Source: a virus. From it: 29,244 bases of DNA. The stretch lies in the IMG/VR virus record IMGVR_UViG_3300047168_000002, positions 1-29,244 of that record; one strand, written 5' to 3'. Shown here piece after piece: positions 1-29,244 of the stretch; the first letter of the stretch is position 1, and the number at the start of each line of letters is the position of its first letter. The notes under the pieces were generated by a model, which worked only from the letters and a program-made list of their open reading frames with translations, was not told the origin of the DNA and did no database searches. A program made the position numbers and the translations under genes.

Positions 1-120
1 ATATACCTGAATAACAAATGGAACGGTTAGCAAAACAATTGCCGAAAAAACAAAATACGACCACCACGGCACCGTGTTCCAGAACGCGGGCGGCGGGATT
101 GGCAGCAGACCAAGGTTCAT
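1..120 (-). CDS. Start of a membrane protein gene, cut by the window edge
   Basis: ATG 120 overlaps the preceding stop (ATGA) with a GGGGG ribosome-binding site eight bases upstream. Forty codons are visible: a Pro-rich start MNLGLLPIPPPAFWNTVPWW, then a hydrophobic segment YFVFSAIVLLTVPFVIQVY that looks like a membrane helix. It remains open at the window edge. A second ATG at 124 in another frame is also open, but the coupling and spacing favour 120. It may be part of the same lysis or membrane cluster. The first 60 bases are only about 32% GC by hand count, well below the operon. Confidence 0.6.
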   Translation of the reverse strand, partial: MNLGLLPIPPPAFWNTVPWWSYFVFSAIVLLTVPFVIQVY

Positions 121-611
121 TCATGGTGCCCCCGCATTTCGACCACAAGGTCACGAGCGCATGGGATCGAAAACCGCGCCATCGTCAGCAAGTCGATAAA
201 GCAAAAGCCCAGCGCCATGAACATGCTTGGGTTGATGCCATAAACGCCCCCCATGGAAAGGGCGATCCAAGCCCAGACGAGCGCCGAGAACGTGGCGCAA
301 ATCATACGCGGGCCGAACGCGGCCTGAAGCACCACAGGGCGCAGGAATAGCCACCGAAACGGCCCAAATACAATCCCGATACAAGGGAGGGCCCAAGCGG
401 CGCCATGAATGGTGAAATCCGGGGTGAAAAAGCAAGCGGCGCTCCACCCGAACAGCGCCAGCCCGCTCCCAGCCTCGCCGAACCACGTGGGTTCAATCCG
501 CAAAAGCTCGGCGGCGCGGGAGTAAAGGGGGTGGAGGTCAACCATTTGCGTCTCCTGCTTAGGGCCAATGACCCGAACCGTCTCTTTGGCGCGATCGGCG
601 TAGAGCGTCAC
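117..611 (-). CDS. Polytopic membrane protein (164 aa), holin candidate
   Basis: GTG 611 overlaps the preceding stop as GTGA, the coupling used throughout this operon. An alternative ATG at 545 has a much better ribosome-binding site (AGGAG, six bases upstream) and would give 142 residues, starting at MVDLHPLYSRAAELL. Residues in the longer form show four hydrophobic segments near 48-64, 71-90, 103-122 and 127-145, with a charged C terminus (RDLVVEMRGHHE). Position right after the tail genes would suit a holin or other lysis factor, but the four-segment form is not diagnostic and it could equally be a superinfection-control or unknown membrane protein. Confidence 0.68.
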   Translation of the reverse strand: MTLYADRAKETVRVIGPKQETQMVDLHPLYSRAAELLRIEPTWFGEAGSGLALFGWSAACFFTPDFTIHGAAWALPCIGIVFGPFRWLFLRPVVLQAAFGPRMICATFSALVWAWIALSMGGVYGINPSMFMALGFCFIDLLTMARFSIPCARDLVVEMRGHHE

Positions 612-3600
612 TGCAAAACTCTCACGTTGTAGGCGCTCGCGGTCGGCGTGCCAGTAATCGCAGCGCACACCTCAACCGTCGCGGTGTTGGCCCCGCTGAC
701 GAAAGCGCTGATGTTAAAAGAACCGCCCGGAAATGTGACTGGAGACGCATTTGCCTGCATGGAGGTTGTCGCGCCGTTTATCGTCACAGTTCCGGTGGCG
801 CACGAACCCGCCGCTAGGGCTGATCCGCCGATGCTGCCGGTGGTTCCCGCCAGGGCCGCTGCTGGGATCGTGGCACGAAAATCGTTTGCCGCCAGCACGT
901 TGTTCATCACTGGGACCATGCCGCCGTAGCTCATGTGTGCGTTCCACCCTCCGCCCATGTTGCTTGAATACCCCGGCGGCATCCCCCAGTTGCGGTAGTC
1001 ATTGGGCATCGTCGGAGTGAACAAAGTTACGTCATCGGCATTTTCTGCGCTGGGGTTGACAGCCGGAAGATTCCGTTGGTTCGAGGGCGACAAGCCGCCA
1101 TAACTTGCCTGCGAACCGGGATATATGATGGGCTGAAACCGGCTGCCAAATCGCACGACAGGGCCTTGAAATATGGGCTGAGCGTTGAAGAATTGGTTAT
1201 TGATAGTTAGAAAAGGCCCCTTTAAGGAAAATCCAAGCCCATTATTGACGTTGCAAGGAGAACAGGTTGCGTTTATTGAAACTGGGATATTGGACGCCAC
1301 ACTCGTAAGAAACAGATGATATATCGCGATGTTCGCGCTTGCGGCCGATATTGTGACGGTTGCGGGCGAGGCAAGCGTGAGCGTCTTCCCATCAGCGCTG
1401 ACACCTCCCGCCGCAATCGTTGTGTTGAGGCAGTTGGACCCCGCTATGACCAGCGCGGGGCATGTAGATGCGCCCGGACCCGTAATTGAGATGCTGCTGT
1501 AGTAGTGACCGACATTCGCCACGGGATTCGTGCAAACAAGAGAAGAAGAGCCCGATGTAATTGAGCAAGTCGCAGCCTCCACGATAAGAAAGTCAAATCC
1601 CGTTACCCCGTAGTTGCCGGTCCCGGAATCGTAGTAAAGCTGCATCATGTTATTCGGGTAGCCCACCTGTAACGGTGTTGACTGCCCGTTGACCGAATAA
1701 GGCGTGCCACTGCTACCATTGCCCAGCGGGAAGTCTATGGTATTGCCATAGTTTCCAAAAAGCTGAGATGCTGTCGCGTTTGCGGGAGAGGTGACACCAA
1801 AACCCGTCACAAACTGGAAGTCTCGAACAGGGCGAGGCCACGTATATGGCAATTTAATTTGAGGTCCGGTATTAGCGGGCGAACCTGGTTGAACGACGGC
1901 GACCGCCCGTGTCATTGGTGGATTGTAGAAATCATAGCCTTTCGTCATGCGAAAGTAGCTGTTGTTAAAGTCTAGAAGCCCAACGGCTCGCCCCGCCGGC
2001 ATGGACACGCCTGGAGGCATTGTGTCGCCGGCCAACACCAGGGTCCGAATTGCGTCTTGGTTATAGAGAGTGGCCTCTTGCACAGCGATAGCTGTTGCCG
2101 TGGAGGACTGCCCCGGCCCCGTCGCCCAGATGATGTCTGGGACAAACCCGCAACTAGACTGCCATTGCGTAACAATGTAGCCGTTCACGTCCCAAAACGT
2201 GCTGAGCATAAAGTTGTAGCCGTCGTTTTGGAACTCCAAGAAAACAACGTCCCAGCAAGCGTTCTTGCCGTAGTCGATCCACTTTTGCGCGTTGCTGGTA
2301 TACCAAGTTGCAACTGTTCCTGTGTTGATTGCGGGAGGAATGCCGACTCCCTGACTGCCACCAAGCACCACTCCAGTTGTTGGTGCCAGATTAGCCACGC
2401 TCATGCCGCCAATGTTGTAAGGATAAGACGTGACGGGTTTGCCCAATGTGTAAGACAACCACGTCGAGATGTTTTCGTCGCCGCTACCAGCGGCGCCCAT
2501 GTTGTTGGAGCCGTTGTAGAAAAGACTGTCGCCGAAAAAACCGACCCTTACCGTTCCCGTTACGCTTTGCGCATGACGAAGATGGACGTTCGGATCAATC
2601 GTGCGCCGCGCGCTGGGTAATCCTTGTGTGGGCGTGCAGGGGGCGCCATTTCTAAGTTCTGGATATGCTTGCGGCCAAAAGATGCGCCCCGCCTCCATGC
2701 CGTCTGCGCAAAGCGAAAGCGTGTTGAGGTAAGACTGGCTGCCGTTTGTCTTGATGTAGTTCGACCCCGGCACCAGATACATAGACGAATAGCCGGCATT
2801 GATCGCGGCTTGGGCTGCATTATCGAGCGCCGTGTCGTCTGGCGTTCCGCATGTGAGCGCGCCGGTAAGTTGGTTGACGGTAGTCTGCGTCGTGCCGCTG
2901 ACCATCACGTGAAAAGGATCAATGTAGGAGCCGATCGGCAAAATTGAGGCAGTGCCGGACGCCCCCACGCCGGGAATTTCGCACTGCCACGGCACGCCCG
3001 CTTTGGTCGGGCCAGTAGCAACATTGGCAGGAAATAATAGCGTCCCCCACCAGATCGAAAGCGTGCTGCCCCACGACCCGCCCGGACACGGCGGAGCACT
3101 GCTGAGGTTAGCGAACGTGGTGCTTGTGGCTTGCAGTATCAGCCCCCGATACTCTGGGCAGACACCGTTCGGATCATCTATTGCTATGTAGGTCTGTTGA
3201 AGGCCCGAGGCGTTCGCCTGTGACAGATCGCGGACATAGACGGTTCCGGGGCTGTTGTTCCCGTTGAACGTGTTTGTGGGCATAGTGATAGTCGCGCCCG
3301 ATATTGACCCGGTGCCTTCGCGATAAAATTGCCAAGTCGCATTTTGGGAAGTGGTATTGTTGCCCGCGCTGAAAGAATTTGCATATATTATAACTGAACC
3401 GGCGCCGCTGAAAGTTGTGACAATGTTGTCTCCGGTCGTGATCGTGTAGGGGCCGGAACCGGAACCCGAAGGCGGCCCGTTGAGATAAGTATTCTGCGTT
3501 GCGCCGGATGTGCCGCACCCTGGCAACAAAATTCTGAAATTGCCGATGTAGTTGCCGCCGATAGCGTAAGGGATAGTTATGCCGCTCGGAAACGTCAGGT

Positions 3601-3901
3601 TTACTGACTTCGTGCCTGCCGTGCAGACGATAGCCACGTTGTCGAGCGTGTAGGTGGCCGCAAGAGAAAGTAGGTTATTGGTTCCTGCAATGAGGCCGAT
3701 CGCTGTGCCATAGGCGCGGATCGCATCGCCAGCCGCGCCGTATTCCTGCGGGGTGATCTGTGCGGGGTATGAATGCAGGGATTGTCGCGCGTTCGGCAGC
3801 GTGGCATTGCTCAGCGTCCGGTTCGCCCCTGGCGGCAGCGACTGCGCCCCCGCCCCAGCGCACGCCAGGGCCAGCCACGTGAGAACCCAGATAGAGCGCA
3901 T
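608..3901 (-). CDS. Large Cys-rich exported tailspike-like protein with SGNH-hydrolase core (1097 aa)
   Basis: Translation starts at ATG 3901, with a G-rich ribosome-binding site and the previous stop only two bases upstream. The open frame extends to 4462, but that part is an Arg-rich shadow. Residues 1-20 (MRSIWVLTWLALACAGAGAQ) form a signal peptide. PQEYGAAGDA (51-60) and CGTPDDTALDNAAQAAINAG (351-370) resemble the opening of phage pectate-lyase-like spikes. From 450 comes an SGNH/GDSL domain: VGFFGDSL (S459, block I), NIGGMS (block II) and DVVFLEFQNDG (Q558-N559-D560, block III). No clear DxxH block V is seen. The rest is beta-rich. The mature chain has 18 Cys. A role in deacylating or cutting a surface polymer is inferred. 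Hand-counted GC in five lines is about 48%, below its neighbours. Confidence 0.82.
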   Translation of the reverse strand: MRSIWVLTWLALACAGAGAQSLPPGANRTLSNATLPNARQSLHSYPAQITPQEYGAAGDAIRAYGTAIGLIAGTNNLLSLAATYTLDNVAIVCTAGTKSVNLTFPSGITIPYAIGGNYIGNFRILLPGCGTSGATQNTYLNGPPSGSGSGPYTITTGDNIVTTFSGAGSVIIYANSFSAGNNTTSQNATWQFYREGTGSISGATITMPTNTFNGNNSPGTVYVRDLSQANASGLQQTYIAIDDPNGVCPEYRGLILQATSTTFANLSSAPPCPGGSWGSTLSIWWGTLLFPANVATGPTKAGVPWQCEIPGVGASGTASILPIGSYIDPFHVMVSGTTQTTVNQLTGALTCGTPDDTALDNAAQAAINAGYSSMYLVPGSNYIKTNGSQSYLNTLSLCADGMEAGRIFWPQAYPELRNGAPCTPTQGLPSARRTIDPNVHLRHAQSVTGTVRVGFFGDSLFYNGSNNMGAAGSGDENISTWLSYTLGKPVTSYPYNIGGMSVANLAPTTGVVLGGSQGVGIPPAINTGTVATWYTSNAQKWIDYGKNACWDVVFLEFQNDGYNFMLSTFWDVNGYIVTQWQSSCGFVPDIIWATGPGQSSTATAIAVQEATLYNQDAIRTLVLAGDTMPPGVSMPAGRAVGLLDFNNSYFRMTKGYDFYNPPMTRAVAVVQPGSPANTGPQIKLPYTWPRPVRDFQFVTGFGVTSPANATASQLFGNYGNTIDFPLGNGSSGTPYSVNGQSTPLQVGYPNNMMQLYYDSGTGNYGVTGFDFLIVEAATCSITSGSSSLVCTNPVANVGHYYSSISITGPGASTCPALVIAGSNCLNTTIAAGGVSADGKTLTLASPATVTISAASANIAIYHLFLTSVASNIPVSINATCSPCNVNNGLGFSLKGPFLTINNQFFNAQPIFQGPVVRFGSRFQPIIYPGSQASYGGLSPSNQRNLPAVNPSAENADDVTLFTPTMPNDYRNWGMPPGYSSNMGGGWNAHMSYGGMVPVMNNVLAANDFRATIPAAALAGTTGSIGGSALAAGSCATGTVTINGATTSMQANASPVTFPGGSFNISAFVSGANTATVEVCAAITGTPTASAYNVRVLQ

Positions 3902-3903
3902 CC

Positions 3904-4623
3904 TCAACCCCCCGAGACCGCAAGCGCCTGAGCGCTGCCGCCATCCGTGATCGCCGTCACCGCGCTGGTGGGCATAGGCAGCAATGACAGCCCACCCAGC
4001 GCCGTGCATCCGCCGCCGCCGTAGATCGGCGTTCCCTGGCCCGCCACGGCCGTGCTGCCGGTCAAGCTGAGCCAGACGTTGGATGTGCTGGCGAGCGTCG
4101 TGCAAAACGTAACGGCGTGCGGGTAGGCTCCTGCGGTGAACAGGGTTCCTGACGTAGTGCCAACGCTCACGGACGTGCTCGCCGTGTATAAGATGGAAAG
4201 CGCGGGCTGGTTCGCCGCCGTGGCTGCGCCGGACGGGAGCGCGAGGTGTCCACTCGTGTCCGTCAGCACCGCCCGCACATTGCCGCTGCCGTCCACGCCG
4301 CCAAGCTGCACCGGCGCCGTGGTTGCTGGGGAACCGGCGGCGGTTGGTCCGATCGTGGGCACGGGCACGCCGCCCGCTACGCCTTGCACTGCGCCGGCCG
4401 TCGTGGCGCTTGTGCCGGCGTTCGTTACGGGGATTGAGGAGCCACCGCCACCGAACGCACAAACTACGGCGGAGACCGACCCGTCAGAGGATGGACAAAG
4501 GATGACCAGAGACCCCACTCGCGGCCCCAGAAATCCTGGCACGGCGTAGCTGGGCGCAACGTCAGCCGCACGCGCGGAGAACGCACTCCCGAGGACGAGT
4601 AGAAGGACTGCAATTCTTTTCAT
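3904..4623 (-). CDS. Secreted protein with signal peptide, tail-fibre region (239 aa)
   Basis: The N terminus MKRIAVLLLVLGSAFSARAA is a textbook Sec signal: basic start, hydrophobic core, and an A-R-A cleavage site after residue 19. A GAGG ribosome-binding site lies five bases before the ATG. The mature part opens with APSYAVPGF and LCPSSDGS (C43), shared with the preceding gene, then a Gly/Ala/Thr/Val-rich beta region with GVDGSGNVRAVLTDTSGHLA (109-128), which resembles strands found near phage fibre shafts. Cys residues (43, 55, 174, 206) are even in number, as expected for an exported protein. The specific family is not recognised. Confidence 0.76.
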   Translation of the reverse strand: MKRIAVLLLVLGSAFSARAADVAPSYAVPGFLGPRVGSLVILCPSSDGSVSAVVCAFGGGGSSIPVTNAGTSATTAGAVQGVAGGVPVPTIGPTAAGSPATTAPVQLGGVDGSGNVRAVLTDTSGHLALPSGAATAANQPALSILYTASTSVSVGTTSGTLFTAGAYPHAVTFCTTLASTSNVWLSLTGSTAVAGQGTPIYGGGGCTALGGLSLLPMPTSAVTAITDGGSAQALAVSGG

Positions 4624-4630
4624 TCCGACC

Positions 4631-5098
4631 TCAGTGCCGAATCATGACTTGAAGCCCCGTCGAGTTGGCCTGAACGGCAACGTATCCGACAAACCATCTC
4701 ATCACATCGGCCGTGTCGTGTCGCCCCGCCGTGCCTGTGGGCTGTAGCAGTTCAAGGGAGCAATTTACCGGCGCAAGCAGGCTGCCGGTGCAGTACTGCA
4801 CGCCGATGACGACGTTCGACTGATTCTCAACGTAGAAAGAATCCGGCGTCTGGACCATAAACGCTTGAAGGTTGAAGGCGAACATTGGCTCATCGGTGCT
4901 GTCGTCCACGCCGCCGCTCGCAAACAGGCCGGGGCACGCCACCATGGTGTTAGTACCGTCGCTGGATGGGCACAGCATGATGGATGGAGCCAGGCGAGAA
5001 CCCACCGCAAAACCCGGCATAGAATAGCTTGGCGCCATGTCGGCCGCTGGCAGGGCGGCCAAAGCGGCAACGATGACGGCGCGATTCCACAAGGTCAC
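4631..5098 (-). CDS. Exported or membrane-anchored small protein (155 aa), paralogue of the next gene
   Basis: Two GTG starts fit. GTG 5098 overlaps the previous stop (GTGA) and gives MTLWNRAVIVAALAALPAAD, which reads as a signal peptide; GTG 5107 adds three residues. No strong ribosome-binding site precedes either. After the hydrophobic segment the protein has MAPSYSMPGF and IMLCPSSDGT, nearly the same order as in the following gene (VAPSYAVPGF, LCPSSDGS). The remainder (ADEPMFAFNLQ-like region, C67-free, then ENQSNVVIGVQYCTG and FVGYVAVQANSTGLQV) is beta-rich. Function unknown; the location among receptor-binding genes suggests a surface or assembly role. Confidence 0.7.
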   Translation of the reverse strand: MTLWNRAVIVAALAALPAADMAPSYSMPGFAVGSRLAPSIMLCPSSDGTNTMVACPGLFASGGVDDSTDEPMFAFNLQAFMVQTPDSFYVENQSNVVIGVQYCTGSLLAPVNCSLELLQPTGTAGRHDTADVMRWFVGYVAVQANSTGLQVMIRH

Positions 5099-5685
5099 GT
5101 CAGCCACAGCACTACTGGTGATTTGTTTGACGGCGTGAACGTCACGTACGCCACCACTTTGCTGATTTGCTGAGCAATCGGCACAAAATTCGCATATGCC
5201 GCGACTTTGCTCAGTCTCTGCGATGTCGGCGTGAACGCGACATGCGAGACGGACTTTGAGATGCTCTCGAAGTTGGAGTCAAACGTTTGCGTCTCGGCTG
5301 CTGTCCAGGTCAAGGCGGTGAAATAGGTCGTATCAAACCACGTGACCCCATCGTCTGAGTACCGCACCGACCACGACAGTGGCGTGTTGGTGGGGATGTC
5401 AGATCGCGACGTGATCTTTATTTCCTCAATCTGCACCGCAGATGCGAACTGGTACCACCAGAACGACTGAGGTGAGCTATTGCCCGACCAAAACGTGCTG
5501 GGGTTGCCGTCCACTGCGTTGCTTGGGGGCTGACCGGGGGCATAGTTGTTTGCACCAGCCGTTCCGCCAACGCAAAGGTTGGCGCCCCCGATAGACGACG
5601 CCATCGACACCTCGGCGAGCTGAAAATACGTGTTTCCGCCCGCGTTGGTGTAGCAGTTGATGCCCCAGTATAGGTGCGCGCTCAC
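5095..5685 (-). CDS. F5/8 type C (discoidin)-like tail protein with C-terminal 16-residue repeats
   Basis: A 196-residue protein beginning at GTG 5685. Residues about 5-140 fit a discoidin carbohydrate-binding domain: FQLAEVSMASSIGG (21-34), the PPSNAVDGNPSTFWSG core (53-68), WWYQFASAVQIEEIKITSRS and WSVRYSDDGVTWFD (105-118). Residues 141-188 are three copies of a 16-residue unit, each of the form xLSKVxAYxxFxPxxQ. Discoidin domains in phage tails are taken to bind cell-surface glycans. The stop overlaps the start of the next gene as GTGA. The repeat array may pack as a strand stack or attach to neighbouring subunits. Confidence 0.84.
   Translation of the reverse strand: MSAHLYWGINCYTNAGGNTYFQLAEVSMASSIGGANLCVGGTAGANNYAPGQPPSNAVDGNPSTFWSGNSSPQSFWWYQFASAVQIEEIKITSRSDIPTNTPLSWSVRYSDDGVTWFDTTYFTALTWTAAETQTFDSNFESISKSVSHVAFTPTSQRLSKVAAYANFVPIAQQISKVVAYVTFTPSNKSPVVLWLT
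5122..5265 (-). repeat. Three tandem 16-residue repeats in the discoidin-like protein
   Basis: Units are residues 141-156 (SISKSVSHVAFTPTSQ), 157-172 (RLSKVAAYANFVPIAQ) and 173-188 (QISKVVAYVTFTPSNK). The SK-V-AY-x-F-x-P core is kept in register with no gaps. The DNA has diverged more than the protein, so the period is old rather than a fresh duplication. Confidence 0.85.
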
Positions 5686-6737
5686 GTCACGCTCACCGCA
5701 CCGACGTTGAATCCGGAGCCAAAGTCAGACACGACAAAGGCAACGCCCGTGTGGGGGTTTGTCTGTTGCGTCAAGCTGTGGTTCGACGGATAGTTCGTCA
5801 ACCCAGAGACGCTTGACGACGTGTAGAGCGTTCCGTCCACTGTTCTGGTCGCAATTTGCAGGTTTTGCGGCCCAATTTGTCCCGCGGCGCCGCGCACCTC
5901 CGTCACCAGCGAGTCGATCACATATCCGCCCGACGACGGAAGGTAGGCGGTCGAGACGGCGAACAGAGCGTCGAGACCGGCCGTCGCGGCGGTGAGCGGC
6001 GTGGTGTCGTTGATGGTGGTGCCGTTGACGTTGCCATAGTTGCCGCCCGACCACGCCATCGTCGCGCCATTGGCGCTCAACGGCAGCGTTGCGATAACGA
6101 TACCGCGCGTGTCGGCTGTCTGGCATCTGCACTGGCACCATTTTGGATTGCCTGTCGATATGAAATAACAGTTGAAATCGACCGAGGCCAAACCCGTCGC
6201 GCTGTCCGTCACCAAGTTGCCGGAATAGTTCAGTACGAGCGTTCCGTTGACGTACATCTGAAACTGGCCAGACGATGCATAGTTGACGTATATGTCAACA
6301 GCATTCTCAAGATACACCGCGTTGAACGTCTCGTTTGTCAACGAGTAGGCAAGATGCGTGACGGTGCCGGCCGCATTGACGCTGACCAGCTCCAACTGCT
6401 GCGCGGTCCCAGTCGCGCGCACCGCCAGGCGATACAATCCCGCGCTGTCTAGAAAGCCAAGTCCAAGAGCGTTGGTCGTAAAGACGCTGGCTGCAAAATT
6501 TTCGTAGACGAGACCGTGCGACCAAAACGCTGCGGTGGTCGCAAAACCGGGCATGCGCAGATAATTGTTGATGGGCGGGATGGATGTGTCCGGATTGACC
6601 TGCAAGACAAGCGCGCATCTGGATGTCGAGGGAAAATACGTGTTGTCGGTGAGGACGCCAAGCCCGCGAGAGGCAAACGTGCCAATCGTTTGCAAGGAGC
6701 TGTCCTCGCAGATCGTGCCAAGAATGGTGTTGGTCAT
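5682..6737 (-). CDS. LamG/concanavalin-like tail protein (351 aa)
   Basis: A beta-rich protein whose middle looks like a laminin-G/concanavalin-type lectin fold: FWSHGLVYENFAASVFT (71-87), LGFLDSAGLYRLAVRATGTA, then YLENAVDIYVNYASSGQFQM and VNGTLVLNYSGN (163-174), the usual run of strands ending VDFNCYF. The C-terminal part (about 210-351) is a second beta domain with AVSTAYLPSSGGYVIDSLVT and QIATRTVDGTLY. A CxCxC cluster at C201, C203 and C205 separates the two halves. It would bind a sugar or surface polymer. No signal peptide. ATGA and GTGA overlaps at the two ends place it firmly in the operon. Confidence 0.74.
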   Translation of the reverse strand: MTNTILGTICEDSSLQTIGTFASRGLGVLTDNTYFPSTSRCALVLQVNPDTSIPPINNYLRMPGFATTAAFWSHGLVYENFAASVFTTNALGLGFLDSAGLYRLAVRATGTAQQLELVSVNAAGTVTHLAYSLTNETFNAVYLENAVDIYVNYASSGQFQMYVNGTLVLNYSGNLVTDSATGLASVDFNCYFISTGNPKWCQCRCQTADTRGIVIATLPLSANGATMAWSGGNYGNVNGTTINDTTPLTAATAGLDALFAVSTAYLPSSGGYVIDSLVTEVRGAAGQIGPQNLQIATRTVDGTLYTSSSVSGLTNYPSNHSLTQQTNPHTGVAFVVSDFGSGFNVGAVSVT

Positions 6738-7336
6738 GGCTGGCTATGCGTGAATGTCACCTGTATCTCTCCCGTGGGCGATCCAGTGATGCCTGATACG
6801 ACGACGGCCAGCGAACCACCAACGGTCAATGTATTCGCGCCGCCCGCATTTGCTGAGGTCAGCGTGGCGCCGCTGATGACGATGGAACCGCAGTTGGTGA
6901 TCGTCGTACCGTTGATCGTTGCGCCAAGCGTGTAGCCCGACGCGGCCGATGCGATCCCACAGACGCTGGTAATAGTCCCGCTCTGCCACGGCCAGGAGGG
7001 CGTCAGCACGATTGTTCCGGCCGATATCGCCGTGGTCGGGATCGACAGCGCGCCGACGATGCCCGTGGCGCCAGTGGTTGTAATCGTCGGGCCATTGAGC
7101 ACCAGCCCCGACCCGACGACCGCCGCGCTTTCAGTCGTTCCGTTGCTGTAGACTATGCCCTGTGGCGCCACGCCGACCACGGCGTTTGTGATCTGCGCAA
7201 CGGTGCCCAGCACGACACGCGATGTGGCGCCGGTCCCTTGCAGGATAGCCACTTGATCCGCCTGCGAGAGGGACTGCGCGGGTGGCAGATTGCCCATGAA
7301 GACGGGCCGAGAAGGTCCGGTGATGGTCTGCGACAT
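6734..7336 (-). CDS. Fibre-like structural protein (200 aa)
   Basis: The start is ATG 7336 (MSQTITGPSRPVFMG), two bases after the previous stop; a longer frame would need TTG at 7342. The N-terminal segment LPPAQSLSQADQVAILQGTG (17-36) with the following VLGTVAQI is a common opening of tail-fibre and hinge-connector proteins. The rest is beta-rich and low in charge, with repeated GTTITNCGSIVISGATL-type strands. It may be a fibre shaft or connector. The exact family is not recognised. Stop overlaps the next start (ATGA). Confidence 0.76.
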   Translation of the reverse strand: MSQTITGPSRPVFMGNLPPAQSLSQADQVAILQGTGATSRVVLGTVAQITNAVVGVAPQGIVYSNGTTESAAVVGSGLVLNGPTITTTGATGIVGALSIPTTAISAGTIVLTPSWPWQSGTITSVCGIASAASGYTLGATINGTTITNCGSIVISGATLTSANAGGANTLTVGGSLAVVVSGITGSPTGEIQVTFTHSQP

Positions 7337-7338
7337 CG

Positions 7339-8385
7339 TCAAGTCACCGTCGCGCCAAGGGGGAACAGAACGATGATGCCCGCACCGCCACCACCACCGA
7401 TGGCGGCGAAGTTGGTGGCGAGTCCGTCATACGTCCCGCCACCACCCGCGCCGAAAGCCTGTGCCGTCATACCGCCGCCGGTCTGCAAGCCGCCAGACAC
7501 GGACAACGCCCCGGCACGGCCGCCGCCACCCCAAAACGACGCCCCGCCATTGCCGGCAAACAGGAGAGATTGTGCATACCCAGTGCCGCCGCCGCACTGG
7601 CCGTCCGAGCCGTCACCGCCGCCGATGTTGAATGCGCCGCCCGAAGCCGTTCCGCCCCGCCCTCCCGCCGAGTTAGTCGACGACCCGGAATAGAACGCCC
7701 CGGCCGCGCCATTATTCGCCGTCATCCCGCCGACGCTGGATGCGCTCGCGCCCCCGGCAGACCCGATCGTGTAGGAGATACTTGCGCCCTGGGAGTATCC
7801 GGTGATGAGCCCGATTGCCGTGCCGCCCGCCCCACCGCCCGCTCCGCTGATCGGCGTGCCGGGGCCATTTGCCTGACATCCCGAGCCATTGCCCCCCGAG
7901 CCCGTGACGATCGCGAGATAATTTGCAAACGATGCGTAAACGACGTGCGTGCCAGCCATCGTGAGCACGACAGGAGCCCCGATCCCCGAGGCCCTGATCC
8001 AGCCCGCGCCGCCGCTGTCGGGGTTGGACGTGTTGTTGTCGGTGGTGTTGTACCAGATGATCGCCGAGTTACTGGCTGACGCAACGCGACACCCAGCCGG
8101 ATACCCGCCGATCTGCGACGAAAACGTCGCGTCGTAGGTAAATGTTGCACCCGCGCAAAACCATTGCGCAACAGCGGACACCGCGAATAGGATGCCGTTC
8201 ATGTCCTGGCCGAAGGGCGCAATACCCCCCGCATCAATAGGCGTCAAGCAAAGCGGGGGGAACCCGGTCGTGAAGGACGCCAGACCGGGGGATGTCGGCA
8301 CCTGGGATGGGATCGGGATCGTATTCTTTTGCCCGCTATTGGCGAACGGCAGAGGAATCTTGGCGGGAGCGCCACTCGCTTGCAT
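7339..8385 (-). CDS. Tail fibre protein with glycine-rich C-terminal domain
   Basis: A 348-residue protein with a known fibre N terminus: PLPFANSGQKNTIPIPSQ (12-29), FTTGFPPL, GGIAPFGQDMNGILFAVSAV (53-72), then YDATFSSQIGGYPAG and DNNTSNPDSGGAGWIRA. From about residue 175 the sequence is very Gly-rich, with repeated GGGxGG, GGxGG and GSGGN segments ending in AAIGGGGGAGIIVLFP. Such domains build glycine-rich lattices used for receptor recognition in phage S16-like adhesins and many fibres. It is the first gene after the baseplate, fitting a host-binding role. Confidence 0.84.
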   Translation of the reverse strand: MQASGAPAKIPLPFANSGQKNTIPIPSQVPTSPGLASFTTGFPPLCLTPIDAGGIAPFGQDMNGILFAVSAVAQWFCAGATFTYDATFSSQIGGYPAGCRVASASNSAIIWYNTTDNNTSNPDSGGAGWIRASGIGAPVVLTMAGTHVVYASFANYLAIVTGSGGNGSGCQANGPGTPISGAGGGAGGTAIGLITGYSQGASISYTIGSAGGASASSVGGMTANNGAAGAFYSGSSTNSAGGRGGTASGGAFNIGGGDGSDGQCGGGTGYAQSLLFAGNGGASFWGGGGRAGALSVSGGLQTGGGMTAQAFGAGGGGTYDGLATNFAAIGGGGGAGIIVLFPLGATVT

Positions 8386-8397
8386 CTAGTCTGGCCC

Positions 8398-9072
8398 TTA
8401 CGTCTGTGGAAGCGCGGTGGAGTTCTGGTCGAAAAAAGTTCCGCAGTTGAACGGCGCTGCCGTTGGTCCCTGCTCTGCAAACCCGAACACCTGATTTTGC
8501 GGCGCCTGGAGCAGGATCGTGAAAACGCCCGTTGGTCGTGGAGCGATGCCGCTCTGCGTGAAGATTGCGTACTGCGTCGGCGACAGATTGAATTCGAAAA
8601 CGTACGCCATCTGCATGAGCCCGAGGTCGGTGACGTAGCATCGACCGGAGGACCCAAAGAGATCGCGCAGAAGCGCGCTCAGGGTTGGTGTGCCGCACCC
8701 AGTTATATTGACGGCAGCTTTGAGCAAGATTAGCTCCAGGAAAACCGCGTCCGTCAGGTTGTAGTTGTTGGTAGTGGCAATCCCTGCCGAAAATGGCGCG
8801 TCGTTAAACGGAGTATAATCGCCGACGCCGTCGTTGAACCCAAAGTTTTTATCCGCCGCCGATATCTTCACGGTCCTGGACACGCCAACGATTCGTCCCC
8901 ACACGTCCAGGCCAGCCCCCTGCGCCGTGCTCAAGTTCATCACGAGGTTGTAAAAGGCGTCGATATCCACTCTTGGGTCAACGCTCTGGTTATAGCTCTC
9001 CAGCAGGGCGAGAATACTTGGGGAGTTAGCGAACTGGCTTAGAACTGTCTGCCCAAAGTCGCGCACGATCAC
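8398..9072 (-). CDS. Baseplate/tail protein, DUF2612
   Basis: A 224-residue protein with the DUF2612 pattern: ANSPSILALLESYNQSVDPR (16-35), the helix with YNLVMNLSTAQGAGLDVWGR (41-60), IVGVSRTV, and FGFNDGVGDYTPFNDAPFSA, then the long NNYNLTDAVFLELILLKAAV. DUF2612 proteins fill the gpI-like place after gpJ and attach fibres to the baseplate in this class of phage. Starts GTG 9072; GTG 9066 is an alternative. Its C terminus repeats the FGF/FGFAEQG theme (GTFFDQNSTALPQ). Confidence 0.86.
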   Translation of the reverse strand: MIVRDFGQTVLSQFANSPSILALLESYNQSVDPRVDIDAFYNLVMNLSTAQGAGLDVWGRIVGVSRTVKISAADKNFGFNDGVGDYTPFNDAPFSAGIATTNNYNLTDAVFLELILLKAAVNITGCGTPTLSALLRDLFGSSGRCYVTDLGLMQMAYVFEFNLSPTQYAIFTQSGIAPRPTGVFTILLQAPQNQVFGFAEQGPTAAPFNCGTFFDQNSTALPQT

Positions 9073-10277
9073 ACCAGGTTAATTGATACGTCGGACGCGG
9101 ACACGGTTGGCGTCTGCGTGATCGGTAGCGCGACCGAGTAAGCACTCGCCGTCGACACCCCAACCAGCACTGAAACGATCTGCGCCCACGGGCCAAGCGC
9201 CGCGATGGGCGCGTAGTAGCGGCTCGCGTAGACCGTCTCGCCGGTGCTCATCGGCGGACCCCCGTCGGCGCCGGCCGCCGCGCCAATGATGGCGTTCTGG
9301 ATCTGCGTGAGCGCGTCGGACGGCACAAGCGCCGTGTTGGCAACTGAAACCGCGAACAGTATGGCGGTGGCCGTCGGCCGCTCGAACAGAACGGAGTAGG
9401 ACGGCTGAGGGACGGTATAGCTGCTGTCAGTGACAGTGATCGTCGTGTTTCCGTTGTAGCCGCAGCCGGGGCTTTTCTTGGTCCAAATTGTCTCCGCCAC
9501 CAGCGTATCGGAGCCACCTACGACGGCGACCATGATGCTATGAGGCACCAGCGTAACAGAGTTGATGACGGCGGACGTGCCGGCGGTGTTTTCGATCGCA
9601 AAGCAATCCAGCACGCCGGGAAGCGCAAGCACGGACGCGCGGACCGAGTCCAGGAATCCCGTTGCGTTGATCGCGACCGATGCCGCGCGCCGCGCCTCAA
9701 ATGACGCCCGGTTTTCCACATCCTGGCCCAACACGCCTTCGGTGGGATTGTTCACCGAATCCCACCCGGGGATGGCCTGATAGATCGTGCCAAGGTTGTT
9801 CACGGGGCACGCAATCGGCCCCACAACCTGGCAGGCAAATGGCAGGCTGAGCGTGCCGGTGATGCCAATCGTGCCGGCAGACGTTGCCTGATAGAGGTTG
9901 CCGTCGGCGGCCACCACGATAGCCGCCTGCGGGATTGAGGTATTGACCGCGCCGACGCAGTTGGCCTGCACCGTGGTCGGCTCGGCGGCGTTGCGCGTCA
10001 GGAAATAGATGCGCCCGATCGCATCCTGGAACCGTCCCTCGGCGAACGCCGGATCGAACTGGCTGGCGAGATAGAGGAATTGATTATCCTTGTCCGCCAC
10101 GATTGCGGTCTGCGTCGTGGCGAGCTGGCCCTGCGGGGTGTCAAGATCGGGATTAAGGTTGCCGCCGAACGCGGCGTTGATGTCCGCGGTCGCGCCCGCG
10201 AGGATCGCGGACTCGGCCGGAACGGAAAAGCCCGTGGGGCCGAAGGACGGCTGCGGAATTGAGGTCGTGCCGGACAT
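9069..10277 (-). CDS. Baseplate wedge protein, gpJ-like
   Basis: A 402-residue Baseplate_J family protein (P2 gpJ, T4 gp6 relatives), the main wedge component. Diagnostic parts: AESAILAGATADINAAFGGN (22-41), LDTPQGQLATTQTAIVADKD (45-64), the FDPAFAEGRFQDAIGRIYFL segment (73-92), PGWDSVNNPTEGVLGQDVEN and RASFEARRAASVAINATG with the gpJ-type ExR pattern. The following VRASVLALPGVLDCFAIENT is also typical. It overlaps the next gene in a GTGA. Confidence 0.93.
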   Translation of the reverse strand: MSGTTSIPQPSFGPTGFSVPAESAILAGATADINAAFGGNLNPDLDTPQGQLATTQTAIVADKDNQFLYLASQFDPAFAEGRFQDAIGRIYFLTRNAAEPTTVQANCVGAVNTSIPQAAIVVAADGNLYQATSAGTIGITGTLSLPFACQVVGPIACPVNNLGTIYQAIPGWDSVNNPTEGVLGQDVENRASFEARRAASVAINATGFLDSVRASVLALPGVLDCFAIENTAGTSAVINSVTLVPHSIMVAVVGGSDTLVAETIWTKKSPGCGYNGNTTITVTDSSYTVPQPSYSVLFERPTATAILFAVSVANTALVPSDALTQIQNAIIGAAAGADGGPPMSTGETVYASRYYAPIAALGPWAQIVSVLVGVSTASAYSVALPITQTPTVSASDVSINLV

Positions 10278-10639
10278 CAGAATTGCACCGCTGTCGTTAC
10301 GCCCGCCTTGTCAGTCACCTGAACCTGCCCCGTGATTGCGCGCGTGGAAAACCCGGTGATGAAGCACGTCGCGGATACCACGGCAGGCACGCCAAGCGCC
10401 ACAGCCTGGATGGCAGCTTTCAACGCGCCAAAGTTCGGCGGCTGACCAAGAAACTGGGTGAAGTACGGAATACCGAGAGCCGTGTCGTAATAGCACTCAC
10501 CGAGAAACACACGAATTGCCGTCGCAACGTCCTGGGCAATTGCGTAGGGTGGCGCCGCGACGGCGATGTTGCCCGATGCGTCCACCGTCAAATCCCATGT
10601 CGCCGGGTCAAGCAGCAGCGTCGAATACGGAGCATTCAT
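10277..10639 (-). CDS. Baseplate wedge protein, gp25-like
   Basis: A 120-residue protein of the T4 gp25 / P2 gpW class that nucleates sheath assembly at the baseplate. Visible pattern: LLLDPATWDLTVDASGNIAV (8-27), AIAQDVATAIRVFLGECYYD (33-52) with the conserved E48, then GIPYFTQFLG and a C-terminal strand pair. Starts in an ATGA overlap with the spike gene and ends sharing a base with the gpJ-like start. Size and position before gpJ are as expected. Confidence 0.86.
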   Translation of the reverse strand: MNAPYSTLLLDPATWDLTVDASGNIAVAAPPYAIAQDVATAIRVFLGECYYDTALGIPYFTQFLGQPPNFGALKAAIQAVALGVPAVVSATCFITGFSTRAITGQVQVTDKAGVTTAVQF

Positions 10640-11268
10640 TCGTTCGGCACCCCGGTTTCCCCGCCACCTGACATAACGCCTCCGTGCTTGTGCGTGGAGC
10701 CGATGTTGACTCCGTTGTGAGTAAGCGTTCCGGAGGAGAGCGCGATGGACTGCGCGCTAATCGTCAGGGTCCCCGGCGACGTAATCGTGATTCCTCCCGC
10801 CGCAAAAGCAATACTCTGCGTCGGCGCCGATCCAGACCAGCCCATTCCGAGGTAAAATCCGTCCGCCATGTCGTGCTTGCGATACGAGCCCGGGTTCGCC
10901 TGGGCGCCGGTTTTGATGACTTTGCTGCTGTCGCGATCGGCAAACACGGCCAGCCCTATATCTCCAACCGCAGGGTCCATGATGATTGCGTTTGCGCCAC
11001 CCGCGATCCGCAGGTATTGCAGGCTGTGCAGCGTGCCGTGCGGGGTGGAATTGCCCTGGCTGTCAACTTGGTTGACCAGCGGCTGCACGTTGACGGTCCC
11101 GATCGGAGATGCTGACCCGGCCGTGGTGACGGCGGTGATCTTGACCCACTTGGCCGTTGATATCTGTGCCATGAGGGATTTTGCAAAGAAGCGGTAGGCC
11201 GCATACGCAGACCCGTCATCTCCCGGTTGCTGGTATCCGAACGGACCGCCCGTCGTGGTTTGCGACAT
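10636..11268 (-). CDS. Baseplate central spike (Gp138/gpV-like)
   Basis: The start is ATG 11268 (MSQTTTGGPFG); a longer open frame to 11340 overlaps the hub gene and is not needed. The 210-residue protein has an N-terminal helix region, an OB-fold-like domain (about 60-130) including VNVQPLVNQVDSQGN and VGDIGLAVFADRD, then a narrow beta-helix built of ITITSPGTLTISAQSIALSS. It ends in GSTHKHGGVMSGGGETG, where the HKH pair fits the His-x-His iron-binding apex known from P2 gpV and phi92 gp138. The trimer would be the tip that pierces the outer membrane, which agrees with a Gram-negative host. Confidence 0.88.
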   Translation of the reverse strand: MSQTTTGGPFGYQQPGDDGSAYAAYRFFAKSLMAQISTAKWVKITAVTTAGSASPIGTVNVQPLVNQVDSQGNSTPHGTLHSLQYLRIAGGANAIIMDPAVGDIGLAVFADRDSSKVIKTGAQANPGSYRKHDMADGFYLGMGWSGSAPTQSIAFAAGGITITSPGTLTISAQSIALSSGTLTHNGVNIGSTHKHGGVMSGGGETGVPNE

Positions 11269-12173
11269 CAGGGCGCGGCCGAAGCGACAACGCCAAAGGG
11301 CACCAACCACGGGCGCACGCAGAGCATTTCCTGGAACCAAGCGCCGGAGGGCATTTCAGATTCAAGTGTGTATTTGATGAGCATCGCAACCCACTGGCCA
11401 CATGCCGGCGTCAAGCTGCTCTGCACTTGAATTAACTCGCCCACCCGGATTGAGGGGCTGAACAACGCCCGAACTGCAACGCCCGTGCTTGTGTAGGCGG
11501 GATATCCGATCATGCCGGTTTGCGGCGATATCAGCGGCGCAGGGCCGGACGATGTGCGCGAATTCCCCAGCGGCCAGATCGCCAAAATGCCGTTGTCGAT
11601 GATCCAGTTTATGTTGGCGGCCTCTGCTGCGCGTTGAACCTGTTGCAACAACGTGCCGGGAAAGTAAGGGTGCGGAAGGATGACGCTCACTCCATTGTTC
11701 TCAAGCCTTAGTTTCATAGCGGCCGCCAAACCAGACATTACTTGCGCCACATCGGTGTCGCCTGTGAAGGACGACGGCTTGGCCGGATTTACCGCCGCGA
11801 ATGCTCCTGAATTGCCCACCACGTAAAATACGGTGTCGGGGTCCGCGCTGTGGTCCACCCAGCCTTTTTGAACGACGCCCGAGTAGACTTGGAACATGCC
11901 GGACGTGTCATCGCCCGCCTGGATGACGATAGTGTTTAATCGTTGCTCTGACGGCAGCATTCCCAGCGTCGAGAGCGCGTTCATGTGCGCCTCGGTCAAG
12001 CCGCGTATCCGCACAGAGCATTCCGGGATCACGGTTGGGTTCTTCGTGATCTCCACCGAGACGCGCAGCCCTTTGACGGTGAGCGTGGTCGGCGTTCCCT
12101 CGCCGCCATTGCCCGTCCCGATGCCGAAGGTGATATTAATCTTACGGCGGACGTAGGACGTTGTGCCGCTCAC
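11268..12173 (-). CDS. Baseplate hub protein (gp27/gpD-like role)
   Basis: The start is set at GTG 12173 (first residues MSGTTSYVRRK), which overlaps the plug stop as GTGA. The frame is open further upstream to 12611, but that part is an Arg/His-rich shadow of the plug gene and is left out. The 301-residue product shows NITFGIGTGNGGEGTPTTLT (13-32), GLRVSVEITK, SVRIRGLTEAHMNALSTLGM, then FQVYSGVVQKGWVDHS and a second beta domain. This matches hub proteins that form the trimer under the spike in small contractile tails. The stop shares a base with the spike start (TGATG). Confidence 0.83.
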   Translation of the reverse strand: MSGTTSYVRRKINITFGIGTGNGGEGTPTTLTVKGLRVSVEITKNPTVIPECSVRIRGLTEAHMNALSTLGMLPSEQRLNTIVIQAGDDTSGMFQVYSGVVQKGWVDHSADPDTVFYVVGNSGAFAAVNPAKPSSFTGDTDVAQVMSGLAAAMKLRLENNGVSVILPHPYFPGTLLQQVQRAAEAANINWIIDNGILAIWPLGNSRTSSGPAPLISPQTGMIGYPAYTSTGVAVRALFSPSIRVGELIQVQSSLTPACGQWVAMLIKYTLESEMPSGAWFQEMLCVRPWLVPFGVVASAAP

Positions 12174-12595
12174 GAGATTGGCGCCAAAAAACAGAAAATC
12201 CACCGCGCGCCGAGGCCGGTGTAGACCGGATCGTCCGCGCCCTGCATATCCACAAACATCAGCTCGCCCGGGAAACCCAGATACGCGCCGAGGATCATGG
12301 GCTGCGCATTCAGCGCCGGCACGCCCGCGAGGATCAGCGCATCGTTGACGTAGATGTCCACATAGATGCGCGGGATGATTGTTTCGCTCTGCTGCGGCGC
12401 GAACTCGACCACAATAGGTCCGCCGCTTTCCGTCGTGATCTGATTGAGCGGATACGTCGCCTGCCCCAGCGGCGTGGGCGTGTCGTCGAAGCTGGGATAT
12501 GCGTTTTTCTGATAAACAGCGAACTGGCACGGCACCCCGGCAAGCGCGATGGTGAGCGTCTGCGAAGGAACGGCGGCAAGCGGAATGACCTGCAT
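12170..12595 (-). CDS. Baseplate plug protein (Pam3 gp18-like)
   Basis: A 141-residue protein with the pattern of the small plug subunit of simple myovirus baseplates: MQVIPLAAVPSQTLTIALAG (1-20), CQFAVYQK, YVDIYVNDALILAGVPALN (78-96), AYLGFPGELMFVDMQG and YTGLGARWIFCFL at the end. It has about 20 extra residues after AVYQK compared with the compact version I have in mind. The plug sits in the central channel of the baseplate near the hub. Its end overlaps the next gene's GTG start (GTGA). Confidence 0.8.
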   Translation of the reverse strand: MQVIPLAAVPSQTLTIALAGVPCQFAVYQKNAYPSFDDTPTPLGQATYPLNQITTESGGPIVVEFAPQQSETIIPRIYVDIYVNDALILAGVPALNAQPMILGAYLGFPGELMFVDMQGADDPVYTGLGARWIFCFLAPIS

Positions 12596-13278
12596 CAGGC
12601 GAATCCGACAACGGACGCCAGTCCGGTCGCGCTGTTGGTGCTATCCTGAAACGCCGCGTTTTGCGGCGTCGTGGGTGCGGCCGGAGTGACCGTGCCGTCC
12701 GATGTCGAGTCCTGGGAATTGGGCGAAACCGTGTCGGTCAGGGCGCCGGACGTGACAAGGCGGATTTCCTGGCACCAGACATCCACCGTCAGCAGCGACA
12801 CGCCGGACTGCGACGTGCGGCGATACGTGTAATGGGTGACGTTGACGTTGGGGTATGTCACGTCTGGCGTGATGACGTTGTAGAGCGTGAGCGCTGCAAT
12901 CGCGGCGTCGATCTGCGCCAAGAACGCGGACCGTTCCGCTGTGGTGCCGCCCTTGGCGAACACGAGGCGCGGCTCAAAAGGTGTCGCGACCTTGTTGTAG
13001 GAGGCGAACCCGCCTTGCTCGATGGGGAAGTCCGCGATCCGGTATTCCTTGCGAAAATCAACGGCAATGCAGGAGTCTGCGGTGATTGCCGCGCTTCCGT
13101 CCGCGTTGAACAACCCCCACCGCGCCCCTTGGCTGGCAGCCGATGTCGATACGCTGTCGGACGCAACCAGAGATGGCTGGCTGATCGTGGCGCCAGGCTG
13201 CCGAGCCAAAGGCGGCACTCCGGCAACGGCGGGAACCGTGGCGTAGGCCGGCATGACGACGGCAACGAGTGCCATCAT
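12595..13278 (-). CDS. Baseplate protein, Dit-like candidate (227 aa)
   Basis: The protein follows the tape measure and precedes the baseplate plug. Its conserved-looking core is FRKEYRIADFPIEQGGFASY (75-94), KVATPFEPRLVFAKGGTTAE, FLAQIDAAIAALTLYNVITP and a C-terminal YTYRRTSQSGVSLLTVDVW followed by CQEIR. This pattern is shared by distal-tail (Dit)-like baseplate proteins that connect the tube to the hub in several tailed phages, but I am judging from motif memory alone. The last 50 residues are low-complexity Ser/Thr/Asn/Ala. Two adjacent Met codons (13278 and 13275) could start it. Confidence 0.68.
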   Translation of the reverse strand: MMALVAVVMPAYATVPAVAGVPPLARQPGATISQPSLVASDSVSTSAASQGARWGLFNADGSAAITADSCIAVDFRKEYRIADFPIEQGGFASYNKVATPFEPRLVFAKGGTTAERSAFLAQIDAAIAALTLYNVITPDVTYPNVNVTHYTYRRTSQSGVSLLTVDVWCQEIRLVTSGALTDTVSPNSQDSTSDGTVTPAAPTTPQNAAFQDSTNSATGLASVVGFA

Positions 13279-15386
13279 GCCAGCCCGTAGTTGGCTTGCG
13301 AAACGAACCCATATTGGGACAAGCGGTTGCGGATCAGGTCGGCGTGCGTGTTCGGGTCCGCGCTGGGCGTGGTGATATTGATGTCGCCATGGAAGTTGGT
13401 CTTGCTGCTATTGTCGGTGCTGGTGTTGGAGATCGACCTCTCGCGGGCGGCAAGGAATGCGCCGGGGGATGGGGCGGCCGGCGCGGTCCACCGCGAACGA
13501 AACTGCTCGGCCAGCGCACCGCGTGCCGATGCCTCTCCGTTTGCATTGCGGGGCCGCTCGTAATACCGCGACACAATTGCGCCAGCTTCCGCTGCCGTCT
13601 TGGCGCCCTTAAGGCGCTGCCCGGCCGCCTGTTCCGCGCCGCGCGTCAGTTCGTAGTTAATAAAATCTACTTGGTCCTGAAACGAAGATTGGTGGATATC
13701 GAAACCCTTAAACGCCTTGAACGCGGCCTGCCGGTCGGGATGCCATTGGCCGAGTCCATAGGCTAGGCCACCGTCGCCGACCTCGCGGGGGTTGAAGCTG
13801 CTTTCGCGTTGGATATTGGCCGCGATACCGGCCGCCTGCTCGGGCGACCAGCCAAGCTGCTGAAGGCGCTGCCCGATGGCGTCACCCGCACCGCTGGCGC
13901 CTTGGGGGCCGAGTGCCGGGCCGGCGTAGCCGGGGCGTACTTGCTCGCCCAGCCGCTGCGGCGCATCCGCCGGGTTGCCCCGGCTCTGCGGGCCGAACGC
14001 GGGGCCGACGCGCGGGACACCGTTGGGCGCAGACGCGGGTTGAGGTGTAGCGGGGGCAAATGCGGCCGGGGCCAAGCCCAGCGCGTCCCGCAGTTTTTCA
14101 AAGAACGCCTTGGGATCCCAGAGCCAATTTCCCTTTGTGTCATCTGGAAGATCGGGCAGCCCGGTTCCAATACCGCCCGTGGCATTTCCCACCTTGATCG
14201 CCGCGAGGATGGCGCCCAGCAGGACCACCATGCGCCCCAGCGGGGTGAGCGACAGGGCAAGCCGCCCCGCAACTGCGGCGCCAGCGGCGGCCCCGCCAGC
14301 GACCTCGGCGCCTGCAACAGCGCCACCGGCAGCACTCGCACCGCCAGCCGCCGCAGCAGCGGCCTCGGCCGCCACCGCCGTCGAGCGCATGAGCCGAAAC
14401 GCGAGCACGATCTGCGATATGCTTGCGAGCAATCCCACGACTTTGCTCGCCGCCCAGAGCGCAAAAAACTCTTCGCTGATCTGAACCCATCCCCCCATCG
14501 CTTGCACAACGGAATTGATGTCGAGTGCCGCCGCGCGCACCACGCGCCCAAAGCGCTCCACGCCTTCGACGAAGTTCTTCTCAAACTGCCGACCCGCGTC
14601 GGACTGCACCCACGCAATGAATTGGTTGGCAAGGTCCGTGAGGGGCGGAAGCAGATCGGCCAAGATCGTGCGGCCGAGGTTTCGACCCACTTGCTCCAGC
14701 CGCGAAAGCTGGACGTAAAACTCCTGCGCGACCCGCGCATCTTCGGGGGACAGGACGCCGAGTTTCATTACGTCCGCGAACGCTGCGCGAAACTCGTTCG
14801 GTTTCAACATGAGGGTGTTGGCGAGACTGCCGAGACCCATTTGATTGATGAGCGCCAACTGCTTCGGCGCAGGCATGGACTGGATGCGCTCGTTTAAGTC
14901 CGTGAGAATTTGACCCAGCGAACGCGCTTGAATGCCATACGAATAGAGATATGGCAGAGCGCCCGACGCCACGCCTGTCGTTGCGAACGTCGCAAGGCTC
15001 TGCGAGAGACCGCTAAGCGCGCTATCCGCGCCTTCCACTGAATCTCCAGACCGCTTTGCGACTTCTTCCCACGCGTTCAGTTCTTGGGTTGCCACCCCCA
15101 GTTGCTTTGCCAGTCGTCCCGTCGCCGCGTCACTCGCTATGATGTCGCGCGCAAAATCTTTGACGCCCCGCCCGGCCGTGAACACCGCGAACATCGCAAT
15201 CGCCTCGTTGCGAATGCGAGTGTAAAACTCGGCGGCCTTCCGCCCGGCCGCCTCAATGTCTTTGGCGGTCTGTTCCGCCTGCTCCTTGGTTTTCTTGAGG
15301 TCGCCGGCCGCCTTGGCGGCACCTTTGTCATACCCGGCCGCGTCCAAACCGAGCGTCACCACCAATGCGTCAATCACGGTCGGCAT
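13275..15386 (-). CDS. Tail tape measure protein with tail lysozyme domain
   Basis: A 703-residue protein that sets tail length, located after the chaperone pair. The N terminus (VIDALVVTLGLDAAGYDKGA) opens a charged coiled-coil region to about residue 57. Hydrophobic segments lie at 309-330 and 376-399, separated by a very Ala/Gly-rich stretch (337-375); such segments are thought to enter the host membrane during DNA injection. Residues 501-633 form a phage-tail-lysozyme-like domain: LGWSPEQAAGIAANIQRESS with E528 as the likely catalytic Glu, then GLAYGLGQWH (541-550) and VDFINYEL. This domain would cut peptidoglycan during infection. The C terminus (HADLIRNRLSQYG) is typical of tape measures. 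The stop overlaps the next start (ATGA). Confidence 0.92.
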   Translation of the reverse strand: MPTVIDALVVTLGLDAAGYDKGAAKAAGDLKKTKEQAEQTAKDIEAAGRKAAEFYTRIRNEAIAMFAVFTAGRGVKDFARDIIASDAATGRLAKQLGVATQELNAWEEVAKRSGDSVEGADSALSGLSQSLATFATTGVASGALPYLYSYGIQARSLGQILTDLNERIQSMPAPKQLALINQMGLGSLANTLMLKPNEFRAAFADVMKLGVLSPEDARVAQEFYVQLSRLEQVGRNLGRTILADLLPPLTDLANQFIAWVQSDAGRQFEKNFVEGVERFGRVVRAAALDINSVVQAMGGWVQISEEFFALWAASKVVGLLASISQIVLAFRLMRSTAVAAEAAAAAAGGASAAGGAVAGAEVAGGAAAGAAVAGRLALSLTPLGRMVVLLGAILAAIKVGNATGGIGTGLPDLPDDTKGNWLWDPKAFFEKLRDALGLAPAAFAPATPQPASAPNGVPRVGPAFGPQSRGNPADAPQRLGEQVRPGYAGPALGPQGASGAGDAIGQRLQQLGWSPEQAAGIAANIQRESSFNPREVGDGGLAYGLGQWHPDRQAAFKAFKGFDIHQSSFQDQVDFINYELTRGAEQAAGQRLKGAKTAAEAGAIVSRYYERPRNANGEASARGALAEQFRSRWTAPAAPSPGAFLAARERSISNTSTDNSSKTNFHGDINITTPSADPNTHADLIRNRLSQYGFVSQANYGLA

Positions 15387-15388
15387 GA

Positions 15389-15610
15389 TCAGCGTCGCGC
15401 CTGCTTGCGCTCGGCTTCGGCCAGCTCGTTGCGGTTGTGCGCGTCCACGGTCATCACCTCCAGCATCAGGTGCGCATCCTCAATCCCATAGACCGTCGAT
15501 AGCTCATGCAGTGTCGCCATTTTTGCGGACACCAGGGAGCCGATCGCACGCGGGACGTTGGCATAGTCGATCAGTTCAGAGCCGATGTTTCCGCCGCCGA
15601 GGTCCGCCAT
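15389..15610 (-). CDS. Tail assembly chaperone, downstream frame (gpGT extension)
   Basis: This frame encodes 73 residues from ATG 15610, or 79 residues when entered by -1 frameshifting at 15628. It overlaps the upstream chaperone by 40 bases and lies in the -1 frame relative to it. There is no stop between the slip site and the ATG, and the first shifted residues read SRLRST before MADLGGGN. The sequence is helical and charged (LMLEVMTVDAHNRNELAEAE), as in the T domains of gpGT pairs, which contact the tube subunit. Separate initiation at the ATG is possible, but the arrangement favours expression mainly as a 209-residue fusion with residues 1-130 of the previous product. Confidence 0.82.
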   Translation of the reverse strand: MADLGGGNIGSELIDYANVPRAIGSLVSAKMATLHELSTVYGIEDAHLMLEVMTVDAHNRNELAEAERKQARR

Positions 15611-16017
15611 TGTCGAGCGTAGTCGAGAAAAAAACCGAACATCAGAATGAACACCTCCTTTTTGAGGCGCAGCAGCGTCATCAGTTCTTCGATATCGCCG
15701 TCGAATTTCGGTTCGCGCTCCACGCTGTCATCGGACGGATTGGGCAAGATGCGCACGCAGCGCATCAGATCGTCCATCAGCGCCTTGGCATCCAAGGGAG
15801 ACGCGTAGGACAGCATCCTCAGGCCGAGGCTCGCGATGCCCGCGGCTCCAAGTGCGTGAGCATCCTCCGGGATGTCCACCCCGGCCCGCGCCAAAGCCAT
15901 CAACGCGCGCACCGCCCAGAACTCCCCGTCCACCGCCGACATCTCTGTGATGCGGTAGCGCTTGCCCTTGTCGCGCCCCTCGGCATCAATCGTGATGACA
16001 ACCGTCTTGCGGGCCAT
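15571..16017 (-). CDS. Tail assembly chaperone, upstream frame (lambda gpG-like role)
   Basis: A 148-residue protein with the form of tail assembly chaperones in this phage type: MARKTVVITIDAEGRDKGKR (1-20), the helical EFWAVRALMALARAG, LGAAGIASLGLRML, DDLMRCVRILP and DDIEELMTLLRLKKEVF-like region near 107-123. Chaperones of this kind coat the tape measure during tube polymerisation and are absent from the virion. Near its end, codons GGT TTT TTT at 15628-15636 form a slippery heptamer that allows a -1 shift into the next frame; the shifted product would keep residues 1-130 and lose LDYARQWRTSAAETSALN. Confidence 0.88.
   Translation of the reverse strand: MARKTVVITIDAEGRDKGKRYRITEMSAVDGEFWAVRALMALARAGVDIPEDAHALGAAGIASLGLRMLSYASPLDAKALMDDLMRCVRILPNPSDDSVEREPKFDGDIEELMTLLRLKKEVFILMFGFFLDYARQWRTSAAETSALN
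15628..15634 (-). promoter_or_regulatory. -1 programmed ribosomal frameshift site T_TTT_TTT
   Basis: On the coding strand the reading is GGT TTT TTT CTC, so the heptamer T TTT TTT fits the X_XXY_YYZ rule exactly in the frame of the upstream chaperone. After slipping back one base, translation continues TCT CGA CTA CGC into the downstream chaperone frame with no stop until 15389. I see no strong stem-loop just downstream by eye. Frameshifting between paired chaperone genes before the tape measure is a conserved feature of long-tailed phages. Confidence 0.85.
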
Positions 16018-16478
16018 TAAGCGCCCACCATTGCTGCGCTGGCCAACACGCTCTGCCAGGTGATCGTGAACGGCCGCCCTTCCAGCAGCTTCCCGGCATT
16101 GGGGATCACGCCGCCTTTGGTGAGATATCCTGTCTGCATGGTGTAGGATTTACCCGTTCCCAGCAGCGTGATCTTGCCACTGGCCGGATACGTGGTCTGA
16201 TTCGCCTGAGACGTTCCGATCCACGTCTCGAACATATCCGACGTGAGAGATGTCGGCATGATGTAGTACACCTGAGGGACCGGAAAAGGAACGAAGCCGC
16301 CGGACAAGACTCCATCCACGCCCATCACGACTTCGGCAAGCTCGACGATATCGGTTTCCCATGCGCGGTCGGCCATGTAGCCGCCGAGCACTTGCGGGCT
16401 GTTGAATAGATTTGGCACCGTAATAGTGATTGTGCTGTTGGCGACAGTAAGCGTTCGGTTGTTCGCGGAAAGTGCCAT
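16017..16478 (-). CDS. Tail tube protein, DUF3277 type
   Basis: A 153-residue protein with the DUF3277 signature MADRAWETDIVELAEVVMGV (35-54) followed by DGVLSGGFVPFPV, a central FETWIG segment and a C-terminal GKLLEGRPFTITW. Proteins of this family form the inner tube of the contractile tail, and the gene sits directly after the sheath as usual. It has the expected size of about 150 residues. The stop overlaps the next start (TAATG). Confidence 0.88.
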   Translation of the reverse strand: MALSANNRTLTVANSTITITVPNLFNSPQVLGGYMADRAWETDIVELAEVVMGVDGVLSGGFVPFPVPQVYYIMPTSLTSDMFETWIGTSQANQTTYPASGKITLLGTGKSYTMQTGYLTKGGVIPNAGKLLEGRPFTITWQSVLASAAMVGA

Positions 16479-16490
16479 GGCGCGCGCTCC

Positions 16491-18470
16491 TTATTGCAGT
16501 TCGATCGCATTGACTGTGATCTGCTGGACGCTACCGCCCTGGGTGTACCACAGGGAAATGATCGGAGTCTGCCGCAGACCGCGCGCCGATGGTCCTGGGT
16601 CTTGGATGTAAAGGTAGTAGCCGAGCGAGTAAATCGTCTGGTCCACCGCGACAACTCCACCGACAACGGACGAAACCTGCGCGTTCAGCGTTTGAATTTG
16701 CGCGGACGACAGCGTCGTGCCGGGGGAAATGGCGCCGAACGCGATTGCCTGAAGCACCGGCCCGTTGCCTGACGTTGAGCCCGATATTGGCTGCCCGATG
16801 ATCGTTTCGGAGATAATCTGATATCCATCGGAGTCGTATACGATTTGCCCGATGTTCAGCAGCAGCGAGATCAACGCGGACTGGATCGAGGCATTGAGCC
16901 AGATCGCATACACATAGGCGTCGGCCCAGCCGTATCCGCCCGTGACGCTGCCGTTCTGGAAGCAGACGAAATTTCCTGTCCGTTCGGCGTATTGGCCGTA
17001 GAAGTTGTAGCCATTGCCGAGCAGGTTGGTGGATGCGGTGAGATTGCTGACGGTGGCGTTCAAGCCGGCCTGCTGTTTGTAGGCCAAAGTTTTGGCGCCG
17101 GCGATCTGGTTGAAATTCAGCGACGCGGCCCAGCTCATTGCAAATGCCGCGTCGAGAACTGACAGATAGATCAACGTCGTGCCGGACGAGTTGGAACCGT
17201 TCGGGCCGATCAGATAGCCCGTGGATGTGGTGGCCGGCAACGCCTGCGTTGGTCCGATGTCGCTGTCCCAGCACACGTACCAGTATTGGGGGCCCTGGGC
17301 GGTGCACCACGCAGAAAACGCAATCTTGTCGGCTTGGACCGGCTCAAAGATCGTTGTGAAGCTGACCCAATTTTGCGTAATCGCAATAAGGTTGGCCATG
17401 AACGCCGATGGCGTCTGATCCGCAGCCCCCTGGCTTAGGACCGCGCCAAGCGCGCTGGTGAGTGCGAGCGTGGTGGCGAGACCGCCCGTGGCATAGGTGA
17501 TTACGCTGCCGGGGCCGGCCTCGGTGCTCGTGACGACGAACGCGCCAAACAGGCTGCTGTAGGTAACGTTGAGTGCGGGTCCAGATGCGGTGATGGTCTC
17601 GCTGGCCACTGTCTGGCTAATCGAAACGATGTATGTGCCGGTCAGCCCGGTGCCCGTTCCGAATGCGACGACGGTGGTGCCAACAGTGACGCCCGTGCCG
17701 GTGAGCACTTGGCCCACCGCAAGCGTGCCGCTCGACACCGCGGACACAGTGAGCGTGCCGGCTGCCTGAGTGACCGTGCCGCTGACCACCGCAAGATCGC
17801 TGACGCTGACGGTGTAGGTGCCGACGCCGCCGGTCGTGCCGGTGATTTGCGAGGCGATCTGCAGCCCGGTCGGGATTCCTGTGCCGGATAGCGTGCCGCC
17901 GACAACCAGCGTGCCGCTCCCGACCGCCGTGACGGTCATGACATTGCCGCTTATCGACGCCGTGACCGATGCCGATGCTGCGGCAATTGCGCCCGTGACG
18001 CTGGCCTCGGTTGGTTCCGACGCCTGTAGCGCGGTTTGCAGCGTTGCGGCGGCAGCGCTCAGGCTGGACGATCCCGACAAATTGACGCCCGACGCGGTAT
18101 AGGTGGCGCCGTTGGCCGCAATGCTGATCGACCCCGAGGTGATTCCCTGCACCGCCGCAAGCGACACGCCAAAGCCGCCGCGCAGATACGCGGACACGGG
18201 CGAGGTGTTGTACTGGACGAACATCAGCGCGGCCGGTATCGAATTGGCCGTCGTGAAGCTGCCGAAATAGACCTGCGCGAAAGCGTATTGGCTGGATGCC
18301 AGACCGAAATACGCGCCCACGGCGGTGGCGGAGGCAAACGATGCGAAGGTGCCGACCGGAACGAGCGTGCTATTGTCTAACACCATTCCGGTGCAGTTCA
18401 GCGCGTTGCCGCCCGTGCCGATCACTGACCCGATGGATTGGACGAGCTGGTTGGCCGGAATGCTGGTCAT
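16491..18470 (-). CDS. Contractile tail sheath protein, DUF3383 type, with inserted repeat module
   Basis: A 659-residue protein with the DUF3383 layout found as tail sheath in myoviruses of this type. Recognisable parts are the N terminus (IPANQLVQSIGSVIGTGG, 4-21), VGAYFGLASSQYAFAQVYF, the LRGGFG segment, and the C-terminal half with YWYVCWDSDI, LAYKQQAGLNATVSN, NGYNFYGQYAERTGNF, DAYVYAIWLNASIQSAL and the closing DPGPSARGLRQTPIISLWY. Residues 156-296 are an extra Gly/Ser/Thr-rich double repeat that interrupts a loop before NVTYSSLFGAFVVTSTEAG; the same module is in the capsid cement protein. The sheath identifies the tail as contractile. The next gene downstream is the tube. Confidence 0.9.
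   Translation of the reverse strand: MTSIPANQLVQSIGSVIGTGGNALNCTGMVLDNSTLVPVGTFASFASATAVGAYFGLASSQYAFAQVYFGSFTTANSIPAALMFVQYNTSPVSAYLRGGFGVSLAAVQGITSGSISIAANGATYTASGVNLSGSSSLSAAAATLQTALQASEPTEASVTGAIAAASASVTASISGNVMTVTAVGSGTLVVGGTLSGTGIPTGLQIASQITGTTGGVGTYTVSVSDLAVVSGTVTQAAGTLTVSAVSSGTLAVGQVLTGTGVTVGTTVVAFGTGTGLTGTYIVSISQTVASETITASGPALNVTYSSLFGAFVVTSTEAGPGSVITYATGGLATTLALTSALGAVLSQGAADQTPSAFMANLIAITQNWVSFTTIFEPVQADKIAFSAWCTAQGPQYWYVCWDSDIGPTQALPATTSTGYLIGPNGSNSSGTTLIYLSVLDAAFAMSWAASLNFNQIAGAKTLAYKQQAGLNATVSNLTASTNLLGNGYNFYGQYAERTGNFVCFQNGSVTGGYGWADAYVYAIWLNASIQSALISLLLNIGQIVYDSDGYQIISETIIGQPISGSTSGNGPVLQAIAFGAISPGTTLSSAQIQTLNAQVSSVVGGVVAVDQTIYSLGYYLYIQDPGPSARGLRQTPIISLWYTQGGSVQQITVNAIELQ
17583..18005 (-). 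repeat. Double beta-rich repeat module in the tail sheath (copy 2)
   Basis: Sheath residues 156-296 hold two tandem units: one through [19 protein letters not shown] and GTTGGVGTYTVS, the next through [19 protein letters not shown] and GTGTGLTGTYIVS. They correspond unit for unit to the cement protein insertion at 22116-22541. The module breaks the sheath in an exposed loop rather than sitting at an end. Confidence 0.85.
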
Positions 18471-18481
18471 TCAAAAATCCT

Positions 18482-19045
18482 TCAGTCCGGGGCAATTTCG
18501 TGGATGGTTGCGGGGCCGAGCGCGGCTGCAAACTGGATCGGCGTCGTGATGGACGGATTGACCTGCATATTCAGGTCGATTGACCACCGCTCCTCGTATT
18601 GATCTTCGGAGTCGATGTATGGCGTCTGACGCGGGTCCGACGCGAACAGCGGCGCAATGGTAATGGTGGCCGTCGCCATGGACTCGCAGGCGTAGCGATC
18701 GCGAAACATCGTCGAGATGATTTGCGCATTGTCACCGCTGTTGGGTCCGCGCACGTCGCATTGCACAACGAAGTTGGTCGCCTGGGTGCTGATGCGCTGG
18801 CCCGCGCTGTATTGCGGTGGTGTGGTGTCGGGAATAATTGTGCCGGTGTTAGCAAATGACAGCGTGTTGGTGGACAGGCGCGGGCGCATCAGCGGTGTGA
18901 TCACCGCGTAATCGTCGGATTGAGGCTCCGGCACGCGGTTGCCTTGGCCCGCCACCACTTCGACGCCAGACGGCAGAACCGCCAGCAGAAACGTGCGCAA
19001 AGCCGTCATCGCATCACTCTCAAGCGACGCAATGGTCACGGACAT
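18482..19045 (-). CDS. Tail terminator / neck protein (gp12-like)
   Basis: A 187-residue protein matching the phage neck terminator family: TIASLESDAMTALRTFLLAV (4-23), LPSGVEVVAGQGNRVPEP, then a middle strand region ending FVVQCDVRGPNSGDNAQIIS and the RDRYACE motif. Such proteins cap the tail tube and sheath and form the interface with the head-completion complex. It sits immediately before the sheath gene, which is the usual place. The stop is 11 bases from the sheath start, whose GAAGGA ribosome-binding site overlaps this end. Confidence 0.84.
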   Translation of the reverse strand: MSVTIASLESDAMTALRTFLLAVLPSGVEVVAGQGNRVPEPQSDDYAVITPLMRPRLSTNTLSFANTGTIIPDTTPPQYSAGQRISTQATNFVVQCDVRGPNSGDNAQIISTMFRDRYACESMATATITIAPLFASDPRQTPYIDSEDQYEERWSIDLNMQVNPSITTPIQFAAALGPATIHEIAPD

Positions 19046-19060
19046 GCTGGGCGCCTGTGG

Positions 19061-19438
19061 TTAGTTAGTTTTTTGCAACGTCACGGCGGCCGATACCCAA
19101 TCCGGCCATTGTTCGATCACCTGCGTCACGAGATAGGTGTTCCCGTCGCTCAGCGTTACGAGATCGCCGCCCTTGTTCGCGGTTCGATTGACGCCGACCA
19201 GCGCGCCGCTGATCCACAGCTTGTGGGTGCTGCTGGTGACGTTCAGCGCGTCAAGCTGCGCGAGGTCGGAAGACGTGAGCGCCTGGACCTGCGCAATGAC
19301 GGGATAAGCGGTGCCGTAAACCGGCGTTCGCTGGCCGTTGGGCGCGGTGGTGTAACCGCCCGTGTTGGGCTGGATGCCGGCTGATTGCTGCGGATTGACG
19401 GTGCCGATGGCCGGGCTAACGAGGAGGTGAAGGTTCAT
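19061..19438 (-). CDS. Neck/tail-junction protein of unknown class (125 aa)
   Basis: This 125-residue protein lies between the tail-completion and tail-terminator genes and starts in an ATGA overlap. It shows VIAQVQALTSSDLAQLDALN (47-66), then HKLWISGALVGVNRTANKGG, then LVTLSDGNTYLVTQVIEQW. A similar small protein is common at this place in myoviruses with DUF3383 sheaths, but I know no accepted name for the family. A role in joining head and tail is inferred from neighbours. No signal peptide, membrane segment or Cys is present. Confidence 0.78.
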   Translation of the reverse strand: MNLHLLVSPAIGTVNPQQSAGIQPNTGGYTTAPNGQRTPVYGTAYPVIAQVQALTSSDLAQLDALNVTSSTHKLWISGALVGVNRTANKGGDLVTLSDGNTYLVTQVIEQWPDWVSAAVTLQKTN

Positions 19439-20007
19439 GTCACCTCGTGATCCACGCTCTTGACCATGTCGGAACTATCTATGAGCGGCTTGTTGAAACC
19501 CTTCTTGGCGATCGTGCTCGGCGCATTCGGCGGGTCAGTCCAAGCGCGAATGCTTTCCTGCAACTGGTCGCCGATGACCTTGCCCATGCCGTCGAGCGCC
19601 TTGCGCGCGGAATACCTCCCGTCGATCAGCAGCTTGCCCAGCGTCTTTCCCCACCCCGGGGACTTGGCCACGATCATGGTGCGAAAGAACGGACGCGGCG
19701 GGATGGTGATGACGTAGGCGCCTACGTAGTGCGTGCTGGCGAAGTTTGACTTGTTGCGTTTAACAAACTTACCGTTTTTCGCGAACTCGCCGTTTTTCTT
19801 CACGCTTCGATAAATTGTCGTCTCGCCGGGTTCGCGTTCGATTCGCGCGCCGAACTCCTGAATTGCCGCGACCATCGGAATGCTGGTGCCGTCAGCCTCG
19901 GTCGAGCCCTCAAGAAACCCGACCCGAACCTCCGTCGCGTCGGCCAGCACCTTCGACACGCGCACCAGAACCGAGCCCATGCTCGTGCCGCCACGGACGG
20001 ACGCCAC
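19435..20007 (-). CDS. Neck / tail-completion protein (HK97 gp10-like)
   Basis: A 190-residue protein with the plan of tail-completion or virion-morphogenesis proteins: VRVGFLEGSTEADGTSIPMV (26-45), AAIQEFGA, the IPPRPFFRTMI motif (about 101-111), a helical stretch, and a C-terminal WTDPPNAPSTIAKKGFNKPL followed by IDSSDMVKSV. The PPRPFFR and IDTG/S-x-M motifs are typical of HK97 gp10-like and Mu gpG-like families. The middle has a Lys-rich insertion (SVKKNGEFAKNGKFVKRNK). Two starts compete: GTG at 20007, directly after the previous stop and with a run of G upstream, and ATG at 19980. The end overlaps the next gene (ATGA). Confidence 0.78.
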   Translation of the reverse strand: MASVRGGTSMGSVLVRVSKVLADATEVRVGFLEGSTEADGTSIPMVAAIQEFGARIEREPGETTIYRSVKKNGEFAKNGKFVKRNKSNFASTHYVGAYVITIPPRPFFRTMIVAKSPGWGKTLGKLLIDGRYSARKALDGMGKVIGDQLQESIRAWTDPPNAPSTIAKKGFNKPLIDSSDMVKSVDHEVT

Positions 20008-20460
20008 TCACCAGCCCCCACGCCACGCACCCCAGCCGCGCCCCATGCCGCGCCCGCTGTCCGGCCCAGGCGCATACCGCGCCGTCCGCAGCCGCGCCGT
20101 GGCCGTCCAAAATTGAGCGCCATACTGGGTTTGCTGCAACCACGCTTGCAACGCGTTCTCGGGTGTCTGCATTTCGAGCGCGGTGGTGACGCTGCCCTCT
20201 GTCGCGTTGCTCACGCGGCCGACCGCGCCGGTGTTGGGTGGCTGGCCGTTGATCCCGAAGCGGAGCGCGGCGAAGTGAGCGACAAGATAATTGAGCAAAT
20301 AGGCGGCTTCGGTGGCGTTCCAGACGCGGCTGACGACCGTCGTGCCGGGGTAGGTGCTGGATGCCTCGGTAAAGTAGGCGGTCGCGGTGTTTTGCGAAAG
20401 GGTAGAGAACTCGGGGTAAGACGCAATGAACCCCGCGTAACTGAAAACGACGGCAACCAT
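20008..20460 (-). CDS. Head-tail connector protein, DUF4054 type
   Basis: A 150-residue protein with the DUF4054 pattern: [20 protein letters not shown] (15-34), the helix [13 protein letters not shown], then [17 protein letters not shown] and the Trp-rich [20 protein letters not shown]4054 proteins act as head-completion adaptors (gp6/gp15-like) between portal and neck. The C terminus is an unusual Gly/Arg/Trp-rich tail ([15 protein letters not shown]). The stop codon is immediately followed by the GTG start of the next gene. The assignment rests on motif similarity and gene order. Confidence 0.85.
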
Positions 20461-20463
20461 CGG

Positions 20464-20901
20464 TCACGCCGAGACTGCGGCTTCAATCTTGTTGCGCCCG
20501 GCGGTAAACTCGCGCGGCAGGTTGTTTGGGTCGAGCCGCTCCAAACCGGAACGGATGCCCGCGTTGTCCTTGGCCTCCTTCTCCGCGTCCGCCATCTTGG
20601 GCATTGCCATGATGATGCCCTCGCGCACGATGGGGTCGTTGCCGTGCAGTTTCATCCAATCGGCCCAGAAATCCGCATCCACGCCGTAGGTCATGGCGTA
20701 GCCGCCGATGATGGCGCAGTGCGGCGCGCGGTCCTGGGGGTGGGCGGGGCCGTTGATCTTCACCGGATCGCCCGTCCGGAGAAACCGTTTCACGTCGCGA
20801 AAGCCACCGCCGAAAATCGGCTCAGGCACCGTCTTTTCAACCTCGCGATACAGCAGCAGACCGGGCGGGTGCTTGCAGGCGACGGTGACTGTTCCAGGCA
20901 T
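20464..20901 (-). CDS. Conserved-position protein of unknown function after the capsid gene (145 aa)
   Basis: The ATG at 20901 (MPGTVTVACKH) is preferred over an in-frame start at 20958, which would overlap the capsid gene by 55 bases and lacks a clear ribosome-binding site; GGGGA lies just upstream of 20901. The protein has no signal peptide or membrane segment. It has a compact N-terminal part with FGGGFRDVKRFLRTGDPVKI (about 29-48), a central ITGG-like region ending in YGVDADFWADWMKLHGNDPIVR, and a charged helical C terminus. I do not recognise a domain. Its location between major capsid and connector genes suggests a head-completion or head-surface role. Confidence 0.8.
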   Translation of the reverse strand: MPGTVTVACKHPPGLLLYREVEKTVPEPIFGGGFRDVKRFLRTGDPVKINGPAHPQDRAPHCAIIGGYAMTYGVDADFWADWMKLHGNDPIVREGIIMAMPKMADAEKEAKDNAGIRSGLERLDPNNLPREFTAGRNKIEAAVSA

Positions 20902-20903
20902 CG

Positions 20904-22019
20904 TCAAATCCCCAACATTGAGGCAATGCCGATCGGATATTCGATGATTGAGCCCCACGTTCCGGCCGTCTTCTTCTGCCGGAACGAGGACTCGTAACGA
21001 ATCATCGGATGTGCGCGCATTTTCTCGTTGAATCCGCAGAACCCCACGTCGTTGCCTTCCAGGCGCTTCGCGATGAGCTGGGCGAAGTTGCCGCCGGTGA
21101 TGCCCTGGGGGTTCTGCGTAGTTTTGAGGCCATACTGCACAGCGGTTTCGACGCGCAGCTTCGGGAAGTTCTTTTTGAGAAGATCGTTCACGTTGACGTT
21201 AAACGAGTTCGTTGCGGTGAGCGCAACGGCTGAACCGGGCGGGAGTGCGAGGATCATCTCGTCTTCCTGCGTCACAATGCCGGCAGTCTGCGTCACGACG
21301 TTGTAAAACAACGACTCAATGTCGGCGTAGACTTCGTTTGCAGTCGCATTGATTGCGCCGTTGTAAATCCAGACGTTGCCGTTGCCGGCCGCCTTGGCTC
21401 CGGGAGACAGGGACGCCGACAGGCTGGGGTCATTCAGCAGGCCGTAGCATTTCAGTCCCGAAACCCCGAAAAAATACGTGAGGTTCTGAAACTTGTTCAG
21501 GGTTGTGGCGGCGCTGATATTGAGTTGCGACACCCAGTTGATGCGCGCCTTTCCGGCGCGATCCATTTGCAGTTCGCCATATTCGGTAACGGTCTGGAAC
21601 AGATAGGACTGCCGCTCGGGGAATGCCGGGTTGAGACCAACGCGGCCGTTGGCGTTGAAGTCGCCGTAGCTCGACACCTCGCCGGTGCGTTCGACCTGCG
21701 GGAAAATCCAGGTCTGATCGGCCCAATCGCCGCGCTTTTCCTCGCCGAGGATGACGGCTGCCTTGTTGGGCGCGAGCAGAATTTCGATCACCTTGGGATC
21801 AACGCCAGTGGTGAAGATCGTCGGGATGCCGGCATTGGGCGTGGTGACGAGCGTCGGCAGCGCGTCCATCGCAATGCCGAAATCGTTTGGGCGCGACATC
21901 ATCTCGTCGAATGCGAGATCAACGCTGCCACGCCATGAGTCTGGCAGCCAGAACTTTGCGCCTGGCTGGACGATGCCCCATTCGGTTTCGAGTCGGGCGA
22001 AGTCGGTCATTGCGTTCAT
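20904..22019 (-). CDS. Major capsid protein, DUF2184 type
   Basis: A 371-residue protein that fits the DUF2184 major capsid family (HK97-type fold), the usual partner of DUF1073 portals and DUF2213 proteases. Visible hallmarks include the N-terminal segment with WRGSVDLAFDEMMSRPNDFG (29-48), WIFPQVERTGEVSSYGDF (104-121), NPAFPERQSYLFQT, and the C-terminal MRAHPMIRYESSFRQKKTAG followed by Tyr/Pro-rich EYPIGIASMLGI. There is no long N-terminal delta domain, which agrees with the separate scaffold region in the protease gene. The start has an AAAGGG-type ribosome-binding site. The next gene begins two bases after the stop, with GGGGA inside the capsid gene as its ribosome-binding site. Confidence 0.9.
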   Translation of the reverse strand: MNAMTDFARLETEWGIVQPGAKFWLPDSWRGSVDLAFDEMMSRPNDFGIAMDALPTLVTTPNAGIPTIFTTGVDPKVIEILLAPNKAAVILGEEKRGDWADQTWIFPQVERTGEVSSYGDFNANGRVGLNPAFPERQSYLFQTVTEYGELQMDRAGKARINWVSQLNISAATTLNKFQNLTYFFGVSGLKCYGLLNDPSLSASLSPGAKAAGNGNVWIYNGAINATANEVYADIESLFYNVVTQTAGIVTQEDEMILALPPGSAVALTATNSFNVNVNDLLKKNFPKLRVETAVQYGLKTTQNPQGITGGNFAQLIAKRLEGNDVGFCGFNEKMRAHPMIRYESSFRQKKTAGTWGSIIEYPIGIASMLGI

Positions 22020-22034
22020 GTGATCGCCCTTTCT

Positions 22035-22973
22035 TTAACCGAGCAAGTGGTTGGAAATCTTGACCAATTCGCCCGGCGCGCCCGCGCTCATCGCCACAAA
22101 CTTGGTCTGCACGTTCGTGCCGGCGGTGACGGTGGTTGATGCGGCGGTCTGCGTCGGGGACACGATATACGTGCCCGTCCCGCCCGTGCCGGTGCCGAGC
22201 GCGGTGATCACCGTGCCCGTGGTAACGCCCGTTCCCGACAACGGATCGCCGGCCCCCAGCGTGCCGGACGACACGGCGGAAACCGTGAGCGTGCCATACG
22301 TCTCGCTGATCGTGGTGGAAGCGACTGTTTGTTCTGGAATCGACACCGCGTAAGTGCCGATGCCACCGGTCGTGCCGGAAAGTTGCGAGACGATTTGCGT
22401 TCCGGTCGCCACATTGGTGCCGGAGAGGGTGCCGCCGACAACTGCCGTGCCAGAGCCGACAGCGGTGATGCTCAGAACGTTTCCGGAAATTGAGCCGGTG
22501 AAAGAGCCCGTGGACGCTGCAATGGCGCCCGTGACGGACGCGGAAGAAACAGAGCCGGCGGTAGCGAAACTCACAAGCCCGTTGGCGTAGTTCGCATAAG
22601 CGTTCATTCCAATCGTGGCTTGGGTGGTTCCGTTGTTGACCACCCAGAAATCGCCGGCCGAAAACAGCGTGACCGGATAACCGGGCGGGATCGTGAAGCT
22701 GGTCTCGGCCAGATACGTCGTGATGAGCGCTTGCAGCGACCGATGCACGAATCCCGTCACCGGACCGGAGCCGAACGAATTGACGGTCGTGGGCGCATTG
22801 TCGGGGTCAATTGTGCTGGCGTTCCACCAGGCAAACGCGCCGACTGTGACGCCCGCCGGGCCGGCCACGAGGCCGCCGGGGCCGGCGAGCACGTTGTCGC
22901 GGGGGTTATAGCTTGCGAAATCCCCGGCCACGGCGGGCGCGGGGACAGTGTTGACTTGCGTCTGAAACGGCAT
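22035..22973 (-). CDS. Capsid structural cement/decoration protein with inserted double repeat module
   Basis: A 312-residue protein in the slot before the major capsid gene where cement (head decoration) proteins sit in this phage type. The N-terminal part ([20 protein letters not shown], 13-32; VTVGAFAWW, 42-50) and the last 27 residues ([18 protein letters not shown]) look like the outer parts of such a cement protein. Between them, residues about 145-286 form a Gly/Ser/Thr/Val-rich insertion made of two similar units, also found in the tail sheath. Start is supported by GGAGGGAG a few bases upstream of the ATG. The protein should coat the capsid outside, with the insertion projecting to the medium. 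The cement assignment is by position and terminal motifs, so moderate. Confidence 0.75.
22116..22541 (-). repeat. Double beta-rich repeat module in the cement protein (copy 1)
   Basis: Residues 145-286 hold two tandem units of about 65-70 residues. The first runs through [18 protein letters not shown] and [12 protein letters not shown], the second through [19 protein letters not shown] and [13 protein letters not shown]. The same two-unit module lies in the tail sheath at 17583-18005, in the same order and with the same VTGAIA lead-in. The composition and periodic GTY-V-S ends suggest Ig-like or similar beta domains displayed on the virion surface. Confidence 0.85.
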
Positions 22974-22988
22974 GTCCGCTCCCTCCTG

Positions 22989-23834
22989 TTACGCGCGCAG
23001 TCGGTTGATGTTCGGAAACCGCGTTTCCAGCGCCTTCGCGGCGGCGGCATCCATTGCCGGCCGGATGGGGCCGCGCGGGGCTGTCTCGGCCTTGGCGATG
23101 GCGCCGAACACTGCGGCTAGGCCGGCATCGGGGATGCCGTCGAGCTTCACGCCCTTTGCCGCAAGGGCGTAACGGTAGACCGCTTCCGCGCTGTCCATCG
23201 CCGCGAGGTTTACGTCGCCGACCAGGGGCCGCACGGCGGCGGCGGCCTCTCCGCGCGCATTGAGGCGCGCCATGACGGCTGCCTCGGTCTCCGCGCGCGT
23301 GTCTGCGCGGACTTTGGCGATCGCGGCATCCATCGCCGCCTTCGTGACCGGCTTTTCCGGCGGGAGGCTGGGCTTTGGCGTATCGCCGGGTTTCGGCGTG
23401 GCGCCCGGCGGCTCGTCCATGGCGACAGGTTTGGCTGCGGCGCACATCTTGCGCAACGATTCCTCGTTCATGTCCGGAAACAGGGTCTTCAGCTTCGCCA
23501 TCATTTCGGCGTCGCCGTCCATGTTCATGTCGGTCATGTCGTCATCTTTGGCCGGCATGGCTTGCGCAACATCGTCCATTTCGTCGGTGATATCGTCGAG
23601 TTGGTCGAGCATTGTCACAACGTTGGCAATGTCAGCGTCCTGGGCGATGCCTGACTTGAGCGAGGCCCGCACCTTTTTGCCCGTGTCGCGCCACGCCAAC
23701 AACGTTGCGTCCTTGAGCGCCGGCTTCACCGCATCGGGCGCTCGGTCCATGGCGAGCTTGACCTTGCGGGCGAACTTGCGGGCCAGGACGGCGGCCAAAG
23801 CCGCCCCCGCCGTGTTGAGCTTGGGTGCGGGCAT
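22989..23834 (-). other. Candidate internally initiated scaffold protein (281 aa) nested in the protease gene
   Basis: Met194 of the protease (first residues MPAPKLN) is preceded by AGGA seven bases upstream of the ATG, a good ribosome-binding site. Translation from here would give only the helical scaffold-like half without the protease. Nested scaffolds of this kind are known, for example lambda Nu3 inside gene C. The start falls exactly at the boundary between the DUF2213 domain and the Ala-rich region, which supports the reading. Confidence 0.55.
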
Positions 23835-24413
23835 TTGGGGTTCCTGCTGAGATGGTAGGGACGGGGCGGCATCGCCAACGCAGACATCCGAGCCGGCGCG
23901 GCCTTTTGAGACGAGGGCGACATGATTGGCGCGAAGATTGCGCATCACGCCGTCATATGGCGCGCCATCGAACGTGCCCGGCGTCATGTCGGGATCGTAG
24001 TAATACCCGGCGGAAAGTTCGGATTGGTCGCCGGATTGGATCGCCCGGATCGCATCGGCTTCCCACACGTCGAGAGCGGCCATGAGGTAGGGATCGGACC
24101 ATCTCGGGTTGCTGACGGAGCCGACCGTCAGTTCGTGGTCGTGATCCTCGGCGGTCTGTGGTTTGTGCGTGGACAGCAACGGCTTGCCGTGGAATGTCGG
24201 AGCAGACTTCTCCAACTCTTTTGGATCGCGAAGAAGCTGGTACATCCGATCAGGCTCAAGTCCCAATTCGGCATGGCGAGGTATTTCCCGGCCGTAGTAA
24301 CCGCACACCATCGCCTTGCTGATCGGGCTTTCGCTGACGTGCAAGTGACCGTCGGCGTCAATTGTGCGAACGCTCGCACCGTCGAGCGCGATGGTGTCGG
24401 CGGTGCTGGGCAT
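22989..24413 (-). CDS. DUF2213 prohead protease with C-terminal scaffold-like region
   Basis: A 474-residue protein with a DUF2213 domain at residues about 20-182, the family found as capsid-maturation protease in phages with DUF1073 portals. Seen motifs: YYGREIP (39-45), the PTFHGKPLLSTHKP segment with H75 and H83, QSELSAGYYYD with S134 as candidate nucleophile, and the closing RANHVALVSKGRAGSDVCVGD. Assignment of H75/H83 and S134 as catalytic is inference by analogy with other prohead proteases. Residues 194-474 are Ala/Asp/Lys-rich and helical, with Pro-rich spacers near 335-357, as expected of an internal scaffold digested during maturation. An internal start with its own ribosome-binding site is listed separately. 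The gene lies between the gpF-like and cement genes. Confidence 0.87.
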   Translation of the reverse strand: MPSTADTIALDGASVRTIDADGHLHVSESPISKAMVCGYYGREIPRHAELGLEPDRMYQLLRDPKELEKSAPTFHGKPLLSTHKPQTAEDHDHELTVGSVSNPRWSDPYLMAALDVWEADAIRAIQSGDQSELSAGYYYDPDMTPGTFDGAPYDGVMRNLRANHVALVSKGRAGSDVCVGDAAPSLPSQQEPQMPAPKLNTAGAALAAVLARKFARKVKLAMDRAPDAVKPALKDATLLAWRDTGKKVRASLKSGIAQDADIANVVTMLDQLDDITDEMDDVAQAMPAKDDDMTDMNMDGDAEMMAKLKTLFPDMNEESLRKMCAAAKPVAMDEPPGATPKPGDTPKPSLPPEKPVTKAAMDAAIAKVRADTRAETEAAVMARLNARGEAAAAVRPLVGDVNLAAMDSAEAVYRYALAAKGVKLDGIPDAGLAAVFGAIAKAETAPRGPIRPAMDAAAAKALETRFPNINRLRA

Positions 24414-24433
24414 GGCAAACTTTCGTCGGAAGA

Positions 24434-25267
24434 TTAGTCTTCAAGGCCCGGAATTATTGTTTTGCTAGTGCATCGGCATTTAATCGCCGTTCCGGGCCAT
24501 ACGATCTCGCCGTCCAGACGCACGCCCTTTGCAATTTCGTAGGGCTTGCCGCTCATTGCCACATGCGACGGGCGAGGATGGCGACCCGCACCGGAGTGCA
24601 TCCATAACGCCTGCGTGCAGCCCAATTCCTGCTGGCGCACGCGCACGATGGCCGAAGTCGCTTTGCTGTTCTGGTCCCGAGCAATCGTCGTTGCCCGGCG
24701 TTTCGTTATATCGTAACGATCTTGCAGCGCTTCTCTGAGGCCGCCTATGTCGCGCCCGGTCTGAACCGATCGCATCACCAGGCCCTGCACGTCCGTCAGA
24801 TGCTCCGATGCAATCGACTTGATCAGCCCGACGTTCTCGTTGATCGTCGCGCGAAAAACATCGTTCGTGGTCACGGTTGAGTTGAATTTCACCGTAAAAC
24901 CCGCGTCTTTCAGCGCGCCCTTCAATGCCGCGTCGGATCGCTCATGGGTGGCGGTGGCGAACCATTTCGCAAGTTTGGGAGCCAAATCGTCAAACCGCCG
25001 CTGCCACCTGCGCGCGAGGGCCGCGAAAGCCCGCTGCAACGCGGCGGCGGGGCTGATGTCCTGCGCGATCTCGGGTTCGTTGGCGCGGTACGCTGCGATC
25101 AGCCAGCGATCCAGGCTGGCCTGCATGGCGGCGAGCTGGGCGTCCAGCGCGGCTTGATAACGATCCTCAATTGCGAGCGACGGGCGAATGGCACGCAGGG
25201 TGCGCGGCTTGGGAGGCCGGCGGGTGCGTGGTATGTGGCGGGGGGCGGCGGCATCGCAGGCGAGCAT
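24434..25267 (-). CDS. Phage head morphogenesis protein, Mu gpF-like
   Basis: A 277-residue minor head protein of the Mu gpF / SPP1 gp7 family, which associates with the portal during prohead assembly and is thought to act in DNA retention or ejection. The family domain is at the C terminus (about 218-277): WMHSGAGRHPRPSH, then GKPYEI, then WPGTAIKCRCTSKTI with the typical Cys-x-Cys. The N-terminal 60 residues are basic and Pro-rich, followed by a helical region. Its place after the portal is the family norm. The ATG used is the first in frame after the preceding small gene; a start further upstream at a non-ATG codon cannot be excluded because the frame stays open there. Confidence 0.9.
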   Translation of the reverse strand: MLACDAAAPRHIPRTRRPPKPRTLRAIRPSLAIEDRYQAALDAQLAAMQASLDRWLIAAYRANEPEIAQDISPAAALQRAFAALARRWQRRFDDLAPKLAKWFATATHERSDAALKGALKDAGFTVKFNSTVTTNDVFRATINENVGLIKSIASEHLTDVQGLVMRSVQTGRDIGGLREALQDRYDITKRRATTIARDQNSKATSAIVRVRQQELGCTQALWMHSGAGRHPRPSHVAMSGKPYEIAKGVRLDGEIVWPGTAIKCRCTSKTIIPGLED

Positions 25268-25305
25268 GGATCGGAGCGCTTCCGTCCCGGGTCTCTGCGT
25301 CCAGA

Positions 25306-25479
25306 CTAGGCGTCCATGTCCTTCGGATCAAACCCCAGCATCATCACCACGTCCGGCGGGCTTTCGGGCAATTCCTCATCGTCGGGATCGAAGTCGCCGT
25401 CCGGGTCAATTCGCGGATCGGGCAGGGGCGTGCCCACGGCGCCGAAGTGAGCCATCGGAAGCTTTATTTCATTACTCAT
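25306..25479 (-). CDS. Small acidic protein of unknown function (57 aa)
   Basis: The gene begins at an ATG overlapping the portal stop (ATGA) and ends at TAG, leaving 38 bases before the head protein start. The product is strongly acidic, with the run DPDGDFDPDDEELPE (25-39) and a C terminus MLGFDPKDMDA. It has no Cys, no membrane segment and no recognisable domain. Translational coupling to the portal and the lack of any better reading of this interval make it a likely real gene. Its place in the operon suggests a role in head assembly, for example a portal- or capsid-associated factor, but that is inference only. Confidence 0.72.
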   Translation of the reverse strand: MSNEIKLPMAHFGAVGTPLPDPRIDPDGDFDPDDEELPESPPDVVMMLGFDPKDMDA

Positions 25480-27992
25480 GCGGCGCCCTTCCAGGAATCA
25501 AAAACGGTTGGGTTGATATAGGAATTTAGCGCAATTGACGGGGTATTGCCAAGCTTTTTAGACACGACCTCGGCAACTGCCTTAACGGCCTTGTCGCGAT
25601 CTTTTGCGGTTTTCGGCGCGTCCATGGACGATACCAATTTGACTGCGGTTGCCGTGCCAAGGTGCGTGCGAAAGTCTTTTGTCTTAAAGCTTCCGTCTCC
25701 CATCGTGTGGGTATAGTCGAGCAGCGACTTGTCCGTGACGTTGGGAAACAGCGGCCCTTCGGCGCCGGCCTTCCCGGCACGCTCGGCCAATGCGTTGGCG
25801 AGCGTCGGATCGTCCACTTTGAGATTTAGCGCCACGCCTTTCTTACCGGTAAAGCGCAGGTATGTTTCACCGTTCTCCTGCACAACGTGCTGACCCTGCA
25901 ATGTCGTGGCGCCATACGCTTTTTTGTCCGCGCCCGTGTCATCGTCACTACCGGGCCGCACGCCCATCTTCATGATGAGATCAAGACAGTCCGCAGCGTC
26001 TTTTATTCGCGGGTTTGTAGACTTCATCCCCTCGGCATTTTGCCGCTCTATTGCCGGGAACTGTTCCATCAGCGAGTTGACGCGCGAAAACTTGGCTGCC
26101 GCTTGCGTTTTGACGAACTCGTCCGAGTAGACGGATTGCAGACGCCCCTTTGCGTCTTTGCCTTGGGCTTGCAGCGCTGACCCGGGATCGTCACTGAATT
26201 TGACGTCCGTCCATGCGGGCGGAAGCTTTAATTTTTGTATGTGCGCGGGAAGCGGAGAACCGTCAGCTTGAACCCGTTTTCCGTCCTTTGTTACGGCGTG
26301 CTTCAAAAGCGCGCGATCTGTTTTCGGGGAGGATTCTGAAGGTTTTGGCTTGGGCTTTTCTGGAACTTTTGCCTTGGTTGGTGCCCCAGATGAAGCGCCG
26401 CTGCCAAACTTTCCATCCGGCGCGCGTGGGTGCTCAGACTCAACAAAATTGGCCTCATCGCCGGCGATGGGTTCCGGCGCACCCTCGTGAGGTTCCCGCA
26501 TTCCGGATCCCAGCGACGGGTCCAGCGCCTCGTCTGGGGGCTCCGGCATTACCGACAGGTCAAGCCCCTGGTAAACGCCGTCATCTTCGGCGGCAAGCCG
26601 CTCGCGCTCTTCGCGCGGGTCGAGCACTCCATCCGCGATGTAAACCGCCGCAGTGTCGGCGTTGGCTTTGCGCAGGGCGCCCTTTTCCGATTCCGTCGCC
26701 TGCCACAACGGCTCGAACGCGAACCGGATATCGGGGTCGATCTCACCGAACTCGGATAGCTGCACCAACTCAAGCGCGGCCGTGAACGGGTCCGCAACCA
26801 CATCCTCTTGCACGCCATGAACGCTGTCGTACCAGACGCGGAGCTCGCCTTCCGACGATGCGTTTAGGCCGGTAGGTGTGATCCCGAACATCTTGACCAG
26901 CGGAATGCCGGACACGCCGCTGATGTGCTCCTGGCTTTGCGCCTGGAGATGATCCAGGCCACCCAGTGGCGTCGAGACGTTGCTGAGTTCTTCAGTCGCC
27001 TTGTTGACGATCATCAGGCCCAGATTTCCGCGGATTGCGTTGAACAAATCCGCGCGCGCGCGCTCCGCATCGCCGCCGCCGTTGCTCAGCAGAGCCTGGA
27101 TGTCCGTGCTCAGAACCATCGTGGAAAATGCGTTCACCAGATCGCCCACGCTCTTTCGTGTCCGCAACCAGTTCTCGACGCATTCGATCGCCATTTGCGA
27201 TAGGGACAACCCCCCGAACAAATATGCCGGTTTCAGCAGGTCTGGCACCTCGCGCGAAACCACCCCGAACAACCTGGAGCGGTGAATCTCCTTGCCCTGC
27301 ACATACCATGTCTCCGGGTTGTAGAAATTCGGATGCAGCGGGTCCGATGCGTTGTATTGTCCCGGATAGGTCCACAGAGGTTCAATGGTTTTGAACCCAC
27401 GCAGAGAGCCGAGCTTGACTTTCTGGCGCGTGCGCAGAAGCGGCGTTCGAAGCTCTGGCAGGTTGTCGCCCGCGCCGGTGTCGGCGTATATTTGGCCGCG
27501 CCCGAACAGCCCGTCGTGAAGTATGGCCTCGCGCAATATGTCACGGACGCGGAACTTCTTCAGCGCTCCGTCGATCGCCTTGATAACGTCGAGTTTGTCT
27601 TCCTTGCCGACGTTGACTAGGCGCAACCATTTGCGCGTTGCTTCCTTGGCGTAGGTCTCGCTGATGCGTCGATATTCAGCGCGCTGGGCCAGTTCGGCGA
27701 GGCGCGGGTAGCCGATGAAGCGGATGCCGTCCCAGCCGTATTGGCCTGCGAATTGCTGTATCGCCCACTGGTTGACCGAGCAGATGTCGGAGTCCATTGC
27801 CATGGCCGGCGCATCCGGCGGCAGAACACCGGGCATCGGGGGCGGAATTGAAAACGGGTTTTTGCCTCCCGCTTTGCCGAACAGGGCGCGCGCCTCGGGG
27901 CGGATGCGCATTGCGGGCGGCGGGGCGGCTTTCGACAGCGCGGGCTCAATGCGCGGCGGGGTTGGGGTTGCGGGACGGCGCAAAGGCCACAT
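25476..27992 (-). CDS. Portal protein (DUF1073) fused to a C-terminal type IB DNA topoisomerase
   Basis: This 838-residue protein has two parts. Residues about 60-475 are a DUF1073 portal, the dodecameric DNA gateway at one capsid vertex; diagnostic stretches are GYPRLAELAQRAEYRRISE (94-112), FYNPETWYVQGKEIHRSRL (223-241), EVPDLLKPAYLFGGLSLSQ (248-266) and the WLRTRKS segment. Residues 480-560 are a Pro/Glu/Lys-rich linker with the segment HPRAPDGKFGSG. Residues about 560-838 match bacterial/poxvirus topoisomerase IB end to end: PPAWTDV (591-597), LQAQGKDAKGR (607-617), GVRPG (R679), AYGATTLQGQHV (692-703), FTGKKGV (K717), KDFRTHLGT (R775) and LGNTPSIALNSYINP (N816, Y825). The frame is continuous. 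It starts on the terminase stop and ends in an ATGA overlap with the next gene. Both family calls are strong; the purpose of the fusion is unknown. Confidence 0.93.
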   Translation of the reverse strand: MWPLRRPATPTPPRIEPALSKAAPPPAMRIRPEARALFGKAGGKNPFSIPPPMPGVLPPDAPAMAMDSDICSVNQWAIQQFAGQYGWDGIRFIGYPRLAELAQRAEYRRISETYAKEATRKWLRLVNVGKEDKLDVIKAIDGALKKFRVRDILREAILHDGLFGRGQIYADTGAGDNLPELRTPLLRTRQKVKLGSLRGFKTIEPLWTYPGQYNASDPLHPNFYNPETWYVQGKEIHRSRLFGVVSREVPDLLKPAYLFGGLSLSQMAIECVENWLRTRKSVGDLVNAFSTMVLSTDIQALLSNGGGDAERARADLFNAIRGNLGLMIVNKATEELSNVSTPLGGLDHLQAQSQEHISGVSGIPLVKMFGITPTGLNASSEGELRVWYDSVHGVQEDVVADPFTAALELVQLSEFGEIDPDIRFAFEPLWQATESEKGALRKANADTAAVYIADGVLDPREERERLAAEDDGVYQGLDLSVMPEPPDEALDPSLGSGMREPHEGAPEPIAGDEANFVESEHPRAPDGKFGSGASSGAPTKAKVPEKPKPKPSESSPKTDRALLKHAVTKDGKRVQADGSPLPAHIQKLKLPPAWTDVKFSDDPGSALQAQGKDAKGRLQSVYSDEFVKTQAAAKFSRVNSLMEQFPAIERQNAEGMKSTNPRIKDAADCLDLIMKMGVRPGSDDDTGADKKAYGATTLQGQHVVQENGETYLRFTGKKGVALNLKVDDPTLANALAERAGKAGAEGPLFPNVTDKSLLDYTHTMGDGSFKTKDFRTHLGTATAVKLVSSMDAPKTAKDRDKAVKAVAEVVSKKLGNTPSIALNSYINPTVFDSWKGAA
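25479..26315 (-). other. Topoisomerase IB domain within the portal fusion protein
   Basis: Portal residues 560-838 form what looks like a whole small TopIB: a short N-terminal beta region ending in the PPAWTDV signature, then the helical catalytic domain. By motif alignment with the vaccinia (R130, K167, R223, H265, Y274) and Deinococcus (Asn in place of His) enzymes, the equivalents are R679, K717, R775, N816 and Y825; the N816-Y825 spacing of nine matches both. Y825 would form the 3'-phosphotyrosyl link. All active-site residues are present, so catalytic activity is plausible. In eight 60-base lines counted by hand across 25501-26040 GC is about 55%, against about 62% in four lines of the portal part, a weak hint of separate origin. 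Confidence 0.9.
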
Positions 27993-29244
27993 CAGCGGCG
28001 GCCGAAAGCGGCGATGGCGGACGGGTTGATGCGCATGGGTGGCGCGGACAATCCTACCATTCCAAATGCTCTGCTCAGCGCGTCCACATGGTCATCGTGC
28101 GCGGCAGCGGGGAAACCCGCCATCTCATCCAGCAGCGGTCGGTTCCACGTCGCAGCCAGCATTGCGACGTTTCCAACATTGACTTGTGCCGCAAACGGAC
28201 CGGCGCGCGTGGCCTTGTCGCCGGTCTCTGTCCCAGTCTCGACGCGATACCCAGCCAGGGCGCGCGTGAGATAGAGCGCCTGCGTCTTGCCGGCCTGACC
28301 GGGATCTTGGGGCAGACCGATGCGGACGGAAGCGCCGTCCTGTTTCGCGGTGTTGACGATTGCCGCTTCGACCTCATCGGGGCCGCCGCGCAGTCGCATT
28401 GCGTCGAGCACGACATAGCGGCCAGAGTCTTCGCGCAGCAGCTTTATGCCGACAGTCCAGTCCGGGTCGCGGGTGCCGACCTGCTTTGTGGCCGCCAAAT
28501 CCCACGCGCGAACGACATTGCGACCAAGCGGAGCGGCCGGCAAAATGTCGATCTTGGCCGTGTGAAACAGCGCGCCTTCGGCCGGCCGGGGGTCTTGCTG
28601 ATACAGAGCGGACCAATCGCGCATTGCGCCGGCCGCTTCGTATTCCCGATGCACGAGGCGCAGCTCGGCGCCGTATCCGTAGGCGTCATCGCCCCAAAGG
28701 TATTCGCCCGGCGCCCGGCCAATAGGGTCAGCATCGCCTGCCTTGGCTGGCAGTTTCAAAACGCGCCAAAGGCCGGGTTGCCGGTCCAGCAGCCGGCCGC
28801 CGAGATCGTCGGCGTGCCAGCGTGTCATGATCACCACGATGGCCGCGCTCGGCTTCATTCGGGTGCGCAAATCAGAAGTGAACCAATTCCATTGCGACTC
28901 GCGCACGGTCTCGCTGTCTGCGGACTCTCGGTTGCGCACCGGATCGTCGATCAACACGAGATCGGCACGGCGCCCGGCAATGGCGCCCCCGACGCCAGCG
29001 GCAAAATACTCACCCCCGTGGTTGGTTTCCCAGCGCCCGACCGCCTTGCTGTCGGCGGACAAGCCATATCCCAATCGCAACGCATGGTCGCTTGCGGTGT
29101 TTCGGACCTTGCGGCCAAATCGTTGCGCAAGCTCATCGGTATGGGATGCGGCGATGATGTTGCCGCGCGGAAACTGCGTGAACCACCAAGCCGGAAACAG
29201 CACCGACGCATAAGTTGACTTCGCGGAACCCGGCGGCATCAGCA
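27992..29244 (-). CDS. terL: Phage terminase large subunit (5' end outside window)
   Basis: This is the ATPase-nuclease motor that cuts concatemeric phage DNA and pumps it through the portal into the prohead. Residues here are numbered from the first Met in the window; the frame is open to the edge, so the true N terminus is missing. Visible motifs are a Walker A-like PPGSAKST (residues 2-9), a Walker B LVLIDDP (94-100), a motif III-like segment IVVIMTRWHADDL (134-146), and the RNase H-like nuclease: WDLAAT (D247) and the C-terminal HDDHVDAL (381-388), whose Asp residues would bind metal. These are the expected parts of a T4/Terminase_6-type large subunit. The stop codon overlaps the portal start (TGATG). 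A small terminase gene is expected just outside the right edge. Family assignment is firm; the packaging strategy cannot be read from this part. Confidence 0.96.
   Translation of the reverse strand, partial: LMPPGSAKSTYASVLFPAWWFTQFPRGNIIAASHTDELAQRFGRKVRNTASDHALRLGYGLSADSKAVGRWETNHGGEYFAAGVGGAIAGRRADLVLIDDPVRNRESADSETVRESQWNWFTSDLRTRMKPSAAIVVIMTRWHADDLGGRLLDRQPGLWRVLKLPAKAGDADPIGRAPGEYLWGDDAYGYGAELRLVHREYEAAGAMRDWSALYQQDPRPAEGALFHTAKIDILPAAPLGRNVVRAWDLAATKQVGTRDPDWTVGIKLLREDSGRYVVLDAMRLRGGPDEVEAAIVNTAKQDGASVRIGLPQDPGQAGKTQALYLTRALAGYRVETGTETGDKATRAGPFAAQVNVGNVAMLAATWNRPLLDEMAGFPAAAHDDHVDALSRAFGMVGLSAPPMRINPSAIAAFGRR

Follow-up and report, generated by a model that had tools for sequence, protein, structure and literature searches.

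In phage lambda, the short tail assembly chaperone gpG is made before the tape measure, and a low-level -1 shift near the 3' end adds the T domain of gpGT, the role and mechanism of this pair being described in the available part of PMC5009743. The pair reported here shares that arrangement, but belongs to a contractile-tailed phage and carries the heptamer T_TTT_TTT, the likeness considered being one of arrangement. In the available text of PMC12846349, a conserved -1 frameshift at GTTTTT is given for the tail assembly chaperones (TACs) of Pseudomonas phage Adele and the Vandenendeviridae/Andersonviridae, which are likewise produced in a myovirus by a -1 shift and whose downstream ORF is usually annotated as hypothetical, whereas the family treated here possesses two interchangeable heptamers together with Shine-Dalgarno-like (SD-like) and hairpin signals. 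The dnaX cassette of E. coli, as presented in the available part of PMC5009743, shifts by -1 at A_AAA_AAG with 50% efficiency and yields a shifted product that is shorter; the relatives as a group resemble it in having an SD-like 5' stimulator, a slippery heptamer and a 3' stem-loop, but dnaX differs in its own heptamer and in that the shifted product is the shorter one. A shifting level of 6-7% has been measured for two HK97-like chaperone genes (PMC3711429, available part), and machine prediction of such frameshift sites has been reported (PMC10885494, available part).

The two frames analysed here very probably encode a pair of tail assembly chaperones in a contractile-tailed phage, with programmed -1 ribosomal frameshifting as the mode of expression; the arrangement, register, family, fold match and conservation of the pair are direct observations. 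The mechanism works like that of lambda G/GT and is already known in tailed phages, whereas the family-wide exchange of two overlapping heptamers and a lineage lacking the arrangement may be new. A search by family names in mostly open-access literature found no paper on frameshifting of this chaperone family, which Xu 2004, Levin 1993 and Vladimirov 2022 may describe, and the available parts of PMC4440721 and PMC5539321 contain no mention of it.

The chaperone pair in the window

The window, that is, the whole stretch of DNA analysed, is a virus record of 29,244 bases with a contractile-tail module on the minus strand. The genes follow each other in the order terminase, portal, Mu F-like protein, DUF2213 protein, cement-type protein, major head protein, neck terminator, DUF3383 sheath, tube-type protein, chaperone pair and tape measure, with a Dit-like protein (below cut-off) and then a baseplate J protein behind them (Table 1). 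The pair is thus placed between the tube-type protein and the tape measure gene, as in lambda G/GT-type pairs. PF22764 is listed in Pfam as the tail fiber protein gp32 of E217 and phrog_1964 is a virion structural protein family, the label "tube" being suggested by gene position. NCBIfam assigned no family to any of the 5 proteins searched, and Rfam gave no match across 15300-16050.

Table 1. Features at and around the chaperone pair, with positions in the window.
Feature	Position	Strand	Evidence
Tail assembly chaperone, short form (TAC-N, lambda gpG-like), 148 aa	15571..16017	-	phrog_1932, PF21822, AF2 fold match
Shine-Dalgarno-like element AAGGAGGTG upstream of the slip site	15652..15660	-	anti-SD duplex -12.9 kcal/mol
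Slippery heptamer T_TTT_TTT, in register	15628..15634	-	register kept in relatives
-1 frame extension (T domain), 79 aa post-slip plus stop, completing the 209-aa long form	15389..15628	-	phrog_3976
In-frame ATG of the downstream frame, without an SD-like word, probably incidental	15608..15610	-	
Tape measure protein with tail lysozyme domain, 703 aa	13275..15386	-	phrog_9570 E 6.7e-79; PF18013 E 7.1e-28
Tail tube-type virion protein, directly upstream of the pair	16017..16478	-	PF22764 E 2.1e-14; phrog_1964 E 4e-40
Contractile tail sheath (DUF3383)	16491..18470	-	PF11863 E 1.2e-78; phrog_205 tail sheath E 2.1e-61

The preliminary description had proposed a -1 frameshift site in exact register, a -1 frame open to the downstream stop and a position just before the tape measure, all of which are borne out. 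The run appears as seven A's on the plus strand (T's on the minus strand), and the zero frame around it reads TTC GG[T TTT TTT] CTC, which is the X_XXY_YYZ pattern in register. The -1 frame, free of stops beginning 290 nt inside the upstream gene, continues to the stop at 15389-15391 and gives a fusion of 130 + 79 = 209 aa with the junction FGFF-SRLR, separated by 2 nt from the tape measure gene, which begins at 15386. As the base before GGT is C, only T_TTT_TTT fits the window. The heptamer alone is not significant, since one T7 run is observed against 2.87 expected in shuffles and since 39 in-register X_XXY_YYZ sites, this one included, occur in the 25 minus-strand ORF intervals listed. The run is the sole homopolymer of at least 7 in the window. 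As judged from sequence comparison, the significance of the site rests on its position and its conservation in relatives.

Slippage at this site, its efficiency and the chaperone role of the products are predicted, and would take the following course. Most ribosomes would terminate at the zero-frame stop and release the 148-aa short form, while at GG[T TTT TTT] a minority would slip, both Phe-tRNAs re-pairing one base back on UUU UUU, and would read on in the -1 frame; their product would be the long form of 209 aa, in which the N domain is followed by the T domain. If the pair behaves like lambda gpG/gpGT, the tape measure protein may be bound by numerous short copies and a few long ones, the tube subunits may be recruited by the T domain, and both forms may leave the finished tail.

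Two further observations concern virion proteins encoded elsewhere in the window. The portal ORF (25476-27992, minus strand, 838 aa) contains PF06381 at residues 99-449 and a C-terminal topoisomerase IB domain (PF21338, 569-613; PF01028, 629-820). In L391, the sole relative from the scan, the topoisomerase part is a 314-aa ORF sharing 63% identity with that of the window, and no other ORF of at least 300 aa is listed upstream of it; a word search of the literature found no paper on a fusion of portal and topoisomerase IB. Two different virion proteins, the tail sheath (residues 154-295) and the cement-type head protein (22035-22973, minus strand, residues 143-284), contain the same 142-residue insert, a Ser/Thr/Gly-rich domain that is 66% identical between them.

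Family and fold of the two domains

The 148-aa ORF belongs to phrog_1932 (E 1.4e-42) and scores 23.5 bits with PF21822 (TAC_15), above the cut-off of 22, while the 209-aa fusion scores 21.0 bits, just below it. The -1 frame extension matches phrog_3976 (E 6.6e-20). The AF2 model of the short form (pLDDT 89) can be superimposed on the HK97 tail assembly chaperone 2OB9 (Z 6.1, rmsd 3.2, 83 residues), yet with an identity of 12%, and on 5IR0, a Vibrio PICI protein (Z 6.5); the next structural row among the 108 chains aligned has Z 2.9, and a Z below 8 can mean a common arrangement. HK97 is a siphovirus. Predicted viral structures named tail assembly chaperone are matched too (best named E 8.1e-8), and the chaperone identity given to the pair in the preliminary description agrees with the phrog_1932, PF21822 and HK97 matches.

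Weaker Foldseek matches connect the N model with the Moogle tape measure chaperone (E 0.15) and the T-domain model with proteins of PaP1 and PAK_P1 (E 0.3-0.5), two phages which we take to be kin of Adele. Searched by sequence, the PDB yielded nothing credible either with the N profile (best E 0.15) or with the T domain, and no PDB chain was matched by the T-domain model in Foldseek, which is not a sign of a new fold.

Conservation of frame and slip codons among relatives

A total of 390 loci, the window included, were collected from IMG/VR contigs, GTDB genomes and named phages, with repeats of the same contigs among them; four of the locus scans contributed their 80 best matches out of several hundred. 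Sixteen sequences drawn from the -1 frame served as seeds of the T-domain profile, and the other loci were scanned in three frames of the chaperone strand, hits being accepted between 60 nt ahead of the point where the chaperone match ends and 400 nt beyond it. The T domain was located in 388 of the 390 loci, the remaining 2 contigs ending too early, and in all 388, from phage records and bacterial genomes alike, it lies in the -1 frame, a count from which the 16 seed loci are not independent, as they were chosen from that frame. Nucleotide de-duplication left 191 loci at 85% and 157 at 75%, and 152 of the latter have Phe in the junction column. In the 85% set, 5 of the 191 loci lack this Phe, namely L021, L077 and L187, where TTT stands one codon later, L039, whose alignment ends early, and L390, which contains no T run.

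The -1 frame crosses the slip site without a stop in 152/152 loci, and the junction Phe codon is TTT in 150 of them, compared with 35% elsewhere in the gene. The sequence NNT TTT T occurs at the junction in 147/152 loci; elsewhere in these genes it is found at 7 of 18172 codon positions. In an earlier set of 105 loci, the Gly before the junction Phe is always GGT (55/55) and the Asp always GAT (40/40). The T run, for which the preliminary description had named variation in length or register among homologues as contrary evidence, does vary in length but is conserved in register: T TTT T occupies the same codon columns in 147/152 loci, while the run comprises 5 T's in 81 loci, 6 in 42, at least 7 in 25 (nine in 4 of the 152) and 3-4 in 4. 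Most of the length changes exchange one canonical heptamer for an overlapping one.

The residues read after the slip in the -1 frame are conserved as F (146 of the 152 loci), two free positions, R (146) and R (105), while the zero-frame stop is scattered from 0 to 159 nt beyond the slip site. The window is the only one of the 152 loci with Leu, three codons post-slip, where 146 carry Arg. As its 12 best chaperone matches among the assembled loci are only 46-54% identical, recent decay of the window copy is conceivable.

Alternation between two overlapping heptamers

Both canonical heptamers overlap on one T TTT T core. In the 75% set, G_GGT_TTT alone is found in 58 loci, G_GGT_TTC in 2, A_AAT_TTT alone in 7, T_TTT_TTN alone in 55 (22 of which are T7, the kind of the window), both heptamers in 12 and neither in 18. 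A G precedes GGT in 60/63 loci without T_TTT_TTN and in 11/20 with it (p 7e-5 at 75% nucleotide identity), a covariation which holds under protein de-duplication at 70, 60 and 55% (p 1e-5, 0.001 and 7e-4). Since this base is a third codon position and often silent, the G bias points to paired re-pairing of two tRNAs. The corresponding covariation for GAT fades (p 0.004 at 75% nucleotide; 0.003, 0.06 and 1.0 at 70, 60 and 55% protein), and AAT shows no covariation with the preceding base.

Eleven relatives (L005, L022, L024, L048, L052, L053, L059, L098, L108, L133 and L145) contain the junction GAT TTT TCN, which is no canonical heptamer, with the -1 arrangement unchanged; in 10 of these 11, G precedes GAT.

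Hairpin and Shine-Dalgarno-like signals

Over the 152 loci, predicted structure has a single peak at about +0 to +5, with a mean z of -1.55 at +2, compared with -0.38 to +0.25 at offsets -120 to -10 and +10 to +90, and with -0.73 at -5 and -0.53 at +8. The hairpin signal is greatest among loci lacking T6 (-2.18 at +2) and falls to -0.92 for T6-only loci. At the same place the window has no hairpin (z between +0.7 and +1.4 for offsets from -5 to +8, and +0.86 in another computation), the values for 50 and 80 nt from +6 being -0.23 and -0.62, and its only low values lie at +90 (-2.54), -60 (-1.47) and -40 (-1.24). As a group, the 152 loci show the stem-loop that a dnaX-like cassette has a few nt downstream of its slip site; the window does not.

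Upstream of the slip site, Glu-Val codons of the relatives form an SD-like GAG-GTG. The ratio of GAG to GAA at the site is 94:29, compared with 628:612 elsewhere (p 2.5e-8), and pairing with the anti-SD is stronger (-6.87) than in synonymous resampling (-5.3 ± 0.21). SD-like 5-mers occur in 90/152 loci at the site, in 46/152 at a control about 30 nt upstream and in 3/152 at a second control, which gives the SD reading a rival, as Glu-Val codons generate such words; the GAG excess and the synonymous resampling are better evidence for the SD signal than the 5-mer counts. The duplex formed by AAGGAGGTG of the window ranks 6 of 152. Its distance to the T run is 17 nt from its end and 19 nt from AGGAGG, compared with the spacing of 9-14 nt documented for SD-like stimulators of -1 shifting in the available part of PMC5009743.

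Sites containing T6 have weaker hairpins (p 1e-8) and SDs (p 0.002) than other sites, a weakness which may be compositional, as their downstream G+C is 0.57 compared with 0.65 at the others. No correlation indicating compensation between hairpin and SD was found among the relatives (rho 0.07, p 0.41). The window copy is a canonical but sparsely stimulated member of the family.

The element AAGGAGGTG is also followed, 11 nt after its GGAGG, by an in-frame ATG at 15642-15640 (Met126), just ahead of the slip site, where it could permit internal initiation. A role of the SD as start signal for Met126 was dropped, the column containing His in 142/152 loci and Met in 1/152.

A lineage without the frameshift arrangement

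Burkholderia phage Bcep781 (L392) possesses the same two domains in gp46 and gp47 (10216-11135, minus strand), with the T domain in frame in a separate gene. Gp46 is identified as the chaperone by phrog_1932 (5.1e-31), its PF21822 score of 12.9 bits being below the cut-off of 22, and residues 122-169 of gp47 are the T domain (own profile 3e-15, phrog_3976 8.4e-9). The gp47 gene lies directly upstream of gp46 and carries the T domain in frame behind about 120 residues, the start of which resembles the chaperone (hhalign E 2.7e-4, probability 42%); taken from stop to stop, the gp47 frame matches both the chaperone profile (5e-5) and the T-domain profile (1.5e-13). In a three-frame scan of Bcep781 and two Xanthomonas phages, the chaperone was followed by no T domain, and the 3' ends of the three chaperone genes contain no T run.

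Relatives of gp47 were found by tblastn in 22 phage records (5 Burkholderia, 17 Xanthomonas). In the two Xanthomonas records examined, the gp47-like gene again precedes the chaperone, in one of them with a small CDS between, and matches the T profile only and not the chaperone profile. The loci assigned to this arrangement, with an in-frame T domain in a gene of its own ahead of the chaperone, are L392, L393 and L394. Judging from these sequences, the long form of Bcep781-type phages appears to have moved to its own in-frame gene, which apparently replaced the frameshift; such a separate gene supports N and T in one chain as the working product. A title cited in the available part of PMC12846349 attributes a mechanism different from frameshifting to T4-like phages as well.

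Alternative explanations

Gene callers were expected in the preliminary description to record two genes, which is the case in 7 of 11 annotated named phage records (13 were opened, 2 of them without annotation): in these 7 the pair appears as two separate CDS, the coordinates of the second placing it in the -1 frame, while 4 records list the first only and none joins them. Such small separate CDS, the in-frame ATG at 15610-15608 and the lack of the near-invariant junction Arg in the window would suit an independent downstream gene, started from its own ATG by reinitiation or coupling and giving no fusion. This explanation is improbable, as an ATG between slip site and domain core exists in only 22/152 loci, the window included, 86/152 have no ATG, GTG or TTG there, and 20 of 23 ATGs, that of the window among them, lack a preceding SD-like word. 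The -1 residues upstream of the ATG position are moreover conserved directly from the slip site, and an independent gene gives no reason for the silent constraint on the slip codons. The preliminary suggestion that both routes may be used is weakened by the same ATG counts, and independent starts are unlikely as the main route.

Slippage of RNA polymerase on the T7 run, by which a minority of mRNAs would carry the shifted frame, might be considered for the sole homopolymer of its length in the window and for the 4 loci with nine T's. It is very improbable for a family in which 81/152 loci have five T's, and 4 have fewer, with the same frame relation throughout, the bacterial cases in the available part of PMC5009743 being runs of nine A or T, and in which ribosomal slippage is favoured by the G ahead of GGT as well as by the SD and hairpin signals. 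That a sequencing or assembly error split one gene, as might be suspected for a virus record from a public contig collection, is the least credible of the alternatives and already refuted, the -1 arrangement recurring at every locus where the T domain was located, in phage records and bacterial genomes. Programmed ribosomal frameshifting is retained as the explanation of the pair.

Implications for the family

Taken together, the data are read, with a modest leaning in favour of the whole, as follows. The phrog_1932/phrog_3976 family would keep a nearly invariant U_UUU_U core, with the second re-pairing tRNA moving between G_GGU_UUU (upstream) and U_UUU_UUN (downstream). A further set with neither heptamer, mostly GAU UUU UCN after G, would shift non-canonically, and members with slippery U6 would have weaker hairpin and SD signals. 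The Bcep781/Xanthomonas KPhi1 lineage would have left frameshifting, its long form being an own in-frame gene, and the window would be a U7 member without the hairpin.

With the frameshift reading, the product probably made from a chaperone locus is recovered which the annotated records examined split or half omit. The two overlapping heptamers, the non-canonical set and the lineage without the arrangement are natural variants for testing the determinants of -1 slippage, and the family is also suited to ask why phages keep the ratio of short to long form under ribosomal control.

Follow-up and report, generated by a model that had tools for sequence, protein, structure and literature searches.

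The fused gene and its head module

The window, a 29,244-nt stretch of viral DNA that was analysed as a whole (IMG/VR record IMGVR_UViG_3300047168_000002), contains a gene that joins a DUF1073 portal, a linker and a predicted type IB topoisomerase (TopIB) in one reading frame. This gene sits within a head module comprising terL and the genes for a MuF protein, a DUF2213 protease, a cement protein and the major head protein (Table 1). A repeat segment rich in alanine, serine, glycine and threonine is common to the cement protein and another structural protein, of 659 aa (16491-18470, minus strand; cross-match E 2e-39).

Table 1. Positions in the window of the fused gene, its predicted parts and the neighbouring head genes
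Feature	Position	Strand	Remarks
Terminase large subunit (terL)	27992..29239	minus	N-terminal part cut off by contig end
Fused gene, DUF1073 portal - linker - type IB topoisomerase	25476..27992	minus	838 aa
Portal domain	26568..27815	minus	residues 60-475; Pfam match 99-449
Predicted disordered linker	26298..26567	minus	residues 476-565 (~90 aa)
HPR tag (putative cargo tag), FVESEHPRAPDGKFGSG	26397..26447	minus	linker residues 516-532
Predicted type IB topoisomerase domain	25479..26297	minus	residues 566-838
Acidic partner, MSNEIKLPMAHFGAVGTPLPDPRIDPDGDFDPDDEELPESPPDVVMMLGFDPKDMDA	25306..25479	minus	57 aa; ATG overlaps fused-gene stop by 4 bases (ATGA)
MuF (SPP1 gp7-like) minor head protein	24434..25267	minus	Pfam/PHROG
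DUF2213 head maturation protease/scaffold	22989..24413	minus	Pfam/PHROG
Cement protein	22035-22973	minus	
Major head protein	20904..22019	minus	Pfam/PHROG

An earlier sequence-only reading of this DNA had proposed the portal-TopIB fusion, and its coordinates and uninterrupted 838-aa frame proved exact: the gene runs from an ATG at 27992 to a stop at 25476-25478 in a single frame without internal stop. The DUF1073 identity that it gave the portal was borne out by Pfam (Phage_portal_3/DUF1073, residues 99-449, E 5.8e-79, profile positions 5-356 of 357), by a PHROG portal match (E 4.6e-102) and by the placement of the gene between terL and MuF. For the C-terminal half it had suggested a TopIB profile search and a structural model, and both gave the predicted outcome. 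Pfam found Top1B_N_bact at residues 569-613 (E 9.1e-8) and Topoisom_I at residues 629-820 (E 4.4e-17), and all three Pfam matches of the protein exceed their curated cut-offs. Searched against the PDB, a profile of the TopIB family matched the Deinococcus radiodurans (2f4q, E 7.5e-40) and variola (2h7f, E 2.8e-18) enzymes over the whole domain. As modelled by AlphaFold (pLDDT 88), the domain has the TopIB fold, with these same two enzymes as the nearest PDB folds (E 3e-14 and 3e-13, respectively), and the five active-site residues R679, K717, R775, N816 and Y825 (the R-K-R-(H/N)-Y pentad) are as claimed. By profile, modelled fold and pentad, the fused C-terminal domain is a type IB topoisomerase, with a predicted relaxation activity through a 3'-phosphotyrosyl intermediate. 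An assembly artefact or chance joining is excluded by the Pfam, PDB and fold results, together with the recurrence of the one-frame DUF1073-TopIB fusion in 20 further viral loci, each with a distinct TopIB domain.

In a full-length model most of the portal region has pLDDT 70-94 and most of the TopIB 80-96, while linker residues 486-560 fall below 50, suggesting disorder. GC3 drops from 0.76 in the portal to 0.59 in the linker and 0.63 in the TopIB, which fits a later addition. Two features that the sequence-only reading did not mention, a short linker tag and the gene for a 57-aa protein immediately downstream, turned out to recur among the relatives of this TopIB and are described below.

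Relatives of the TopIB and their carriers

Among the 50,697 records of isolated phages in INPHARED, 1053 matched the portal half of the fused protein; for the TopIB half the sole match was a stand-alone gene of a Bacteroides phage, at 27% identity. The collection held no DUF1073-TopIB fusion and no carrier of a TopIB of this type. Our literature searches brought up no paper that links a portal to a TopIB, so the view that the fusion is undescribed, also put forward by the sequence-only reading, stands on both counts.

Relatives were found in viral contigs. Patterns made from close relatives gave no matches there and profile patterns were required; a scan of genome contigs with patterns tuned to the phage family gave two relatives only. 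The IMG/VR profile scan returned 129 TopIB relatives, of which 80 were kept (a first scan had given 58). The collections were sampled by pattern, and the relatives described here are those among the matches listed. Once identical domains were removed, at least 92 distinct TopIB domains remained in viral contigs. Their pentad is invariant wherever present (R 91/91, K 92/92, R 92/92, N 91/91, Y 91/91), as expected if catalysis has been maintained.

We classified the carriers with HMMs built here from Pfam-identified examples. TopIB is joined to a DUF1073 portal in 21 cases (the window included), to MuF in seven, to a lambda-type portal in three, to a Mu-type portal in two and to a DUF2213 protease in two; a further 34 are stand-alone, 16 are other long proteins and seven are truncated. 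Two of the 16 other long proteins are PF04860 portals by Pfam, which brings the portal families with TopIB fusions to four: DUF1073, lambda-type, Mu-type and PF04860. Companion domains in the TopIB-bearing polypeptides of relatives include the predicted effectors InPase, NUDIX and ADP-ribosyltransferase (ART); in the window protein TopIB is the only cargo domain. Two loci are unusual in other respects. One 281-kb contig (L066), from a large phage, has two TopIB-like genes of 320 and 494 aa, and in one MuF-TopIB protein (L053:3700-6801) the MuF domain is seemingly split by an intein-like insertion.

Could the enzyme simply be an ordinary replication or recombination protein that came to lie near or in head genes through gene shuffling? 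TopIB chemistry would suit replication, and a head gene was recognised in the locus for 15 of the 34 stand-alone and 7 of the 16 other long TopIBs (lower bounds, as the head-gene HMMs are narrow), leaving 19 and nine, respectively, with none recognised. Recurrent in-frame fusion to varied structural proteins, a common tag and effector-like companions argue against this explanation, which we regard as very unlikely.

We also made a quick maximum-likelihood tree of the viral TopIBs with 21 cellular TopIBs, all from one phylum, in which the viral domains lie on one side of a branch separating them from the cellular ones (SH-aLRT 96). On this tree the DUF1073-portal label changes 12 times by parsimony, at least three of them on well-supported branches, and the MuF label at least three times. 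These changes suggest that the TopIB domain has moved repeatedly between carriers, and the fusion to DUF1073 portals is estimated from the tree to have arisen at least three times. The nearest relative of the window's TopIB belongs to a NUDIX-TopIB protein (L064, 63% identity).

A short HPR tag precedes TopIB and other enzyme domains

Many phage TopIB domains are preceded by a tag of about 20 residues with the consensus [FW]xE[SG][DKE]HPRxxDGKFGSGGG. Its core, HPR...G.(K/R/E/Q)F, is found upstream of 50 of the 87 TopIB domains that have at least 25 upstream residues, usually at a spacing of 10-42 residues, against a mean of 0.04 and a maximum of 2 in 500 trials with shuffled upstream sequences. 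Look-alikes precede several further TopIB domains.

To see the tag independently of TopIB, we used a DNA-pattern scan for HPRxxxGKFxxGG, a pattern in which TopIB played no part. Conservation extended to positions outside the pattern: in 84 occurrences among the matches listed, F or W stands at -5 in 98%, E at -3 in 98%, D at +5 in 75% and G at +13 in 85%. Pfam assignments for 74 tagged proteins among the matches listed were DUF1073 portals (20), NUDIX (10), ART (8), TopIB (8), lambda-type portals (7), Zeta (4), MuF (4), DUF2213 (3), InPase (2), LPD3 (2), and SAM lyase, GNAT and GIY-YIG-like (1 each). The tag precedes ART, NUDIX, Zeta, InPase and GNAT cargos as well as TopIB. One 1351-aa protein (L117:964-5016) has six HPR tags; the stretches between the tags match ParB, GNAT and HipA/PI3K-like kinase domains weakly.

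A 24-aa tag consensus matched nine of the 50,697 isolated-phage records at an E limit of 10, and the four matches that we opened (L335-L338) all lie within DUF1073 portal proteins. Pseudomonas phage Orimi01 (L335:2270-4378) encodes a portal-tag-ART protein, Faecalibacterium phage FP_Brigit (L336:1985-4468) a portal-tag-NUDIX fusion, and Xanthomonas phage PhiXhv-5 (L337:2302-4395) a portal-tag fusion whose cargo has no assigned identity. These three are annotated merely as hypothetical or portal proteins, and as cultured phages they are usable models.

Other short motifs occupy the same place in some relatives. HGIKGMKWG (Pfam DUF7211) replaces the HPR tag before TopIB in L058 (residues 199-214), and a segment of L046 (residues 419-433) was grouped with it; GHEFHGNQW (L047), a GSGNFGH-type motif (L051) and GGPGSGRHP (L037, L039) also precede TopIB. 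Several tag types may therefore exist. Literature searches found no paper on the DUF7211-type motif KGMKWG.

A small acidic partner is linked to the phage TopIBs

The 57-aa protein encoded downstream of the fused gene belongs to a family with the consensus xHFGxxxxxxDWRxxxxDDPDDEELxxTPxDVIxMLGFDP, found beside 84 of 91 distinct phage TopIBs and with every TopIB carrier type. In these 84 cases the partner is a separate small ORF (44), the N-terminus of a longer next ORF (30; a head protease in some cases), fused to TopIB (7) or on the opposite strand (3). Its start lies within 100 nt in 65 of the 74 same-strand, non-fused cases; the opposite-strand partners, convergent with TopIB, are at L016:6738-6950, L024:6918-7049 and L074:6109-6504 (minus strand). 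The partner HMM was built on these same loci, which makes 84/91 a descriptive figure; the tests are the control loci and a reverse scan. No partner was found in 186 TopIB-free phage loci or in the 21 cellular TopIB loci. Of the 60 loci reached from the partner, 57 had TopIB no more than 3 kb away. Since some loci overlap on one contig, distinct TopIB domains are the unit of counting where relevant. The three exceptions are a locus at the opposite end of the contig whose TopIB lies in L011 (L383), a locus that begins at the partner (L384), and a DUF1073 portal (L377, 1342-3090, plus strand) that ends in ...FVESEHPRADDG-DNDEELKETPASVIALLGFDPKGE, the tag joined directly to the partner tail. In this last protein TopIB looks to have been deleted between tag and partner.

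The partner had no convincing match among PHROGs, its segment in the proteins that carry it fused has no reported Pfam match, and the window's copy matched no isolated phage. Distances among TopIBs and among partners are correlated (Mantel rho 0.29, 0/2000 permutations), as would be expected from interaction or from plain co-inheritance.

What the partner does can be read in two ways. It may complete TopIB, as a small subunit or regulatory domain standing in for the C-terminal tail of the cellular enzymes. In favour, 23-74 residues follow the TopIB domain in the 21 cellular enzymes and 0-10 in most phage ones, and where the partner is fused it is C-terminal to TopIB in one polypeptide, that is, at the position of the tail. 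Partner and cellular tails show no detectable sequence relation, however: homology was rejected (hhalign E 0.37, with shuffles equally good in 15/100), and we retain a positional analogy alone. The partner is also a separate gene in most loci, and on the opposite strand in three. We rate the subunit role as quite possible, a little under an even chance.

Alternatively, the partner may be an immunity protein or inhibitor that would keep a harmful TopIB inactive in the producing cell, perhaps as a DNA mimic, until delivery. Immunity proteins are usually diverse, whereas one partner family serves nearly all of these TopIBs. Furthermore, fusion to TopIB in 7/91 and to the N-terminus of a longer ORF in 30/91 suggests that it may travel with the enzyme. 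On the other side stand the charge difference (median pI 4.05 for the small separate ORFs, 9.7 for TopIB), the linkage to TopIB and absence elsewhere, the ATGA overlap in the window, and the place of this small ORF immediately after TopIB, an arrangement usual for the toxin-immunity pairs of MuF polymorphic toxins (PMC5576092). We hold this role only tentatively. Both readings are compatible with TopIB as virion cargo.

The portal C-terminus as a slot for enzymes

Tails of at least 100 aa were present in 19 of 68 complete DUF1073 portals near that of the window, and the HPR tag in 11 of the 68. The domains on DUF1073 portal tails include ART, NUDIX, Zeta, InPase, GNAT and histidine phosphatase. 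The sequence-only reading had guessed that this end of the portal might generally accept enzyme cargo and had proposed a survey of the domains on long DUF1073 portals; these tails bear its guess out. Its example, Acb1 at the C-terminus of DUF1073 portals, did not turn up among the tail domains of the portals sampled. A survey of polyvalent proteins describes 2H-phosphoesterase domains fused to MuF or portal domains (PMC5512222).

That reading had also suggested that a topoisomerase might work by virtue of its place at the portal. On such a scheme up to 12 portal-anchored TopIB domains would act as a swivel, relaxing packaged DNA or the torsion of packaging or ejection, and position would matter. 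The portal, the ring by which DNA passes into and out of the capsid, contacts DNA, and TopIB is fused to it in the window and 20 related loci as well as in three other portal families. As a general function this found no support: the same TopIB is on MuF, on a protease, on unrelated portals or in a separate gene in many relatives, and enzymes without a topological role fill the same portal slot. The L377 portal, with its tag and partner remnant, indicates that the portal persists without TopIB. The portal is one among several TopIB carriers, which weakens a portal-only role, and we consider the swivel unlikely.

Discussion

Altogether, tag, TopIB and partner constitute a mobile module that is attached to several kinds of virion protein and keeps its catalytic residues. 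We think it probable, though far from assured, that TopIB is a virion cargo, carried on the portal C-terminus in the window, which is delivered with the DNA and relaxes DNA. The strongest argument is that ART, NUDIX, InPase, Zeta and GNAT domains occupy the same slots and stand behind the same tag, in agreement with the packaged polyvalent proteins predicted by Iyer et al. (PMC5512222). We infer packaging, release, delivery, catalytic activity and target from gene content and sequence.

In this proposal, TopIB would be packaged as part of the portal in the window; in relatives it would be packaged as part of MuF or of the protease, or as a protein of its own, which often has the tag. During infection it would be delivered together with the phage DNA, perhaps once set free from the portal by way of the flexible linker. 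Since the portal domain itself should stay with the virion, portal-borne delivery would need a putative linker cleavage. Once delivered, TopIB would relax DNA without ATP. Its most likely target would be the incoming phage DNA, in which torsion could be trapped while an end is held by virion or host machinery, and relaxation could ease first transcription or circularisation. Alternatively, the host chromosome might be relaxed as part of takeover. A bacterial TopIB (P. aeruginosa PAT) needs no ATP to relax supercoils of either sign (PMC2666729), and vaccinia TopIB is among the listed virion enzymes (PMC1540416), which makes early action on incoming or host DNA the most natural reading. A bolder version, to which we give rather less than even odds, is that virions of uncultured phages contain and inject a two-part topoisomerase, TopIB plus its ~57-aa partner, which would control DNA topology as infection begins, and that the tag, which many other effectors would use as well, is a general signal for virion loading or release.

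If this is true, the apparent virion-borne activities of tailed phages would come to include DNA topology, in parallel with the poxvirus virion topoisomerase. The HPR tag and the TopIB-linked acidic partner appear to be undescribed. The tag would offer a simple means of drawing up a list of probable virion cargo for any phage genome, and at about 20 residues it would make head-cargo loading and release amenable to mutational test. The TopIB-specific partner would be a biochemical handle, with inhibitor and subunit separable by a relaxation assay.

Comparison with known systems

T4 marks proteins that are packaged in the head and ejected with the DNA by a short N-terminal capsid targeting sequence. 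The HPR tag could serve similarly; unlike the T4 sequence, it also lies inside fusion proteins.

Polyvalent proteins are multi-domain head-module proteins predicted to be packaged and injected; some of their enzyme domains, PBECR, 2H and InPase included, are joined to a portal or MuF domain (Iyer et al., 2017; PMC5512222). ART, InPase and GNAT domains are common to them and the TopIB loci. As with such effectors, the TopIB gene of the window and those of relatives, though not of all, lie among virion structural genes or are joined to them. In relatives TopIB also has a polypeptide or slot in common with other effectors (ART, NUDIX, InPase, Zeta, GNAT). The main text of that paper describes no topoisomerase, the word occurring solely in a cited title, and as far as searched it contains neither the HPR tag nor the acidic partner (PMC5512222).

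MuF polymorphic toxins resemble the window in joining a head protein to a C-terminal enzyme with a small ORF directly downstream (PMC5576092); in the window that ORF is present and TopIB-specific. They differ in that the window's carrier is a portal, with no N-terminal MuF domain, and in that one conserved partner family takes the place of varied immunity proteins. TopIB is not mentioned in that paper (PMC5576092).

Bacterial and poxvirus TopIBs (2f4q; PAT, PMC2666729; variola 2h7f; vaccinia H6R) have the same fold, pentad and arrangement of N-terminal and catalytic domains. Enzymatic activity is established for them and predicted for the phage family. The phage TopIBs form a separate sequence group that lacks the C-terminal tail, and many of them are fused to virion proteins and have a nearly constant small acidic partner.
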